Origin: a bacterium
GTDB lineage: Bacteria; Eisenbacteria; RBG-16-71-46; CAIMUX01
Reading direction: 5' to 3'
NCBI GenBank assembly: GCA_030431975.1
Contig: JAUIHP010000002.1
Coordinates: 62,001 to 126,000, forward strand
DNA length: 64,000 nt
In this document: piece after piece, positions 1 through 64,000 of the stretch
Numbering within the stretch: the stretch's first letter is position 1
Layout of the letters: each line of letters opens with the position of its first letter
Made by a program: the position numbers and the translations under genes
The notes under the pieces: generated by a model
What the model saw: the letters and a program-made list of their open reading frames with translations, nothing else
Databases searched by the model: none
What the model was told of the DNA's origin: nothing

Positions 1-1278
1 GGTTGCAACTGCTCGACCGGGCCCCGCCTCATGCTCGACGTTCTCACAGAGATGCGGAAGGCCGGAGATGACCTCCTACTGGCCGCCCTTCCCAACGCCG
101 GCGCTCCCGAGTTCGTCGAAGGGCGCGCGATCTACTTTTCGTCTCCGGAGTACATGGGTACCTACGCCCGCCGCTTCGTCCGAAGCGAGGATGTCGCGTT
201 GGTCGGTGGGTGTTGCGGGACCACTCCAGAGCATGTCCGAAACATGCATGGTGCGCTCAAGTCCATTCAGGGGACGAAAGTGACGCTGGTCGAAAGCTCG
301 GACGAAAACTCCGGTCCCGACGAGCCGGTGGAAGCCGTACCGCTACCGGAAAGGAGCCGGCTGGCCCGACGTCTGAGCGAGGGACACTTCGTCACTTCCG
401 TGGAGATCTCTCCCCCCCGCGGCGTCGACCCGACCAAGGTTCTCTCGGCGGTCAGCAAGCTGCGGGATGCGGGCGTCGACGCCGTCAACATTCCGGACGG
501 ACCTCGGGCTTCGGCCCGGATGAGCCCGATGGCCCTTTCGGCGCTCATCACCCAACAGGTCGGGATCGAGACCATTCTTCATTACTGCTGTCGTGACCGA
601 AACCTCCTCGGAATGCAGTCCGACCTACTGGGTACTCATGCGTTGGGAATCCGGAACCTCATCATCATCACGGGGGATCCGCCGAAGTTGGGCGACTACC
701 CGCAGGCAACGCCGGTCTTCGACGTCGACTCGATCGGACTGACCGAGATCGTCGAACGGCTGAACCACGGGCTGGACCTCGGAGCCAAATCACTCGGTGC
801 ACCCACGTCGTTCTTCGTTGGAGTCGGCGTCAACCCCGGCGCCATCAATCTCGATCACGAGATCGACCGCTTCCGCCAAAAGGTCCAGGCCGGCGCGAAC
901 TGCGCCTACACGCAGCCCGTCTTCGATCCGAAGCGCCTCTTCACGTTTCTCGAGAGAACCGAGGACATCGACATTCCCATCCTCGTCGGAATCCTCCCAC
1001 TCAACAGCCACCGCAACGCAGAGTTCTTCCACAACGAAGTCCCGGGGATGGACGTTCCGGACGATGTGCGGGCCAGGATGAAAGAAGCTGGAAGCGGTGA
1101 CGAGGCCAAACGCGTCGGGGTCGAGATTGCGAAGGAAGCGCTCGCCAAGGCACGATCCTCGTCCCGCATCCGCGGCGCCTACGTCATGCCGCCGTTCGGC
1201 CGGGCTGCGCGCGCTCTGGACGTGCTCGGAGATCTTCTCGCGGAAACCGCAGCGGGGCCGGCCACGCAAACCCGATAG
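1..1278 (+). CDS. Bifunctional homocysteine S-methyltransferase / methylenetetrahydrofolate reductase, C-terminal part
   Basis: The reading frame is open from the first base, so the 5' end of the gene lies outside the window. The visible start GCNCSTGP is the first zinc-cysteine motif of the homocysteine S-methyltransferase (Pfam S-methyl_trans) fold, and VGGCCGTTPEHV near residue 70 is the paired-cysteine zinc site that closes that domain. After a short linker the rest is a methylenetetrahydrofolate reductase barrel (VTSVEISPPRG, ITGDPPK, TQPVF, GILPL). The fusion resembles Bacillus YitJ-type proteins: it reduces methylene-THF and methylates homocysteine in methionine synthesis in the cytoplasm. 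Another methyl-cycle gene, ahcY, lies about 38 kb away. The N-terminal length and start cannot be seen. Confidence 0.9.
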   Translation, partial: GCNCSTGPRLMLDVLTEMRKAGDDLLLAALPNAGAPEFVEGRAIYFSSPEYMGTYARRFVRSEDVALVGGCCGTTPEHVRNMHGALKSIQGTKVTLVESSDENSGPDEPVEAVPLPERSRLARRLSEGHFVTSVEISPPRGVDPTKVLSAVSKLRDAGVDAVNIPDGPRASARMSPMALSALITQQVGIETILHYCCRDRNLLGMQSDLLGTHALGIRNLIIITGDPPKLGDYPQATPVFDVDSIGLTEIVERLNHGLDLGAKSLGAPTSFFVGVGVNPGAINLDHEIDRFRQKVQAGANCAYTQPVFDPKRLFTFLERTEDIDIPILVGILPLNSHRNAEFFHNEVPGMDVPDDVRARMKEAGSGDEAKRVGVEIAKEALAKARSSSRIRGAYVMPPFGRAARALDVLGDLLAETAAGPATQTR

Positions 1279-1307
1279 GATCGCGACGCCCGATAGGATC
1301 GCGACGT

Positions 1308-2330
1308 TTAAGGCGTTTCGGGGGTTTCCAACCGGTCCAAAAGGTGCCGGGCCTCGACCAGAGCCAGGGAGTCCTGGCCAAAGACCAGAAAACGCCGGAA
1401 GACGTCGGCCGCTTCCGTCGACCGGTCGTGTTCCAGGAACAAGCGTCCCAGCTGAAAGTACGCCGGCTCATAGTGCGGTCGCAGTCGCAGGACCTGCTCC
1501 AGGTGGAAGGTCGCCCGGTCGATCTCGTCGTCCCGCTCCGAAACCATCGACGCGTTGTAGTGCGCCTCAGCATGGGTCGGGTCCAAGGCCAAACAGGCCT
1601 GGTACTCCGTCGCAGCCACGTCATACCGTTTCGTCCGATGCGCAAGGTAGGCCAGTTGAAAGTGGTCTTCGGCCAGCGCTTCGCCTTCCAGACCGACCAG
1701 CTGCCGGAACATCGCCCCCGCCTGATCGTGACGGCGGATTTCCTTCCACTGGTACGCGGACTCCCGGAGCCGCTCCTCGTGCAACCCGCCACGTTCGAGG
1801 GCGCGCATTCCGGCCATGATCGCTTCCGCCCGAAAGCCGTCGTCACGGAGAAGCAGCGAGAGATCGTGGTGCGCTTCCGGAGGACAAAGAGGAGCCTTGC
1901 TGAGCGCGCGGAAGGCACGCGTGGCCCGAAGGCGCATCCCCAGCTTGAGAAGGGTTCGCGCATGAAGGTAGGCCGCCTCCACCGAGTCCGGTCCCGAACC
2001 CCGATCGAGATAGACTTCGAGGTGATGACGGGCAGAGACCAGATTTCCGATCTCGTAGTAGGTCGACCCCAGAACAAAGTGCGGTTGGGGATCCGAGCCG
2101 TTTGCCCGCAGGGCGCTGAGCGCCTCCTGAATCCGAATGGCCGTGTCCTCTGCATCGACGACCGGAACCGGACGGCGAACAACCGATGGGTTCGTCGGCA
2201 GAGGGTCGGCCGAAACCGCCAACCCAAGAAGGGGTGCTGACCCATCCAGATCGAAAGGAGTCCAATGGATGAGGACAACGGCTAGGACTGCGCCGATCCA
2301 GGAGGTCGGCAAGAAGTGGCTCCCAAACAT
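1308..2330 (-). CDS. Exported TPR-repeat protein
   Basis: A 340-residue protein starting at ATG 2330. It has a hydrophobic N-terminus (about residues 8-40, SWIGAVLAVVLIHW and GLAVSA) that could be a signal peptide or anchor. Most of the rest is helical repeat with TPR spacing; clear units include LGSTYYEIGNLVSARHHLE, AYLAHRTKRYDVAATEYQ, AHYNASMVSERDDEIDRAT and AYFQLGRLFLEHDRSTEAA. TPR arrays bind partner proteins, and no enzymatic motif is visible. It is convergent with the MTHFR fusion and divergent from a second, smaller TPR gene, with 95 bases between the two starts. The partner and pathway are unknown. Confidence 0.75.
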   Translation of the reverse strand: MFGSHFLPTSWIGAVLAVVLIHWTPFDLDGSAPLLGLAVSADPLPTNPSVVRRPVPVVDAEDTAIRIQEALSALRANGSDPQPHFVLGSTYYEIGNLVSARHHLEVYLDRGSGPDSVEAAYLHARTLLKLGMRLRATRAFRALSKAPLCPPEAHHDLSLLLRDDGFRAEAIMAGMRALERGGLHEERLRESAYQWKEIRRHDQAGAMFRQLVGLEGEALAEDHFQLAYLAHRTKRYDVAATEYQACLALDPTHAEAHYNASMVSERDDEIDRATFHLEQVLRLRPHYEPAYFQLGRLFLEHDRSTEAADVFRRFLVFGQDSLALVEARHLLDRLETPETP

Positions 2331-2425
2331 TGAAGCAGGCTACCTTGCCGACCCGGGCCCTACAACGACACTTTCGTCGTCCGGTCGCGTTGACACCTTC
2401 GCCCGCATGAACGAGAATCCCGCCC

Positions 2426-2923
2426 ATGGCGGAGGCAGATCGAACAGCCCAACCACGGCAGAAGGCGAGAGCCCTTTTTCGTCGTGCCTATCGGGCGCAA
2501 CAGCGAGGTCGTCTCGACGATGCGGCGCGTTTGTATCGCGAGTCGATCGAAACGCATCCGACGGCTGAGGCCTACACCTACCTGGGTTGGACGCACGCCT
2601 ATCGGCGTGAGTACGACGCCGCCATGCGGTACTGCCGTCTGGCCATCGAGATCGATCCATCCTTCGGCAACCCCTACAACGACCTCGGCGCCTATCTGAT
2701 CGAAAAGAACCAATGGACCGAGGCGGAACCCTGGTTGGAAGCCGCGGCACGGGCCACCCGCTACGCGTCCTACCACCTCCCCTACTACAATCTGGGACGC
2801 ATTCAGGAACATCGCTTCGATTACGAAAAGGCCGAGGCTCTTTACCGTCGGGCCCTGCAGTTCCACCCCAAGTTCAAACCTGCCCGTCGCGCGCTCGGAC
2901 TTCTCCAAGCCAGACGCAACTAA
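2426..2923 (+). CDS. Small TPR-repeat protein
   Basis: A 165-residue soluble protein without a signal peptide. It contains about four TPR units in tandem (RAYRAQQRGRLDDAARLY, YTYLGWTHAYRREYDAAMRY, NDLGAYLIEKNQWTEAE, YYNLGRIQEHRFDYEKAEALY). The start is ATG 2426; no strong Shine-Dalgarno is visible. It is divergent from the exported TPR gene, so the 95-base gap probably carries both promoters. Its last four bases overlap the end of the broken lipoprotein frame on the other strand. Likely a cytoplasmic scaffold or co-chaperone; the target is not deducible. Confidence 0.8.
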   Translation: MAEADRTAQPRQKARALFRRAYRAQQRGRLDDAARLYRESIETHPTAEAYTYLGWTHAYRREYDAAMRYCRLAIEIDPSFGNPYNDLGAYLIEKNQWTEAEPWLEAAARATRYASYHLPYYNLGRIQEHRFDYEKAEALYRRALQFHPKFKPARRALGLLQARRN

Positions 2924-3366
2924 GATCGCAGAAGTTCGTCGAAATGCCCCATCGGGAAATCAAAGGCTCGGTTGACTTGGCGGCGTTCGTCCGTGACTTC
3001 GAGGTGCAGACTCTTCGAGAAGGCTCTGCCGTCATCAAGATGTTGGTCGCGTTTCTCGCGCATGACCAGCGGAGCGCCCTCGTCGAGTGCGTCGTCGTCG
3101 AAGGACATCTGCGACAGGGGTTCTTCGTCCTCCTCGGCCAACGGAATGAAGTCACCGTCGGCCGCGTCCACCCTCGCTCTTCTCCGGAAAAGTCACCGGG
3201 CGTCAAGCGCTGCATCGCCTGGGTCACAGAGCAGTTGCACCGCAGCAATCCAGGCTCCGAGTTCGGCAACACGAACCTGGAAGAAGTCTATCGTGCGCCC
3301 TTCGAAGCCGCAGGCGACGAGGACCAGCAAGAGCGGTAACCCGTTTCTCGCCCGGGTCCCCCCCAA
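2920..3366 (-). pseudogene. Small lipoprotein gene interrupted by an in-frame TGA
   Basis: Reading leftward from a TTG at 3366 gives a lipoprotein-like N-terminus: hydrophobic PLLLVLVAC with lipobox LVAC, then GFEGRTIDFFQVRVAEL. The frame meets a TGA near 3196 (after DPGDAALDAR). The same frame then stays open to a stop at 2920 with a plausible acidic sequence (DFIPLAEEDEEPLSQMSF...GHFDELLRS). The downstream half alone can start at GTG 3171 and encode 83 residues, but then it has no export signal. The simplest readings are a decayed gene or a base error in the assembly. Selenocysteine is unlikely because no selenoprotein motif surrounds the TGA. It follows the slipin gene on the same strand. 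No family recognised. Confidence 0.45.
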
Positions 3367-3429
3367 AACAACTGTTCATGAGGGTCATGGGGACGAGCGT
3401 TGCGCCAGCCTGCGCCGGCGAGCCGACCG

Positions 3430-4194
3430 CTACGAATCTGACCGCGGTTCCGACGCCTTCTTCTCGAACGCACGCAACAGTTCGATCGGAATCGGGAAGA
3501 CCGTCGTCGAGTTGTTCTCCGTAGCAATTTCCGCAAGAGTCTGGAGATATCGCAGCTGTAGGGCCACCGGACGCTGTTCGATCATTCCGGCCGCATCCGA
3601 AAGTTTCTCCGCGGCCTGGAATTCACCTTCCGCGGCAATGATCTTGGCCCGGCGTTCACGTTCGGCCTCCGCCTGCTTGGCCATGGCCCGCCGCATTTCG
3701 ACGGGCAGTTCGACGTCCTTGACCTCGACCGACGAGACCTTGATTCCCCACGGATCGGTCTGACGATCGATGATTTTCTGAAGCTCGGTGTTGATGCGCT
3801 CACGGTCGGAAAGAAGAGAGTCGAGAGCTGACTCGCCAAGCACACTACGCAACGTCGTCTGCGCCAACTGTGAGGTGGCGAAGAGGAAATCCTCGACTTC
3901 GATGACCGACTTCTCCGGGTCGATGACTCGGAAGTAGATCACCGCGTTGACCTTTACCGTGACGTTGTCGAGGGTAATCACATCCTGAGGCGGCACGTCC
4001 ATGACCAGGGTCCGTAGGGACACCTTGACCATGCGGTCGATCATCGGAATGAGGAAGACCACGCCCGGTCCCTTGACACCGATGACGCGCCCAAGTCGAA
4101 AGACGACGCCACGCTCATATTCTTTGAGAACACGAACCGCGCTCGCGATCAACGCGACGAGCAAAAAGACAGCAACCAGGAATGCGGGGTTCAC
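3430..4194 (-). CDS. Slipin / stomatin-like SPFH membrane protein
   Basis: 254 residues: one N-terminal membrane segment (about residues 3-20, [17 protein letters not shown]), then the SPFH/Band 7 domain ([42 protein letters not shown]). A charged alanine-rich helix follows ([19 protein letters not shown]), and the C-terminus carries [20 protein letters not shown]. This is the prokaryotic stomatin pattern. Its start overlaps the stop of the NfeD protease gene by four bases, so the two are translationally coupled. In described systems the NfeD-type protease cleaves the C-terminus of its partner stomatin, and the pair acts in membrane-domain organisation or quality control. A separate SPFH pair, HflK/HflC, lies at 34.8-36.8 kb. 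Confidence 0.93.
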
Positions 4195-5552
4195 GAGGGC
4201 ACCTCCTCCGAAGTCACGAGCTCGACCTGCACCGTCAGGCCGTCGATCGCACGAATACGAACTCTCGACCCGACCGGAATCGCGTTCGGCGCAATGGCGT
4301 TCCAGTACTCTCCGTGGACACGAATCCGACCCGTCGGGGCGAGGGCGTCCACGACTTCCCCGACCTCTCCGATCATGCCCTCACTCCCCGTCGTCGCCTG
4401 ACGCTTTTGCGCCCGAACGGCCATGTACATGGCGAAGAGCACGAACCCGCTGAAGATGATGACGGTTGGAATCATGACATCCAGCCCCAAACGAAAGACC
4501 GACGTTCGCGGAAAGAGAAACAATGAGCCGAGGACCAGGCTGGTCACACCGCCCACCGAAAGAACACCGTAACTCGGAACCTTCACTTCCAGGGCAAAGA
4601 AAACGACGGAGAGAACAATGAGAAGAATCCCGACCGCATTGATCGGCAGTTGCTGAAGAGCAAAGAACGACAGCACAAGGCAGATTCCACCGACGGTTCC
4701 CGGAAGAATCGAGCCCGGGTTGTAAAGCTCCATGGCGACTCCCAGAATGCCGCCGAGAAAGAGCAGGTAGGCCAGGCTGGGATTCGAAAGGAAGGCCAGG
4801 ATCCGGTCCCGCCAATGGACGTCGAGGTCTTCGATCTGGGCACCCACCACGTTCAACGATGTTGAGTCCGGTCCCAAAGGCAGCTCGGCCTCGGCGACCT
4901 GACGAAACAGGTCATCGACGTCCGCCGCCACGAAATCGACGACGCGAGACTGCAGCGCTTCTTCCGCGGGCAGGGACACTCCGTTTCGTACCGCCTCTTC
5001 GGCCCAGTCTGCGTTCCTCCCCCACTTCTCAGCCAGGGAACGCGCATAGGCTGCCGCATCATTCGTGACCTTCTTGGCCATCGTCGAATCGGGAGTGGAT
5101 CCACCCAGCCCAACCGGGGACGCCGCCCCAATCGCGGTTCCCGGCGCCATGGCGGCGACCGGAGCCGCCAGAGTAATGAAGAGCCCGGCCGAGGCGGCAC
5201 GGGCGCCCTGAGGAGTGACATAGACGAAAACCGGCACTGCGGAACCGAGAATGGACTGCACCATCAGCCGCATGGAGGCATCGAGACCACCTGGAGTGTC
5301 GAGTGCGAGAAGAACCGCGTCGAAGTCGCCCGCCTCCGCTTCGTCCACAGCCTGCGCAAGGACCTTCGCGCTGATCGGACCGATGGCATCCGCGATCGTG
5401 ACCCGAAGGACTCGGGCGGGACCTGTGTTTGGGGAGCCGGCTTCGGCGGTTCGGTCGACAGAGCCCGGAGGCTGCGCTCCCACGAATGAAGCGACGAAGG
5501 CGACCGCCCAGATCAGTCCAATCGTATGGAAGAGGACTCGTGGAGCATTCAC
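4191..5552 (-). CDS. NfeD-family membrane serine protease (ClpP-like domain plus NfeD OB-fold)
   Basis: The start was chosen at GTG 5552 because GGGAGG sits six bases upstream and a signal peptide follows at once ([22 protein letters not shown]). This shortens the longest open frame by 27 codons to 453 residues. After the signal come the ClpP-like protease domain ([31 protein letters not shown] with the probable catalytic serine, [13 protein letters not shown]), several membrane segments ([36 protein letters not shown]) and a C-terminal NfeD OB-fold ([20 protein letters not shown]). This is the full-length (NfeD1b) architecture. The gene is upstream of and overlaps its slipin partner. Proline dehydrogenase ends 31 bases upstream on the same strand. 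Confidence 0.92.
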
Positions 5553-5583
5553 TTCGACCTCCCGTCGTGTTTGTCGAAAGCGG

Positions 5584-6504
5584 TCAGCCCTTTCGCGAAC
5601 GTTCCTCGCCCATTCCGAGCACGGCTTTCGCAACCAGTCCTGCTACCCTGGGATTCTCGCGCATTCGGCGCATCGAGTAGGCGTACCACTGACGCCCGAA
5701 CGGAACATAGACACGCAGCGGATGGCCGTCCCGAACGATGATGTCCCGCAGTTCCTCGCGCACCCCGAGGAGCATCTGGAACTCATACCGACTCTGGTCG
5801 AGCTGCCGTTCCTCAACAACGCGCAGTCCTTCGTACACCAACCGCTCGTCATGGGTCGCAATGGCCGCAAAACCACCGGCCTCGATGACCGCTTCGAGGA
5901 CGGAAACGAAGTTGCGCGAGACGAGCTCATCTTCCTGGTACGCCACTTCCCAAGGTTCGACGTAAATGCCTTTGCAGACGCGCACCGATGGAGCGTACTC
6001 GGCCAGGGCCTTCACGTCCCGAAGACTTCGCCGCAGCATCGACTGCAGCACGATTCCCACATTATCGTATTCACGACGCAGACGCCGGTACACGTCGAGC
6101 GTGGGGTCGGTACAGGTCGAGTCCTCCATGTCCAACCGTACGGTCATACCGTAAGAGGCGGCTCGGGAGACGATGGCTTCGATATTCCGGTAGCAGGCTT
6201 CGGGGTCTATGGCGAGACCCAGCTGGGTCAGCTTCACCGAGACATTGGAATCCACTCCGCTGTCCCGAATGGCATCCAGCGCCTCGAGGTAGGCATCGCG
6301 CGGTCCGTTCGCCTGCTCGATCCGGGAGATGTGTTCGCCCAGAACGTCGAGCGTCGCACGGATGTCCGTCTTGTTGAGATCGCGGATCGTGTCAAGGGCA
6401 TCAGAAAGCGTTTCCCCGGCGATGTACCGCGAAGCAAACTTTCGCACGAGGGGACGGGGCACCAGAGGCAGGGTCGCCACCACAGCACGATCGAACAGAC
6501 TCAA
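5584..6504 (-). CDS. Proline dehydrogenase (FAD-dependent, monofunctional)
   Basis: A 306-residue single-domain ProDH barrel that oxidises L-proline to pyrroline-5-carboxylate and passes electrons to the quinone pool. Diagnostic stretches: VSVKLTQLGLAIDP, VRLDMEDSTCTDPTLDVYR, VGIVLQSMLRRS, RVCKGIYVEP, ATHDERLV, FQMLLGV and VPFGRQWYAYSMRRM; the last carries the paired arginines that bind the proline carboxylate. Length matches monofunctional bacterial enzymes, and no P5C dehydrogenase domain is present. The start is TTG 6504, preceded by AGGAAG. It sits upstream of the NfeD-slipin pair on the same strand and may share its transcript. Confidence 0.93.
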   Translation of the reverse strand: MSLFDRAVVATLPLVPRPLVRKFASRYIAGETLSDALDTIRDLNKTDIRATLDVLGEHISRIEQANGPRDAYLEALDAIRDSGVDSNVSVKLTQLGLAIDPEACYRNIEAIVSRAASYGMTVRLDMEDSTCTDPTLDVYRRLRREYDNVGIVLQSMLRRSLRDVKALAEYAPSVRVCKGIYVEPWEVAYQEDELVSRNFVSVLEAVIEAGGFAAIATHDERLVYEGLRVVEERQLDQSRYEFQMLLGVREELRDIIVRDGHPLRVYVPFGRQWYAYSMRRMRENPRVAGLVAKAVLGMGEERSRKG

Positions 6505-6745
6505 GCTTCCTATCTCCCAAATCTATCCGGCCCCCTGCCCGCTCGCACGTTGCGTGTCCGCCAATGGGAAGGGGTCTTGCCGTACGGAAAGACTTAGGAT
6601 GCTATCCTCAGGCAAGAAACCTGTAAAGCAACGGAGGCTTCACAGGGTCGCGAGATTCGAGATCCGGCACCGACTGCGGTTCCTCGCGCACGCACGAGTC
6701 TCAAACTGACCTGCGGATCCAAGCGGACAATCGGGGTTACATGGA

Positions 6746-9700
6746 GTGAGCCCACGTCCGCGCGGCGGGGCACGAACGGAAACCACGAAAAACGCGAGTA
6801 CCGCGCCGCGGCACAGCACTGCAAGAAAACGAAGGAGTCGTAGACCTCTGAGCAAGGATGTCGATCAAATCGGTTGCCCCACCGTCCCCGGACGGGTCGG
6901 GCTGCGCACGGAATGCGCGAGCGGATCGCCCCGGCGGGTGCTTCTCACGTGCCTTCTCGTTCTGTCGTGGTTGTCGGTCTGCGCTCCGGACGCCTCCGCG
7001 GTCCAATCTCCCGACCTGATCGAGCCGTCTCCGCCCCACGCTGGCCCCCACGACACGTTCGAGACGGAAGGGATCTTTCGCGTTCCCGCTCCCAGGTTGG
7101 GACCCAACCAACCCGCAGGACAGACGCTCAGAAGCGACTGGAAGCAACTCGCTGAAACCTATTTGCAGCAAGGAATTGCCAATCGCAACACAGAGGCCGA
7201 AGTGGCCCGGACAACGGAGATGTGGCTGACGGATGCCGTAGCCCCGGGCCTGGGCCTGGGCTGGCAATCTCGGAAGGTCATCCGCTCTCCGAAGCGAACC
7301 TACGTCCACCTGCTGCCGGCGGTCGACGGGCGTCCCATTCTCGGGTCTCCCATTTCGGTCGTCTGGGAGAACCGATCCGACCGCGTAACGGTGCGTGGTC
7401 CGGTCCCGATTCTGGACACGCCCTCCACCCTGGCGCTACACCCGGGAACTCCGTCGGAACTTGACGTCCCCGGCGCCGTCCGCTCTATCGAGGAGGCGTG
7501 GGTGTCGGCGGCCGCCGGCTTCACTCCCATCATCCGTGTCGAACTCGCTGTAGGGTCCCCCCCCGCGCTTTGGGAGACGTGGTTGCACGCCGAGACGAAA
7601 GAGATCCTGTACCGCGAACCGTTGGGAGCCCACGTCGAGGGCCGGATCACGGCCCGCGTGGAAACACGAACCGTCGACGACACCGTCGAGGAGTTCCCAC
7701 TCCCCCTCGCAAACGTCTTCGTTCAGGAGTCGGAAGGTGATCGAGTTGAGGAGACGGTGACCGACGCAAACGGACGCTACGAGTTGGGGACTTCCGGCGG
7801 CTCCGACCTCTGGGTCGGCACCGAGCTGGCCGGACCGCGCGTCCAGATCCAGGACGGAAACCTCGGATTCGAAACACCCCAACTCTCCGTCATGCTGGGA
7901 ACGAACGAACAGATCGACTTCTCCTGGACCGAAGAGCTGGCGGGCCCTTCCGCCCGGGACGCCTTCTTCCACGCCAACGAGTCCTACAACTACGTTCGCA
8001 CTCTCGACCCTTCGTCCGTGCTGGACTCGCTCGACTCGCCGATGCCGATACGGGTCGACGACGGCGCAGGCGTCTGCAACGCGTTCTTCGACGGAGTCGG
8101 ACTGACCTTCTACGCCGCCGGCGCAGGCTGCGAATCGACGGCCCGAATCGCCGACGTCGTCCATCACGAATACGGCCACGCCGTGTCCGCGAGCATCTAC
8201 CGGCCGTTTCGCATCCCGCGCGACATGGACGAGGCCTTCAGCGACTTCTACGCGGCGACGATCACCGGTCGACCAAAGATCGGGCTCGGAATCCTGGGAC
8301 CGGAAACCTTCTTTCGAGAGCTGGAAAGCGACCGCCGTTGGCCCGAGGATCAAAACATCATCCCCCACCTGCAGGGACTCATCCTTTCCGGCGCCTTATG
8401 GGATCTTCGGGAACTCGTAGGCTCGGAAGTTGCCGATCCGCTCTTCCACTTCGCACGCTACGGTCTTTCCGACAGCTTCGATCAGTTCTTCCTGGATCTG
8501 TTGGCCGAGGACGACGATGACGGCATCCTCGAAAACGGAACTCCGCATTTCGACGAGATCATCGCTGCGTTCCGGCCCCACGGGATCGGCGACTACTCCG
8601 TGCGGATCGAAGGCGGGGAGATCGCCGACACCGAGATCCTGGACGAAGGCATCCCCGCGCAAGTCACCATTCGTTCACTGCTCGGGCTGGAAGCCGGCGG
8701 AGTCCGGTTCCACTACCGTCGGTCCAACGAGTCGACCTTCACCGAAGCAACGGTCCTGACCGGGTCCGGGCTGCGCGAGTTCGAAGCGGTCATTCCCGCT
8801 CCAGCAGAAGAGACGGTCTTTGACTACTACTGGACCGCCGTCGATACCGCCGGGACCGTGGCGGCGTTTCCCCCGGATGCGCCGGAATCATGGAGCACCT
8901 TCCGAGCCGGCCCCGACACGACGCCACCTGTCCTCGCTCACCAACCGATCGAATACTTGAGTAGTGATCAGTCGGAACTCCCGATCGAGGTCGTCGCGTC
9001 GGACAACTCCGGCTCTCTCCGTGAAGTCGCGGTGGACTTTCGTATCGACGACCAGCCGGGATACACGTCGATTCCCCTGACTGGAGCGGGAACGTTCCGG
9101 GGATACCTTCCGACCGGAACCCTCGGCGCCGGGAGAGAAGTTCACTACCGAGTCCGGGTGACCGACGGGTCGCTGTCCGGGAACACGAGCCTCTTCCCCG
9201 CCGAAGGGGAACTCACGATTCAAGTCGTGGCAGGACGAACGTTTCCCCTGGAGTCGGACGACGGCGGCTTCACCAGCTCCGGGGACTGGGCCTGGGGAGA
9301 GCCTTCCAGCGCTCCCCTTCCACCATTCGGCACCCGGGTTTGGGCGACGAACCTCGGCGGGAACTATTCGCCGGGCACGGTCTCCACTCTGGTCGTCGGC
9401 CCGATCCCGGTCAATCCGGCCGGCACCGCGCAGCTACAGTTCCGGCACTACCATGACTTCGTCAACGGAATCGACGGCGGCCAGATGGCGGTCTCAGGAA
9501 ACGGAACCAGCTGGCGCATCCTTCGTCCTGCCGACGGGTACTCCGGCAGCTTTGTCGAAGCGTTTCAGGACGAGGCCTACACCGGCTCCACGGACGGATG
9601 GGAAGAAGTCCAGGTTGCCCTCGACCAGATCTTCCCAACGAACGAACTCTGGCTGCGTTTCCGAGTGCGCAGCACGGGCGCGACATCTTCGGCCGGCTGG

Positions 9701-11461
9701 TATCTGGACGATCTTCGCGTGTCTCAGGTTCAGGCCAAGGTTCCTCCCCATTCGCTGACCGCGGTCAGCGGAGAGAGCGAACAGGTACGGCTCGAGTGGG
9801 ACGATCCGTACAGCGTCGACCTGACCGGAGGGACGTTTCTCGGTTACCGCATCTATCGCCGCCTGTCCGGTGACGAGTTTTCCGACGAACCACTCGTCCC
9901 CTTGCAGGATGAAACCCGCTATACCGATCGAAGCGTGCAGAACGACCTCGATTACGACTACCGCCTGCACGCCGTTTACGAAAGCGGCGAGAGTCCGGGA
10001 ATCACGGTTGCCGCTCGACCTGCGGCACCAGCGCTGCTCTTTCCGGAGGAGTCCGTCGCCTTCAGCCTGATCGGAAAGACACGGAGTGACATCACCCTCA
10101 CCGTCCGCAATGACGGCAACGGGCGCCTCGAGTACAACGCCTACCTGCTCGACGAGGGCGAATCACTCGACGACGTGCGGATTCGCGTCGACCTCGAAGC
10201 GTTGAGCGAGAAGCCCACGGTTGTCCTCACCGACGCCGCTGACGCCTCCGGGAATCCCGACCTCGCCGAGGTCCGGATGTCCAAGTGGGAGTCGGAAAGC
10301 AATGGTCCGATGTTGCGGGTCGAACTGGTCGGTCACAGCAACTGGGGCAACGCGGCAGAGGACTTCGGCGGGATCCTACTCTTCGATACCGATGACAACC
10401 TGGCGACCCGCCCCTCTCCGACGGTCTTCGGATGGGACGAGGATCTCAACCACGGATGGGACACCGGAGTCCTCTTCGGGGCCATCGCAACCGGACAGGG
10501 CAGCCCCGTGCCGGCGCTTCTCGTTCACGCCGAGGATCTCGACACACTTGTTCCCCTCACGGACCGTTCCTTTCCAGAGACCGGAAACCGCGTCTCGTTT
10601 TCGGTGCCGCTCCGGGAACTGGCCGACGCCCCTACCACGGACATCAACGTCATCTTCTCCCGGAGTCGCCTCTCTGAACCCTTCGACCGGGCACCGGAGT
10701 TACCGAGAACCAAGTGGCTGATCCGCGAACCGCGGCACGGCGTCATCCGCGCCCAGAGCACGCGGCCGTTCTCACTGGAGTTCGACGCCCGTAACCTCGG
10801 AAACGGGGTTTCCAGGGCGTTGATCTACTTCACGACGAATGACCCCTCCCGTCGAGAGTTCGAACTTCCGGTCGAGCTGACGGTCCAGGGAACGATCCCG
10901 ACCGATCCTGCCGACCGAAGTTTCCGGTCGACACCCGACGGGATGGAGGTGTCCTTCACCAGTCCGCGCGGACTGACGCCGCTGGGCGCACAGATCGAAC
11001 GGAGTCCTGCAGACGACCCGATCTGGACGATTCTGAACGACGGAGAGCTCGAGCCCGATGAGGAAAACCGCTTCTTCCTACTCGATTCCGGCGTTGTCCC
11101 CGGGTCCCGGTACATCTACCGCTTCCGGGCCCGTTTCCAGGGTTTCCCGGATCCAGCTCTCTTTGGCCCGTATGAAGTAACCTATCAACCGCCGCTCCCA
11201 ACCCGTTTTGCTTTCGGCATTTCCAGCCCCAACCCCTTCATGGACACCGTCTCTCTTCAGCTGGAGTTGCCCGAGGCGTCCTTCGCCCGCGTGGAGGTCT
11301 TTGACGTTCAGGGCCGGCGCGTCGAATCGCTACTCGCCGATGACGTGGCCGCGGGCATCTATATATATGACTGGCGGCCGCGGGAGAATGGAATCTACTG
11401 GGCCCGGGCCGTCGTTCCCGGACGGTTCGATCGGGTCCTCCGGCTGGTCCGCACACGATAG
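6746..11461 (+). CDS. Large secreted metalloprotease-like protein with C-terminal sorting domain
   Basis: 1571 residues. After an arginine-rich N-terminus there is a signal-like segment (about residues 66-86, VLLTCLLVLSWLSVCAPDASA); a start this far upstream of the signal is odd and GTG 6746 may not be the true start. Residues about 200-400 resemble a protease propeptide and a carboxypeptidase-regulatory-like beta domain. HHEYGHAVSA near residue 473 is an HExxH zinc site, with EAFSDFYA downstream as the likely third ligand, as in thermolysin/fungalysin-like (GluZincin) enzymes. Then come Ig/fibronectin-type domains (DNSGSLREVAVDF, SLTAVSGESEQVRLEWDDP) and a FlgD-like tail (SSPNPFMDTVSLQLELPE, VEVFDVQGRRVESL, NGIYWARAVV). 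Probably exported to or through the outer membrane. The other metalloprotease in the window is at 28988-31906. Confidence 0.8.
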   Translation: MSPRPRGGARTETTKNASTAPRHSTARKRRSRRPLSKDVDQIGCPTVPGRVGLRTECASGSPRRVLLTCLLVLSWLSVCAPDASAVQSPDLIEPSPPHAGPHDTFETEGIFRVPAPRLGPNQPAGQTLRSDWKQLAETYLQQGIANRNTEAEVARTTEMWLTDAVAPGLGLGWQSRKVIRSPKRTYVHLLPAVDGRPILGSPISVVWENRSDRVTVRGPVPILDTPSTLALHPGTPSELDVPGAVRSIEEAWVSAAAGFTPIIRVELAVGSPPALWETWLHAETKEILYREPLGAHVEGRITARVETRTVDDTVEEFPLPLANVFVQESEGDRVEETVTDANGRYELGTSGGSDLWVGTELAGPRVQIQDGNLGFETPQLSVMLGTNEQIDFSWTEELAGPSARDAFFHANESYNYVRTLDPSSVLDSLDSPMPIRVDDGAGVCNAFFDGVGLTFYAAGAGCESTARIADVVHHEYGHAVSASIYRPFRIPRDMDEAFSDFYAATITGRPKIGLGILGPETFFRELESDRRWPEDQNIIPHLQGLILSGALWDLRELVGSEVADPLFHFARYGLSDSFDQFFLDLLAEDDDDGILENGTPHFDEIIAAFRPHGIGDYSVRIEGGEIADTEILDEGIPAQVTIRSLLGLEAGGVRFHYRRSNESTFTEATVLTGSGLREFEAVIPAPAEETVFDYYWTAVDTAGTVAAFPPDAPESWSTFRAGPDTTPPVLAHQPIEYLSSDQSELPIEVVASDNSGSLREVAVDFRIDDQPGYTSIPLTGAGTFRGYLPTGTLGAGREVHYRVRVTDGSLSGNTSLFPAEGELTIQVVAGRTFPLESDDGGFTSSGDWAWGEPSSAPLPPFGTRVWATNLGGNYSPGTVSTLVVGPIPVNPAGTAQLQFRHYHDFVNGIDGGQMAVSGNGTSWRILRPADGYSGSFVEAFQDEAYTGSTDGWEEVQVALDQIFPTNELWLRFRVRSTGATSSAGWYLDDLRVSQVQAKVPPHSLTAVSGESEQVRLEWDDPYSVDLTGGTFLGYRIYRRLSGDEFSDEPLVPLQDETRYTDRSVQNDLDYDYRLHAVYESGESPGITVAARPAAPALLFPEESVAFSLIGKTRSDITLTVRNDGNGRLEYNAYLLDEGESLDDVRIRVDLEALSEKPTVVLTDAADASGNPDLAEVRMSKWESESNGPMLRVELVGHSNWGNAAEDFGGILLFDTDDNLATRPSPTVFGWDEDLNHGWDTGVLFGAIATGQGSPVPALLVHAEDLDTLVPLTDRSFPETGNRVSFSVPLRELADAPTTDINVIFSRSRLSEPFDRAPELPRTKWLIREPRHGVIRAQSTRPFSLEFDARNLGNGVSRALIYFTTNDPSRREFELPVELTVQGTIPTDPADRSFRSTPDGMEVSFTSPRGLTPLGAQIERSPADDPIWTILNDGELEPDEENRFFLLDSGVVPGSRYIYRFRARFQGFPDPALFGPYEVTYQPPLPTRFAFGISSPNPFMDTVSLQLELPEASFARVEVFDVQGRRVESLLADDVAAGIYIYDWRPRENGIYWARAVVPGRFDRVLRLVRTR

Positions 11462-11646
11462 GCATTCTTCTCCATCCCGCTGCCACAGGTGTATGCGTGG
11501 CGACCGTTTCGGGCTCCTGTCCGACGATGGCCGAGGCAGCGGGCGGGAGGACCACAATCCCGGACGGGAGCTTTCCAGGATCTACCCGTTCGGATCGGTG
11601 TATCTTTCCACAGTGCAAGGACCTGGATCGACTACGAGGAGGCATC

Positions 11647-11997
11647 GTGTTCAAGAAGACTATGCTGCTGCTGACCGCCATCGCGCTCTGGATGAGCGCC
11701 CTCGCTCCGCAAGCCGCGGCTGAGCCCGGCCGGGTACTCAAGATTTTCGCCGTGGGAGGCGTCCTGACGGAGGACGGGACCCTGTGGCAGTACTCGCCCA
11801 GCCGGAAGTGGCAGACCATTGACGAGGCGTTCCGGGACCAGGGACGTGAGACTCGAATCCTGCCACTCCCTGTCGAACCGGCACGGATCGATGAAATGGT
11901 GACATTCGGGTTCCTCAAAACGGATAAGGGTGACTGCTGGCTCTACGACCTGGACGCCAACGAATGGCGGCAGTTGACGCCCCCGTCAGGCCGGTAA
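11647..11997 (+). CDS. Small exported protein of unknown function
   Basis: The start was set at GTG 11647, with GAGGAGG just upstream, instead of the longer frame, because the signal peptide follows directly (FKKTMLLLTAIALWMSALAPQAAAE). The mature protein is about 90 residues with two similar beta-like stretches (GGVLTEDGTLWQYSPSRKWQTIDEAF and LKTDKGDCWLYDLDANEWRQL). These look like two half-repeats of a propeller-blade type motif ending in W. No family recognised. It lies between the large secreted protein and the H/Y-rich secreted protein, all on the same strand, and is probably periplasmic. Confidence 0.7.
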   Translation: MFKKTMLLLTAIALWMSALAPQAAAEPGRVLKIFAVGGVLTEDGTLWQYSPSRKWQTIDEAFRDQGRETRILPLPVEPARIDEMVTFGFLKTDKGDCWLYDLDANEWRQLTPPSGR

Positions 11998-12195
11998 CGG
12001 CAGCCATCCGGAAAACCTCTGAACCTGGCCACCACGTCCCAACGGCCTACCCTTGACGGGCCTGGGAACCAGCCAAGGTCAGCGACTCGGTTTTCTTCGA
12101 TCCGCATGGAGAATGTGCTCTCTCCGCTCGACCCCTTACCTATACTGAGGACGAGTGGCAAGGGCTGAGAGAGCAGACCGACAAGGAGAACCTCG

Positions 12196-13188
12196 ATGAA
12201 ACACACATGGCTCGCCGTCCAGGCACTGGCCATGGCGACGTTGGTTTCGCCGACTCTCGCCATGACCCTGGACGAAGTCTTCGACCTCCTCGATTCAGGA
12301 GTCGGCGAGGACGTCATCCTCGGGCAGCTCGCGGCAGAAGGAGCGGAGTTCCGCCTGGAGACCGAGGACATTCTCGATCTCAAACGGGACGGCGCCTCGG
12401 ATCGTCTGCTTCGCGGACTGATCGATGCGACCGATACCCGTCGGGCAGAACGAGAGAGCCAACAGTCCGACGGCGATTGGACGGCCGACTACTACACCGG
12501 CTACGACTCGGACGAATACCTCGCCGAAGACGACTACCGGGTACCGCGCGAGCGAAGCAATGTCGATGTCCGGATCGACCTCGTCTACGACCCGTTCGGA
12601 TACCACTGGTACGCCAGCCCGTCGTACTTCGCCTACTACTACCCATTCCGCAACTTTGACGTCGGCTTCTACTACGCCGGATGGCACCACCATCGCTGGT
12701 GGGGCTGGCACGGGTACTGGCCGCGCTACTTCCGTTCCTACTGTGACGCGCACTACTATCGCCACCACCACCGTTCGTACTACCACGACCACTACAAGCA
12801 CCGGGATCGCTACCAGGCAAACCGGTCCTGGTCTCGAGACCGCGATGAGCGGGGCCGTGCCTATGACCGGGGAGACCGGAGCCGCCGCGAAGGACGGGAC
12901 GTCACCCGGAACCGCGACAGTCGGGTCAACCGGGAGCGGGCCGACCGGTCCCGCGACCGCTCCAGAGACAGGTCTCGGGCCACCGACCGCGACGGCTGGA
13001 ACCGATCCCGCGACCGGTCTCGGTCGACCCCGGACCGAGAGGTCCGCCGGGATCGCAACACCCAGCCGCGCAAAAGCACCCCGCGAGTCGACCGGGCGCC
13101 AACTCGACGGAGTTCCCCGTCGCAGTCTCGGTCCAGTGGCAGCCGTGGGTCGTCGGATCGATCCCGCTCACGGGCTCGGAGCCGCTAA
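12196..13188 (+). CDS. Exported low-complexity protein with His/Tyr-rich core and Arg/Asp/Ser-rich tail
   Basis: 330 residues from ATG 12196, with AAGGAG eight bases upstream. Signal peptide TWLAVQALAMATLVSPTLA. The small folded part (about residues 23-85, DEVFDLLDSGVGEDVILGQL...LKRDGASDRLLRGLID) resembles the helical N-terminal region of other exported hypothetical proteins. Residues about 115-195 are extremely rich in Tyr, His and Trp (GYHWYASPSYFAYYYPF, HHHRWWGWHGYWPRYF, YYRHHHRSYYHDHY). The last 125 residues are RD/RS/RDR low complexity with many arginines. The composition suggests an intrinsically disordered, possibly metal- or polyanion-binding cell-surface protein. No enzymatic motif is visible and no function is assigned. 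Confidence 0.75.
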   Translation: MKHTWLAVQALAMATLVSPTLAMTLDEVFDLLDSGVGEDVILGQLAAEGAEFRLETEDILDLKRDGASDRLLRGLIDATDTRRAERESQQSDGDWTADYYTGYDSDEYLAEDDYRVPRERSNVDVRIDLVYDPFGYHWYASPSYFAYYYPFRNFDVGFYYAGWHHHRWWGWHGYWPRYFRSYCDAHYYRHHHRSYYHDHYKHRDRYQANRSWSRDRDERGRAYDRGDRSRREGRDVTRNRDSRVNRERADRSRDRSRDRSRATDRDGWNRSRDRSRSTPDREVRRDRNTQPRKSTPRVDRAPTRRSSPSQSRSSGSRGSSDRSRSRARSR

Positions 13189-13257
13189 TGTCCGTTGACC
13201 CGCTTTCCGGAGATGGCCTCGTCGCTTCCTAAATGCACGAACTTTTCTGGAACCCTG

Positions 13258-13286
13258 TTGACAGACTCGAAACGCATGGATATTCT
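13258..13286 (+). promoter_or_regulatory. Sigma-70-type promoter for the 13604 gene
   Basis: TTGACA at 13258-13263, a 17-base spacer and TATTCT at 13281-13286. This is a near-consensus vegetative promoter in otherwise GC-rich DNA and predicts a start near 13293, giving a leader of about 310 bases before ATG 13604. Confidence 0.65.
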
Positions 13287-13292
13287 TATATT

Positions 13293-13603
13293 CGTTATGA
13301 AGGACGCGAGGCTCTGAGGCTGAGCGACCGACAGATTGAAGGGGCCGCAATTTGCCGCCCCGAGCCGATTTAGCCGAGCGTGGCCTCGGCACCGAACAAA
13401 GTGAGCGCGCAGGGTGCGAACGCCCACGATCAGTTTGAGGGTTTTCTGGAATAAGGAGGTGCTAACAAAGGGACCAACAGGCTGTTGAAACGACTCGTGT
13501 GGTGGTGGGGTGGTTTATTCTCAGATGAAACGAGAGGAAGCCAAACTACCAAGGCTTCCACATCTGTGAGAAAAGAAACTCGCAACAGGGAGATCTGAAA
13601 AAA
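13293..13603 (+). other. Long structured 5' leader with an unused strong Shine-Dalgarno and small open frames
   Basis: Between the predicted promoter and the 13604 gene there is no gene above 40 codons. The leader has a GC-rich hairpin (GGGGC...GCCCC around 13340-13360), a second one (GCCGAG...CTCGGC just after) and a very strong AAGGAGGT at 13453-13460 with no normal gene behind it. A 24-codon frame (GTG near 13379) ends in TAA overlapping that AAGGAGG. A second frame, TTG 13485 to TGA 13598 (37 codons), encodes three consecutive Trp codons and ends just before the real start codon. Either may be chance, but the arrangement looks like a regulated leader. Confidence 0.4.
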
Positions 13604-14311
13604 ATGAAGAAGTTGTCAACGCTGCTTGCCGTTGCTGCCCTCGTCGTCGTGGGTGCTTCCGCCAACGCTGCTGAGAACGCTGAGACCGGCTACAACGCCA
13701 ACACCGTCCTGCTCGATGCTTACGACGGTAGCTGTGGTACGCTCGCTTTCAACGCTGACGGTACCTACGAGAACGGTTATGCCTGGCAGTACGGCGGCCT
13801 CGTTGCTCCGGATTACGGTGCATTTGCCGACGGTTATGCTACGGCCAACCAGAAGGTCTGTTCTGTCGTTATGGACCTCTCCCAGGTCGGTAACCAGGTC
13901 GGTCAGACCCTCGACGCTTACGCGTGGGAAGATGCAGGCGGCGCTCCGGGTGCTGTCCTCGGCGTGACCGTTGGTGCTGATCCGGGCGCCATCGCTTTCT
14001 GGCCGAGCCTCTCCCGTCACTCCGTCGCCGTCGACGCGCAGTGCGGTACGTCCGGTGCTACGTGGGTCGGTTACTGGGCCAACTGGCCGGACCAGGTTGC
14101 TGGCTGGTTCGTCGGTGCTGACACCGATGGTTTCGGTGGTCTTCCGTACACGAACTACGCTCCGGGCATCGGCTTCCCGACCGGTTGGGGCAATGTCTCC
14201 GCCGCTTGGGGCCCGACCCAGGCTCTCGGTCTCGGTGCTGAGCTCGTCGACTGCGACGTCGTCCCGACCGTTGAGACCACGTGGGGTCAGATCAAGGGTC
14301 TGTATCAGTAA
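13604..14311 (+). CDS. Abundant exported protein of unknown function
   Basis: 235 residues with a clean signal peptide (KKLSTLLAVAALVVVGASANAAE). The mature part is acidic and rich in Gly, Ala, Trp and aromatic residues (YAWQYGGLVAPDYGAF, WVGYWANWPDQVAGWF), with four cysteines that could form disulfides and no known domain that I recognise. Codon use differs sharply from the neighbours: Gly GGT, Ala GCT and Thr ACC/ACG are strongly favoured, the mark of a highly expressed gene. A consensus promoter, a long leader and a perfect terminator support a single-gene, strongly transcribed unit. A surface, S-layer-like or periplasmic structural role is possible but not shown. Confidence 0.85.
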   Translation: MKKLSTLLAVAALVVVGASANAAENAETGYNANTVLLDAYDGSCGTLAFNADGTYENGYAWQYGGLVAPDYGAFADGYATANQKVCSVVMDLSQVGNQVGQTLDAYAWEDAGGAPGAVLGVTVGADPGAIAFWPSLSRHSVAVDAQCGTSGATWVGYWANWPDQVAGWFVGADTDGFGGLPYTNYAPGIGFPTGWGNVSAAWGPTQALGLGAELVDCDVVPTVETTWGQIKGLYQ

Positions 14312-14340
14312 GCTGATCGACTCTAGTGTCTGTTGAGAAG

Positions 14341-14364
14341 AAGCCCCGGGTTCGCCCGGGGCTT
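14341..14364 (+). terminator. Intrinsic terminator after the 13604 gene
   Basis: A perfect 10-base-pair stem, AAGCCCCGGG / CCCGGGGCTT, closed by a TTCG tetraloop and followed by TTCTCG. It begins 30 bases after the stop codon. Confidence 0.9.
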
Positions 14365-14445
14365 TTCTCGTGTTCCAAATGCACCCCGAACCTCCCCCCA
14401 AAATGTGGAAAACCCACGCGCACACGAAGATATCCCATCCCGTAG

Positions 14446-14474
14446 TTGACCAATCCCTCGATCCCGGCTATTTT
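14446..14474 (+). promoter_or_regulatory. Sigma-70-type promoter upstream of the GT2 gene
   Basis: TTGACC at 14446-14451, a 17-base spacer, TATTTT at 14469-14474. The 14365-14833 gap otherwise holds no convincing gene. If this promoter is used, the glycosyltransferase mRNA has a leader of about 350 bases. Confidence 0.45.
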
Positions 14475-14833
14475 TTGTCCGGGCTTTGGTGTTGAGGAGG
14501 GTCTCCCGTCAACCTACGTGCTTTTCACTGCATCGCAGTCTCCCCCCTCTGCATGCCCCACCATGGAATTCGTCAGTCGCCCTGCCGAGGTCGCATCGGC
14601 CGGGAGGTCCACGGAACGGACCGTACGGCTATCGAAGGGAAGCAAGTCGGGTCACGGACCGCCGTCCGCGGCCCAAATCGAATGGGATGATTCTCATAAC
14701 ACTCAATGACCTCGATTCCCTGTTGGTCGCAGGAATGACGTTCCAGTTCTGTCGCCGTTGGCGGTAGACGCCGTCTTTGTTGTAGGGTTGGGGATTCGGG
14801 TCCTGGGGCTCAACTCAGGGAAGGGAGCGGCGA

Positions 14834-15811
14834 ATGCCACAAGTTTCCGTGGTCGTTTCTTGCTCAAGCCAGAAGGAAGCGGTGCTCACGACCATCGCTT
14901 CGATCATGGGACAGACATTCAGAGACTTCGAGCTCGTCATTGCCGACGACGGTTCTACGGATGGGACCGGTCTCGAGATCTTGAAGAAACTGGGTCCAGA
15001 TGCCTCCAGGGCAAACCAGGTCTGGGAAGATTCACTTCATGAGGAGACCGGGACCCGGTCGATTCAGATGCTCAAGGACGAAGTCCTCGTCCACTACCTC
15101 CACCAGGTGCTTTCCCGAGGAGTGGGTGCAGCCCGAAATCGGGCTCTGGCTTCGACCAACGGCGAGTACATTCTCTTCGCGAGCCCGGGCGACGTCTGGC
15201 ACAAGAAGAAGGTGGAACTGACCGTCGACGTCATGGACACCCACCGGGACCTCCACGCTCTCGTCGGCCCGAAGGTCACCCCGTCGAAGAAGCCCTCGAT
15301 GCGTAAGAAGCCGGTTCCGTCCCTCGTCGAATTCGACGAAACGGTCACGCCGCCGGGACTCGTTATCTCCGGCGCGATCATGCGACGCAGTTGCCTGGGA
15401 TGGGACGCCCCATTTGACGAGAACCTCCCTTCCTGCGAGGAGTTTGACTTCTGGCTCCGACTCGGCTCCCGCTTTCAGATCGGCCGCCTTCCCGACCTCT
15501 ACCAGTCCGCCGCAGCCGCTCGGGAAAAGACCCCCTGGAGCCTGGATCGCTACCGGGTCTACTCCCTGGAGAAGGCATTCCAGAGCGGTCATCTCAGTCC
15601 TTTCCAGCGTCACCGGGTCGCAGAAGTCCTGGCCGAACGATGCGGCCGCCTTTCGAACGGCTACAAGCAGAAGGACAACACGGAACGGTCGAACTTCTAC
15701 GACCGCAAGAAGAAGCGATTCCTCATGGAGGTCGAGAAGCTGGATGTGAGCGATCCGCTCTTCTCGGGCCGTCGCCCCAACCGCAGGCGACTGAGTGAAG
15801 CCACTACCTAA
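14834..15811 (+). CDS. Family 2 (GT-A) glycosyltransferase
   Basis: 325 residues, start ATG 14834 preceded by GGGAAGGGAG. The N-terminal GT-A Rossmann half is clear: VSVVVSCSSQKEAVLTTIAS, FELVIADDGSTDGT (nucleotide-sugar binding), RGVGAARNRALASTNGEYI. The usual DxD metal motif appears as SPGD in ILFASPGDVW, so divalent-metal coordination may be altered. The second half (GAIMRRSCLGWDAPFDE, CEEFDFWLRLG) matches the acceptor side. The C-terminus is basic (RSNFYDRKKKRF). It presumably adds a sugar to a cell-surface glycan or protein. It stands alone, away from the polysaccharide cluster at 54-63 kb, so the acceptor is unknown. Confidence 0.85.
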   Translation: MPQVSVVVSCSSQKEAVLTTIASIMGQTFRDFELVIADDGSTDGTGLEILKKLGPDASRANQVWEDSLHEETGTRSIQMLKDEVLVHYLHQVLSRGVGAARNRALASTNGEYILFASPGDVWHKKKVELTVDVMDTHRDLHALVGPKVTPSKKPSMRKKPVPSLVEFDETVTPPGLVISGAIMRRSCLGWDAPFDENLPSCEEFDFWLRLGSRFQIGRLPDLYQSAAAAREKTPWSLDRYRVYSLEKAFQSGHLSPFQRHRVAEVLAERCGRLSNGYKQKDNTERSNFYDRKKKRFLMEVEKLDVSDPLFSGRRPNRRRLSEATT

Positions 15812-15934
15812 GCCGAACCATTCATGAAGGTCCATTGCGGTGACGAACGTGCCCTCACTACGGCCGTCATGAATAGATCGGGCTGGGACGAATACGATCC
15901 GGAGCGGGTACGTTAAGATACGAGCTGAGGATGA

Positions 15935-15959
15935 AGACCCGTGCCTTCGGCGCGGGTCT
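15935..15959 (+). terminator. Possible hairpin terminator between the GT2 and Nudix genes
   Basis: AGACCCG...CGGGTCT stem with an inner GCC-TTC-GGC stem. There is no T-run after it, so it may be a Rho-dependent or mRNA-stabilising hairpin instead. Confidence 0.35.
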
Positions 15960-16039
15960 CGTCAAATGAGCTTCGGCCCGCCGAACCGGGCCGACTCCTG
16001 AAGTCCCCGAACCGGCCGCAAACGACGACAGGAAGACGT

Positions 16040-16651
16040 TTGCCTGTAGATCTGCAAAAGCTGTTCCGACCGAAGGAAATCGTCGGAATCGAAGAGGCGG
16101 AAGCGGCCGTCGGCGTTCCGTTGCGCCGAAATGCCCGACTCGTTCCCTCGCGTGCCCAAGGCGGTGGGGTCTACACCTACGGACTCAACCGGTCTGCCGA
16201 GATCGTGATGATCCTTCCCCGCCCTGAGGGCATCCTCCTCCACACGAAACGCTTCTATCCGTCCGGCGTCTACCGCCTTCCCACCGGCGGTGTCGACGAC
16301 GGAGAACCCATCCTCGACGCGGCACGACGCGAGATCCGGGAGGAGACGGGGATGGAGTTGGAGCCGACCCGATTTCTCTTTCACTTGCGCTATCCCGGCC
16401 GTCCCGGTGCTCCACGTCGTGGGTTTCATTCCTTTGGCTTCCTCTTTCCGGAGTCTTCCGGGGAGGTCGTCCCGGAAGACGAAGGTGAGCAGATTGATGA
16501 TTGGCGGACCGTCGCCTGGAGCAAGATTCCCGCGACGATTCTCGAACTCGAGAATCTCGATAGCGGATGGATCGGTTGGGGACAGTTTCGGTCGCTGGCG
16601 CACTCGTTCTTGCTCGAGTGTCGGGGGGCGCATCCGGAGTGGTTCTCCTAG
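16040..16651 (+). CDS. Nudix hydrolase
   Basis: The Nudix box is perfect: a G-x5-E core in GGVDDGEP, then REIREETGM, matching G-x5-E-x7-REUxEExGU. Start TTG 16040 is preferred because AGGAAG lies five bases upstream; this gives 203 residues, while the longest frame would add 33 residues of low-likelihood sequence. The enzyme hydrolyses a nucleoside diphosphate linked to another group; substrate specificity cannot be read from the sequence. Residues FHSFGFLFPESSGEVVPEDEGEQI and WRTVAW form the rest of the fold. It stands alone between the GT2 gene and a repeat-rich gap. Confidence 0.88.
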   Translation: MPVDLQKLFRPKEIVGIEEAEAAVGVPLRRNARLVPSRAQGGGVYTYGLNRSAEIVMILPRPEGILLHTKRFYPSGVYRLPTGGVDDGEPILDAARREIREETGMELEPTRFLFHLRYPGRPGAPRRGFHSFGFLFPESSGEVVPEDEGEQIDDWRTVAWSKIPATILELENLDSGWIGWGQFRSLAHSFLLECRGAHPEWFS

Positions 16652-16665
16652 GCCACGGGCAACCA

Positions 16666-16757
16666 CGCCGTGCCGTGCCGCTTCATGCCGAGCCACATCC
16701 GTGCCGTGCCGCGTCATCCCGCGTCATCCCGAGCCGTGCCGTGCCGCGTCGTGCCGG
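16666..16757. repeat. Degenerate short-unit repeat (CGTGCCGTGCCGCGTCAT-like)
   Basis: About 90 bases immediately after the Nudix gene are built from imperfect copies of GTGCC, CCGTGCCGTGCCG and GCGTCATCCC. The whole 16652-17050 gap (399 bases) carries no gene I can support. The repeat could be a decaying simple-sequence tract or part of an intergenic repeat family. Confidence 0.6.
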
Positions 16758-17050
16758 GGGTGGACGGCCCATTTCGCGTTCGCTCAGACAGATGCGCGGT
16801 GGTGGGATTGGCTCGGTTTCTGGAGGGCTTGCCTCCCGACGCATAACTCGCTCGGCGCGAAACGGGCCGACCACCTTCGTCGGTCGTTGCCTGGAGTCGC
16901 GAACGGTGCGGCGTGAGATCCGTCTCGTCGCCTCGACGGGGACCTAGCCCGAATAATCCATCGAAGGTACTAGCGAGGTCGGGAGGATGGGCGCCGGTAC
17001 AAGGCGCTCGGCGGATTCGCGGGCCGCGTGACGCGGGGTTCCTGGCCCTC

Positions 17051-18211
17051 TCAGGGGGCCAGGTTCTTGTAGAGCTCGCGGGCGATGATCATTCTTTGGA
17101 TCTGGCTGGTTCCTTCGTAGATTTGGTAGACCTTTGCGTCCCGCATGAGTTTCTCGACGGGGTACTCGCGGCTGAAGCCGTAGCCGCCGAAGACCTGAAC
17201 GGCGTCGGTCGTAACGCGCATGACCGTGTCGGCGGCGAAGAGTTTGGCGTAGGCGGCTTCCAACGTGTTTCGTTCGCCGTTGTCGATCTTCCAGGCAGCT
17301 TTCCATACGAGAAGACGGGCGGCTTCCACGTCCCGTGCCATCTCGGCGATCATGAATTGGATAGATTGATGTTGTGCGATGGGCTTGCCGAAGGTTTGGC
17401 GTTCGGTCGAGTAACGGATGGCGTGGTTCATTGCGGAACGGGCGACGCCGACGGCGCCGGAGGCCACGACGGGACGGGTGTGATCGAAGGCGGCCATCGC
17501 CAGACGGAAGCCCTGGCCTTCCTCCCCCACCCGGTCTGAAGCAGGCACCTTGACGTCGTTGAAGCTGACCGCGCGCGTGTCCGAGGCGCGCTGGCCCATG
17601 TTTTGTTCCTTCTTGCCGAGTTCGATTCCGTCGGCGCCGGCGGGGACGAGAAAGGCCGACATTCCGCGGTGGCCCTGATCCTTGTCGGTGTAGGCCACGA
17701 CGAAGAACCAATCGGCAACTCCCCCGTTCGTGATCCACATCTTGTTTCCGGAAAGGACGTAGTCATCCCCGACCTTGCGAGCGGTTGTCTTCATGCCGGC
17801 GACATCACTTCCGGCGTCGGGTTCGGTTACGCAGTAGGCGGCGAGTCGGAATTCCTCGCACATGGGACCGAGCCATTTCTTCTTCTGCTCGTCCGAGGCC
17901 CCGACAATGACCGGCGCCTCGGCCAGAGTGTTCGCTTCCATCGCCGTCGCGATACCAGAGCACCCCGAGGCCATCTCCTCGGTAATGATGCATCCGTCGA
18001 GCACACCGAGCCCGAGCCCGCCGTAGGCCTCCGGGATGTGCGTGTTCATGAGCCCGAGTTCCCAAGCCTTCCGACAAATCTCGCGGGGAAATTCGCCCGT
18101 CTCGTCGTGATGTGCGGCCTTGGGCTGGATCTCCTTCTCCGCAAACTCCCTCGCCAGCTTTTGCAGCTCACGCTGCATTTCGTTCAGAGCAAATCCGACC
18201 ATGGCTCGCAC
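17051..18211 (-). CDS. Acyl-CoA dehydrogenase
   Basis: A 386-residue protein of full family length. N-terminal helical domain ([20 protein letters not shown]), FAD/substrate beta domain ([33 protein letters not shown]), C-terminal helical domain with [20 protein letters not shown]. The catalytic base Glu is in [11 protein letters not shown], the short/medium-chain-type position. It oxidises acyl-CoA to enoyl-CoA and passes electrons to ETF. Start GTG 18211 or ATG 18202: AAGGAG lies three bases before the first and twelve before the second, so the start is ambiguous by three codons. No other beta-oxidation gene is nearby. Confidence 0.93.
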
Positions 18212-18316
18212 AATCTCCTTCCTGGAACTCCCGAAGCATCTGAGTCAAGACTAGCGGGTTCAGAAGGCGGCCGATAGACGCGTCCCTCTTCGCCGCCGCC
18301 GGAACTCCCGGCAGAA

Positions 18317-18832
18317 TCAGTCCGGTTCGGCGGATCGGTAGACGTCGGGCCCATCGTCCAGGGTGGACGGAGAGACCGCCGTCTTCGAGGTCACGCCGTA
18401 TTCGTGGACGAGTTCTCCCCCGAGAAGTCCGGTTCGGAGGACAACCCCTGCCGCCAGAACCGACACGGCAAAGGACGCCCAGAGGAGCAACCGCAACCGC
18501 GGAGTTGGAGCGTGCCCGGACTTTGACCGTTCTTCCAGCCGGGCCCAGAGGCGCAGGGCCAGCAAAGCCGCCGCCAGCCAGGGTACGAGATTCCCGGCCT
18601 GCTGGTGAGCCTGGGCCGTATCCGCGGCGGCACCGCGCAGTTGTTGCACTTGCAGTGCCTGATCGCCGCTCCAGGTCGCCAGCAGGCTGGTCAACAGCGT
18701 CAGGAGCAGCAACCCCTCGATGAATCCGGACCCGACCCGGGACCGTGCGGCATCCACTGCGCAAAGGAAAACGGCCAAGGTGAGCCAGGCGATCGGGAAA
18801 TGGACGACCGCCGGGTGAAGATCGTATGACAT
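18317..18832 (-). CDS. DUF2231-family membrane protein
   Basis: 171 residues with the family signature HPAVVHFPIAWLTLAVF at the N-terminus and four hydrophobic segments (about residues 10-30, 38-58, 80-96, 113-135). DUF2231 proteins are small inner-membrane proteins, often next to cytochrome genes and sometimes predicted to bind haem through the conserved histidines. No biochemical role is established. A short hydrophilic tail (SKTAVSPSTLDDGPDVYRS) ends the protein. It lies between the acyl-CoA dehydrogenase and the end of the nap operon, same strand. Confidence 0.8.
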   Translation of the reverse strand: MSYDLHPAVVHFPIAWLTLAVFLCAVDAARSRVGSGFIEGLLLLTLLTSLLATWSGDQALQVQQLRGAAADTAQAHQQAGNLVPWLAAALLALRLWARLEERSKSGHAPTPRLRLLLWASFAVSVLAAGVVLRTGLLGGELVHEYGVTSKTAVSPSTLDDGPDVYRSAEPD

Positions 18833-19209
18833 CTTTTGATTCTTACTTGGAACCCTGGGGCAGCGCCAGAGTATAGAGATATGTCAGCGATTTGGGACTG
18901 CTCGCTTGCCGAGATCGGGTCTGCTGGCGGGGATGACTTGTTCGTCCCACGTCTAAGGCCGGATGTCGTGGGGTATGCGGTCCCACCCTTTTCAGCGCTG
19001 TGGAGCGCTACGTTCGAAAAGCCGACGCGAGACCGAGACGGCGCGCCTCCTGCCGTCGGAATTGCGGCGGCGCCTCTATCGGCGGCGGCCAAGGCCCGTT
19101 CCAGAACCTCTGACCCCCCAGTTCCGGAACCGGCTTCAGGCCGCCGCCCTTTCTATGGGGTCCCGCCAGGTAGTAGCAGTGTAGCAGTGGCTGTTGTCGA
19201 CCGGAGCTA
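18833..19209. other. Gene-free gap
   Basis: 377 bases between the DUF2231 start and the end of the last nap-operon gene. I see no supported gene or RNA. A TATACT at about 18879 on the minus strand could be a -10 for the DUF2231 gene but has no clear -35. Small inverted repeats (CAGCGCT...AGCGCT near 18995-19010) are not followed by T-runs. Confidence 0.5.
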
Positions 19210-19548
19210 TCAGTCGGTACGAAACGCGGAGTCGAGATCAATTCGAATGAGACGAATCCTCTCTCCAAGAAGCGTCAGCGTGTCGCACCACCGACGGCCT
19301 TCGTACAGGTACCGAACCTGTACCGACAGTCGTCCGGACTTCGATCGAAAGAGATCGGGAAGGTCACGTGGCCGCAACTCACTGGAGTCCGAAAGGTCTC
19401 GGTCACCGTCGCGCGCGCGAACGACAAACCCCTCAGCGCACTCTTCCAGGTCCTGTGCCAGTTTTTCCAGATCCTCGTGACTGAGGTCAGCACTGAAGAC
19501 CTCGGGTGAGTCGGCACCCTTCGAACCGCCCTCCGGATTGTGGTTCAT
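19210..19548 (-). CDS. Unknown 112-residue protein, last gene of the nap operon
   Basis: Start ATG 19548 overlaps the stop of napF by four bases (ATGA), so it is translationally coupled. No signal peptide. The sequence has an acidic helical first half (FSADLSHEDLEKLAQDLEECAEGF) and a beta-like basic second half (SGRLSVQVRYLYEGRRWCDTLTLLGERIRLIRIDL). I recognise no family. Position suggests a cytoplasmic maturation or regulatory factor for the Nap system, but that is inference. It is not NapD, which is encoded at the head of the operon. Confidence 0.7.
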   Translation of the reverse strand: MNHNPEGGSKGADSPEVFSADLSHEDLEKLAQDLEECAEGFVVRARDGDRDLSDSSELRPRDLPDLFRSKSGRLSVQVRYLYEGRRWCDTLTLLGERIRLIRIDLDSAFRTD

Positions 19549-20207
19549 CCGTTTCCGGATTCCGGCGTCGGCCTTTGAAACGTGGGCATGAGCAGAATTG
19601 CGTTCTGCGGAGCCGGACAAACATAGAGACAGACCCCACAGCCGACGCAGAGGGACTCGTTCACGACCGGCCGTCCGGACTGCATCACGATTGCCCCCGG
19701 GACTGGACACCGGTCCATGCAGGTACTGCAGAAGGTGCCCTGGTGGGCCAGACAGGTCTGCTCGATGATCCGTGCAGTTCCCATGTAAGGCTCGACAGAA
19801 GAAACAAGCGCTCCCGTGCTGCATGACCGGATGCAAGGCGGGTCGTCGCAGAACCAACAAGGCTGTGAAACGGGATCGAAGATCGGAGTGCCCGCCGCGG
19901 AGCGAAACCGTTCCGGGGCAAGAACGAGTGAGTCGTGGGGGCAGGCGTCGATACAGGCGCCGTTACTGTCGCACGAGGCTAGAAAAGCCCGCTCCTCGAT
20001 CGCGCCGGGCGGCCGAAACACCGGAATGGCGCCGCCAGCCGACTGCCCGCGGCCCGCCCCCGAAGAGCCGCCGCTCCCGGAATCTGCGACCGGGTAGCGC
20101 GTTGGACCATCGACGGTGCCTATCTCGCCCGACTTCGAACTCCGTCCACCCAGGAATCGCCCAAGGAGAAACGAGCGACGGCTCAGTTTGCCGGAGTCCT
20201 CCGCCAC
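19545..20207 (-). CDS. napF: NapF-type polyferredoxin
   Basis: Start GTG 20207 lies two bases after the napB stop; the longer frame overlaps napB by 150 bases and is rejected. 220 residues. The N-terminal KLSRRSFLLGRFLGGR is the twin-arginine-like motif seen in NapF proteins. Four ferredoxin-type cysteine groups follow; the third and fourth (CLAHQGTFCSTCMDRC, CVGCGVCLYVC) match the NapF order closely. In the first group one of the four expected cysteines is missing (CDSNGACIDAC has C-x5-C-x3-C where NapF has C-x2-C-x2-C-x3-C), so that cluster may be three-iron or absent. NapF is thought to help load FeS clusters or electrons into NapA in the cytoplasm. Confidence 0.8.
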   Translation of the reverse strand: MAEDSGKLSRRSFLLGRFLGGRSSKSGEIGTVDGPTRYPVADSGSGGSSGAGRGQSAGGAIPVFRPPGAIEERAFLASCDSNGACIDACPHDSLVLAPERFRSAAGTPIFDPVSQPCWFCDDPPCIRSCSTGALVSSVEPYMGTARIIEQTCLAHQGTFCSTCMDRCPVPGAIVMQSGRPVVNESLCVGCGVCLYVCPAPQNAILLMPTFQRPTPESGNG

Positions 20208-20209
20208 GG

Positions 20210-20977
20210 CTACCAGGGCCTTCCGACCGTTGGTTCGAAAGGATCCAGAACTGCGTCCCGCGCGTGACACTGCATGCAGTTTGTACGATTCGGGTGGGAG
20301 GTTCGCAGCCCGGCACGCCCCGAAGGACCGTGACAACTCAAGCAGTTCTCTCGCATCCACGTCGAATGGGGGATGACGGGCGGCGCCCCCAGCCAGGCCC
20401 TGTCCCCCCCCATGGGCGCCGGCTTTCCGTCAAACGCGCTCAGCACCACGAACTCGAGTTCGAAAAGGTCGGACTCCGCGACGTGGCACTGCTGACAGTT
20501 CGTGTAGTGGCGATGCGGAATCTTCGGTACCTGAACGTCACCCACCTGAACGCCCTGCTCATGACAGCTGGTACACGCAAGATCGTTCATCCCGTCCGTG
20601 GAATGCGGAATCGTCGGCGGCGCGCCGTTGTAGGCGCGCAACGAGGCTCGCTTGACCAGCGAATGAGGCTTCGCCGACGGATCGATTTCGATCTCTTCCG
20701 AAGGGATTCCCTTCACTCCTCCGATATCGGACACCGTGTATCCGGCTCCTCCATAGGCAGATGGCCCCCGTTTCCCGAGGTCATCGTAGCTCACTGCCGG
20801 ACCGACGGTCCCGACTTTGAAGTGAGACTCCTCCCGGAACTCCTCCTGGAACTCATCGCGGTCTGCCTTTGGTACGCCATAGTCGAGACCTACGAAGAAG
20901 CCAATGACCGCACAGCCCATGACTCCGGCTAAAAGGAGATGTGTGAGTCTTCGCTTCCTGTCTTCAGACGTCGTCAT
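20210..20977 (-). CDS. napB: NapB-type cytochrome c, tandemly duplicated (four CxxCH sites)
   Basis: Start ATG 20977 overlaps the napA stop by four bases. 255 residues: an N-terminal membrane/signal segment (about 11-30, [20 protein letters not shown]), then a linker, then two copies of a NapB-like di-haem unit. Copy 1 (about 117-170) has [15 protein letters not shown] at 135 and CQQCH at 161. Copy 2 (about 197-245) has [15 protein letters not shown] at 212 and CMQCH at 234. Ordinary NapB carries only two haems in about 150 residues. The copies align over GAPP-IPHST--M---C-SCH and TNC-QCHA. The protein should receive electrons in the periplasm and pass them to NapA; the extra pair may bridge to a different donor. 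Confidence 0.87.
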
Positions 20978-23364
20978 GGGTTGTCCTGAGCGCGGCGTAC
21001 CCTCACCGCACTCTTCTTGTAGTCCGGTTGTTTTGAGAACGGGTCGTGTGCTTCCAGCGTCACCTTGTTGATGAGTTTCGTCTCGTCGAAGAACGGAACG
21101 AAAACGGTCCCCTTGGGCGGGCGGCCCCGTCCGCCGACCCAGGCCGGCAGTGTGGTTTGTCCCCGCCGCGACTCCACGATCACCGGCTCCCCGCTCCGTA
21201 CCCCCAACTCCTTCGCATCCTCGGGGTGAAGTTCTACGTAGGCCTTGGGCATGGCGCGGTTGAGTTGCGGAACACGTCGAGTCATCGTGCCCGTGTGCCA
21301 GTGTTCGAGGACGCGTCCCGTTGTGAGCCACAAGGGATACTCTCCATCAGGTTGCTCAGCCGGCGGTTCATAGTCGTAGAACCAGACTTGGGCTCGACCA
21401 TCACCCGTGTTCGAGTGATAGAACTCAAACTCCTCCCCATTGGAAACGTAGGGGTCGTCGAACGCAGAAAAGCGGAATCGTGTTTCTCGCCAGGAGCCAT
21501 CGTCCTGCTGAACGACGGGCCAGCGGAGCCCTCGGGCTTCTACGTATTCTTCATAGGGCGCGAGGTCTTTGTGCTTCAGGCGGGTAAACTGCCTGTACTC
21601 CTCGAAGAGTGCCTTGTCCACGTTTACATCGTAGTATCGTTCGAAGTCCCAGACGGGAACTACACGGCCGTTCTCGTCGCGGATCTCGAATATGAAGTTC
21701 CCATCCTTGTCCTTCATCCCCTCATGGCCAAGTTCGTAGAGCCGGTGGGCGACGGCAATGGTCATCCAGCAGTCGTCCCTTGCCTCTCCGGGAGGACTCA
21801 CCATCCTGAACCATTGTTGGGTCCGTCTCTCGGAGTTCCCGAAGATTCCGTTCTTCTCGACCCACATGGCCGCCGGCAGAACGAGGTCCGCCAATTCGGT
21901 CGTTGCCGTCGGGTAGACCTCCGAAACGACGAGGAACTTGTCTTCCATCCCGCGCTTGCGCTCGAAGAGCTTGTTCAGGTTGGGCAGGGTTTGGCCAGGG
22001 TTGGTAACCTGAACCCAGATGGTGTCGATGTCTCCGTCCGGCGAGCAGAAGCTGTCCCACATGCTCACGGTGTGACGACCGGGCTTCTCGTTGATCCGGC
22101 CCTCGGGCAGATTCCAGAACTGCTCGGCCTGTTTCCGGTGCTCGGGGTTGGCGACGACGCGGCCACCGGGTAGAGCGTGTGCCAGAGTTCCGACTTCGCG
22201 AACGGTTCCACACGCCGATGGCTGTCCGGTCAGACTCGTCGGTGCGTCCCCGGGTTTACCGAAGTGACCGCTGAGCAGGTGAACTCCATGGACCAGGCAG
22301 TTAATGGCCGTCCCCATGGTGTGCTGGTTCATCCCCATACACCACAGACTCGTGATCCGAAGATCATCCCTCCCGAAGAGATCCGCCAACATGCGGATCT
22401 TGGCCGCCGGTACCCCGGAGAGTTCTGCGACATACTCGGGGGTGTAAGGTTCCAATGACTGTTTGTACTCCTCGAAAGGGATCGGCTCGCCCCTGAGCTG
22501 AGGCGTTCCTCCCTGAGCCCGAAACGCGCAGTGCTTCTCCACGAACTCATGAGAGTACGTGTCGTTCTTGATCAGAAGATGGGCAATCCCGAGAGCGATG
22601 GCGACATCTCCGTGGGGCTTCATCTCCAGATACTCCTGACTCTGATCGGAGGTGCGCGTCCGACGAGTCGAGATGTCGATCAGAAGCACCTCCTCTCCCC
22701 TGAGACGCCGATCCACGACCCGGGAGAAGAGGACGGGATGCATCTCGGCCGGATTGTTCCCCCAAGTGATCAGGACATCGCAAGCATCGAGATCGTCATA
22801 ACATCCTGCCGGTTCGTCGACGCCGTAGGTGGCCAGGAACCCCGTAACGGCCGAGGCCATGCACAGCCTAGCGTTGGGGTCGATGTTATTGTTCGATAGG
22901 CCGCCCTTCATCAACTTCTGGCACGCGTAGCCTTCAGGTATCGTCCACTGGCCTGAACCGTAAAGCGCGAACCGCTCCGGGGCTGCCATGATTCGCCGCG
23001 CAAGCAGGTCGATGGCGTCGTCCCAGCTGGTGGGAACGAGACGCCCGCCCCGTCGGACCATGGGTTGTCTGAGTCGATCCTCCCCGTAGAGGATCGAGCC
23101 CACGTGGTAGCCCTTTACGCAAAGCAGTCCCTTGTTCACGTCCGCGGCCTGATCGCCGGCAATCGCAACGACCTTGTCCTTCTCCACGCCGACCATGACA
23201 TGACATCCGGTGCCGCAGAACCTGCAAGGCGCCTTGTCCCACTTGAGGCTGTTTCCGCCGCTCGACAGAGTAGCTCCAGCGTCGCCCGCCGCCGCGGCCG
23301 TCGCCGCAGCCATGGCCGCCGTCTTCATGAAGTCTCGACGACTCACAGGGCGCGACATACTCAT
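20974..23364 (-). CDS. napA: Periplasmic nitrate reductase catalytic subunit
   Basis: 796 residues. Tat signal [18 protein letters not shown]. The FeS cluster motif [14 protein letters not shown] is completed by [10 protein letters not shown], whose lysine is the conserved electron-relay residue of the Nap/formate dehydrogenase group. The molybdenum-ligand cysteine is in [13 protein letters not shown], and the bis-MGD binding segments ([45 protein letters not shown]) are intact. It reduces nitrate to nitrite in the periplasm. It overlaps napD upstream and napB downstream by four bases each. NapC and NapGH are not encoded nearby. Related molybdoenzymes cannot be fully excluded, but flanking napD, napB and napF support Nap. 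Confidence 0.94.
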
Positions 23365-23678
23365 GGCTTGCCTTCCTCTTCCCGAGCCTCCGGTCCTCTG
23401 TGGCCCGTCGACAGTACTGTTGTGGTTGTGACATGGGTTTCAGGGACCTCGTCCTGGAACGAAACGAAGACGACGTCGATCTTGGAGACATCGCTCCGTG
23501 CTTGCAGTTCGGCCCAGAGCCGCCGGTCCTCTTCCCGGTCGCCGGTGTCGGTGACGATGGGGAGTCGCTGTTGTTGAGGAGTACCGACCTGCAGCCTGGA
23601 ATCGCGGGCGAGGTCTTGCCGGAGCAGGGCGATGTCCGCGCCTTGGGGGACGGTCAGAACCAATCCGCTGATGGGCAT
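23361..23678 (-). CDS. napD: NapD-type chaperone for NapA
   Basis: 105 residues without signal. N-terminal [22 protein letters not shown] matches the beta-alpha start of NapD, the cytoplasmic ferredoxin-fold protein that binds the NapA Tat signal and holds back export until cofactor is loaded. The C-terminal 30 residues ([18 protein letters not shown]) are an unstructured extension. First gene of the operon; its stop overlaps the napA start (ATGA). Start ATG 23678. Confidence 0.8.
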
Positions 23679-23703
23679 GAATCATCCTTTCGACATCGAC
23701 ACG

Positions 23704-23731
23704 ATCCTATCCAACCGCGGTAGAAAGACAA
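23704..23731 (-). promoter_or_regulatory. Predicted nap operon promoter
   Basis: On the minus strand: TTGTCT (23731-23726), a 16-base spacer, TAGGAT (23709-23704). Transcription would start near 23697, about 20 bases before napD. No clear FNR-type palindrome is visible. Confidence 0.45.
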
Positions 23732-23749
23732 GCGCGTACTGCAAAGGAC

Positions 23750-23777
23750 TTGAACCTGCCCTTGAATCGCGTAGAGT
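23750..23777 (+). promoter_or_regulatory. Predicted promoter of the cytochrome-FeS-NrfD operon, with a direct repeat
   Basis: TTGAAC (23750-23755), a 16-base spacer, TAGAGT (23772-23777). The -35 hexamer is one half of a direct repeat TTGAA at 23750 and 23762, 12 bases apart. The repeat also lies just upstream of the divergent nap promoter, so one regulator could serve both. Confidence 0.35.
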
Positions 23778-23804
23778 GTTCGCACGGTGGAAACGGAGGT
23801 TCAC

Positions 23805-24464
23805 ATGCTGCGTTTCGGATTGATCCTCTTCGGGATGATTGTTGTCGCCGCAGTCTTGGGTTCGATGGTAGGTGCGGACTCTGCGGATTCCGGAGAGCCC
23901 GCGCCGCCGACAGCCGACCTCACCGCTCCCGCCCACCAACACCCCGTCGAGATCCGACGCCCATCGCGAGTCTCCGGAGTTTCGACCGGTCAAGTTGACG
24001 CCCAGGGACATTTGGTGACGGTAGCCTGCGCAACCTGTCACTCCCTATTGGGGAAACCCGAACCCCAGACCCTGGAACTGACCTCCGTCGAGTATCACTC
24101 CTTCGAGTTTGCACACGGAAACCTGACCTGTAACTCCTGCCATGACCCCGAGGCTCCCCTTCAGTTGCGTTTCGCCGATGGCAATCCGGTGGCGGAGGAG
24201 GACCTCATCGACCTGTGCTCCCAGTGCCACGGTCCCCAACGAACGGATTTCGATCATGGTGCTCACGGAGGTATGACGGGCTACTGGGACCTGTCGAGAG
24301 GTCCCCGGACGAGAAATCACTGCGTGTCGTGCCACGCACCACATGCGCCGGCAATTCCCCAGATCCGTCCGACCTTCAAGCCCAAGGATCGCTTTTTGTC
24401 CCCGTCCCCGTCCCCGTCCCCGTCCCCGAAGGAGGAGACTGCCGCAGGCGGTTCGTCCCATTGA
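23805..24464 (+). CDS. Membrane-anchored tetrahaem cytochrome c
   Basis: Start ATG 23805 (GGAGG five bases upstream), 219 residues. An uncleaved-looking N-terminal membrane segment (residues 3-22), then four CxxCH sites: CATCH 75, CNSCH 109, CSQCH 138, CVSCH 173. The histidines HSFEFAHGN and FDHGAHGGM could supply distal ligands. The tail holds five Ser-Pro repeats. The gene heads a three-gene unit with an exported FeS protein and a NrfD integral membrane protein, the layout of DsrJ-DsrO-DsrP or NrfBCD-type quinol-oxidising modules. Divergent from nap: the likely periplasmic electron shuttle between quinol and NapB, though that is inference. Confidence 0.85.
   Translation: MLRFGLILFGMIVVAAVLGSMVGADSADSGEPAPPTADLTAPAHQHPVEIRRPSRVSGVSTGQVDAQGHLVTVACATCHSLLGKPEPQTLELTSVEYHSFEFAHGNLTCNSCHDPEAPLQLRFADGNPVAEEDLIDLCSQCHGPQRTDFDHGAHGGMTGYWDLSRGPRTRNHCVSCHAPHAPAIPQIRPTFKPKDRFLSPSPSPSPSPKEETAAGGSSH
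24398..24427 (+). repeat. Five GTCCCC hexamer repeats inside the tetrahaem cytochrome gene
   Basis: Five uninterrupted 6-base units encode the Ser-Pro repeats near the C-terminus. The length is a multiple of three, so slippage would lengthen or shorten the linker without breaking the frame. Confidence 0.9.
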
Positions 24465-24492
24465 CCATGTTACATGTACACTAGGAGCGCGA

Positions 24493-25434
24493 ATGAACGA
24501 AGAGAAGCCAACGTTGGAGGCTGGCTCGAAGACGGGAGATGTCTCCAGACGAAACGCGCTAAAGGGCATCGGAGCCACACTCGGTGCAACAGCTTTCGCT
24601 GCCGCGATCTCACCACTACGCAATCTGGCCAAGGATGTCTCGCCCGAAGAGTTTTTCCAGAAGCACTATCAGGAACTCGATGACGATGAAAAGACACGAG
24701 TCATAGAGCGGCTCGAAGCCGAAGCCCGGTCGGAGTACGGCGCCGAAGTTCAGATTCGGGACCACCGGCCGATCCCAGGCACGCGCTTCGTCTACGCAAT
24801 CAACCTCAGTCTCTGCAACGGCAACGGAAAGTGCGTTGAAGCATGCCACCAGGAAAACAACCACGATCGCGCCACGAACCAGTCCTACATCCGGGTCCTC
24901 GAGATGCCGAACGGTACTATGGACATGGAGCAGGGAAACACGACCTACGACCACGCTGTGCCCGCGAAGGGAAAGTTCTACCTACCGGTCCAGTGCCAGC
25001 AGTGCGATGAGCCTCCCTGCACCGACGTTTGCCCGGTCCAGGCCACATGGAAAGAGGACGACGGGATCGTCGTTGTCGACTACAACTGGTGCATCGGATG
25101 CCGCTACTGCGAAGCCGCCTGCCCTTACCACGCCCGCCGCTTCAACTGGGAGAAACCGGTCGTCCCCGCTGATGACGTAAACCCAGACCAAGGCTACCTC
25201 TCGAACCGTATCCGCCCTCAGGGTGTCGTCGAGAAGTGTCATTTCTGCCTCCACAGAACCCGAGAAGGCCGGCTACCTGCATGCCTGGAAGCGTGTCCGA
25301 CCGGTGCCCGCGTCTTTGGAAACATCCTCGACCCCGACTCCGACATCCGTTGGATCCTCGAGAACAAACGAGTATTCGTCCTCAAAGAGGAACTGGGTAC
25401 CAAACCCAGTTTCTTCTACTTCTTCGACAAGTGA
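24493..25434 (+). CDS. Tat-exported four-cluster ferredoxin subunit (NrfC/DsrO type)
   Basis: Start ATG 24493 with GGAG upstream; 313 residues. Tat signal at residues 15-45 (DVSRRNALKGIGATLGATAF). Four cysteine groups in the order typical of NrfC/DsrO/PsrB proteins: CNGNGKCVEACH, CQQCDEPPCTDVCP, CIGCRYCEAACPYHARRF and CHFCLHRTREGRLPACLEACP. The protein should sit on the periplasmic face on its NrfD partner and carry electrons from the quinol site to the cytochrome. Separated by 28 bases from the cytochrome gene and six from the NrfD gene, so the three are an operon. Confidence 0.92.
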   Translation: MNEEKPTLEAGSKTGDVSRRNALKGIGATLGATAFAAAISPLRNLAKDVSPEEFFQKHYQELDDDEKTRVIERLEAEARSEYGAEVQIRDHRPIPGTRFVYAINLSLCNGNGKCVEACHQENNHDRATNQSYIRVLEMPNGTMDMEQGNTTYDHAVPAKGKFYLPVQCQQCDEPPCTDVCPVQATWKEDDGIVVVDYNWCIGCRYCEAACPYHARRFNWEKPVVPADDVNPDQGYLSNRIRPQGVVEKCHFCLHRTREGRLPACLEACPTGARVFGNILDPDSDIRWILENKRVFVLKEELGTKPSFFYFFDK

Positions 25435-25440
25435 GGCACA

Positions 25441-26685
25441 GTGGCAGACGGTTCGCCAACCCATGAGCCCCGGCACCTGATCAGTTATCCCAGGTTCCTA
25501 CTTCGGTCCCTTTCGATCGCGACCGATGGTTCCTTCGCATTCTACGCATGGATGACGGCGCTGACCGCTGTTGCACTCGTCGGCGCCAACGCGTGGGCCA
25601 ACCAGGTGACGCAGGGAATGATCACGACCGGTATGACCGACCACGTCAGTTGGGGCCTGTACATCGCCAACTTCACGTTCTTCGTCGGCGTCGCGGCCGG
25701 GGGCGTGATGATGGTCATTCCGGCCTACCTGTACCACGACGAAGAAATGCACGACGTCGTGATTGTCGGCGAGTTGTTGGCAATCGCCGCGATCGTGGTG
25801 TGCCTGCTCTTCGTCACCGTGGATTTAGGACGCCCGGACAGATTCTGGCACTTGATCCCCGGACTCGGTCGATTCAATTTTCCCGTGTCGATGCTTACGT
25901 GGGACGTGATCGTCCTGAACGTCTATCTGCTCCTCAACCTGCACGTTTGCGGTTATCTGCTCTACATGCGGTTTCTCGGCAAACCGCCCAACCCACGCTG
26001 GTATGTCCCCTTCGTCATGCTCTCGATCGTCTGGGCGATCTCCATTCACACGGTAACGGCCTTTCTCTACTGTGGACTCGGGGGGCGCCCTTTCTGGAAC
26101 AGCGCAGTCCTGGCACCGCGTTTTTTGGCCTCCGCGTTCGTTTCCGGTCCTGCGTTCATCATCGTGACGATGCTCGCGCTGCGGCGTTTCGCCGGCATTC
26201 GCATTCCGACCGGGCCGATCCAGACGCTCGTCAGAATTATCCGAGTCACGATTCTCATCAGCTTGCTCATGCTGGTGTCGGAAATCTTCACCGAGTTCTA
26301 CTCGGGTGGAGCTCACACGGCGTCGGCCCGCTACTTGTTTCTCGGTCTCCACGGACACGACGCTCTCGTACCTTGGATCTGGACAGCCGTCGCAATGACG
26401 GTGTTGGCGGCAGTTCTGTTTCTTACGCCCGCGGCCCTGAAGCAGCGACGGATCCTGATACTGGCCTGCATCCTGGCGTTCGTCGGCGGGTGGATCGAGA
26501 AGGGGATGGGATTGATCATCCCTGGCTTCGTCCCCAGTACGCTGCACGAGATCGTCGAATACACGCCGAGTCTGGTCGAGTGGAAGATCTCCGCCGGAAT
26601 CTGGGCGTTCGGCCTGATGGTCTACACTATTGCTCTCAAATTCGCCATCCCGGTTCTTCAGCGAGCCCGAAGCGACGAGGGTTGA
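25441..26685 (+). CDS. NrfD/PsrC-family integral membrane quinol-interacting subunit
   Basis: 414 residues starting at GTG 25441, six bases after the FeS gene. About ten hydrophobic segments (AFYAWMTALTAVALVGANAW, ISIHTVTAFLYCGLG, ILISLLMLVSEIFTEFYSG and others) make this a polytopic DsrP/NrfD-type protein. VDLGRPDRFWHLI and the SWGLYIANFTFFVGVAAGGV region are typical of the family. It would oxidise quinol and hand electrons to the FeS subunit. It likely replaces the missing NapC or NapGH as quinol dehydrogenase for nitrate reduction; a different acceptor is possible. Confidence 0.93.
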   Translation: MADGSPTHEPRHLISYPRFLLRSLSIATDGSFAFYAWMTALTAVALVGANAWANQVTQGMITTGMTDHVSWGLYIANFTFFVGVAAGGVMMVIPAYLYHDEEMHDVVIVGELLAIAAIVVCLLFVTVDLGRPDRFWHLIPGLGRFNFPVSMLTWDVIVLNVYLLLNLHVCGYLLYMRFLGKPPNPRWYVPFVMLSIVWAISIHTVTAFLYCGLGGRPFWNSAVLAPRFLASAFVSGPAFIIVTMLALRRFAGIRIPTGPIQTLVRIIRVTILISLLMLVSEIFTEFYSGGAHTASARYLFLGLHGHDALVPWIWTAVAMTVLAAVLFLTPAALKQRRILILACILAFVGGWIEKGMGLIIPGFVPSTLHEIVEYTPSLVEWKISAGIWAFGLMVYTIALKFAIPVLQRARSDEG

Positions 26686-26818
26686 CCGCATCTCGACATA
26701 CGTCCATCGCTGAGACAGCGCGTTTCGGACCGCGTTGTGACGACCAGAGGCAGGAATATCGGGGCGCCGTGACCCAGGGACTACCGCCAATAGCCCTACG
26801 TGTTGCTGATCAGGCCCC

Positions 26819-27304
26819 TCATACTCGAACTCCGTACTTCCCTACGCGAAGGGGGCCGTCTGTCAGGATGCGGCATCTGAGCCCACCGCGCCCGGTCATG
26901 AGGTCGCGGGCTCCGTCCGACAAAGCAACGTCCATCCAGTAGCACGGCTTGCACTCTTCGACTCCGAAGAACCGCACGCCTTGGACCTCGAACTCTTTGC
27001 CGACAAGGTCGTTCAGTTCGAGACCGGACACGATCACGTTGCGCCGAACCGAACCCGGACTCAGGTCATCGATTCCGAGGGCGCTCCGTAGCTCGTCGAA
27101 GACTTCGAGGGCGAAAAAGGTAATCTGCCCCTTGTAGCCGTCTTTGTGCTCGAAGAAGCGGTCCCCCTTTAGCCCCTTCCCCGCCACACACTCGACTTCT
27201 TCGACGTCTCGAACGGCGTGTTTTCCGGGTGGTTGTCCATGGTGGCCAAAGAAGTTGTGGCCATCGGAAATGAAGATGTGGTGGATGGTCACTACTCGAC
27301 GCAT
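26819..27304 (-). CDS. MOSC-domain protein
   Basis: 161 residues, start ATG 27304. The MOSC core is visible: GKGLKGDRFF, KGQITFFALEVFDEL, VRRNVIVSGLELNDLVGKEFEVQGVRFFGVEECKPC, with the conserved cysteine in ECKPC. MOSC proteins bind or transfer sulfur to molybdenum cofactor or act as sulfur carriers. The position between a molybdoenzyme operon and Ric fits a role in handling cofactor for NapA, or in sulfur and FeS metabolism under nitrosative stress. No transmembrane segment or second domain. Confidence 0.85.
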   Translation of the reverse strand: MRRVVTIHHIFISDGHNFFGHHGQPPGKHAVRDVEEVECVAGKGLKGDRFFEHKDGYKGQITFFALEVFDELRSALGIDDLSPGSVRRNVIVSGLELNDLVGKEFEVQGVRFFGVEECKPCYWMDVALSDGARDLMTGRGGLRCRILTDGPLRVGKYGVRV

Positions 27305-27464
27305 AGACTCTACCTAACATCCTACCGCGATCAGGCCGTGACGACGGTCTCGAAGCGCCAATCGCAGACCTGCCGGAGATCGACTCGCAACCCCCGTAGA
27401 GCCACCTCTTTCGTCAACAAACTCTACGCTACGCTCGAGCCTCGTTTACGCTCCAAGGTCCCCC

Positions 27465-28151
27465 TCACGACGTCGGACCATGCAACGCGCGCGGAAACAG
27501 GATGTTGTTTTCGAGATGGATGTGGCGGTGCATCGCAGTTTCGAGCGCAGCCAGGCCATGCCACAATGCCCTCCAGGTCGTGCAGGCCTCCTCCGGAACG
27601 CGGAAGTCATTCGTCAGTCTCCGAATTTCCGAGAGCGCATCTCCGGCGGATCTGTGTTCGTCCTCCATGCAGGCGACTGGGCCAGCGGCCATTTCTCCCT
27701 GTCCGTTCTTTATCATGGGGAAGAGAACCCTCTCTTCCTTCTCCATGTGCTGCAGGAGTTCGGCCTCCAGCTCTCGGAAGACCGAGAGCAAGGGCGGGAG
27801 GGTCTCAGGGTAACCATCACCGTGAACGTCCGCCACCTTGGCGGCCATGGACTCCAGGCGAGGGAGTTCTTCCTTCAACGGCTCGTGATACGCCGTGAGA
27901 ATGTGGTCGATGAGGATCTCGGGCTCCACCTCGTCCCAACGAACAGAGTCCCCGTCGTCTTCCGAGAGTTCGCCCTCGATCTCAGCAAGGATGGCGTTTG
28001 GATCCAGTTCGAGGCGATCGCAAAGCTCGCCCAAAGGCAGACCTCCCCCACAACAGAAGTCGATCTGGTACCGGGCAAAGACCCTAGTTGCAAGTGGGAA
28101 TTCAGTCGCGATATTCCCAACCGTATCCGTGATCTTGATCTGCGAGTTCAT
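27465..28151 (-). CDS. ytfE: Ric (YtfE/ScdA) di-iron protein for repair of FeS clusters
   Basis: Start ATG 28151 with GGAGG just upstream; the longest frame adds 22 unlikely residues. 228 residues. N-terminal ScdA_N domain with IDFCCGGGLPL (the paired cysteines at 33-34), then a hemerythrin-like domain with iron-ligand histidines in DHILTAYHEPL, LLQHMEKEERVLFP, EDEHRSAGD and MHRHIHLENNILFP. These proteins protect or repair iron-sulfur enzymes after nitric oxide exposure. It is the middle of a leftward run TetR-Ric-MOSC. Co-location with nitrate reductase makes sense because NO arises from nitrite. Confidence 0.93.
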   Translation of the reverse strand: MNSQIKITDTVGNIATEFPLATRVFARYQIDFCCGGGLPLGELCDRLELDPNAILAEIEGELSEDDGDSVRWDEVEPEILIDHILTAYHEPLKEELPRLESMAAKVADVHGDGYPETLPPLLSVFRELEAELLQHMEKEERVLFPMIKNGQGEMAAGPVACMEDEHRSAGDALSEIRRLTNDFRVPEEACTTWRALWHGLAALETAMHRHIHLENNILFPRALHGPTS

Positions 28152-28213
28152 GAGTTCCTCCAATCGCCGACTTCGCTCATGGTTCAAGGTCCGTCGATGA
28201 AACGCACCTGTGA

Positions 28214-28816
28214 TCATGATTTCGTCGGCCTGTCCTTTCTGGTGACCAACGTTCGGCTCGGTCGTGGAGATGCGAGCAGTTTCGGCAACGCATCAAAAAC
28301 ACGATCCATCTGGGCACGGTCCTGGTTCCCGATCATAGCGTGAACGGTCCCCATGACCGTGACGACGAGGGTCTCGGGTTCAATGTCATCGCGGATGTAA
28401 CCATCGCGAACCCCCTCACGGACGGCAGCAAGAAAGTACTTCCGGCTCTTGACCGCCACATCGTGCAGGGGGCCGGTCGCATTCGGCGGCAGAGTCAGAA
28501 ATGCCTGCTCCGAGCGAAGCAACCAGTTGATCCCCGGCCGCGAATGGAGCAAATCGATCCGATTCCTCGCCAGAACGACGATTCGTTCGAGCGGCGGCAG
28601 TTTCGGGTCGGGGAACGTGGCTTCCAGCTGTTCGACTCCATAGAGGGCTGCTGAAACGAGGATTTCGTCTATCGACTCAAAATGACGATAGAGCGCTCCG
28701 GTCGTCAGTCCGACCTCCTCGGCGATTGTCGAAGTAGAAAGCGAAGTCAAACCACGCTCTCCGATGATGCGTAAAACGGCGTCAGCGATTTGGAATCGGC
28801 GCTCAGAACGCTTCAT
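28214..28816 (-). CDS. TetR-family transcriptional regulator
   Basis: Start taken as ATG 28816 (MKRSERRFQIADAVLRII), which fits the usual TetR N-terminus; ATG 28834 is an alternative and a third start at 28870 is less likely. About 200 residues. The helix-turn-helix is LSTSTIAEEVGLTTGALYRHFESIDE. The C-terminal ligand domain is helical (LPPLERIVVLARNRIDLL, AAVREGVRDGYIRDDIEPETLVVTVMGTVHAMI). It is 62 bases upstream of ytfE on the same strand, and a perfect palindrome stands just upstream of the start. It probably represses itself and ytfE/MOSC; the inducer is unknown. Confidence 0.9.
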   Translation of the reverse strand: MKRSERRFQIADAVLRIIGERGLTSLSTSTIAEEVGLTTGALYRHFESIDEILVSAALYGVEQLEATFPDPKLPPLERIVVLARNRIDLLHSRPGINWLLRSEQAFLTLPPNATGPLHDVAVKSRKYFLAAVREGVRDGYIRDDIEPETLVVTVMGTVHAMIGNQDRAQMDRVFDALPKLLASPRPSRTLVTRKDRPTKS

Positions 28817-28844
28817 CCGGATCCCGGCTCCCATGAACCATATT

Positions 28845-28864
28845 GTAAGTAACCACTTACTTAC
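28845..28864. promoter_or_regulatory. Palindromic TetR operator
   Basis: GTAAGTAA-CCAC-TTACTTAC: eight-base arms, perfect inverted repeat, four-base centre. It lies 29 to 48 bases upstream of the chosen TetR start on the promoter side, the usual place for an autoregulatory operator. Confidence 0.8.
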
Positions 28865-28918
28865 TTTCAAGCCAATTCATGCTCCTAGTCGAACTCGCAT
28901 TCGAGGGCCCGCGAAAAA

Positions 28919-28945
28919 GCCCGGTTCCCTACGTGGGAACCGGGC
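28919..28945 (-). terminator. Terminator of the 28988-31906 gene
   Basis: Eleven-base-pair perfect stem GCCCGGTTCCC / GGGAACCGGGC with a five-base loop; on the minus strand it is followed by TTTTTCGC. Confidence 0.93.
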
Positions 28946-28987
28946 ATTCCGAACCGGAAAAACCCCGGTCTTTCTCAAGACATCGTC

Positions 28988-31906
28988 TTACTTGACGGTG
29001 ATCGAACGCGTGCCTTCGTACTCGCCCGCATTCATGCGCACGAAGTAGACACCAGAACCGAGGTGGTTGCCGCGGTCGTCCTTACCATCGAACTCGACGT
29101 TGTGGATACCAGCACTGAAGTTCTCGTTGGCGAGAGCGCGAACCTGGCGACCGGAGACGTCATAGACGGAGATCCTGACGTCGGAACGGTTCGGAACCTG
29201 GAAGGCGATGGAACCGCTTCCAGCGATCGGGTTCGGACGTGCGCCATAGAAGGCGAACTTCGCGGCGCCGTCCAGCTCCGGAGCGTCAGCCGAGCTTCCC
29301 TCGAAGAAGAGAGAGAAGTCGTCGACGCCGGCCTCGACCAGAGAACCGTCGCTGAGGTCGCTGGCGATGAAGCGGAACTCGACCATTCCCGGAGTCGGGA
29401 AGAGTGCGATGAGGTCCGCACTGACCTCGAACCAGGTGTTCTGGTTGCCCTGAGTGTTCTCGATGTCGACCCAGGAACCACCGTCGTTCCGAGCCTGAAC
29501 GATCCAGATGTCGTTGTTCGGATCGGCGCCCTGGTCGTTCGAGTACCAGCGGAAGTACTTCACCTTGGCCCGCGAAGCGCCCGTCAGGTCATAGGCAACC
29601 GACTGGAGCGTCGTCGTTCCGTTGTCGATATCGAAGCTGCCGTCACCGCTACCGGCGGCGGCCTCGGTGATCCAACAGTTCACACCTGGATCCGGAGTGT
29701 GATCGTCACCCGGCTGGGAGGACGTGGACTGAGGGTCCGCACGCTCCCACGCACCGGTGGTCGCATCGTCGGTTCCGTCAGGATTGACCGTCCAGCCCGC
29801 ATCGGCCTCGATGTCATCGTAGACGGTCGGAGTGTCCACGGTGTGACGGTTGACCGGCGCGTTGAGAGGCGAGGTGCCCTCGTTGCCTTCGGTGTCCTGG
29901 GCAGAGATGAAGTACGCGACTTCACTGTTGTCCGGGACGTCGACCATCGCGCTGTACGTCGGGCCTCCGTCGGGCGACATGACCACGTTGGTGGCCGGAC
30001 CGTCGTTGACGGTGTAGCTCAGAACGACCGTAGCGTCGACGATATCGGCGCCGCCGATGGTCGTCTCGACGTCGGCAACGATCGCCGTCGGTCCAGGCGT
30101 GGCCGGCGAGGCCGGAGGCGTATGCGTGATGAACACACCTTCGATGATGAGCGGACAATCGTGACCGCGCGGCGTCACGGCGTCACAAATCGCCGCGTAG
30201 TTCGGCGTTCCGTTTCCGAGGTTTCCGTCATCATCGTCGGCAATGAACATGGAGAGAATCTGGTTCGGCTGATTGGTCGGCTGCTCGAGCGTACGACCGA
30301 AGTGCCAAAGCTCAGCACAACGGAATTCACCGGCAGCAGCACCCAGAGAAGCCTCGAGGTTGCCACGGACGGCCCAGACGGCTCCCGCGAGAACCGTTCC
30401 GTCAGAGTGGACCTGACCGGTCAGATCGTCCGGATAGACGAGGTTGTTATCGGAGTTGCGGATTCCACTGGAGCAGTTGCCCGAGAAGAAGCCACGACCA
30501 ATGATGGACTCGTCGGTGATGAAGTTGGCAAGGATGTCCGCGTTACCTTCACCGAGGCCCTGGTTGCCCTGGAAGCCGAGGATGAAGTCCTGGACGCCGT
30601 GGCCAAACTCATGATGGACGACGCCGGCGATCTCACCGGTGTTCGCACAGCCACCGCCTGCGTTGTAGAAGTTGATCGTACCGTTCCAGAAAGCGTTGCA
30701 GGTTCCGCTGACGCCAACGTTGGCGTTGATGCGGACATTGCTGTAGCCGAAGCCCGGATCGATCGTCTCGATGAAGTCATGAACGTCGCTGACGCTATCG
30801 AAGACGTCACGCTCATCCTGACGGGAGTTGGCATCGTTCCACTCGATCTCGAACGGAGTGGCACCGTCGGCCGTGCCGTTGAACTGAGCGTCGGAACCAC
30901 CGGAAGCCCGGTTGACGTTGCAGTACGGACCGAAGAACTGAGCCGTGACCGTGGCCGAACCGCTGTTCGGACCGATCGACCATTCGCCGTTCTCGTCCGA
31001 AGTGGTCGTGCCCTGACCGGAAACCGTCACGTCCATGTAGGCCATAGGATCGTTGTCGGTTTCGCCATTACAGTAGGTGCTGAACTGGACGTCACCGACC
31101 GTCGTGCCGCTGTAGAAATGCACGTCGTTGTAGCGGTAGACGATCTCACCCGTGTGGGCGTCGACGTGGCTGATCCACTCACCCAGTGGGTTCATGGTCT
31201 GCACGTTGACGATGTAGACGAGGTGATACTCGACCTGATCGACCTTCGGAGTGATCGGCAGGACCTTGATCTCGACGTCACCCTCGATGCGGTCCTCGGT
31301 CGGGTCAAAGTCGACGCCGGCCTTGGCGATCTCGATGGCTTCGCTCTCGCTGACGGCCGGGACCGGATCCAGATCGATACCGGAGTAGAAGTCCGAACTC
31401 ATGACGAAGACTCGCCCGGTCTCCTCCAGGAAGGTGGAGTGGTAGCGACCACCCATGACCTCGTAGCCTTCCCAAACCTGCTTGAAGTGACCGGCAGCCT
31501 TACCGAGACCGCGCGTCACCTTGTGCAGCTCGAGCTGCTCCGGGTTGAGACCGAGGACTCCGGCATTGTCGACGGCGACCTGACGGGCCGCTTCCTCGAC
31601 GTCGAAGTCATTGGCCAGACCGGCCGCGACGACAGCGCCCGTTCCGATGATCTGACTGGGCGTCTGCGTGGCCGGATTCCAAGTATGAACGGACCATTGC
31701 CCGCCATACTGGCTACCCAAAGCGTGTGAGACGGCGTTGGAGGCTTGCTGGCTTCCTGCCGTCTCGTACTTCCCGGCGAAGGTTGGGATCGAGATCTCGT
31801 AGGACTCTTGACCGGTCGGTTGGAAAGCAAAGGCGGCCGATACCGCGCTCATCGCCATTCCAGCCACCGCCAGAGTCGCAAGACCCTTACGATGCGTACG
31901 CTTCAT
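28988..31906 (-). CDS. Secreted fungalysin/thermolysin-like metalloprotease with FlgD-type sorting tail
   Basis: 972 residues. Signal peptide GLATLAVAGMAMSAVSAAFA. The propeptide-like region includes FTP/PepSY-type segments (VWEGYEVMGGRYHSTFLEETG, VEYHLVYIVNVQT). The catalytic site is VVHHEFGHGVQDF (HExxH) with third ligand Glu in GLGEGNADILANF. A calcium-like DADDDDGNLGNGTPNY stretch follows. The C-terminal third has a bacterial Ig-type region (YTVNDGPATNVVMSPDGGPT), a jelly-roll domain and the tail (YGARPNPIAGSGSIAF, ISVYDVSGRQVRALA, GVYFVRMNAGEYEGTRSI). Expected to be exported and cleaved outside the cell. It shares a palindromic control region with the divergent secreted protein. Confidence 0.9.
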   Translation of the reverse strand: MKRTHRKGLATLAVAGMAMSAVSAAFAFQPTGQESYEISIPTFAGKYETAGSQQASNAVSHALGSQYGGQWSVHTWNPATQTPSQIIGTGAVVAAGLANDFDVEEAARQVAVDNAGVLGLNPEQLELHKVTRGLGKAAGHFKQVWEGYEVMGGRYHSTFLEETGRVFVMSSDFYSGIDLDPVPAVSESEAIEIAKAGVDFDPTEDRIEGDVEIKVLPITPKVDQVEYHLVYIVNVQTMNPLGEWISHVDAHTGEIVYRYNDVHFYSGTTVGDVQFSTYCNGETDNDPMAYMDVTVSGQGTTTSDENGEWSIGPNSGSATVTAQFFGPYCNVNRASGGSDAQFNGTADGATPFEIEWNDANSRQDERDVFDSVSDVHDFIETIDPGFGYSNVRINANVGVSGTCNAFWNGTINFYNAGGGCANTGEIAGVVHHEFGHGVQDFILGFQGNQGLGEGNADILANFITDESIIGRGFFSGNCSSGIRNSDNNLVYPDDLTGQVHSDGTVLAGAVWAVRGNLEASLGAAAGEFRCAELWHFGRTLEQPTNQPNQILSMFIADDDDGNLGNGTPNYAAICDAVTPRGHDCPLIIEGVFITHTPPASPATPGPTAIVADVETTIGGADIVDATVVLSYTVNDGPATNVVMSPDGGPTYSAMVDVPDNSEVAYFISAQDTEGNEGTSPLNAPVNRHTVDTPTVYDDIEADAGWTVNPDGTDDATTGAWERADPQSTSSQPGDDHTPDPGVNCWITEAAAGSGDGSFDIDNGTTTLQSVAYDLTGASRAKVKYFRWYSNDQGADPNNDIWIVQARNDGGSWVDIENTQGNQNTWFEVSADLIALFPTPGMVEFRFIASDLSDGSLVEAGVDDFSLFFEGSSADAPELDGAAKFAFYGARPNPIAGSGSIAFQVPNRSDVRISVYDVSGRQVRALANENFSAGIHNVEFDGKDDRGNHLGSGVYFVRMNAGEYEGTRSITVK

Positions 31907-32030
31907 GGACGTTCTGTCCCCTTTCTCCAGTGGTCGAGAAAAAGTAGCTGTTCCGAGTCTAAATTGCGGAAACGTGCAGCAATGCCAGACTGCCGTGGTA
32001 ACCCACCTCCGAGCCAGGCTTGCACCGTGC
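31907..32030 (-). other. Structured 5' leader of the 28988-31906 gene
   Basis: If transcription begins at the TAGGAT promoter, the leader is about 124 bases. Its first part (minus strand) contains GCCG...CGGC and CCT...AGG pairings around GCAAGCC and GGTGGGTTACC. The fragments GCAAGCC and GGGTTACC loosely recall the 3' half of c-di-GMP-I riboswitches, but the required first hairpin is not evident, so no riboswitch is called. Confidence 0.3.
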
Positions 32031-32037
32031 GGCTAAT

Positions 32038-32067
32038 ATCCTACCGCAGTTTTGCTTGTCCGAACAA
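32038..32067 (-). promoter_or_regulatory. Predicted promoter of the 28988-31906 gene
   Basis: Minus strand TTGTTC (32067-32062), 18-base spacer, TAGGAT (32043-32038). The -35 hexamer lies inside the 32054-32069 palindrome. Confidence 0.45.
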
Positions 32068-32080
32068 GCGAAGGTATAGT
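32052..32080 (+). promoter_or_regulatory. Predicted promoter of the 32363-34429 gene
   Basis: TTGCTT (32052-32057), a 17-base spacer, TATAGT (32075-32080). The predicted start near 32087 leaves a leader of about 275 bases. Between 32081 and 32362 I see one further inverted repeat (GTACGG...CCGTAC at 32242-32260) and no gene. AGGGGA stands near the ATG. Confidence 0.45.
32054..32069. promoter_or_regulatory. Inverted repeat shared by two divergent promoters
   Basis: GCTTGT-CCGA-ACAAGC, a perfect inverted repeat of six-base arms. It overlaps the -35 hexamers of both predicted promoters and so could act as a single operator for the two secreted-protein genes. Confidence 0.55.
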
Positions 32081-32362
32081 CAACGCGGCTTGGCGATGGC
32101 CTGGAAACGAAAGTCGCTGGCCGTACTCTCGGAAAATCAATGCTTTAGATCCAGACCGATCCATCCGCTTCAGCCTCTGATTTAACCTACGATTCAAGCC
32201 GGGTCGGGGCCCGATGATGCCGCGGATGTCCCCACCGCACGGTACGGGCCTGTTCCGTACGCTATCCCGGCTTGCTGAAACGGTTTCCATCCTTTAGACT
32301 CGTGGGGCAACCCTTCAATCCACTCACTTTTCCGTTATCAAAGAAAGTAGGGGAACTGGATC

Positions 32363-34429
32363 ATGCAGATTGCACGCCGTCTTGGCGCTTTGGTTGCGAT
32401 TGGCTCTCTGGCCTTCGCAGGAAGCGTCGACGCCGCGGAAACCTGGACGGTCAAGCCCGGCCGGACCACGTTTCACTTCGATACCGCGTTGATGGAGCAG
32501 CTCGGGCTTTCGTTGACCGGCGTGGAGGAGACCAGCTCTGCGCCGGCGTCGATCGTCCCGATGGAGGGGCCGCACTGGCACTTCCAACACTCCGCTCTCA
32601 GCGACCTCTCCTTCGAGGTCGACAATGGCGTCTACCACTCGGCGACCCCGCTGAGCGGACGCGTCCTTCATGAGGGCGGTTTCGCCGTTCGGGACAAGGC
32701 CACGGGTGCGCTGTACACCATGATGGACTTCGAGATCGTCCCGGCGACGGAGCAGACCGCCATTGGCGCCCGCACCGTCTTCGAGATGCAGGAAGAGGGC
32801 GCTACGCCGCTCTTCGATCTCGTTTATGGCGGCATCGCCTACGTTCGCGGCGATGACGTCTTCCGGGTCGTCAACTTCGACCTCAAGCTGAGCCCCGAAT
32901 TGGCCAACGAGATCAACCGCCCGGAACTTGCCCGCAAGACCATCGGTTTGGGCGAGATCTACGCCGATGCCGAGTGGATCGCCGGTGAGTACACCGGAAT
33001 TCCGGCCGGCCCGAACGAGCGTGGCGGTTGTGATTTCCGTGACGTTGCCCTCGGAATCCTCGACGACATGGACTACCGCAGCCGTACGGGTTCCTACCCG
33101 ACCGGCGTCGTCGGCCTCTCCATGGCCACGACTTCCTGCAACGTCGGTAACTGCGACGTCGAGTGGTACGCACCGATGCAGGAGGATCACCCCGGCATCG
33201 CCATGCACCTGTACCGCGAAGACGCCGACGGCGTTCTCGAGCAGATCGGGATCAGCAACATCAAGCACGGCTTCTTCGCTCTGTCGAGCAGCCAGTGCAC
33301 GTCCTGCCAGAACCCGTCCAACGGTACGTTCCTGGGCGTTGGGTGTTCCGACACCTACGGCGCCGGAAACAATTCCGATCGCAACTGGCTCGCCCCGCGC
33401 GACGAGTGGGAGTCCTTCCCGGGCACCTGGACCTGCAATGCCAGCCACTTCGCCGCCGGACAGAACAACTGCAACCGGAATCACGGTAGCAGTGGTCACG
33501 GCTCGACCGAGCATCGTCTGGAAGTTCGCGACGCCGATCTCGTGGATCCGGACCTCGACTACTTCTTCGAGGCCTACTATGTCGTCCGCGACGACATGAA
33601 CAAGATCAACAACATCGGCTGGCGTCCGACCTGGTACACCCGCAACGGTGACTCCTACACGTTCCGTGACGGTGTCCCGGGCAACTCCAGCGCCGGCTAC
33701 CCGGTCAACGAAGGTCCGCTGATCGAGACCTGGGGTGACGAGAGCAACCGCGGCACCTTCCCGGGCAGCGGTGAGGTCATCCTTTCCGTCAAGGTCACCG
33801 ACATCGGTGGTGGTGATTACCAGTACGAGTACGCGCTGATGAACTTCGACGCGGACGAGAACATTGGTTCTTTCAGCATCCCGGTCGGCACCGCGTCGAT
33901 CTCGAACATCGGATTCAACGATCCGAACCTGAACGACCTCGACGACTGGACGGCCAGCATCGATGGCGGCGTGATCACCTGGACGGCTTCGTCCTACACG
34001 ATCGGCTACGGTCAGATGTTCAACTTCCGTTTCACCGCCGATGCCATGCCGAATGATGGCGACGCGGAGATCAGCTCTGGCGACCTTGCCACGAGCATCG
34101 ACGTCACGACGAAGATCCCTGGCTTCAACCCGGCCAGCGTCGAAGTGACGGCCACGCAGCTGCAGCTGCGGACGAGCCCGAACCCGCTGACCACCGCGAC
34201 CAACATCTCCTTCGAGATGCCGGAAGCGGGTAGCGCCAACCTCGAGGTCTACGACGCCAGTGGACGTCTCGTTCGCACGCTGGTCTCCGGCACGATGGCG
34301 GCCGGCCCGCACGCGATCGAGTGGGATGCCAAGAACGACCTGGGTGACCGCGTCGGTTCCGGTGTCTTCTACTATCGTCTGAACGCCCTGGGCGCGAGCG
34401 CCGGCGGTTCCGTCATCGTTCTCGACTAA
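32363..34429 (+). CDS. Large exported protein with sorting tail, function unknown
   Basis: 688 residues, signal peptide LGALVAIGSLAFAGSVDAA. No known catalytic domain is recognised. Features: a cysteine-containing middle section (CDFRDVALG, TTSCNVGNCDVEWYAPM, SSQCTSCQNPSNG, VGCSDTYGAGNN, GTWTCNASHF), which may be disulfide-stabilised, and beta-rich segments (YQYEYALMNFDADENIGSF, ITWTASSYTIGYG). The tail is clear: RTSPNPLTTATNISFEMP, LEVYDASGRLVRTLVSG, VGSGVFYYRLNALG. Sequence and location make it a surface or secreted protein co-regulated with the divergent metalloprotease. A strong terminator follows. Confidence 0.85.
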   Translation: MQIARRLGALVAIGSLAFAGSVDAAETWTVKPGRTTFHFDTALMEQLGLSLTGVEETSSAPASIVPMEGPHWHFQHSALSDLSFEVDNGVYHSATPLSGRVLHEGGFAVRDKATGALYTMMDFEIVPATEQTAIGARTVFEMQEEGATPLFDLVYGGIAYVRGDDVFRVVNFDLKLSPELANEINRPELARKTIGLGEIYADAEWIAGEYTGIPAGPNERGGCDFRDVALGILDDMDYRSRTGSYPTGVVGLSMATTSCNVGNCDVEWYAPMQEDHPGIAMHLYREDADGVLEQIGISNIKHGFFALSSSQCTSCQNPSNGTFLGVGCSDTYGAGNNSDRNWLAPRDEWESFPGTWTCNASHFAAGQNNCNRNHGSSGHGSTEHRLEVRDADLVDPDLDYFFEAYYVVRDDMNKINNIGWRPTWYTRNGDSYTFRDGVPGNSSAGYPVNEGPLIETWGDESNRGTFPGSGEVILSVKVTDIGGGDYQYEYALMNFDADENIGSFSIPVGTASISNIGFNDPNLNDLDDWTASIDGGVITWTASSYTIGYGQMFNFRFTADAMPNDGDAEISSGDLATSIDVTTKIPGFNPASVEVTATQLQLRTSPNPLTTATNISFEMPEAGSANLEVYDASGRLVRTLVSGTMAAGPHAIEWDAKNDLGDRVGSGVFYYRLNALGASAGGSVIVLD

Positions 34430-34470
34430 GGAGAGTCCTTTTCGTAGCCCCCGGGCTGCGACGAGCCTCA

Positions 34471-34500
34471 GAAGGCCGCCGGTTTTTTCCGGCGGCCTTC
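34471..34500 (+). terminator. Terminator after the 32363-34429 gene
   Basis: Twelve-base-pair stem GAAGGCCGCCGG / CCGGCGGCCTTC with a T6 loop, followed by TTCGTTT. It begins 41 bases after the stop codon. Confidence 0.92.
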
Positions 34501-34813
34501 TTCGTTTCTGGAACACGGCGTCCGGAAGACGGCGTCCGGAAACTCGCGCTCGGGGCCGGCCTACTTCGGCCCGGCGCCTCGCATTCGACAATCGACTCCA
34601 TGAACCGTTCGGCAGAATGCGTAGCAGCAGGGTGTCAACCCCGCGTGAATCAAGCGCGTCTGCAACCGGTATCCATTCGAACAACAATGGTTCCGTCCGT
34701 TGCGGCGTGCCGGTAAGATCCATCGGTTCCGGCCCGACGCGTGACATGGTGGCTCAGACAAGGTCCATCGTGATCGGCAGGCGTTGGTGCTTGGGAAAGG
34801 AGGCCCGAGGAAA

Positions 34814-35812
34814 ATGAACCGAGACCCCTTCGGTGACGAGATTCAAATCCCCCAGATCAAGGTACCCCGCCCCCCGGCAAATCTGCTTCGGGGTGTGGTT
34901 GTCCTGGTGCTGGCCGCCATTCTCGTACTCTCTTCGATCTTTACGGTCGGCCCCGAGGAGATTGGCGTTGTCCTGAGGTTCGGCCAGTTCGTCCGAACGA
35001 CGGACCCGGGCCTGCACTTCCGGGCTCCGTTCGGAATCGAGACGGTACGCAAGGTACCCGTTCAACGGCAGCTGAAGCAGGAGTTCGGCTTCCGCACGTT
35101 GTCCGCATCTTCGGGAACGAGCCGCACGCAGTACCAGAAGCGCGGCTACGAAGGTGAATCCCTGATGCTGACCGGCGACCTCAACGCGGCCGACGTCGAG
35201 TGGGTCGTGCAGTACCGGATCGTCGACCCCTACGAGTATCTCTTCAAGGTTCGGGACGTCCCGACGACCTTCGCGGCCATGGCCGAAGCGGTCATGCGGC
35301 AAGTCGTTGGTGACCGGACCGTGAACGAGGTCCTGACCGTCGGCCGTCAGGAGATCGCCGACCTCGTCGAGCAGAACCTGCAGTCCCTGTGCGACCAGTA
35401 CGAAACGGGCATCGAGGTCGAGCAGGTCGTCCTTCAGGACGTGAATCCTCCCGAGCCGGTAAAGCCCTCGTTCAACGAGGTCAACACCGCCCAGCAGGAA
35501 AAGGAACGCCTGATCAACGAGGCACAGTCCGAATACAACCGCGTCGTCCCGCGCGCTCGGGGAGAAGCGCTTCAGGTCATTCAGCAGTCGGAAGGTTACG
35601 CGTTGGAACGCGTCAACAACGCTCGCGGTGACTCGGCCCGCTTCGTAGCACTCTACGAGTCCTATCGGCGCGCGCCGGAAGTGACGCGTACCCGCATCTA
35701 TCTCGAAACGATGGGTCAGATCCTTCCGGAGGTGAAGGACAAGATCGTCATCGACGATGACCTGCGCGGGGTTCTCCCGCTGCTCAATCTCGACGGCAAG
35801 GGAGGAAACTAG
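34814..35812 (+). CDS. hflK: HflK, modulator of the FtsH protease
   Basis: Start ATG 34814 (AGGA four bases upstream); the longer frame would add ten residues. 332 residues. One N-terminal membrane segment (LLRGVVVLVLAAILVLSSIF), then the SPFH domain (GPEEIGVVLRFGQFVRTTDPGLHF, WVVQYRIVDPYEYLFKV, VGDRTVNEVLTVGRQEIADLV, EVEQVVLQDVNPP) and the coiled-coil-like tail (EKERLINEAQSEYNRVV, ARGEALQVIQQSEGYAL). With HflC it forms the large periplasmic cage around FtsH that limits its proteolysis of membrane proteins. hflC follows two bases after its stop. Confidence 0.95.
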   Translation: MNRDPFGDEIQIPQIKVPRPPANLLRGVVVLVLAAILVLSSIFTVGPEEIGVVLRFGQFVRTTDPGLHFRAPFGIETVRKVPVQRQLKQEFGFRTLSASSGTSRTQYQKRGYEGESLMLTGDLNAADVEWVVQYRIVDPYEYLFKVRDVPTTFAAMAEAVMRQVVGDRTVNEVLTVGRQEIADLVEQNLQSLCDQYETGIEVEQVVLQDVNPPEPVKPSFNEVNTAQQEKERLINEAQSEYNRVVPRARGEALQVIQQSEGYALERVNNARGDSARFVALYESYRRAPEVTRTRIYLETMGQILPEVKDKIVIDDDLRGVLPLLNLDGKGGN

Positions 35813-35814
35813 TC

Positions 35815-36753
35815 ATGCCACGCGGACTACTCATCGGTCTGGCCATTCTCCTTTTCGTCGTGGTTCGGTTCTCTCCGTTCTTCGTCGTCGAAGAGCAGGA
35901 GCAAATCATCATCACGCAGTTCGGCGAGCCCATCGGCGATCCGATCGTGGATCCGGGACTCAAGTTCAAGCTGCCCTGGCAAACCGTGCACCGTTTCGAG
36001 AAGCGATTTCTGGAGTGGGACGGCGCCGCCAATCAGCTTCCGACCAAGGACAAGCGCTTCATCTGGGTCGATACCTATGCCCGCTGGCACATCACCGATC
36101 CGCTCAAGTTCTTCCAGCGGCTACGCGACGAAAGAGGCGCGCGGACCCGTCTCGACGACATCCTGGATGGTGAGACGCGCAACGCTATCGCCAACTCCAA
36201 TCTCGTCGAGGTCATCCGTTCGACGAATCGGGAACCGTTGCGAGGCGAGCTTCTGGAAGAGGACGAGATCACCTTGGAGCCGATCGACCGGGGACGCGAA
36301 GTCATCCGTCAGATCGTTCTCGAGAACGCCCAGAAACGAACGGACGACCTGGGAATCGAGATCCTTGACGTTCAGTTCAAGCGCATCAACTACGTCGACG
36401 AGGTTCGCCAGACGGTTTACTCCCGAATGATCTCCGAGCGAAAGAGGATCGCCGAACGGTTCCGTTCTGAGGGACAGGGAGAGGCGTCGCGGATCGCCGG
36501 TGAGAAAGACAGGGAGCTCAAGCGAATCCAGTCCGAAGCGTATCGGGAAGCCCGGGAGATTCGGGGTGACGCCGACGCATTGGCCACCGACATCTACGCT
36601 GCGGCCTACAACCGCTCGGCGGACACTCGGGACTTCTACCAGTTCCTGAAGTCGATGGAGACGCTGGAGAACACGATCGACGCCGAGAGCCGACTGCTGT
36701 TGTCGACCGACGGAGAGTTCTTCCGCTTCCTGGAGTCCTCGACCGGACGATAG
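35815..36753 (+). CDS. hflC: HflC, modulator of the FtsH protease
   Basis: 312 residues; GGAGG nine bases upstream of ATG 35815. N-terminal membrane segment (LLIGLAILLFVVVRFSPFFVV), SPFH domain (EEQEQIIITQFGEPIGDPIVD, FIWVDTYARWHITDPLKFFQ), then helical YSRMISERKRIAERFRSEGQGEASRIAGEKDRE and YNRSADTRDFYQFLKSMET. Order and two-base spacing match the usual hflK-hflC unit. A strong hairpin closes the operon. Confidence 0.96.
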   Translation: MPRGLLIGLAILLFVVVRFSPFFVVEEQEQIIITQFGEPIGDPIVDPGLKFKLPWQTVHRFEKRFLEWDGAANQLPTKDKRFIWVDTYARWHITDPLKFFQRLRDERGARTRLDDILDGETRNAIANSNLVEVIRSTNREPLRGELLEEDEITLEPIDRGREVIRQIVLENAQKRTDDLGIEILDVQFKRINYVDEVRQTVYSRMISERKRIAERFRSEGQGEASRIAGEKDRELKRIQSEAYREAREIRGDADALATDIYAAAYNRSADTRDFYQFLKSMETLENTIDAESRLLLSTDGEFFRFLESSTGR

Positions 36754-36766
36754 ATCATGCAAAACC

Positions 36767-36809
36767 GAACCGGGAGATCGACCGACACTGTTGGTCGGCC
36801 TCCCGGTTC
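36767..36809. terminator. Bidirectional terminator between hflC and the S9 peptidase
   Basis: Outer stem GAACCGGGAG / CTCCCGGTTC with inner stem CCGAC / GTCGG. On the minus strand it is followed by GGTTTTGC. It separates convergent genes. Confidence 0.75.
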
Positions 36810-36892
36810 TGCCTCTCTACATGAACCGCTTCAACCTTCACGCCTGGTGCTGACGAATTGACCTGTCGCCGGAAGCACCGACTCCCCCATCT

Positions 36893-38749
36893 TCAGTTCC
36901 CCGGAGGCAGGTGTTCGAGGAGAAACGCCTCCAGCGCGTGATAGAACTCGATCGAGTTCTCTTCGTTGCTGAAGCCGTGCCCTTCGTTCTCTTTGACCAT
37001 GTACTGAACGGGGACTCCGCGGTCGCGGAGGGCGGTGACGATTTGATCCGATTCTTCTTTCCGCACCCGGGGATCATTCGCCCCCTGCGCAACAAAGAGC
37101 GGGACCTGGATCTTGTCGGCGTTGAAGAGCGGAGAGACCTTGCGCATCCGCTCCTTGTCCTTTTCCGGATGACCGACCATCTCGTGAACCATCTCCAACA
37201 TCGGCTTCCAGTACGGCGGAAACGCGTCCATCCAGGTGAAGAGGTTGGAGAGACCGACGTAGCTGACTCCGCAGCGGAACAGATCCGGCGTCTTTGTCAC
37301 GCCGGATAGAGCCGCGTACCCGCCGTAGCTTCCACCATAGATCGCCACCGTGTCGGCTCCGGTAATGCCTTGATCGACGGCCCAGCGGACGGCATCGGTA
37401 AGGTCGTCCTGCATGGCGAGCCCCCACTGTCCGAAGCTCGCTTCCCAGAACTTGCGCCCGTAACCGGTGGATCCACGGTAGTTCACCTGAAGGACCGCGT
37501 AGCCACGGTTGGCCAGGATCTGAGCTTCCGGATCGTAACCGTAGGAATCCCGCACCCAGGGACCTCCATGTACGACAAGAACGAGTGGAAGCGGCGTACT
37601 CGGTACAACGGCGCCGTCGTCACCCACGGTCGTCTCCACGCCATCCGGAACCGTGAGGTACCCATGAATCTCGAGTCCATCACGACTCGAGTACCGGATC
37701 GGATGCATCTCGACGAGGCCCCGATCGTTCAGCCAGGGAGCAGAATCGAAGAGAAACGTGAACTCATCGGTCCGCGTGTCATACAGATGGTAGCGGGCGC
37801 GCCGGGTCGCCCCGGTCTGCACGACGACCCAAACGGTCTCGTCTTTCGTCCATGAGGTGGGACCGTTGATCGAGTCTGGGAACTTCTCGTCGAGTCGTTT
37901 CTGCAGGGCCGCACGTGTCTCGTCAAAGAAATGATAGGCAGGCCGCTCCTCTTCGAAGGAAACGCCCGTGACGACGCGCCGGTGGCGGGAGTGGAGTAGA
38001 CGGGAGACGTCGACCCGTGGGTGCTCGAAGAGGACTCCGGTCTCCTCTCCCGTTCGCAGGTCGAGAGTCGCGATTACTGTCCGGTCGCGCCCAACGTTGG
38101 ATGCGACGTAGAGGACCTCGTCGTCGTCGAAAGAAAAGAGCAGCGGCGACGCAGACTCCTTGAACGTGTACCTGGCGACTTCGTTCCACTCGTCCGATTC
38201 GTCCTTGCGGTAGAGGAGACTCGTATTGACCCCGTCGGTCGTCACAGCCACACGGAGTCGACCGGCATGGTCGGTGACCCAGGCCTGCACGTTTCCGGGG
38301 TTCTCGGCGACCATTTCCATCTCGCCCGTCGCCGTGTTCAGGCGGTAGACGTCGAACCGCTCCGGATCCCGACGATTCATCTGGAAGAGGACCATGTCGT
38401 CGATGTCTTCCAAGTCATCGACCAGTGAGCACTGGACCTCGTCGAACGGCGTCAGGTCGAGCGGGTTCCCGCCGTCGGCCCCGACCGAATAGAGCCGATA
38501 GTTTTCGTCTCCCCCGTTGTCCCTGGCGTAGAGCAGTCGGTCTTCCCCGACCCAGGTGAATCCGGCCAGGTCTCGTTCCGTCACCGCCGTCACGCGAGTG
38601 ATCTCGCCATTGGCAAGGTCCTGAACGTGAATGTTGAGGCGCCGCTCGTAGGGCGCGAGATAGGCAATCTTCGACCCGTCGGGAGAAAGGTGTACCGCTG
38701 CCCGTTCAGGCTTGCGAAAGAAGTCCTCGACGGAAATCCGGTCGGCCAT
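36893..38749 (-). CDS. S9-family prolyl oligopeptidase-like serine peptidase
   Basis: 618 residues, no signal peptide, so probably cytoplasmic. The N-terminal half is a beta-propeller (HLSPDGSKIAYLAPYERR, ITRVTAVTERDLAGFTWVGEDRLLY). The C-terminal alpha/beta-hydrolase has HGGPWVRDSYGYDPEAQILANRG, then the catalytic serine in GGSYGG, aspartate in ANDPRV and histidine in NEGHGF, all present. It cleaves short peptides or blocked N-termini; exact specificity is not readable. Length fits acylaminoacyl-peptidase/oligopeptidase B-type relatives. Start ATG 38749. Confidence 0.94.
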   Translation of the reverse strand: MADRISVEDFFRKPERAAVHLSPDGSKIAYLAPYERRLNIHVQDLANGEITRVTAVTERDLAGFTWVGEDRLLYARDNGGDENYRLYSVGADGGNPLDLTPFDEVQCSLVDDLEDIDDMVLFQMNRRDPERFDVYRLNTATGEMEMVAENPGNVQAWVTDHAGRLRVAVTTDGVNTSLLYRKDESDEWNEVARYTFKESASPLLFSFDDDEVLYVASNVGRDRTVIATLDLRTGEETGVLFEHPRVDVSRLLHSRHRRVVTGVSFEEERPAYHFFDETRAALQKRLDEKFPDSINGPTSWTKDETVWVVVQTGATRRARYHLYDTRTDEFTFLFDSAPWLNDRGLVEMHPIRYSSRDGLEIHGYLTVPDGVETTVGDDGAVVPSTPLPLVLVVHGGPWVRDSYGYDPEAQILANRGYAVLQVNYRGSTGYGRKFWEASFGQWGLAMQDDLTDAVRWAVDQGITGADTVAIYGGSYGGYAALSGVTKTPDLFRCGVSYVGLSNLFTWMDAFPPYWKPMLEMVHEMVGHPEKDKERMRKVSPLFNADKIQVPLFVAQGANDPRVRKEESDQIVTALRDRGVPVQYMVKENEGHGFSNEENSIEFYHALEAFLLEHLPPGN

Positions 38750-38922
38750 CGTGCTCTGTCCTCATTGTTTTCCGCGACAATGCGTCGTCAGATCCGAAAC
38801 GATATCCAGAGCAAAAGACGCGATCGAGAGCATCGACCGCGCCTTTTGCATGTGCTTCTCAGCTGAAACCATTCCTCCCTGCCCGCTCTCGCGGTCGGGG
38901 AGGAGTCTTTCATTCAGGCCTC

Positions 38923-40371
38923 TTAGTACCGGTAGTGATCCGGCTTGTAGGGACCGTCGACCGGGACGCCGATGTACTCGGCCTGATCCGAGCTCAGCTC
39001 CGTCAGCTTCACACCCAGCTTCTCCAGATGGAGCCGGGCGACCTTCTCGTCCAGCTTCTTCGGAAGCGTGTAGACCTGGTTCTTGTACTTCTCCACGTGG
39101 CGGGCCAGCTCGATCTGGGCCAACACCTGGTTCGTGAAACTGTTGCTCATGACGAAGCTCGGATGCCCGGTGGCGCAACCCAGATTGAGCAGACGTCCCT
39201 CCGCGAGGACGAGAACGCTGTGGCCGTCGGGGAACGTCCACATGTCGTACTGCGGCTTGATCTGGGTCCGCTGGATGCCCGGCATACCGGCGAGGCCGGC
39301 CATGTCGATCTCGTTGTCGAAGTGGCCGATGTTTCCTACGATGGCCTTGTCCTTCATCTTCGCCATGTGGGCCGCGGTGATGACGTTGTAGTTGCCGGTC
39401 GCGGTGATGAAGACATCGGCGTACGGCAGGACGTCGTCCATGGTCAGGACCTCGAAGCCCTCCATGGCCGCCTGCAGCGCACAGATCGGATCGATCTCGG
39501 TGATGACGACGCGCGCTCCCTGGCCTTTCAGCGACTGCGCACAGCCCTTGCCGACGTCACCATACCCGGCGACGACGCAGACCTTGCCGGAGAGCATGAC
39601 GTCGCTGGCGCGCATGATTCCGTCGACCAGGGAGTGACGGCAGCCGTAGAGGTTGTCGAACTTGCTCTTCGTCACCGAGTCGTTGACGTTGATGGCCGGG
39701 AAGGGAAGCTTGCCCTCGCGAGCCAATTCATAGAGGCGGTGAACCCCGGTTGTCGTCTCTTCCGTGACCCCGCGCAGGACTTTGACCGCCTCGGTCCAAC
39801 GCTTGCCCCCCTGCGGTAGGCTGCGTAGCACACCGAGCAGCTCGGTGTAGTCCTCGGAAGCGCCTGCCGGGGTCTCAGGGACGCCACCGGCGGCCTCAAA
39901 GTCAGCACCCTTCATGATCATCATCGTGGCGTCACCGCCGTCGTCGACGATCTGGTCCGGTCCCCGGCCGTCACCGAAGTCCAGGGCCCGCTCGGTGCAC
40001 TGCCAGTACTCCTTCAGCGTCTCGCCCTTCCAGGCGAAGACCGGCACGCCCTTCGGGTCGGACGGCGTTCCGTCCTTTCCGACCACAACGGCGGCGGCAG
40101 CATGGTCCTGCGTCGAGAAAATGTTGCAGGAGGCCCACCGGACGTCTGCGCCGAGGTCGACGAGAGTCTCGATGAGAACGGCGGTCTGCACCGTCATGTG
40201 GAGCGAGCCTGTGATTTTGAGGCCCTTCAGGGGCTGCTCACCGGCGAATTCCTTCCGCACGGCCATGAGCCCGGGCATCTCCTGCTCCGCAAGATCGATC
40301 TCGCGGCGGCCCCACTCGGCGTCGGCCAGGTCGGCTACCTTGTACTCGAAAGGCGTGGTCGCAGTTACCAT
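38923..40371 (-). CDS. ahcY: S-adenosylhomocysteine hydrolase
   Basis: Start ATG 40371 with AAGGACC upstream; the longest frame adds 20 residues. 482 residues. NAD-dependent SAH hydrolase: substrate domain ([53 protein letters not shown]), [16 protein letters not shown] as [14 protein letters not shown], Rossmann NAD site [15 protein letters not shown], and the C-terminal DPYRY equivalent [10 protein letters not shown]. It splits SAH to adenosine and homocysteine, so it connects to the methionine cycle. No SAM/SAH riboswitch is recognised in the 135-base leader. Confidence 0.97.
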
Positions 40372-40506
40372 GAGGTCCTTTTCCTTTGGTTTAGTGGGTG
40401 ACTCCGTCTCGACTATAAGTTTCGCCACCACAGAAGACTTAGATGCTTTGGCTATTCAAATACATCAGCGGCCCTGAGTCCAGCGCCGATCGGGGCCTTG
40501 GCCCGC

Positions 40507-41106
40507 TCATTTCGCGGCCCCACCGCTCCAAATGTCGGCCAGGTCCCGCGCATCTCCCCCTCGGGCACTCTCGTCTCCGGATCCCGGCCAGAGGACGTAG
40601 ATCAGCAACCTGAGATTCGCCCAGGCCAGAACCAGTCCCAGGAAGCGGAGTCCGAAGTGAAGCTGGCCGGATGCGGCGGCGGCCCCACCCAGGACCAACC
40701 CCAAAAGCGTCGCCAAAGGTCCACCGAGGACGATTCCAGTCCGGCCCCATCGCCCCAGGCTCGAACCGTCGTAGGACGTCGTCGCGACCCGGGCCCGCCA
40801 GTCCCCGGAGATTCTCAGGCTCTTCCCTCCCCCGGCCGACACGATCTTCGGAACCGCAGCGCCCGTATCCGGGGCTTTCGCCGCCCTTGAGTCGGGAGCT
40901 TTCTCCGCGTTCGGGTCGGGGGCCTCCGCCACCTTGCCGGGGACATCCCCCAGACGTACATCGACACCTGAGGGCGTCAAGATGAGCGCAGGAATGGCGT
41001 GGCCCAGTTCATGACCGAGCAGTACGAGCGGGTGGAGCAGGCGAAGGAGAAGCAGCCCAACGGCCACCGTGACCAGACCCCAGAGGAGGACGGCGAGGTT
41101 ATCCAT
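40507..41106 (-). CDS. Small membrane metalloprotease-like protein (M50-type HExxH)
   Basis: 199 residues with a first hydrophobic stretch (LAVLLWGLVTVAVGLLLLRLL) and a second near residues 130-165. HELGH in LGHELGHAIPALIL is the zinc site, embedded in a membrane helix as in M50/site-2-type proteases. The canonical second motif with the third ligand (NxxPxxxLDG) is absent or degenerate: only NLRLLIYVLWPGSGD is seen. That makes protease activity uncertain. An alanine/proline/lysine-rich loop (KAPDSRAAKAPDTGAA) sits between the two membrane parts. Lies between glnS and ahcY on the same strand. Confidence 0.7.
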   Translation of the reverse strand: MDNLAVLLWGLVTVAVGLLLLRLLHPLVLLGHELGHAIPALILTPSGVDVRLGDVPGKVAEAPDPNAEKAPDSRAAKAPDTGAAVPKIVSAGGGKSLRISGDWRARVATTSYDGSSLGRWGRTGIVLGGPLATLLGLVLGGAAAASGQLHFGLRFLGLVLAWANLRLLIYVLWPGSGDESARGGDARDLADIWSGGAAK

Positions 41107-41190
41107 GCCTGCGCCCCACTTTCTTCGTCGGACCGCGGTCCCGACTGCGCCCTACCCCGCGCCGCCTTGCGAGCCGGCGCACGGGTGGCT

Positions 41191-42909
41191 TCAGCCCTTC
41201 TTCGAGATCTTCGCCCAGCTGTCCTTGAGGGTCACGGTGCGGTTGAAGACGAGTCGTTCGGCCGTCGATTCCGGATCGACAGCGAAGTACCCCTGTCGCA
41301 TGAACTGAAAAACCTCACCGGCCTGGGCCGCGGCCAGTCCCGGTTCGACTTTGGAATGCTCGAGAACGGTCAGGGACTCCGGATTCAGATCATCGAGGTG
41401 ATTGCCGGTGGCGGAACCGGGCTGCGCGCTGTCGTAGAGGTGTGAGTAGAGACGAACCTCGGCATCGAGGGCATGCTCCGCCGACACCCAATGACTCGTT
41501 CCCTTGACGCGTCGGCCGTCGGGCGTCGTCCCACCCCGGGACTCCGGATCGTACGTGCATAGCAACTCCACGATCTCGCCCGCGTCGTTCTTGATGACTT
41601 CCTGGCAGGTGATGTAGTACGCGTGCTTGAGTCGGATCTCGCGCCCCGGCGCCAATCGGAAGAACTTCTTCGGAGGATCCTCCATGAAATCCTCCTCCTC
41701 GATGTAGAGCGTGCGTGAGAAGGGAACCATGCGGGTCCCGGCGCTTTCGTCCTCCGGATTGTTCACCGCTTCGAACTCTTCGGTCTGACCTTCCGGGTAG
41801 TTCGTGATCGTGACCTTGAGCGGACGCAGCACGGCCATGACCCGAAGAGCTACTTTGTTCAGGTACTCACGCTGGAAGTATTCCAGATAGGAGTACTCGA
41901 CTTCGCTGTTGGTCTTGGCCATACCGATCGCGCGCAGGAAATTGTGGATCCCCTCCGGCTGATACCCGCGGCGGCGCAGCCCGGAAAGCGTGGGCATGCG
42001 CGGATCATCCCAACCGTGCACGCGCCCTTCGTCGACCAGCTGGCGCATGTAACGCTTGCCCATCATCGTGTGATCGAGGAAGAGCTTGGCGAACTCGATC
42101 TGTCGCGGTGTCGCAGGCACGTCGGAGTTCGCGACGACCCAGTCGTAAAGGGGTCGGTGATCCTGAAACTCCAACGAGCACAGCGAATGGGTAATCTCTT
42201 CGTAGGCGTCCGAGAGAGGGTGCGTGTAGTCGTACATCGGATAGATGTGCCACGTATCCCCGGTTCGGTGATGCGTTGCGTTGAGGATCCGGTAGAGAAC
42301 GGGATCGCGCATGTTGATGTTGGGAGAGGCCATGTCGATGCGTGCCCGAAGAACATGGGCGCCGTCTTCGAACTCACCGGCCTTCATTCGCCGGAAGAGG
42401 TCAAGACTCTCCTCGGCGGACCGGTCCCGATAGGGACTGTTCTTCCCCGGCTCCTTCAGCGTTCCGCGATGCTCGCGAATCTCTTCCGCAGTCAGACTGT
42501 CGACGTAGGCCAGGCCCTTCTCGATGAGCTGCTCGGCATTGTGATACAGGCGCTCGAAGTAGTCGGACGCGAAGTAGAGATGGTCGCCCCAGTCGAAGCC
42601 GAGCCAACGGATGTCCGCCTGGATCGACTCGACGAACTTCGTTTCTTCCTTGGTCGGATTCGTGTCGTCGAAGCGGAGATGGCAGCGGCCGCGATACTCG
42701 ACGGGAAGGCTGAAGTTGAGGAAGAAGGCTTTGGCGTGCCCGATGTGGAGGAATCCGTTGGGCTCGGGAGGAAACCGGGTCACGACCTCGTCATGCTTCC
42801 CGGAGGCCAGGTCGTCGCTCACGATCTGGCGAATGAAGTCGAGACGAACTTCGTCCTCCGCCCCATCGGCGGCTTTCGTTCCCGGCTTCTCGCGTACGTC
42901 GTCGCTCAT
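41191..42909 (-). CDS. glnS: Glutaminyl-tRNA synthetase
   Basis: Start ATG 42909 gives 572 residues. Class I synthetase: [20 protein letters not shown] holds the HIGH motif, MMGKR in [13 protein letters not shown] is the KMSKS equivalent, and [17 protein letters not shown] is the GlnRS/GluRS-class signature. The long C-terminal anticodon-binding beta-barrels ([37 protein letters not shown]) are typical of GlnRS. It charges tRNA-Gln with glutamine in the cytoplasm, so direct glutaminylation is available here. A tRNA-Glu gene with its own promoter and terminator lies just upstream. Confidence 0.97.
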
Positions 42910-42969
42910 TGGTGACGCCCCAATCTTGCAGTCCTGTCCTCGCGGCAGCAAACCTGACCGTTGAGAAAA

Positions 42970-43001
42970 CGGGCGCTAGGTCGTAACCCGACCTGCGCCC
43001 G
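42970..43001 (-). terminator. Terminator after tRNA-Glu
   Basis: Nearly perfect 13-base-pair hairpin (outer stem CGGGCG / CGCCCG, inner stem AGGTCG / CGACCT) followed on the minus strand by TTTTCTC. It separates the tRNA transcript from glnS. Confidence 0.88.
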
Positions 43002-43007
43002 CTCAAT

Positions 43008-43083
43008 TGGCATCCCCAACGGGATTCGAACCCGTGTCGCCACCTTGAAAGGGTGGTGTCCTAACCAACTAGACGATGGGGAC
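43008..43083 (-). tRNA. tRNA-Glu (anticodon TTC)
   Basis: 76 bases including an encoded CCA. Acceptor stem, D-arm GTCTAGTTGGTTAGGAC, anticodon stem CCACC/GGTGG with loop CTTTCAA (anticodon TTC), and T-arm GGGTTCGAATCCC are all intact. The sequence is close to textbook bacterial tRNA-Glu. Confidence 0.97.
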
Positions 43084-43099
43084 TCAACGCCGAAAGGGA

Positions 43100-43129
43100 A
43101 CGCTAGTGCCCGGCCCGGGGTCTTGTCAA
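43100..43129 (-). promoter_or_regulatory. Promoter of tRNA-Glu
   Basis: Minus strand TTGACA (43129-43124), 18-base spacer, TAGCGT (43105-43100). The predicted start is about ten bases before the tRNA, and a GC-rich spacer is common for stable-RNA promoters. Confidence 0.6.
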
Positions 43130-43156
43130 CCCCGTGCGGACACCGGCGAACCCGGT

Positions 43157-45667
43157 CTACTCCACGACCAACTTCTTGGAGACCGAGTGTCCGCCCGACT
43201 CGAGACGGGCGAAGTAGATCCCCGAAGACAACGCCTCGGTGTCCACGATGACGAAGTCGACTTCGGCCGGAACCTCACGGTCCAGGAGGTTGCGGACGAG
43301 ACGGCCGTTCGCATCAAAGAGGTCGATCCGGGCGCGACCGGCTTCCCGGAGACCGAACCGGAGCGAGGTTTCCACTCCCTCGCCCGCCGGAGATCCCAGG
43401 ACCCGCATGGTCAGCGGCTCGATCTTCGGTGCGCTCGGGTTCTCGCCGACATCGGTCGGGGTGATGTCACTGATGTCGACTTCCCAGATGCCTCGACCGT
43501 GAGTCGCCACGCGGAGGAATCCGTCCGGATGCCAGCGAAGGTCGTCACAGATGACGTAGGGCAACCCGACATTGAACGGCTGCCAATTGCTGCCGCTGTC
43601 GAAGGAGACATAACAACCGAGGTCGGTGCCGAGGAAGATCGTCGACGGATTGTCGAAGTCGTAGGTGATCGACTGCGCGCCCTCGCCCGGGAGGTTGTTG
43701 GTGAGATCGTTCCAGGTCGCGCCGCCGTCCGTTGTGATCTGGACCTTGTCCAACGCCGGATTGTAGGTGCCCAAACAGATGATGGCGGTGTTGCCGTCGT
43801 CGGGATGGACCGTGATGTCGTTGATGGCGCCGCCCGAGATGGGCGTCGTCGCCGTCTGCGTCCAGTTGAGTCCGTTGTCCGTCGAGACGAATGCGCGGAC
43901 GCCGGCGACGCACCAGAAGACGTTCGTGTCATTCCAGGACTGCTCGATGGAGCGTCCGCCGCCCAAACCTCCGTTCATGACGTTGACCCAATTTGATCCG
44001 GCGTTCGTCGTGCGGAAGATCGAGGTGTTGTGCCCGGTGACCACCACGTTGGAGTTGGTGTAGTCCATGTGGGTCGGCGTCTGCCACGGCCCGCTCTCGC
44101 TCAGTCCATTGTTGATGGGCTGGAAGCCGGAGCCGCCGTTCGTGCTGCGGTAGTGGCTGCCGTTCTGGATCTCCGCGAGGATGATCAGGTTGTCGTTACT
44201 GACCTCGCACTCGAAACCGTCGGCTCCCAAGACCTGAACCATGTTCGTGCTTCCGGTCCAACGCCAGGTCCCGTTGTCCTGCGTTCCGCCGAAGGCGAGA
44301 TTGGCCCCGGTCATCGACTGGTTCATGGCATAGAACTGTGTCGTGACCAGTCCACTGTTCCGGCTGAAGAAGCTCTGGCCGTTGTTGGTGCTCTTGTAGA
44401 CACCGCCGTCGCAACCGATCCACATGATCTGGGGATCGCTGGGATCGAAAACCGCCGCGTGATGATCGACGTGAACGCCGGCCGCGGTCTGCGTCCAGGA
44501 CGATCCGCCGTTGTCCGAACGGTACATCGCGACGGCGCCGCTCCAGACCTGCTCTTCATCGAGCGGGTTGGCCGTGATGACGAGGTCATACCAACCCTGG
44601 CCGTTGTCCTGGTTGGGCGTGGAGCGCAGCGTCCAGCTGTCACCGCCATCAGTGGTCCGATAGACGGCGAGCGTGCCGTTCCCCTGAACGTCATTCGACC
44701 AGTAGACGTACTCGGGGTTCGCCGGAGTTACGGAGATGCGTCCGTTGGCGAGACCGGTAATGGGCGCGCCGTTTTCCATCCGCGTCCAGGTCTGTCCCTC
44801 GTCCGTCGACCGGTAGCCACCCTGACCACTCCAACCACGGCTGATTGCGTAGTAGGTGTCGGTCGTCCCCGGCTTCAGTTTGACGTCCCGCCAGTCGCCG
44901 GACTCCATGACCTCGACGAAGGTGTCTGCGCCATCGGTGGACCGGTAGAGACCGTTGTCCATCGCAACGAGAAGAACGCCCGTGGTTTCTTCGTACTCCA
45001 TCATGAACACGTCGCGTCCGTTGGCGATGGGCTCCGTGATTCCGGTCGTGTTCCAGACGACACCGCCGTCCGTCGACTTGAGGACGCCGACACCGTGGAT
45101 GGCGTCGATGTTCCCCCAGCCTTCGCCCGTTCCGATGTAGATCGTCGACGGATTGCTCTCGTCGATTTGGATGGCGCTGACGGACATCGTCGGCAGGTTG
45201 TCACCAAGAGGCGTCCAGGTGTTTCCGCCATCGGCCGTCTTCCAGATACCGCCACTGGCAAAACCCGCATAACAGACATCACTGTCCGTGGGGTCCACCG
45301 CCAGAGCGAGGCAACGGCCCCCGACGTTCGTCGGGCCGAGGTTGAACCAGGTCGGGAAGCCACCGCGATCCGAGGTCGCCTCGAGATCCTTCAGCTGCTG
45401 AAACGCAGCCGTGCGGGCGCCGGCCGGAATGTCGGCGGCGGAACCGAGCCTTTTTCCCATGAAGTGCTCGTAACGCTTGAACGGCTTGTAGCCGGAACTG
45501 CGGGTCGCTTCACGGGTCGGATTGGGGAACTTGGCGTCGTAGTACTCACTCATCTGGTGGATGAGATCACGTGCGGTTTCGGGCTGGCCGGTGATCTGCG
45601 CTGTAGATGTGGAGGCAGCAAAGATCAACGCGCCCACCGCTACGAGTGGTGCGAAACGCTTCGGCAT
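43157..45667 (-). CDS. Exported BNR/Asp-box beta-propeller protein (sortilin-like) with sorting tail
   Basis: 836 residues with signal peptide LVAVGALIFAASTSTAQ. The body contains many Asp-box repeats of the S-x-D-x-G-x-T-W type (KTADGGNTWTPL, STDGGVVWNTTG, STDEGQTWTRM, TTDGGDSWTLR, STDNGLNWTQ, TTDGGATWNDL), which build one or two beta-propellers as in sortilin/VPS10-like and glycosidase-like proteins. The C-terminal tail is FlgD-type (RFGLREAGRARIDLFDANGRLVRNLL, SSGIYFARLES). It is a likely outer-membrane or extracellular protein; the ligand is unknown. The C-terminal domain lies next to tRNA-Glu. Confidence 0.88.
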   Translation of the reverse strand: MPKRFAPLVAVGALIFAASTSTAQITGQPETARDLIHQMSEYYDAKFPNPTREATRSSGYKPFKRYEHFMGKRLGSAADIPAGARTAAFQQLKDLEATSDRGGFPTWFNLGPTNVGGRCLALAVDPTDSDVCYAGFASGGIWKTADGGNTWTPLGDNLPTMSVSAIQIDESNPSTIYIGTGEGWGNIDAIHGVGVLKSTDGGVVWNTTGITEPIANGRDVFMMEYEETTGVLLVAMDNGLYRSTDGADTFVEVMESGDWRDVKLKPGTTDTYYAISRGWSGQGGYRSTDEGQTWTRMENGAPITGLANGRISVTPANPEYVYWSNDVQGNGTLAVYRTTDGGDSWTLRSTPNQDNGQGWYDLVITANPLDEEQVWSGAVAMYRSDNGGSSWTQTAAGVHVDHHAAVFDPSDPQIMWIGCDGGVYKSTNNGQSFFSRNSGLVTTQFYAMNQSMTGANLAFGGTQDNGTWRWTGSTNMVQVLGADGFECEVSNDNLIILAEIQNGSHYRSTNGGSGFQPINNGLSESGPWQTPTHMDYTNSNVVVTGHNTSIFRTTNAGSNWVNVMNGGLGGGRSIEQSWNDTNVFWCVAGVRAFVSTDNGLNWTQTATTPISGGAINDITVHPDDGNTAIICLGTYNPALDKVQITTDGGATWNDLTNNLPGEGAQSITYDFDNPSTIFLGTDLGCYVSFDSGSNWQPFNVGLPYVICDDLRWHPDGFLRVATHGRGIWEVDISDITPTDVGENPSAPKIEPLTMRVLGSPAGEGVETSLRFGLREAGRARIDLFDANGRLVRNLLDREVPAEVDFVIVDTEALSSGIYFARLESGGHSVSKKLVVE

Positions 45668-45777
45668 TTGGAGTGGGAGCCTTTCTGTTTGGGTGTGGTC
45701 GTAGGCCTGGTCGCTTCCGGCAGAGAGGGAGCAACCGCGACGAGCCCTGGAGGGATTGTACCAAACGCCGATGGATT

Positions 45778-47191
<1,414 letters not shown>

Positions 47192-47202
<11 letters not shown>

Positions 47203-48172
47203 AGCCGTTGGGGTGCGACTCACTCCACCGAACCGCCGACTCGACAATACTCTCGAGCGTGGCGTACTTCGGCTCCCAACCCAGGACTTTGCGGGCCTTC
47301 TCGCTCGATGCGACCAGGGTCGGGGGATCTCCCGGCCGCCTCGGAGCATGCTCGAACGGTACCGGCTTTCCCGCGACGCGTCCCGCCACATCCAAGACCT
47401 CGAGCACCGAAAATCCCTTCCCGTTGCCGAGATTGAAGATTCCGAACTCCTCGGTCTCGAGATAGCGCAGAGCCAGCAGGTGGGCTTCCGCGAGATCGGC
47501 GATGTGAATGTAGTCCCGAACGCAGGTGCCGTCCGGCGTGGGATAGTCGTTCCCGAAGACTTTGAGAGCTCCGCGACGGCCGTAGGCCGCGTCCAGCGCC
47601 AACGGAATGAGGTGGGTTTCGGGATCGTGATCTTCTCCGCAGGAAGCTGTCGCGCCGGCTGCATTGAAGTAGCGCAGGGCAGTCCAACGTATCCCGTGGA
47701 TCTCTCCGAACCACCGGAGCAGCTGCTCGCACATGATCTTGGATTGGCCGTAGGGATTGGTCGGGGCGTTCGGCGCGGTCTCTACGATCGGCACCGTATC
47801 GGGATCGCCGTAGGTGGCTGCCGTCGAGCTGAGGACAAACCGGCGGACGCCTTGCGCGCTCATCGCCTGCAATAGCGTGAGCACTCCGCCGACATTGTTC
47901 CGAAAGTACTTTCCCGGATTCTCCATCGACTCGCCAACCAGGCTTTCGGCAGCAAAATGAAAGACCGCCTGGATCTCCCGCTCGGCGAAGACCGAGGAAA
48001 CGAATGCTTCGTCCGAAACATCACCCACGAGCAGCGGAACCTCGGAAGGCACGGCGTCGCGGTGTCCTCGCGAAAGATTGTCGACTACGACAACGTCCAT
48101 TCCTTCCGCACGGAGGCGTTCGACCATCGCACTTCCGATGTAGCCTGCTCCCCCCGTCACCAGAATCGTCAT
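47192..48172 (-). CDS. galE: UDP-glucose 4-epimerase
   Basis: 326 residues. NAD-binding GGAGYIGSAMVERL at the N-terminus, HFAAESLVGESM, catalytic YxxxK in NPYGQSKIMCEQLL, RYFNAAGA, and VRDYIHIADLAEAH. It interconverts UDP-glucose and UDP-galactose (or the N-acetyl forms) for surface glycans. ATG 48172. Overlaps the rarA start by 11 bases. The upstream gap carries a candidate ncRNA on the opposite strand. Confidence 0.96.
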
Positions 48173-48275
48173 GAACCGTCCTTCCCGTTAGATTGGCCGG
48201 CTCGCCGAGCCCGACCGCGACGTTCCGGATCGTCCGGGCGTCATTAGTGGCGCTTACGCCATATATGAATTCTTC

Positions 48276-48304
48276 TTGACGACATTCCACGGCAGCTGTA
48301 CCAT
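48276..48304 (+). promoter_or_regulatory. Sigma-70-type promoter of the candidate ncRNA
   Basis: TTGACG (48276-48281), 17-base spacer, TACCAT (48299-48304). It reads away from galE into a region with no protein gene. Confidence 0.5.
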
Positions 48305-48310
48305 ATGCCG

Positions 48311-48483
48311 TATCAAATTTCGGATTCCCTGTGCCAACGCAATCAGGGGACTCCCTCCCCAATCCTAATGTAGCAGGCTTTCTTGGGGTACCATGGGGGT
48401 TCTCGAACGTTGTCCGCGGGGAATCCAGTTTTGGCCGCTACAAGACGAAGCCGCCCCGGGTTTACCGAGGCGGCTTCAGTCTT
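48311..48483 (+). ncRNA. Candidate rod-shaped small RNA, 6S-like in outline
   Basis: The rightward transcript from the 48276 promoter to the 48447 hairpin would be about 170 bases and contains no long frame. It can fold into one imperfect rod: GGATTCCC (48322-48329) with GGGAATCC (48419-48426), CAACG (48335-48339) with CGTTG (48408-48412), ACTCCC (48350-48355) with GGGGGT (48395-48400), and CCCCAA (48357-48362) with TTGGGG (48383-48388), capped by a 20-base loop. Outer CAAA/TTTG pairing extends it. Size and bubble-rich rod recall 6S RNA, but identity is not established. An opposite-strand reading would place it upstream of galE, 139 bases before its start. Confidence 0.45.
48447..48477. terminator. 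Bidirectional terminator
   Basis: GAAGCCGCC / GGCGGCTTC with an inner CGG/CCG. On the plus strand it is followed by AGTCTTTAG, closing the candidate ncRNA. On the minus strand it lies 38 bases after the histone-like gene. Confidence 0.85.
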
Positions 48484-48514
48484 TAGACGATAGAAGATGG
48501 ACCGGAGGGGCGGA

Positions 48515-48931
48515 CTAGCGACGCTTGGTCGTCTTCCGCTTCGTGGTCTTCCGCTTGGTCGTCTTCTTCTTGGCGGCCTTCCGCTTCGTGGTCTTCTTCT
48601 TAGCGGTCTTCTTCTTGGCCGTCTTGCGCTTGGTGGCCTTCTTCTTGGCTACCTTCCGCTTCGTCTTCTTCTTGGCGGTCTTCTTCTTGGCCGTCTTCCG
48701 CTTGGTGGCCTTCTTCTTGGCTACCTTCCGCTTGGTCTTCTTCTTTGCGGTCTTCTTCTTTGCGGTCTTCCGCTTGGTCGTCTTCTTCTTGGCGACCTTC
48801 CGCTTCGTCTTCTTCTTAGCGGTCTTCTTCTTGGCCACCTTCTTCCGAGTCACCTTGCGCTTGGTCGTCTTCTTCTTCGCGGCCTTGCGCTTGGTGGTCT
48901 TCTTCTTCGTAGCTTTCTTGGCGACTGCCAC
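48515..48931 (-). CDS. Histone H1-like lysine-rich DNA-binding protein
   Basis: 138 residues, start GTG 48931 with GGGGGT upstream. Almost the whole protein is built of Lys, Arg, Ala, Thr and Val in repeats such as KKKTAKKKTKRKVAKKK and KRKTTKRKTTKRR. This is the composition of eukaryotic H1 tails and bacterial HctB/AlgP-like proteins that bind and compact DNA. No globular domain. The opposite strand shows a mirror frame of Val/Phe/Leu, an artefact of the repeats. It follows the CheY-like gene by 23 bases and is probably on the same transcript, ending at the 48447 terminator. Confidence 0.85.
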   Translation of the reverse strand: MAVAKKATKKKTTKRKAAKKKTTKRKVTRKKVAKKKTAKKKTKRKVAKKKTTKRKTAKKKTAKKKTKRKVAKKKATKRKTAKKKTAKKKTKRKVAKKKATKRKTAKKKTAKKKTTKRKAAKKKTTKRKTTKRKTTKRR

Positions 48932-48954
48932 TCTCGGTACCCCCTTCTCGCAAC

Positions 48955-49374
48955 TTAGTGCGATCCAGTTCCATCTGCTCCTAGACGGATTCCATTCCCG
49001 CGGGTGAGTTCCTGGATCAGGCCCAGCATCTCATCCAGATCGAACGGCTTTCGAAGATAGTGATCCACGGACAACTGACGACAACGACGCTCCGAATCCG
49101 GATTGTCGAACGCGGTCATCATGATCACGGGACCCGTGTACCCTTGCTTTCGACGCTCTTCCAAAAGGTCGAGACCAGTTCCGTCCGGGAGTTTGACGTC
49201 GAGTACCATAAGGTCGACCTCCGCTCCCTTGAGCACCGTTCCGCCCTCTGTCACGCGTTGTGACGAAAGAACATGAAAGCCCTCATCTCGGAGCGCATTG
49301 GACAGCGTCCGCAAGAGGAGGGTCTCGTCATCCATGATGAAGACCGTAGGGTTCACGTCTTTAGAAGCCTTCAT
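48955..49374 (-). CDS. CheY-like single-domain response regulator
   Basis: 139 residues from ATG 49374 (GTG 49356 is an alternative). A receiver domain only: acidic pocket FIMDDE, phosphate-accepting Asp in LMVLDVKLPDG, Thr in VIMMTAFDN and Lys in YLRKPFDLDEM. No output domain, so signalling is by protein contact or by competing for phosphate. It sits 251 bases downstream of the NtrC-type gene and immediately upstream of the histone-like gene. A sigma-54-like promoter lies directly in front. Confidence 0.9.
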   Translation of the reverse strand: MKASKDVNPTVFIMDDETLLLRTLSNALRDEGFHVLSSQRVTEGGTVLKGAEVDLMVLDVKLPDGTGLDLLEERRKQGYTGPVIMMTAFDNPDSERRCRQLSVDHYLRKPFDLDEMLGLIQELTRGNGIRLGADGTGSH

Positions 49375-49390
49375 GGTCGGGCTCCTACAC

Positions 49391-49406
49391 AGCAAACTGT
49401 GTGCCA
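49391..49406 (-). promoter_or_regulatory. Sigma-54 (-24/-12) promoter-like element
   Basis: The minus strand reads TGGCACACAGTTTGCT: TGGCAC, then TTGC at the exact consensus spacing, including the invariant GG and GC. Transcription would start near 49380, only about six bases before ATG 49374. The GTG at 49356 with AAGG upstream would then be the more natural start. The element overlaps a palindrome ACACAG-CAAA-CTGTGT, so a second regulator may bind here. Confidence 0.5.
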
Positions 49407-49625
49407 CAAGAGACACAAAACGCTCAAGGCGTTATCCGGCAATCCATTACGCCAAACGCATCACAAAGAACGACAGGTCGGCCGAGCATAGAATGGGTGT
49501 ACGATTTTCAGACAGAAGCCACCGTCAAAGCGCGTTAATACTATGCCCTTTAGTGACTTAGCCTCAAGACAAACGTACTGTACACAAATTAGACAACCTG
49601 CCCAATCTACAGACAGGGAAAACGG

Positions 49626-51095
49626 TCAGGAACGGCGGGCGGGTGACTTGGTCGACCCCATTCGCTTGATGCGATCGATGAGGCCCTGGCGGGAAAGCCC
49701 GAGGACGCGGGCTGTCTGACTCTTGTTGCCCTCGCACTCTTCGAGAACCTCCGCAATGTAGGCATCCTCGATCTCGCGAAGGGTCGGACGGGTCTGATTC
49801 TCGGAGAGGCTCTTCGACGCATACCGAGCCCCCGCCTCACGGTCCCGGACCTCAGAGCTGGAGGCTGGAACCAGGGCCGTGTCCTCGGGATCTTTCGACC
49901 TCGAACGGGACACCTCGCAGTCACGACGCATCGCATCGGGGAGATGCGCAGGTGTGAGCGTCGCTTCATCCTCGATGATGACGATCCGTTCGATGAGGTT
50001 TTGAAGCTCTCGAACGTTTCCCGGCCAGGCGTAGTTGCGGAGACACGTCAGCGCCTGCGCGTCGATGGCCTCGAAGCCCTTCTTCAACTCTGAGGAGTAG
50101 CGTCCCAGAAAGTGCTCCGCCAGCAGGTCAATGTCTTCACGCCGATCCCGCAAGGGCGGGAGCTGGACGGAGATCACCTGCAGACGGTAGAAGAGGTCCT
50201 TTCGAAAGAGTCCCCTTTCGATCCGGTCCTCGAGATCGACGTTGGTCGCCGCGACGACCCGGATGTCGATTCCGATGTCATGTCCCCCACCGACTCGGCG
50301 AAAACTCCGCGACTCCAGGAATCGGAGAAGCTTGGCCTGCGTACCGAAGGGCATTTCTCCGACCTCATCGAGGAACAGGGTTCCTCCGTCGGCAAGCTCG
50401 GCGAGGCCCCGCTTCAGTCGCGATGCGCCGGTGAAGGCGCCGCGCTCATGACCGAAGAGTTCATTCTCGAGCAGGTTCTCCTGAAAGTTGGCGCAATTGA
50501 TCTCCATGAAGGGCGCTTCTCGCCGCTCGCTCTCGAAATGGATGGCGCGCGCCACCAGTTCCTTGCCGGTTCCGCTCTCCCCGGTGATGAGGACGCTCGT
50601 AGCATCGGACTTGGCCAGTTTCTGGATCAGTTCCCAGACGGCTGTCATTTCGGGGCCGCGGAATCGCAGCTCGTTTCGGCTGTAGTGGCTTCGATCCTTC
50701 TCGCGAAAACCGGAAAGCGTGGTTCGATCAGCGCCGCTGCGCGCGGCCTTCTCCAGGATGAGAAGCAGCTCTTCCATGTCGTACGGCTTACGCAGGTACT
50801 CAATCGCGCCAAGCTTGACCGCGCGTACGACCGAGGATGTGTCTCCTACCGCGGTCACGACGACGATTTGCGTCTCGGCCTCGATCTGATGAAGCCTCGG
50901 AATGAGGTCGAGTCCGCTCCCGTCCGGAAGGCGTACGTCCAAAAGCACGAAGTGGGGCCGGATCTCCTCGGCCCGGGCCAAGCCATCGGCTGCCGTCTCG
51001 GCGCAGGACACCTCGTAGCCCTTGTCCGTAAGGATTCGGGTCAACGAACGAGAAATCGAAGGCTCATCGTCGATGACGAGGACGCGAACCTTCAT
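49626..51095 (-). CDS. NtrC-family sigma-54-dependent response regulator
   Basis: 489 residues. Receiver domain (VLVIDDEPSISRS, Asp in VLLDVRLPDGSG, Lys in YLRKPYDMEEL), AAA+ domain (Walker A GESGTGKELVAR, GAFTGA sigma-54 contact loop in HERGAFTGASRLKRG, Walker B GGTLFLDEVGEM, RLQVISVQLPPLRDRREDI), and a C-terminal Fis-type helix-turn-helix (SQTARVLGLSRQGLIDRIKRMG). All motifs needed for sigma-54 activation are intact. The start ATG 51095 overlaps the kinase stop by four bases. Its cognate kinase is the upstream gene. Targets are unknown; the nearest sigma-54-like promoter is at 49391. Confidence 0.95.
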   Translation of the reverse strand: MKVRVLVIDDEPSISRSLTRILTDKGYEVSCAETAADGLARAEEIRPHFVLLDVRLPDGSGLDLIPRLHQIEAETQIVVVTAVGDTSSVVRAVKLGAIEYLRKPYDMEELLLILEKAARSGADRTTLSGFREKDRSHYSRNELRFRGPEMTAVWELIQKLAKSDATSVLITGESGTGKELVARAIHFESERREAPFMEINCANFQENLLENELFGHERGAFTGASRLKRGLAELADGGTLFLDEVGEMPFGTQAKLLRFLESRSFRRVGGGHDIGIDIRVVAATNVDLEDRIERGLFRKDLFYRLQVISVQLPPLRDRREDIDLLAEHFLGRYSSELKKGFEAIDAQALTCLRNYAWPGNVRELQNLIERIVIIEDEATLTPAHLPDAMRRDCEVSRSRSKDPEDTALVPASSSEVRDREAGARYASKSLSENQTRPTLREIEDAYIAEVLEECEGNKSQTARVLGLSRQGLIDRIKRMGSTKSPARRS

Positions 51096-52171
51096 GCCTT
51101 CTTCTCACCTTCCACCGGCACCGGAAAAGACAGGCGGAAGGTTGCCCCGCCGCCGGCACGATTACGCATATTGATCCGCGCCCCGTGCTCTTTGATGATC
51201 TGAAGGCTGATGCTCAGTCCGAGACCCGTACCGTTGGGCCGAGTCGTGAAGAACGGGTCGAAGATCTTGTCCAGGACCTCCTCGGGGATCCCGCAACCGG
51301 TGTCATGGAAGGCAACCTCGACCGCCTGCTTCGAACGGTAGCGACGCGCACTGGAGGATACCCGGAACTGCCCCCCGTCCGGCATGGCTTCGATGGCATT
51401 GAGAATCATGTTGAGGAAGACCTGCTGGACGGCGTCGGCGTCCAACGGAATCGGCGGCAGGCCATCGGCCAGATCCCTCTTCACCGTGATCCCCGCCGAC
51501 TTGAAGTGCTGATCCAGGTTGTCCAGCACCTGCGTCAGAATCGGGGTCAGGTCCTCGGATTCCAGAACCATGGACTTGGGGCGCGCAAACTGGAGAAGGT
51601 CCGTCGTGAACTGTTCGATCCGGTCGAGTTCCTTGATCGAGTCACGAAGGTCCGAACGAAGATTGTCCCCATCCGTCATCTTGCTCGCCACGTACTGGAT
51701 GGTCGTACGAATGCCCGTGAGGGGATTTCGAATCTCGTGGGCGATGACGGCGGAGAGTTCTCCGACGGATGCAAAGCGGTCCACGGTCCGTTGGAATTCC
51801 ATCTCGCCCATCGTTTCGGTGACGTCTTCGAACGCGAGAATGGCGGAAACCTCGGACTCCGCCGCCGACGCTTCGAGCCACCGAAGATGTACGAGGAGCT
51901 CCCGTCCCTGAAACTCGAGCATGACTTCGCGCGATTCTCCGGGCGCCGGATCGGGCACATCGGGCCAGAGGGAAAAACCCGGTGTCCTCGACAGAATGAC
52001 GTCGCCGATTCCCTGGCCGAGTACATCCTTGGGCGGAGCGTCCAGGATTTCCTGGGCTTTGCGGTTGAGAAGGAGAATCCGGTGTTCGGAGTCGAGCGCG
52101 AGGACCCCGAAGTCGAGGCTGTCGACGATGTGTTGCGAGAGTTGCTCTGAACCTTGAATGGCCGTGTTCAT
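51092..52171 (-). CDS. Soluble PAS-domain histidine kinase (NtrB-like)
   Basis: 359 residues, start ATG 52171. No membrane segments, so cytoplasmic. An N-terminal PAS-like domain ([28 protein letters not shown]), HisKA with phospho-acceptor His in [17 protein letters not shown], and a full ATP-binding domain ([41 protein letters not shown]). It should phosphorylate the NtrC-type regulator encoded next. Only 22 bases separate it from the exbD gene upstream, so exbB-exbD-kinase-regulator probably form one transcript. The signal is unknown. Confidence 0.94.
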
Positions 52172-52193
52172 CGATCGTCCCCTCCCTGAGACG

Positions 52194-52610
52194 TCAACGC
52201 TGTTGGCTTCCCGCGTCCTTGGGTTCGGTCGCGACGGCCAGTTGGGCGCCCAGTCGCCGACCGATGTCCATGACCTCGACGGCGAGCCCGAACTCGGACC
52301 GGGCATCGGCACGAATGACGACGAGGTTGTCCGCAGCTTCTTCGAGCGCGGCCGCGAGGGTGGTCTCGACCTCCTCCATCGTCACCGGAGTCTCGCCCAC
52401 GATGAGCTCCCCGTCCGCGCCGATCGTGACGACGACCTCACGGTTTTCCATCGGGCTGGCATCCACCGTCTTGGGAAGCTCGAGATCGATTCCGGTCTGG
52501 ACCATGAAATTGGACGAAAGAAGGAAGAAGATGAGAAGGATGAAGACGATGTCGGCCATCGCGGTCGACTCGATCTTGTGCAGGTACTCTTTCTCACCAC
52601 CGAAGTTCAC
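52194..52610 (-). CDS. exbD: ExbD/TolR-family proton-channel subunit
   Basis: Start GTG 52610 is preferred because AGGTG sits just upstream and the TTG at 52622 overlaps the exbB stop; 138 residues. One membrane helix with the catalytic aspartate (STAMADIVFILLIFFLLSS) and a periplasmic domain (DLELPKTVDASPMENREVVVTI...VVIRADARSEFGLAVEVMDIGR). With ExbB it makes a proton-driven motor for TonB or Tol-type energy transfer. No TonB gene is in the window. Linkage to a two-component system is unusual. Confidence 0.87.
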   Translation of the reverse strand: MNFGGEKEYLHKIESTAMADIVFILLIFFLLSSNFMVQTGIDLELPKTVDASPMENREVVVTIGADGELIVGETPVTMEEVETTLAAALEEAADNLVVIRADARSEFGLAVEVMDIGRRLGAQLAVATEPKDAGSQQR

Positions 52611-52618
52611 GAAGCACC

Positions 52619-53254
52619 TCAATCATTCAGGATCGACTCGTCGCCGGTCACGAGAAGCATCATCAGGTCGCGGGAGCGACCCTCCATGCTGTGCACTTCC
52701 CGCTGGATCCTGTCATGGAGAAAGTTGTGGGCGAAGAACGCGGGCACGGCCACGGCCAATCCTGCCGCTGTCGTCAGGAGCGCCTGCCAGATGCCGCCGG
52801 CAAGCACACTCGCATTGACCCCACCGCCCAACCTTTCCACCTGCTGGAACGCGCTGATCATGCCGAGCACGGTTCCCAGAAACCCGAGAAGCGGCGCTCC
52901 GCCGGCGATGGTGGCCAAGCCGCCGAGGTGGCGCTGGAGTTCGGAAATCTCTTCCCGGCCTGCATCCTCGATCGCTTCCTTGGTCGCCGTCTCGCCGTCG
53001 GAGATGCGACGGAGACCTGCAAGGAAGATGCGCGACAGCGGCGCATCGCTCTGCTTGCAGATCTCGATCGAGTCCTCGATCTTTCCCACCCGGATGTTGC
53101 CCCGGATCTTCGCGAGAAAAGCCTGGTTCTCCTTGGTGAAACGACGGAGTCGAATCCAGCGATTGATGAAGATCCCCAAACCCACGATCGAACAAAGCAC
53201 AATGGGGATCATCAACCAACCGCCACGAATGACGAGATCGACGATGGCCGTCAC
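52619..53254 (-). CDS. exbB: ExbB/TolQ/MotA-type proton-channel subunit
   Basis: 211 residues from GTG 53254 (GGGAG six bases upstream; TTG 53257 is an alternative). Three membrane segments: about 13-33 (GWLMIPIVLCSIVGLGIFI), 120-142 and 150-175 (VLAGGIWQALLTTAAGLAVAVPAFFAHNF). LGFLGTVLGMISAFQ is the family signature. First gene of the unit exbB-exbD-kinase-NtrC. Probably drives an outer-membrane transport or envelope process; the partner TonB is not in the window. Confidence 0.9.
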   Translation of the reverse strand: MTAIVDLVIRGGWLMIPIVLCSIVGLGIFINRWIRLRRFTKENQAFLAKIRGNIRVGKIEDSIEICKQSDAPLSRIFLAGLRRISDGETATKEAIEDAGREEISELQRHLGGLATIAGGAPLLGFLGTVLGMISAFQQVERLGGGVNASVLAGGIWQALLTTAAGLAVAVPAFFAHNFLHDRIQREVHSMEGRSRDLMMLLVTGDESILND

Positions 53255-53570
53255 CAAGCACTCCCTTGCTTCGCTTTGGAAACTCGAAACGTCTGCGGCT
53301 TACTTGGGAACGCTAGTTAAGGTGTCGCATCGTGTCCAGCGCGAATTGGGGTCAGAGACGTCTTCGTGATAGATTCTCTCGCGGTCCCGGTGCAAAGTTC
53401 GCGGCAACGCGGCAACGCGGCGACTATGTGCGACGACCTTGACCACGACCTTGACCACGACCTTGACCATGACGATGGCCGTCGACGACTGCGCGGCGAC
53501 GAAGGTGCAGGACGACCGCGACGACGTACGGCCGGGGCGCGACGACAGACTTGCGGATGGAGGTTCGCAC
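53255..53570. other. Divergent gap between exbB and the HIT gene
   Basis: 316 bases. It should hold the exbB and HIT-wecB promoters, but no strong hexamers are visible. It contains GCGGCAAC-type direct repeats (about 53400-53421) and a 12-base tandem repeat at 53434-53469. Confidence 0.5.
53434..53469. repeat. Three tandem copies of a 12-base unit
   Basis: CGACCTTGACCA is repeated three times exactly, followed by a degenerate partial copy. It lies about 100 bases before the HIT start. Confidence 0.9.
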
Positions 53571-54062
53571 TTGCTCGAAGAGATCTACACACCGTGGCGC
53601 TACTCCTACGTCGTTTCAGACAAGGACGCGGGCGGTTGTGTCCTCTGTGACGTTCGTGACGACAGCGAGAATCATCGTTACGTCCTGGCTCGCGACGACG
53701 CGGCCTACGTCGTACTCAATATCTATCCCTATGCTCTGGGTCATCTCATGGTCGTGGCACAGAAGCACGTCGGGCGGTCGACGGACCTCGAAGAGTCTGA
53801 CTGGTTGGCGATGTCCCGGTGGGCGCAGCAAGCCTCTCGGGCACTGCGGGTAGAGTTTGGTACGGAACGAGTCCACCAGGGCGTGAACCTTGGACGCGCG
53901 GCCGGCGCGGGCGTCGCCGGTCACATTCACCTTCATCTCGTTCCCCACTTCGAGGCGTCCCAGCCCATCCCGCAAACCCGGCCGGACGAGCTGGATACCG
54001 TCTACGAGCGCCTTCTGCCGTGGTTTCGAAGCGACGGCGACAGACGAGGAGCGACGTCGTGA
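53571..54062 (+). CDS. HIT-family nucleotide hydrolase/phosphorylase
   Basis: Start TTG 53571, with GGAGG seven bases upstream, is preferred to a longer frame whose N-terminus is encoded by the repeats. 163 residues. The histidine triad is GHIHLHLVPH (HxHxHxx), preceded by VNLGRAAGAGVAGHIH. CVLCDV at the front is a possible zinc site. Resembles Ap4A phosphorylase/hydrolase-type HIT proteins acting on dinucleoside polyphosphates. Its stop overlaps the next gene's GTG start (GTGA), so it is coupled to the wecB-type gene. Confidence 0.88.
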   Translation: MLEEIYTPWRYSYVVSDKDAGGCVLCDVRDDSENHRYVLARDDAAYVVLNIYPYALGHLMVVAQKHVGRSTDLEESDWLAMSRWAQQASRALRVEFGTERVHQGVNLGRAAGAGVAGHIHLHLVPHFEASQPIPQTRPDELDTVYERLLPWFRSDGDRRGATS

Positions 54063-55243
54063 AGCCCGACGCAAAGGCGGAGCCCGGCGCAAAGGCGAAC
54101 TCCGACACAAAGGCAGCCAGGGTGCTTTGCGTCGTGGGAGCCCGACCCAACTTCATGAAAATGGCTCCGGTCCTCCGTGCTCTCGGCGAACATCCCGGCC
54201 TCGAGCCTCGACTCGTTCATACCGGGCAGCATTACGATCCGGCGCTCTCCGACGCCTTCTTCGCCGACCTCGGAATGCCCCAACCCGATCGCCACCTCGA
54301 AGTGGGTTCCGGTTCCCATGGAGCGCAAACCGCACGCATCCTCGAACGGTTCGAGGCGGTGCTGCAGGAAGAACGACCGGATCTCGTGCTCGTCGCGGGT
54401 GACGTCAACTCGACCGTCGCCTGCGCGTTGGCTGCGGTCAAACTGTGGATCCCGGTTGGGCACATCGAGGCCGGACTTCGCAGCGGTGACCGGACCATGC
54501 CCGAAGAGATCAACCGCATCCTCACCGACTCCATCTCGGACCTACTCTTCATCACGTCCGAGGACGCCGAGACCCACCTGCTACGGGAGGGCGCCCGGCC
54601 GGAAGACATTCACTTCGTCGGCAACTCCATGATCGATTCCCTGCGCCGGCATGAGGCCGGGGCCAGGGATCGCGAGGCCTGGGGCCAATACGACGTGGAA
54701 ATGGCCGAGTACCTCCTGGTCACCCTGCACCGTCCTTCGAACGTCGATGCGGAAGATCGACTGCGAGACGTCGTTCGGCTCCTGCGAGAGGCCGCAGAGC
54801 ACCTCCCCGTTCTGTTGCCCCTGCATCCACGCACGAGAAACCGGCTGAAGGAAACCGGGCTTCAGGCAGACCTCGAGTCGATTCCGGGCATCCGGATTCT
54901 TCCGGCGCTGGGCTATCTCGACTTCCTGTCCCTGACCGCGGGCGCCCGTCTCGTCCTCACGGACAGTGGAGGCGTGCAGGAGGAGACGACTGCACTCGGT
55001 GTCCCCTGCCTGACGCTGCGCCCAAACACCGAGCGTCCTGTCACGGTAACGAGTGGGACCAACCTTCTGGTCAGTGACCACGCGGAGGACCACATAGAGA
55101 TCCTTCGTCGCTTCGTCGCGGGGCGGGTCGAAGTCCCGAACCGCGTGCCTGCCCTGTGGGACGGACACGCCGGATCCCGCATCGTTGAAACCATCGGCGC
55201 CTGGTGGGCGAACGGCGCGCCATCTCGCGTCCGGCCCCGTTGA
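54059..55243 (+). CDS. wecB: UDP-N-acetylglucosamine 2-epimerase (WecB/WbpI family)
   Basis: Start GTG 54059 overlaps the HIT stop; AGGAG is nine bases upstream. 394 residues with a lysine/alanine/aspartate-rich N-terminal extension. Diagnostic: VVGARPNFMKMAPVLRAL, VHTGQHYD, VLVAGDVNSTVACALAAVKL, HIEAGLRSGDRTMPEEINRILTD, TDSGGVQEETTALGVPCLTLR, NTERPVT. It converts UDP-GlcNAc to UDP-ManNAc, or, in the WbpI sense, acts on UDP-GlcNAc3NAcA. Downstream Gfo/Idh and DegT genes make the WbpI alternative real; neither can be chosen from sequence alone. Confidence 0.9.
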   Translation: MKPDAKAEPGAKANSDTKAARVLCVVGARPNFMKMAPVLRALGEHPGLEPRLVHTGQHYDPALSDAFFADLGMPQPDRHLEVGSGSHGAQTARILERFEAVLQEERPDLVLVAGDVNSTVACALAAVKLWIPVGHIEAGLRSGDRTMPEEINRILTDSISDLLFITSEDAETHLLREGARPEDIHFVGNSMIDSLRRHEAGARDREAWGQYDVEMAEYLLVTLHRPSNVDAEDRLRDVVRLLREAAEHLPVLLPLHPRTRNRLKETGLQADLESIPGIRILPALGYLDFLSLTAGARLVLTDSGGVQEETTALGVPCLTLRPNTERPVTVTSGTNLLVSDHAEDHIEILRRFVAGRVEVPNRVPALWDGHAGSRIVETIGAWWANGAPSRVRPR

Positions 55244-55244
55244 T

Positions 55245-56435
55245 ATGCGGATCGCGATGCTTCTCGACAAACCCTTCCCCCCCGATCCCCGGGTGGCGAA
55301 TGAGATGCGGTCGCTCGCTCAGGGCGGTCACGAAGTGCACCTCGTCGCGCCGGAAGTCGATCGAAGCCGGCCACTGCGGGAAGCCTGGGAAGGAACCACC
55401 GTCCACCGCTTGCCGATCGACCGCAACTTCTACAAGAAGATGAGTGCGCTGGTCCTTCGGCTGCCGTTCTACCACCGGTTCTTTCGAAATGGGTTCGCCC
55501 CAATCGTCGAGGAGATTCAGGCCGACGCGATCCACGTTCACGATCTCCCGCTTCTCCGCGTCGGGCTGGAAATCGGAAACCGGCGGAGGATTCCGGTCGT
55601 GACCGACCTCCATGAGAATTATCCAGCTGCTGTCGCACTCTATGACTACGCACACCGGTGGCCAGGTCGGTGGCTCATCTCTATCGACCAATGGAGGCGA
55701 TACGAAGCCGAGGCCGTTCCCAGGGCCGACCACGTCATCACCGTCGTGCCCGAAGCCAACGAACGGCTGCTGGAAAGAGTCCCGGCCGAGCGCATCACCG
55801 TCGTTTCCAACACCGTCAACGTCGACGAATTCGAGGGCTTCGATCGGGACCCGGCGGTCGAGGAAGAATTCGGATCCCGGTTCACGATCGGTTATCTCGG
55901 AGGGTTCGATCGGCACCGCGGGCTGGAGACGGCGGTCGATGCCATGGCGAAGCTCGCCGCACAGGCCCCGGACTATCACCTCCTGTTGGTGGGTGACGGC
56001 GCGACGCGCAGGTCCCTGGAGGAACGGGTTCAAGCTCTCGGAATCGCGGACCGGGTATCGTTCGCGGGCTGGCAGCCGTTTCGCCGATTCCGTTCCTATG
56101 TAGCATCTTGCCGGGTCTGCCTCATTCCTCATCTGAAGACCGAGCACACGGACACAACCATCCCGCACAAGCTCTTCCACTACATGTTGCTGGAACGACC
56201 GGTCGTTTCTTCGAACTGCGCACCGCTGGAGCGTGTACTGCGTGAGACCGAAGCGGGTCTCGTCTATCCAAGCGGAGACGCCGACGCTCTGGCCCGGGTC
56301 GTTCGACAACTACGGGACGACGACCTGCGCGCGGGGATGGGAGAACGGGGCCGCCGCGCCGTTCTGGAGAGGTACAACTGGAAGGACACCGAGGCGGCTC
56401 TTCTCGGTGTCTACGAGTCATTGCAAGCAACGTGA
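55245..56435 (+). CDS. Family 4 (GT-B) glycosyltransferase
   Basis: Start ATG 55245, one base after the wecB stop; 396 residues. N-terminal domain (IAMLLDKPFPPDPRVANEMRSL, DAIHVHDLPLLRVGLEI, VVTDLHENYP), C-terminal GT-B donor domain (IGYLGGFDRHRGLETAVDAM, LLLVGDGATRRSLEERVQAL, GWQPFRRFRSYVASCRVCLIPH, IPHKLFHYMLLERPVV). It builds a surface polysaccharide, using a nucleotide-sugar donor. The stop overlaps the flippase start (GTGA). Confidence 0.92.
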   Translation: MRIAMLLDKPFPPDPRVANEMRSLAQGGHEVHLVAPEVDRSRPLREAWEGTTVHRLPIDRNFYKKMSALVLRLPFYHRFFRNGFAPIVEEIQADAIHVHDLPLLRVGLEIGNRRRIPVVTDLHENYPAAVALYDYAHRWPGRWLISIDQWRRYEAEAVPRADHVITVVPEANERLLERVPAERITVVSNTVNVDEFEGFDRDPAVEEEFGSRFTIGYLGGFDRHRGLETAVDAMAKLAAQAPDYHLLLVGDGATRRSLEERVQALGIADRVSFAGWQPFRRFRSYVASCRVCLIPHLKTEHTDTTIPHKLFHYMLLERPVVSSNCAPLERVLRETEAGLVYPSGDADALARVVRQLRDDDLRAGMGERGRRAVLERYNWKDTEAALLGVYESLQAT

Positions 56436-57877
56436 GCGTCCGCGACAACCTTCAAAAGATCGTAAGACACTCCGCCATCTACGGAGTGGCCGACTTCGTC
56501 GGGAAGATCGCCGGCTTCTTCCTCATCCCCTTCTATACGCGAAGCTTCGAAGAGTCCGTCTTCGGTGAGTTGATGGTTCTGTTTCTGTTCCAGACCCTGG
56601 GAGTCATGGTTCTGGGACTCGGCCAGGTCGGAACCCTGCTTCGCCACTACACCAACGCCGATTCCGATGACGAACGAAAACGCATTTTCACCGGAGTCCT
56701 GCTTCTGGTGATTCCAACGGTCATCGTTGTCGGACTGCTCAGTGCACCCGCCCTCGGGTGGCTGGCAGAACGCTTCCTGACCTCGAGAGAATCGGAAGGG
56801 CTGCTCCGTCTGCTTTGGATCGGAATCACCGCAAGGGCCATCACCGAACTGCCCATGACTCTGCTTCGTATCGAGGACCGCGCACGCTCCTATGCAGCGG
56901 TGAGTATCCTGCGTTTGCTCGTTTCGACCGGAGCCATTCTCTACTTGCTCCTGGCGCGAGACATGGGAATCCGGGGAGTCATCATCGGAGACGTGGTCGG
57001 CTCTGTGTTCGCGTTGCTCTTGCTCTTGCCGCGTATTCTGGGAAACCTCTCGTTGCGGCAAAGGCCTGACTTTTCGACCTACTTGAGCTTCGGCTGGCCC
57101 TATTCGGTCTCCAACTTGGGCTCATTCGCCCTCGTCGCCGTCGACAAGCTTTTCCTGGCCGGTCTCGATCAATTGGACGAAGCCGGGATCTACTCCCTGG
57201 GCGGCAAGGTCGCATCCATTCTCAGTGTGACGGTACTCAGTCCCTTCACGCTGGTCTGGGGACCGATGAGCTTTCGGATCGCAAAGGAAAACGATGAAGT
57301 TGAGGCGAAAAGGATCTATGCCCGCCTGCTCACATACTATGCCTTCGTCCTGATTGCCGTCGGACTCGGACTCTGGCTCCTGGCCCCGGAAGCGTTGCGA
57401 ATCGGCGGACCACCCGAGTACGCCGGGGCGATCACGGTCGTGCCCCTCCTTCTCGGATGTCAGGTCCTCTTCGGACTCTACCGACACTTTCAGGTCGGCG
57501 TCGCCGTGACCGATCACACGCCTTCTTTGGCCTCGTCGTTCTTGATTGCCGCCGCGGTCAACATCGGACTCAACGCCGTACTGGTTCCTCGTTACGGGAT
57601 GGTCGGGGCGGGAGTCGCCACTCTCCTCGCCTATGTGACGATGAATGCCATCGTTCTCATTCGCGCCCGCCGCTGGTATCCGATCCCCTACGAATGGAGT
57701 CGGCTGGTCGGTCTGCTCATCCTCTCGGTAGTCCTGGGGTCGGTCGTACTCTGGGCCAACCTGCCGGTGGTGGCTCGGTTGGGAGTATGGACGATTCTTC
57801 CGATCACAGCGTGGCTGACGACTCCCGAAGGCGAACGACGTTCCGCGCGGGAGTGGTTGGCGCGGCTGCGGCCGTGA
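56432..57877 (+). CDS. Wzx-type polysaccharide flippase
   Basis: 481 residues, GTG 56432 overlapping the GT4 stop. About 12-14 hydrophobic segments (VADFVGKIAGFFLIPFYTRSF, ELMVLFLFQTLGVMVLGLGQ, LFLAGLDQLDEAGIYSLGGKVASI, AAVNIGLNAVLVPRYGMVGAG, LIVSVVLGSVVLWA-type end) place it in the MOP/PST exporter family. It would flip lipid-linked oligosaccharide repeats across the inner membrane. It is the last gene of the HIT-wecB-GT4-flippase unit; the next gene is convergent. Confidence 0.93.
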   Translation: MSVRDNLQKIVRHSAIYGVADFVGKIAGFFLIPFYTRSFEESVFGELMVLFLFQTLGVMVLGLGQVGTLLRHYTNADSDDERKRIFTGVLLLVIPTVIVVGLLSAPALGWLAERFLTSRESEGLLRLLWIGITARAITELPMTLLRIEDRARSYAAVSILRLLVSTGAILYLLLARDMGIRGVIIGDVVGSVFALLLLLPRILGNLSLRQRPDFSTYLSFGWPYSVSNLGSFALVAVDKLFLAGLDQLDEAGIYSLGGKVASILSVTVLSPFTLVWGPMSFRIAKENDEVEAKRIYARLLTYYAFVLIAVGLGLWLLAPEALRIGGPPEYAGAITVVPLLLGCQVLFGLYRHFQVGVAVTDHTPSLASSFLIAAAVNIGLNAVLVPRYGMVGAGVATLLAYVTMNAIVLIRARRWYPIPYEWSRLVGLLILSVVLGSVVLWANLPVVARLGVWTILPITAWLTTPEGERRSAREWLARLRP

Positions 57878-57939
57878 GGGAACCGACCGGGGCCGGGGGA
57901 TACTCCGTTTCGCGCCGAACCTGCCGGGACTTCGCGCGG

Positions 57940-60510
57940 TCAGCTTTGGGACGGCTCTCCCGCAGCGCCCTCGTGGCTGGTCTCTCTTCGGCGACGCAGG
58001 TGCTGGATCAACGTCAGCGCAAGCAATCCGAGAAAGAGCCCCCAGCCTGCGCGGACGAGGGTCGCGGCCTGGGTGCGAGCTTCGCTGCGGAAGTTGAGTT
58101 CCAACAAGTGGCTCCCCTCCGGAACGACTACTGATCGCAGGACGTGATTGGCCGGATAGATCGGGACTTCCGCGCCGTCCAGGGTCGCGTGCCAGCCGGG
58201 TTCGTAGAAGGTTTCGCTCATGACGATGAGCGACTGCCCCTCGGCCTCGACATTCCAACGTAGCCGATGCACTCCCCGTTCCAGGAGCTCGACGCGCGCC
58301 GGGGCGTAGTCTCCTTCCTTGGGAACGGATTCGCCGGAGAAGTAGGCCACCGCGCGAGGATCGAACGTGGCGTCGCCCAGTCTTGTTAGAACGGACCGTC
58401 CGTCGCTTTCGTGAACGGCCCGGGCGGCCGACCAGGCGGAACCGGGCGTCGGCGGAAGCGGATAGACGAAACCGTCCCGCCCTCCCCCGGAGTAAACCGG
58501 CTCGGCACCGACCTGCACAGGCTGCGGCGCGACCAGGTACTGCACGTTGAGCATGCTGAGAACGCCGGGGGCGGTCAGGATCCCGGACTCGATGAGGTCG
58601 TCATAGCGGCGAAGTTTGGCCGGCTGATAGCCGCCGACCGATTCCAGGCCAGCCGTGGTGAAGCTGTTGGATCTGAAATGAGGATTCACGGGAAAGATTC
58701 GGAACGGCCCGGGCTGCTCGGCGAGAAAGCGGCTCGCTCCCGGGAGTGGGATCAGCTGCTCGGCCGTGATCTTGGGCTGCGGATCATAGAAATCCAAGTC
58801 GACGATCCAGACGTCGAGAACAGCGAGAAAGCCGACCGCGAGCGCCGCGCCGAGGGAACGAAACCGCGGCGGCGCCGCCTTGATCGTTCCCCAAACCGCC
58901 ACGACGGCGAACAGGACGAAGAGGAACCCGTGAGCCAAAGTCCCGCTCAGCAGGCTCATCCGCTGCGCCTTGAGTTGCGCCAACGACCCTGCAAACCGCT
59001 CTGCCTCCCCCGGCCGTACCATCGCCGAGGGGTCTCCGTAGATCCCGCGGGTGACGAGCAGAATCAGCACCCAGAGAGCAACCAGACCGCCCACGACCAG
59101 GCCGAGCCGAGCCGGACTGAGCCAGGCCGAGACCGGCGGAGATCCGTGCTTCCTTTCGTCACGCCGTTTCTTCCTGGATGGGCCGGAGTCGTTCGCGGCC
59201 GCTCCGGACGCCGGTTCCCCTCCGCTTCTTCCGCTGGAGATCGTCGCCCATTGCCCGACCGTTTCGATCCCGCTGGCGATGAGATAGGCCAGGGTCAGCG
59301 GGATCAGGCTGTAGATCATGGAGGGCACGCGGAAGCGATCGAAGAGCGGGAGGAAGTCATAGAGCGGTCGGTAGAGAGCCGCGAAATTCCGCCCGAAACC
59401 GATGAGGAGAAGAAGGACACTGACCGCGAACCAAATCCAACGCTCGCGGCGGCGCCCTTTCCACAAACCGAGCGCCGAGAGCAGCAGGGCGAGGATTCCG
59501 AAGTAATGGCTCGACTGAGTGAAAGGCAGGCGGCCCCAATAGGTCGCGCCCTCCAGTCCGTACCACGCCGGGAAGAAGAACGTGATCCACTCCCGGGGCG
59601 GGAAAGACCAGTTCGTCGCGTACTCCCAACCGGTACTTCCTCCGGCCTCACCTTCCGCGGAGAGCACACTCGCGGCGCCGCGAATGGAGTGGTGCATGTA
59701 TTCCTGGATTTCCAGGTACGGCTCGGCCACCAAAGCCAAAGCCAGAATCGCCGCCAGCACACCGTAGGCGAGGATGCGAATCCCCGTCATTCCCAACCAC
59801 CGGGTTCGGGCATCGAGAATGGCCCGTCCGATGAAGTAGACCAGGCAAATCATGGCCACGTAGTAGGCGATCTGCGGATGATTGGCCCAGGCCAGCAGAG
59901 CACCGAGATAACCTAGAAAAAGAGCCGGCAACGGTCCGGGCCGAGAGAGAAGCCAATCAAACGCCCACAGCACTCCCGGCGCGATGGCGAGCGCTTCGAG
60001 TTTGGTCGAATGCCCCGCCGCGACCAGTCCCGGAAAGTACGGCGTCATGGAATAGAGCAAGGCTCCGGCGGCGGCCGCGGGCACGGAGAACCCCTGCCGC
60101 AGGAGAAACGCGAGGGTTAGGACCCCGGCCAATCCGAACAGAATCACGTAGCGAATACCGCGATTCCCGGAGAAAAGAACCAGAAACTGACCGAGGACGT
60201 TGCTGTCCGGCCTCGGGATGTAGAGGAAGCTGCCGTAGGCGGGCATTCCAGAGAGGATGTGGGGAAACCACTCCGGGCGGGTTCCGAGTTCAGCCTCGGT
60301 CGAGAGGGCCCAATCCCCGACAGGGCTGTGTGCGACCGTGTCCGGCGCCGGCGGCTCCCAGCCGCGAAAGACCATCGTCGCGTAGAACAGAAGGGGCGCC
60401 AGGATGAGGACGGCGACCGCGATCCCGACGTGTCGGGCCGATCTCGTTGTCGAATTCAAACGACCTGGGCTCCTTCCTTCGGTAGTCGGTCGCGAAGTAT
60501 AGGGCAGCAT
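57940..60510 (-). CDS. YfhO-family polytopic membrane protein
   Basis: Start ATG 60510, with AGGAGG seven bases upstream; longer frames add an unlikely 72 residues. 856 residues: a long membrane N-terminal part (LAPLLFYATMVFRGW, YVILFGLAGVLTLAFLL, GLVAAGHSTKLEALAIAPGVLWAF, YVAMICLVYFIGRAIL, FAVSVLLLLIGFGRNFAALYRPL) and a C-terminal soluble part (MSETFYEPGWHATLDGAEVPIYPANHVLRSVVVPEGSH). The tail WHATLDGAEVPI matches YfhO-like putative glycosyltransferases (GT-C-type architecture). Function unproven; probably works with the polysaccharide genes. On the minus strand between two plus-strand operons. Confidence 0.88.
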   Translation of the reverse strand: MLPYTSRPTTEGRSPGRLNSTTRSARHVGIAVAVLILAPLLFYATMVFRGWEPPAPDTVAHSPVGDWALSTEAELGTRPEWFPHILSGMPAYGSFLYIPRPDSNVLGQFLVLFSGNRGIRYVILFGLAGVLTLAFLLRQGFSVPAAAAGALLYSMTPYFPGLVAAGHSTKLEALAIAPGVLWAFDWLLSRPGPLPALFLGYLGALLAWANHPQIAYYVAMICLVYFIGRAILDARTRWLGMTGIRILAYGVLAAILALALVAEPYLEIQEYMHHSIRGAASVLSAEGEAGGSTGWEYATNWSFPPREWITFFFPAWYGLEGATYWGRLPFTQSSHYFGILALLLSALGLWKGRRRERWIWFAVSVLLLLIGFGRNFAALYRPLYDFLPLFDRFRVPSMIYSLIPLTLAYLIASGIETVGQWATISSGRSGGEPASGAAANDSGPSRKKRRDERKHGSPPVSAWLSPARLGLVVGGLVALWVLILLVTRGIYGDPSAMVRPGEAERFAGSLAQLKAQRMSLLSGTLAHGFLFVLFAVVAVWGTIKAAPPRFRSLGAALAVGFLAVLDVWIVDLDFYDPQPKITAEQLIPLPGASRFLAEQPGPFRIFPVNPHFRSNSFTTAGLESVGGYQPAKLRRYDDLIESGILTAPGVLSMLNVQYLVAPQPVQVGAEPVYSGGGRDGFVYPLPPTPGSAWSAARAVHESDGRSVLTRLGDATFDPRAVAYFSGESVPKEGDYAPARVELLERGVHRLRWNVEAEGQSLIVMSETFYEPGWHATLDGAEVPIYPANHVLRSVVVPEGSHLLELNFRSEARTQAATLVRAGWGLFLGLLALTLIQHLRRRRETSHEGAAGEPSQS

Positions 60511-60655
60511 GGCTCCGCCTCCTAGTGGGCCGTAACCGAGGGCCTGGCCCTTGTGAATCGCCCGACCGTGTCCCGTGCGGGAAGCTTCCCTTGTTTGCTT
60601 GGAAGTGGGTCCGTACACTTCGGGGGTTGTCCAATCTCGGAGGATGGAGGCGGCG

Positions 60656-61738
60656 ATGGCAGAAGAACCCTTGGGCGTGGCCCTGATCGGGTGCGGCAAG
60701 ATCACGAAAAAGCACGTCGAGGTCATTCGCTCGATCGATCACCTCCGTCTGGCGGCGGTCTATGACGTCGACGAATCGCGGGCCCGCTCCATCGCCGACA
60801 CCGAGGAGGGTTGCCGCGTCCTCTCGGGACTCGACGAGATCCGCCGGGCCGATGACGTCTCCATCGGTGTCGTTTGCACACCGAGCGGACTCCACGCAGA
60901 GCATGGCGGCCTGCTCGCCCGGGCCGGCAAGCACGTCGTCGTCGAGAAGCCGATGGCCCTGCGGCTGGAACAGGCGGACGAACTCATCGAAGTCTGCGAC
61001 CGCTTCGGGGTCAAACTCTTCGTCGTCAAACAGAATCGCTACAACCGCCCCGTGCGCAAGGCGCGGGAAGCGGTCGAGAGCGGCCGCATCGGGCGAATCT
61101 TCCTTGGTGAAGTTCGTGTCCTCTGGCGACGCACGCAGGAGTACTACGACGCGGAGCCGTGGCGCGGAACCTGGGCCATGGACGGAGGCGTCCTCACCAA
61201 CCAGGCCAGCCATCACATCGATCTGCTCATCTGGATGATGGGCGATGTCGAGTCTGTCTACGCCAAGGGCCGTACGGTCGCCCACGACATCGAGGTCGAA
61301 GACACCGGTGTCGTCCTTCTGAAGTTTCGCCGCGGAGGACTGGGGACCGTTCAGGCCTCGACCTGCATCCAACCTCGGGACCTGGAAGGTTCGGTTCTTC
61401 TCTATGGAGATCGCGGGACCATCGAGATCGGTGGATTCGCCGCGAACGAGCTGCGCACATGGGAGTTCATCGACGAGGATCCGGGAGACGCAATGGTCAA
61501 GGACGAGTGGGGTCGCAACCCTGACGTCTTCGCCTACAGCCACCGGGAGTTCTATCTCGACGTCGTCGAAACGATCGAGAAGGGCCGGCACGCACTCATC
61601 GACGGAATCGAAGGACGCAAGTCGCTCGAAGTCATCAACGCCATCTACGAGTCCATGGAAACCGGGCGGGAAGTCTTTCTCCGCTTCGAACCGCGTCGCG
61701 GACGCCTCGGGCTCTCTCAGGAACAGCAGCCGAACTGA
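60656..61738 (+). CDS. Gfo/Idh/MocA-family oxidoreductase
   Basis: Start ATG 60656, with GGAGG five bases upstream (ATG 60644 is too close to its SD). 360 residues. Rossmann LGVALIGCGKITKKHVEVI, then VVCTPSGLHAEHGGLLARAGKHVVVEKPMAL (the EKP motif), KQNRYNRPVRKAREAV, GGVLTNQASHHIDLLIWMMG. It is an NAD(P)-dependent dehydrogenase of the WbpB/WlbA type, which oxidises C3 of UDP-GlcNAcA, or of other sugar nucleotides. The next gene, a DegT aminotransferase, would then use the 3-keto product. Part of the surface-sugar region. Confidence 0.9.
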   Translation: MAEEPLGVALIGCGKITKKHVEVIRSIDHLRLAAVYDVDESRARSIADTEEGCRVLSGLDEIRRADDVSIGVVCTPSGLHAEHGGLLARAGKHVVVEKPMALRLEQADELIEVCDRFGVKLFVVKQNRYNRPVRKAREAVESGRIGRIFLGEVRVLWRRTQEYYDAEPWRGTWAMDGGVLTNQASHHIDLLIWMMGDVESVYAKGRTVAHDIEVEDTGVVLLKFRRGGLGTVQASTCIQPRDLEGSVLLYGDRGTIEIGGFAANELRTWEFIDEDPGDAMVKDEWGRNPDVFAYSHREFYLDVVETIEKGRHALIDGIEGRKSLEVINAIYESMETGREVFLRFEPRRGRLGLSQEQQPN

Positions 61739-61786
61739 CACACATTCCCTCGACCCCCTCTTGGGCGGTCGGTAGGAGGTCTTCCC

Positions 61787-62890
61787 TTGGATATCCCTTT
61801 GTGCGACCTGAAAGCCCAGTACGCCTCGATCGCGGATGAGGTCGACCCGAAAGTCCGCGAGGTCATCGCTTCCACCCGCTACATCGGCGGTCCTGAGGTC
61901 AGCGGCTTCGAAAAGGAGTTCGCCGAGTTTTCGCAGAGCCCGCACTGCGTCGGGGTCGCATCAGGAACGGCCGCACTTCACCTTGCCTTCATCGGAGCGG
62001 GGATGGAACCGGGAGACGAAGTCATCACCGTCTCCCACACCTTCATCGCAACCGCGGAACCGATCGCCCCGCTCGGTGGCAAAGTGCGATTCGTCGACAT
62101 TGACGAAGACACCTACAACATGGACGTCTCGCAGATCGAGAACGCGATCACCGAAAAGACGAAGATCCTGCTTCCGGTTCACCTCTACGGACAACCGGTC
62201 GACATGGATCCGATCCTCGAGATCGCGGAGAAGCACGATCTGACTGTCATCGAGGACGCAGCCCAGGCCCACGGCGCGGTCTACAAGGGAGAGCGCGTCT
62301 GCGGATCGATGGGCGCTCTGGCCACCTTCAGCTTCTATCCGGGAAAGAACCTGGGCGCGTACGGAGACGCCGGCGCCATCCTCGCAAAGGACGCCGCGGT
62401 GGCGGATCGGATGAACCGTCTGGCCAACCATGGTCGGGCCGACAAGTACCTGCACGACGAGGAGGGATACAACTTCCGGCTCGATGCGCTGCAGGCGGCC
62501 ATTCTTCGGATCAAACTACGCCACCTGTCCTCGTGGACCGAAGAACGTCGCCGGGTCGCCGCCCTCTATCAGGAACGGCTTTCCGGTTTGAGCGGAGTCA
62601 TCGCTCCCAAGGTCGCATCGTTTGCCAATCCGGTCTGGCACCTCTACGTGATTCGGGTACCGGAACGCGATCGCGTTCTGCAGGGCCTGCGCGACTCTGG
62701 CATCGACGCGGGCGTTCACTATCCGGTTCCCCTGCATCTGCAGCCGGCCTACCGCTATCTCGGATACGAGGAAGGATCGCTTCCGGTCACGGAGAAAGTG
62801 GCAAAGGAGATCCTCTCACTCCCGATCTTCCCGGAGATGACCGAGGCGCAGGTCGACCGCGTCGTGACCACACTGAAGTCCCTGCTCTAG
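61787..62890 (+). CDS. DegT/DnrJ/EryC1/StrS-family sugar aminotransferase
   Basis: 367 residues, start TTG 61787 with GGAGG upstream. PLP-binding lysine in SFYPGKNLGAYGDAGA; ASGTAALHLAFIGAGMEPGDEVI, THTFIATAEPI-type VSHTFIATAEPIAPLG, EDAAQAHGAVYKG and RLDALQAAILRIKL. It transfers an amino group to a keto-sugar nucleotide (WbpE/WlbC type if paired with the preceding oxidoreductase). Gap of 48 bases from that gene and a shared strand suggest an operon. Confidence 0.94.
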   Translation: MDIPLCDLKAQYASIADEVDPKVREVIASTRYIGGPEVSGFEKEFAEFSQSPHCVGVASGTAALHLAFIGAGMEPGDEVITVSHTFIATAEPIAPLGGKVRFVDIDEDTYNMDVSQIENAITEKTKILLPVHLYGQPVDMDPILEIAEKHDLTVIEDAAQAHGAVYKGERVCGSMGALATFSFYPGKNLGAYGDAGAILAKDAAVADRMNRLANHGRADKYLHDEEGYNFRLDALQAAILRIKLRHLSSWTEERRRVAALYQERLSGLSGVIAPKVASFANPVWHLYVIRVPERDRVLQGLRDSGIDAGVHYPVPLHLQPAYRYLGYEEGSLPVTEKVAKEILSLPIFPEMTEAQVDRVVTTLKSLL

Positions 62891-62904
62891 GGTCCCGTCG
62901 AACG

Positions 62905-63438
62905 GTGGTCGAAGAGCCGCGCAGCCGCGATCGAACTCCCGAAGAGGGTCCGCTTTCGCCGGACCCTTTTCCTCTGCACGCCGTCCTCGACAACATTCGA
63001 AGCGCGTTCAATGTCGGCTCGATCTTCCGAACGTCCGAGGCCGCGCGGTTGGATCACCTCCACCTTTGTGGAATCACCGCGAGTCCCCCGCACGAACAGT
63101 TGGAGAAGACCGCACTCGGCACCTCGTTCCGCGTGCCGTGGACGCATCACCTCCACACCCGGGATGCGGTTCGATCCCTCCAAGCCTCGGGAGTTACGGT
63201 CGTGGCTCTCGAGTTGCGGGAAGACGCCACTCCCATCTATGAACTCGACCTCGATGCACCGCTCGCACTCGTCTTCGGGCATGAGGTCGCAGGAGTCGAT
63301 CCGGAGGTGTTGAAGATCGTAGACGCGGTGGCTGCCCTTCCGATGCACGGACGGAAGAACTCGTTGAACGTCGCAGTCAGCTTCGGGATTGCGGTCTTCG
63401 AGACGCTGCGCCGCTGGGACGCCGCGATCCGTTCCTAG
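62905..63438 (+). CDS. SpoU/TrmH-family RNA ribose methyltransferase
   Basis: Start GTG 62905, 14 bases after the DegT stop; the longest frame runs into DegT and is rejected. 177 residues. The SPOUT knot is clear: LDNIRSAFNVGSIFRTSEAA, ALVFGHEVAGV, IPMHG-type ALPMHGRKNSLNVAVSFGIAVFE. Methylates 2'-OH of a tRNA or rRNA nucleotide using SAM. Substrate not readable. It is a housekeeping gene that ends the surface-sugar operon by position. Confidence 0.9.
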   Translation: MVEEPRSRDRTPEEGPLSPDPFPLHAVLDNIRSAFNVGSIFRTSEAARLDHLHLCGITASPPHEQLEKTALGTSFRVPWTHHLHTRDAVRSLQASGVTVVALELREDATPIYELDLDAPLALVFGHEVAGVDPEVLKIVDAVAALPMHGRKNSLNVAVSFGIAVFETLRRWDAAIRS

Positions 63439-63462
63439 CCCGATCTACTGCCGCTGGGAGAT

Positions 63463-64000
63463 CTAGTGGAACGGCTCCCAGCGGGGAGCCCAGCCCGGAG
63501 CCAGGTCGTAGAACCGCGTGTCCGGCCTCTCATAGGCGTCTGACGGCTCTCCGACGGCCTTGCCCAGAACAACGGTGACATTGTCCGGTGCGCCGGCGGC
63601 CAGCGCGGCCTGGATCATCCAATCGACCGCCTTCTCCGGCTCGGACTCCGTGACCATTTCGGCCAGGGTCTCGTCGTGGACCGTCTTGGTCAAACCATCC
63701 GTGACCAGAAGGATGCAATCATCGGGTTGCAGTCGAAGGTACCCGTAGAGGATGTCCGGATGCTGCTTCGGACAGACACCCACGCAGCGTGTCAGGACGT
63801 TGCTCGTCGGATGCTCCTCGGCTTCCTCCGGATCGAGACGTCCTTCCTTGACGAGTTCCTGGGCCACGGTGTGGTCGATGGTGACCTGGGACCAGATGCC
63901 CTTCCGAAACCAGTAGAGGCGAGTGTCGCCGACATGACCAAGGTGCACCATGTCGTCGCGAACTTCGACGGCGGTCAGCGTCGTACCCATCTCCTGAAGT
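63463..64000 (-). CDS. PP2C-family Ser/Thr phosphatase, C-terminal part
   Basis: The frame is open through the window end, so the N-terminus is missing. The visible 179 residues contain the PP2C motifs: EMGTTLTAVEVR, HLGHVGDTRLYWFR, QVTIDHTVAQELV, LTRCVGV, DDCILLVTDGLTKTV, AGAPDNVTVVL, including the metal-ligand aspartates. Ends in a non-conserved tail (TRFYDLAPGWAPRWEPFH). Reverses Hanks-type kinase phosphorylation. The Met at 63990 is internal to a GTT/MGTT motif and is not the start. Confidence 0.92.
   Translation of the reverse strand, partial: LQEMGTTLTAVEVRDDMVHLGHVGDTRLYWFRKGIWSQVTIDHTVAQELVKEGRLDPEEAEEHPTSNVLTRCVGVCPKQHPDILYGYLRLQPDDCILLVTDGLTKTVHDETLAEMVTESEPEKAVDWMIQAALAAGAPDNVTVVLGKAVGEPSDAYERPDTRFYDLAPGWAPRWEPFH

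Follow-up and report, generated by a model that had tools for sequence, protein, structure and literature searches.

What donates electrons to a periplasmic nitrate reductase (Nap) when its usual membrane donors appear to be missing is the question raised by a locus in the window, which here means the whole 64,000-nucleotide stretch of DNA analysed (C10:62001-126000 of genome G000, an assembly of 6.19 Mb and 97% completeness). A nap operon in the order napD-napA-napB-napF/G-like-small ORF lies on the minus strand (19210-23678), and a trio of genes encoding a tetrahaem cytochrome, a Tat-type FeS protein, and an NrfD/DsrP-like protein lies on the plus strand (23805-26685). The two are divergent and separated by exactly 126 bases if the cytochrome starts at ATG 23805; an alternative start is GTG 23787, with the same end at 24464. 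An earlier note on this DNA had described a nap operon facing such a trio over 126 bases, and all the genes it named were found in place (Table 1). The trio is likely to be a quinol dehydrogenase dedicated to this Nap, in place of NapC/NapGH; this assignment rests on gene content, divergent linkage, the grouping of the NrfD proteins in one clade, co-occurrence, conserved quinone-site and haem-binding residues, and the absence of the usual donors.

Table 1. Features of the nap operon and the facing trio (positions in the window)
Feature	Position	Strand	Basis
Small ORF of 112 aa closing the nap operon	19210..19548	-	Same place in relatives
NapF/NapG-family polyferredoxin	19545..20207 (about)	-	MauM/NapG and NapF profile scores, both under cut-off
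Twin NapB, tetrahaem, tandem NapB units, N-terminal helix	20210..20977	-	PF03892 over cut-off
napA, catalytic subunit, Tat signal	20974..23364	-	NCBIfam NapA score, PDB 3ml1, motifs
napD-like chaperone	23361..23678	-	Position and sequence; under library thresholds
Divergent intergenic region, 126 bp	23679..23804	.	FNR, NNR and CRP-like sites absent
Tetrahaem cytochrome c, exported or membrane-anchored	23805..24464	+	Four CXXCH; conserved HGAHGGMxGYWD
Tat-type FeS protein, DsrO/NrfC-like	24493..25434	+	DsrO score; 15/16 cluster Cys
NrfD/DsrP-like membrane protein, putative quinol oxidation	25441..26685	+	PF03916 and DsrP over cut-off

Judged by its best solved relatives (PDB 3ml1, 2nya, and 1ogy; E 1e-222 to 1e-212) and its motifs, the catalytic subunit is a true NapA. 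Its NCBIfam NapA score is just under the cut-off (896 vs 904 bits), with all other families scoring far lower, and it carries a Tat signal, a [4Fe-4S] motif starting at Cys47, and the molybdenum cysteine Cys168. Its Tyr86 aligns with Tyr58 of the solved enzyme, a tyrosine conserved in NapB-binding NapA and described as taking part in the contact with NapB (PMC13223375). The NapB partner matches the NapB domain (PF03892, 42.7 bits, cut-off 25.1) and differs from the usual dihaem form in having four CXXCH motifs, two tandem NapB units, and an N-terminal helix. Each half holds, in order, PPxxPH, CxxCH, His, and CxQCH; compared as profiles, the halves match with 99.4% probability (E 1.5e-21, 42% identity), and the haem-ligand pattern does not vary among 20 aligned relatives. 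This protein has four haems, probably with bis-His ligation. It is probably also membrane-anchored, to judge by an N-terminal hydrophobic segment with two invariant glycines in nearly all 20 relatives, of which residues 4-32 were modelled as a helix with high confidence in the analysed copy. The mean pLDDT values of the predicted structures (56 for the twin NapB, of whose model only the N-terminal helix is usable, and 61 for the tetrahaem cytochrome) were too poor for docking or contacts to be judged, and a PDB search with the two proteins returned only weak NapB matches. A literature search of limited scope returned nothing on a tetrahaem or duplicated NapB, so the twin form looks undescribed in the literature searched.

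The earlier note had held that both NapC and NapGH are missing, and the genome-wide search for NapC, NapGH, and NrfA bears this out in its main part. No NapC over cut-off was detected in the 97% complete genome, in which the sole NapC-family protein over cut-off is an NrfH (TIGR03153, 162 bits) encoded directly before NrfA on contig C7. Likewise, no NapH exceeds its cut-off in the genome, the best candidate scoring 61 bits vs 213. The claim needs qualifying on one point that speaks against the trio as donor, namely a NapG-like ferredoxin of the MauM/NapG family encoded in the operon. This protein, whose gene has a GTG start at 20207, just beyond the napB stop, scores 93.7-99 bits for MauM/NapG and 49.5 bits for NapF, all under the curated cut-offs. 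Its N-terminus is NapF-like (SRRSFLLGRF) with no hydrophobic signal stretch, and from these features it probably plays the cytoplasmic role of NapF. As NapH is absent, the known NapGH dehydrogenase cannot form despite this ferredoxin. The ferredoxin and the duplication of NapB were both absent from the earlier note. NrfA has its own adjacent NrfH, so nitrite can be reduced without the trio, and the linkage of NrfH to NrfA led to the rejection of a trio serving NrfA. Only two NrfD-family proteins over cut-off are encoded in the genome, that of the trio and an ActC-type protein on contig C22, whose gene adjoins an ActB-type fusion and cox genes; this Act cluster comprises pentahaem, fused MoFeS, and NrfD-type subunits ahead of the cox genes.

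By fold family, FeS partner, and quinone-site residues, the trio is an NrfD-family quinol module for which quinol oxidation is predicted. The NrfD protein exceeds the cut-offs of PF03916 (143 bits) and of the DsrP model (431 bits, cut-off 350), and its invariant D128, S150, and D155 align with ActC His139, Ser164, and Asp169, taken from the list of quinone-site residues of the family (PMC8076601). The FeS protein has a twin-arginine signal, which agrees with the Tat-exported FeS protein claimed at the outset; of the 16 cysteines that four clusters would have, it keeps 15. In the first motif, Asn111 stands in for the second Cys, which is absent in 11/24 relatives too, and a [3Fe-4S] or otherwise altered form of one cluster is therefore possible. 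In the cytochrome, the four CXXCH motifs are invariant in 23 relatives and accompanied by the conserved HGAHGGMxGYWD. The trio shares with the DsrJOP part of DsrMKJOP the order cytochrome-FeS-NrfD and the DsrP match, and the FeS protein falls just under the DsrO cut-off (191.9 bits vs 200). However, the cytochrome is tetrahaem with no DsrJ match (DsrJ is trihaem), no DsrMK-type gene was detected in the examined neighbourhood of the trio and no dsrA in the genome, and the trio is linked to nap. With the NrfBCD system of NrfA it shares a proposed role, in which a multihaem carrier, an FeS protein, and an NrfD protein would relay electrons from quinol to an N-oxide reductase in the periplasm, but the cytochrome has four haems rather than five, the scores are far under cut-off (28/348 bits for NrfD and 117/378 bits for NrfC), and the partner is Nap. 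The description as DsrJOP/NrfBCD-like is right for the membrane subunit as DsrP, comes close for the FeS subunit as DsrO, and fails for the cytochrome, which is neither DsrJ nor NrfB. NapC and NapGH have the same role, from quinol to NapB, and are unrelated proteins. A tetrahaem cytochrome associated with nap, NapM, is also known from Desulfovibrio and others (PMC5276818, PMC5317091); there NapGH occurs without NapB, whereas NapB is present and doubled here.

Conservation of the divergent pair was examined in 47 genomes of the same phylum and 343 Planctomycetota genomes. Among the 47, NapA of at least 80% identity occurs only in the analysed genome and in G002, the other NapA-bearing genome of the same family, and both carry the divergent pair; a third NapA (53%, G011) is on a 3-kb contig ending around NapA. 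Among the 343, NrfD of at least 65% identity and NapA of at least 60% identity each occur in 26 genomes, 25 of them shared (Fisher p 1e-35). In the one-sided genome G213, the contig stops inside the divergent cytochrome gene of the trio, and in G165, also one-sided, NrfD lies near a contig end. All 21 tabulated loci with linked NrfD (at least 65%) and nap, from 20 of the 343 genomes, are divergent and within 3.4 kb; a further locus, on contig C524 of G320 (L114), is divergent as well. In the remaining unlinked cases, NrfD and NapA are on separate contigs, G386 excepted. Phycisphaerales OFTM33 and a Gemmataceae MAG are among the hosts known by name. This recurrence, in G002, Phycisphaerales, Gemmataceae, and the sampled Planctomycetota, excludes chance and answers the earlier call to look for the pair in relatives: it is conserved over two phyla. 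In 14 of the 30 genomes where trio and Nap are linked, no protein of the NapC/NrfH family was detectable (in some, only the best candidates were scored), which makes a NapC-type donor unlikely to be general; many of the assemblies are drafts or MAGs, so such absences weigh less than presences.

In the NrfD tree, the Nap-divergent set and one NapB-linked copy form a single clade (support 100/100), within which the analysed NrfD nests among Planctomycetota sequences. Its sister is a clade linked to an octahaem cytochrome of the HAO family. NrfDs at 55-59% identity are encoded next to such a cytochrome; some of these loci have a codirectional nap operon (a few with NapG/NapH-like genes) and some have no nap. 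NrfDs at or below 52% identity are mostly found without NapA. The sister-clade trio evidently serves the octahaem cytochrome, and a module of this kind is thus not inherently specific for Nap, a point against the proposed role. The possibility raised earlier, that such trios accompany another reductase and never Nap, does not describe the analysed clade, which is tied to Nap. It is improbable, we consider, that the trio is an NrfBCD-like quinol dehydrogenase that serves the reduction of nitrite or hydroxylamine and lies near nap only as a fellow member of a nitrate-to-ammonium island. The sister-clade trios, directly followed by the octahaem gene with or without nap, speak for it, as does a four-gene NrfD locus near the nap cluster of Thermosulfurimonas with a suggested role in nitrite reduction (PMC5276818). 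However, the octahaem gene is missing from the analysed genome, where it was therefore rejected as the trio partner, and from 24/28 genomes of the Nap-divergent type, which excludes it as the partner in those; no nitrite reductase was seen at the divergent loci examined, and NrfA of the analysed genome is already paired with NrfH.

Slightly less probable again is that Nap is fed by Alternative Complex III (ACIII) or another quinol:cytochrome c oxidoreductase via soluble cytochromes or the tetrahaem protein, with the trio secondary. The Act cluster, having ActB and ActC, could in principle feed Nap; Qcr-driven Nap has been shown in C. jejuni (PMC6195509), and ACIII has been proposed as donor in Caldithrix (PMC5317091). 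The Act cluster is, however, linked to cytochrome oxidase and not to nap, and this explanation leaves the bond between trio and nap across two phyla unaccounted for. The least probable explanation, which we regard as very unlikely, is that trio and nap are neighbours because a respiratory island was transferred and inherited as a whole, with no electrons passing directly between the two. The nesting of the analysed NrfD among Planctomycetota sequences does suggest block transfer between phyla. In a mirror-tree comparison, distances correlated with those of NapA (r 0.78 for NrfD, 0.74 for the FeS protein, and 0.61 for the cytochrome), which is not proof of interaction because joint inheritance alone gives correlated distances; the NrfD value of 0.78 is expected from co-transfer too. 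Against it, the pair stays intact while the proteins diverge to 60-65% identity, and in G386 (L095, L096) the slot facing nap has been refilled. There the native-type trio lies 32 kb from nap, adjoining a second twin-NapB gene, and NapA is faced divergently by a trio of the octahaem clade, with no octahaem gene detectable in that genome. The displaced trio kept a twin NapB, in keeping with a trio that is functionally linked to NapA by way of twin NapB.

With the trio as donor, quinol would be oxidised at a periplasm-facing site of the NrfD/DsrP-like protein, and electrons would run along the clusters of the exported FeS protein, reach the tetrahaem cytochrome, and move on to the four haems of the membrane-anchored twin NapB, and then to the [4Fe-4S] cluster and molybdenum centre of NapA, where nitrate would be reduced to nitrite. 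NrfHA, encoded elsewhere in the genome, would take nitrite to ammonium. The flow, direction, and order of these transfers, and the physical contacts they require, are what we infer from the sequences and the order of the genes. Ion translocation by the NrfD subunit is suggested by analogy with a proposal made for the family (PMC8076601). A more tentative extension, on the doubtful side in our estimate, is that this putatively ion-translocating module, the tetrahaem carrier, and the duplicated, anchored NapB might form a Nap supercomplex that would make Nap respiration electrogenic in Planctomycetota and the analysed phylum, unlike Nap driven by NapC or NapGH. Respiration through Nap is usually held to be non-energy-conserving, because the protons set free by NapC/NapGH appear on the same side as those taken up in nitrate reduction, the noted exception being Qcr in Campylobacter (PMC6195509).

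A Nap without its usual membrane donors, back-to-back with another, possibly energy-conserving supplier and with a doubled NapB, suggests that this bacterium and many planctomycetes wire their nitrate respiration in a way not recognised before. No nitrate reductase is among the NrfD complexes listed in PMC8076601, and none of the four operon types in a 2026 review of Nap resembles the analysed locus (PMC13223375). According to a 2025 review, little is understood of what takes the place of NapC in nitrate respirers that have NrfH (PMC12285233); the analysed genome, with NrfHA and no NapC, is such a case, and an NrfD-type donor, if true, would be the answer in this lineage and could translocate ions. 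A similar cluster near nap has been described from the MAGs OFTM8 and OFTM33 as a shortened version of an ACIII-like one, lying ‘downstream of Nap’ and likely to act in respiratory electron transfer (PMC10732223), and the OFTM33 copy is our locus L034, with the same divergent trio-nap pair. The account of the cluster given there makes no claim on the Nap donor and does not mention a doubled NapB. Annotators should note that DsrP is the name this membrane protein will receive from the NCBI model, and genomes that respire nitrate may in this way be taken for sulphur-cycling ones.

The 126-bp gap of the analysed copy holds no FNR, NNR or CRP-like site that the two transcription units might share; strong FNR/NNR-like palindromes occur in the gap of only three closely related loci (L157, L158, L114). 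The napD-like gene is kept ahead of napA in several relatives. The small ORF has no match in Pfam or PHROGs, and tblastn matches to it were found directly after napF/napB in L034, L112, L143, L146, L152, and further loci (E 1e-7 to 1e-4).

In the sister clade to the Nap-linked NrfD proteins, the trio (tetrahaem cytochrome, Tat-type FeS protein and NrfD-like protein) is directly followed by an octahaem cytochrome of the HAO family (PF13447) at loci L098, L099, L101-L105 and L123-L128, with nap present at some of these loci and absent from others. This combination is likely a quinol-linked system in which an octahaem enzyme reduces nitrite or hydroxylamine. A trio of this octahaem clade faces nap at L095 in genome G386, which has another trio at L096 (G386:C12:343000-353000), accompanied there by a second twin-NapB gene but not by NapA. 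Octahaem cytochromes also occur immediately upstream at the NapA loci L110, L111 and L161, without the trio, and L161 additionally contains a Rieske/cytochrome b pair alongside NapG/NapH-like genes; these arrangements are possibly additional wirings of Nap.

The DsrP model match of the NrfD-family protein in the window lies outside any sulphur-pathway context and is likely a trap for mis-annotation. The small ORF, for which no family match was found in Pfam or PHROGs, also closes the nap operon in many planctomycete loci and is a putative, so far undescribed, nap accessory protein. In three closely related loci (L157, L158, L114), the nap-trio gap carries FNR/NNR-like palindromes that are perfect or nearly so (TTGATCTGGATCAA, TTGACCTGGGTCAA); none was found in the corresponding gap of the window. 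The MOSC, RIC/YtfE-type and TetR genes beyond the trio would fit a role in protection against NO derived from nitrite. A RIC gene also lies near a nap locus of G074 (L100).

Coordinates of window features surrounding or belonging to the nap-trio region
Feature	Position	Strand	Remarks
Small ORF (112 aa)	19210-19548	-	Terminal nap operon gene; motif RYxxEGxxWxDT
NrfD-family protein	25441-26685	+	NCBIfam DsrP model, 431 bits (cut-off 350)
MOSC protein, RIC/YtfE-type iron-sulphur repair protein, TetR regulator	26819-28870	-	After the trio, convergent to it
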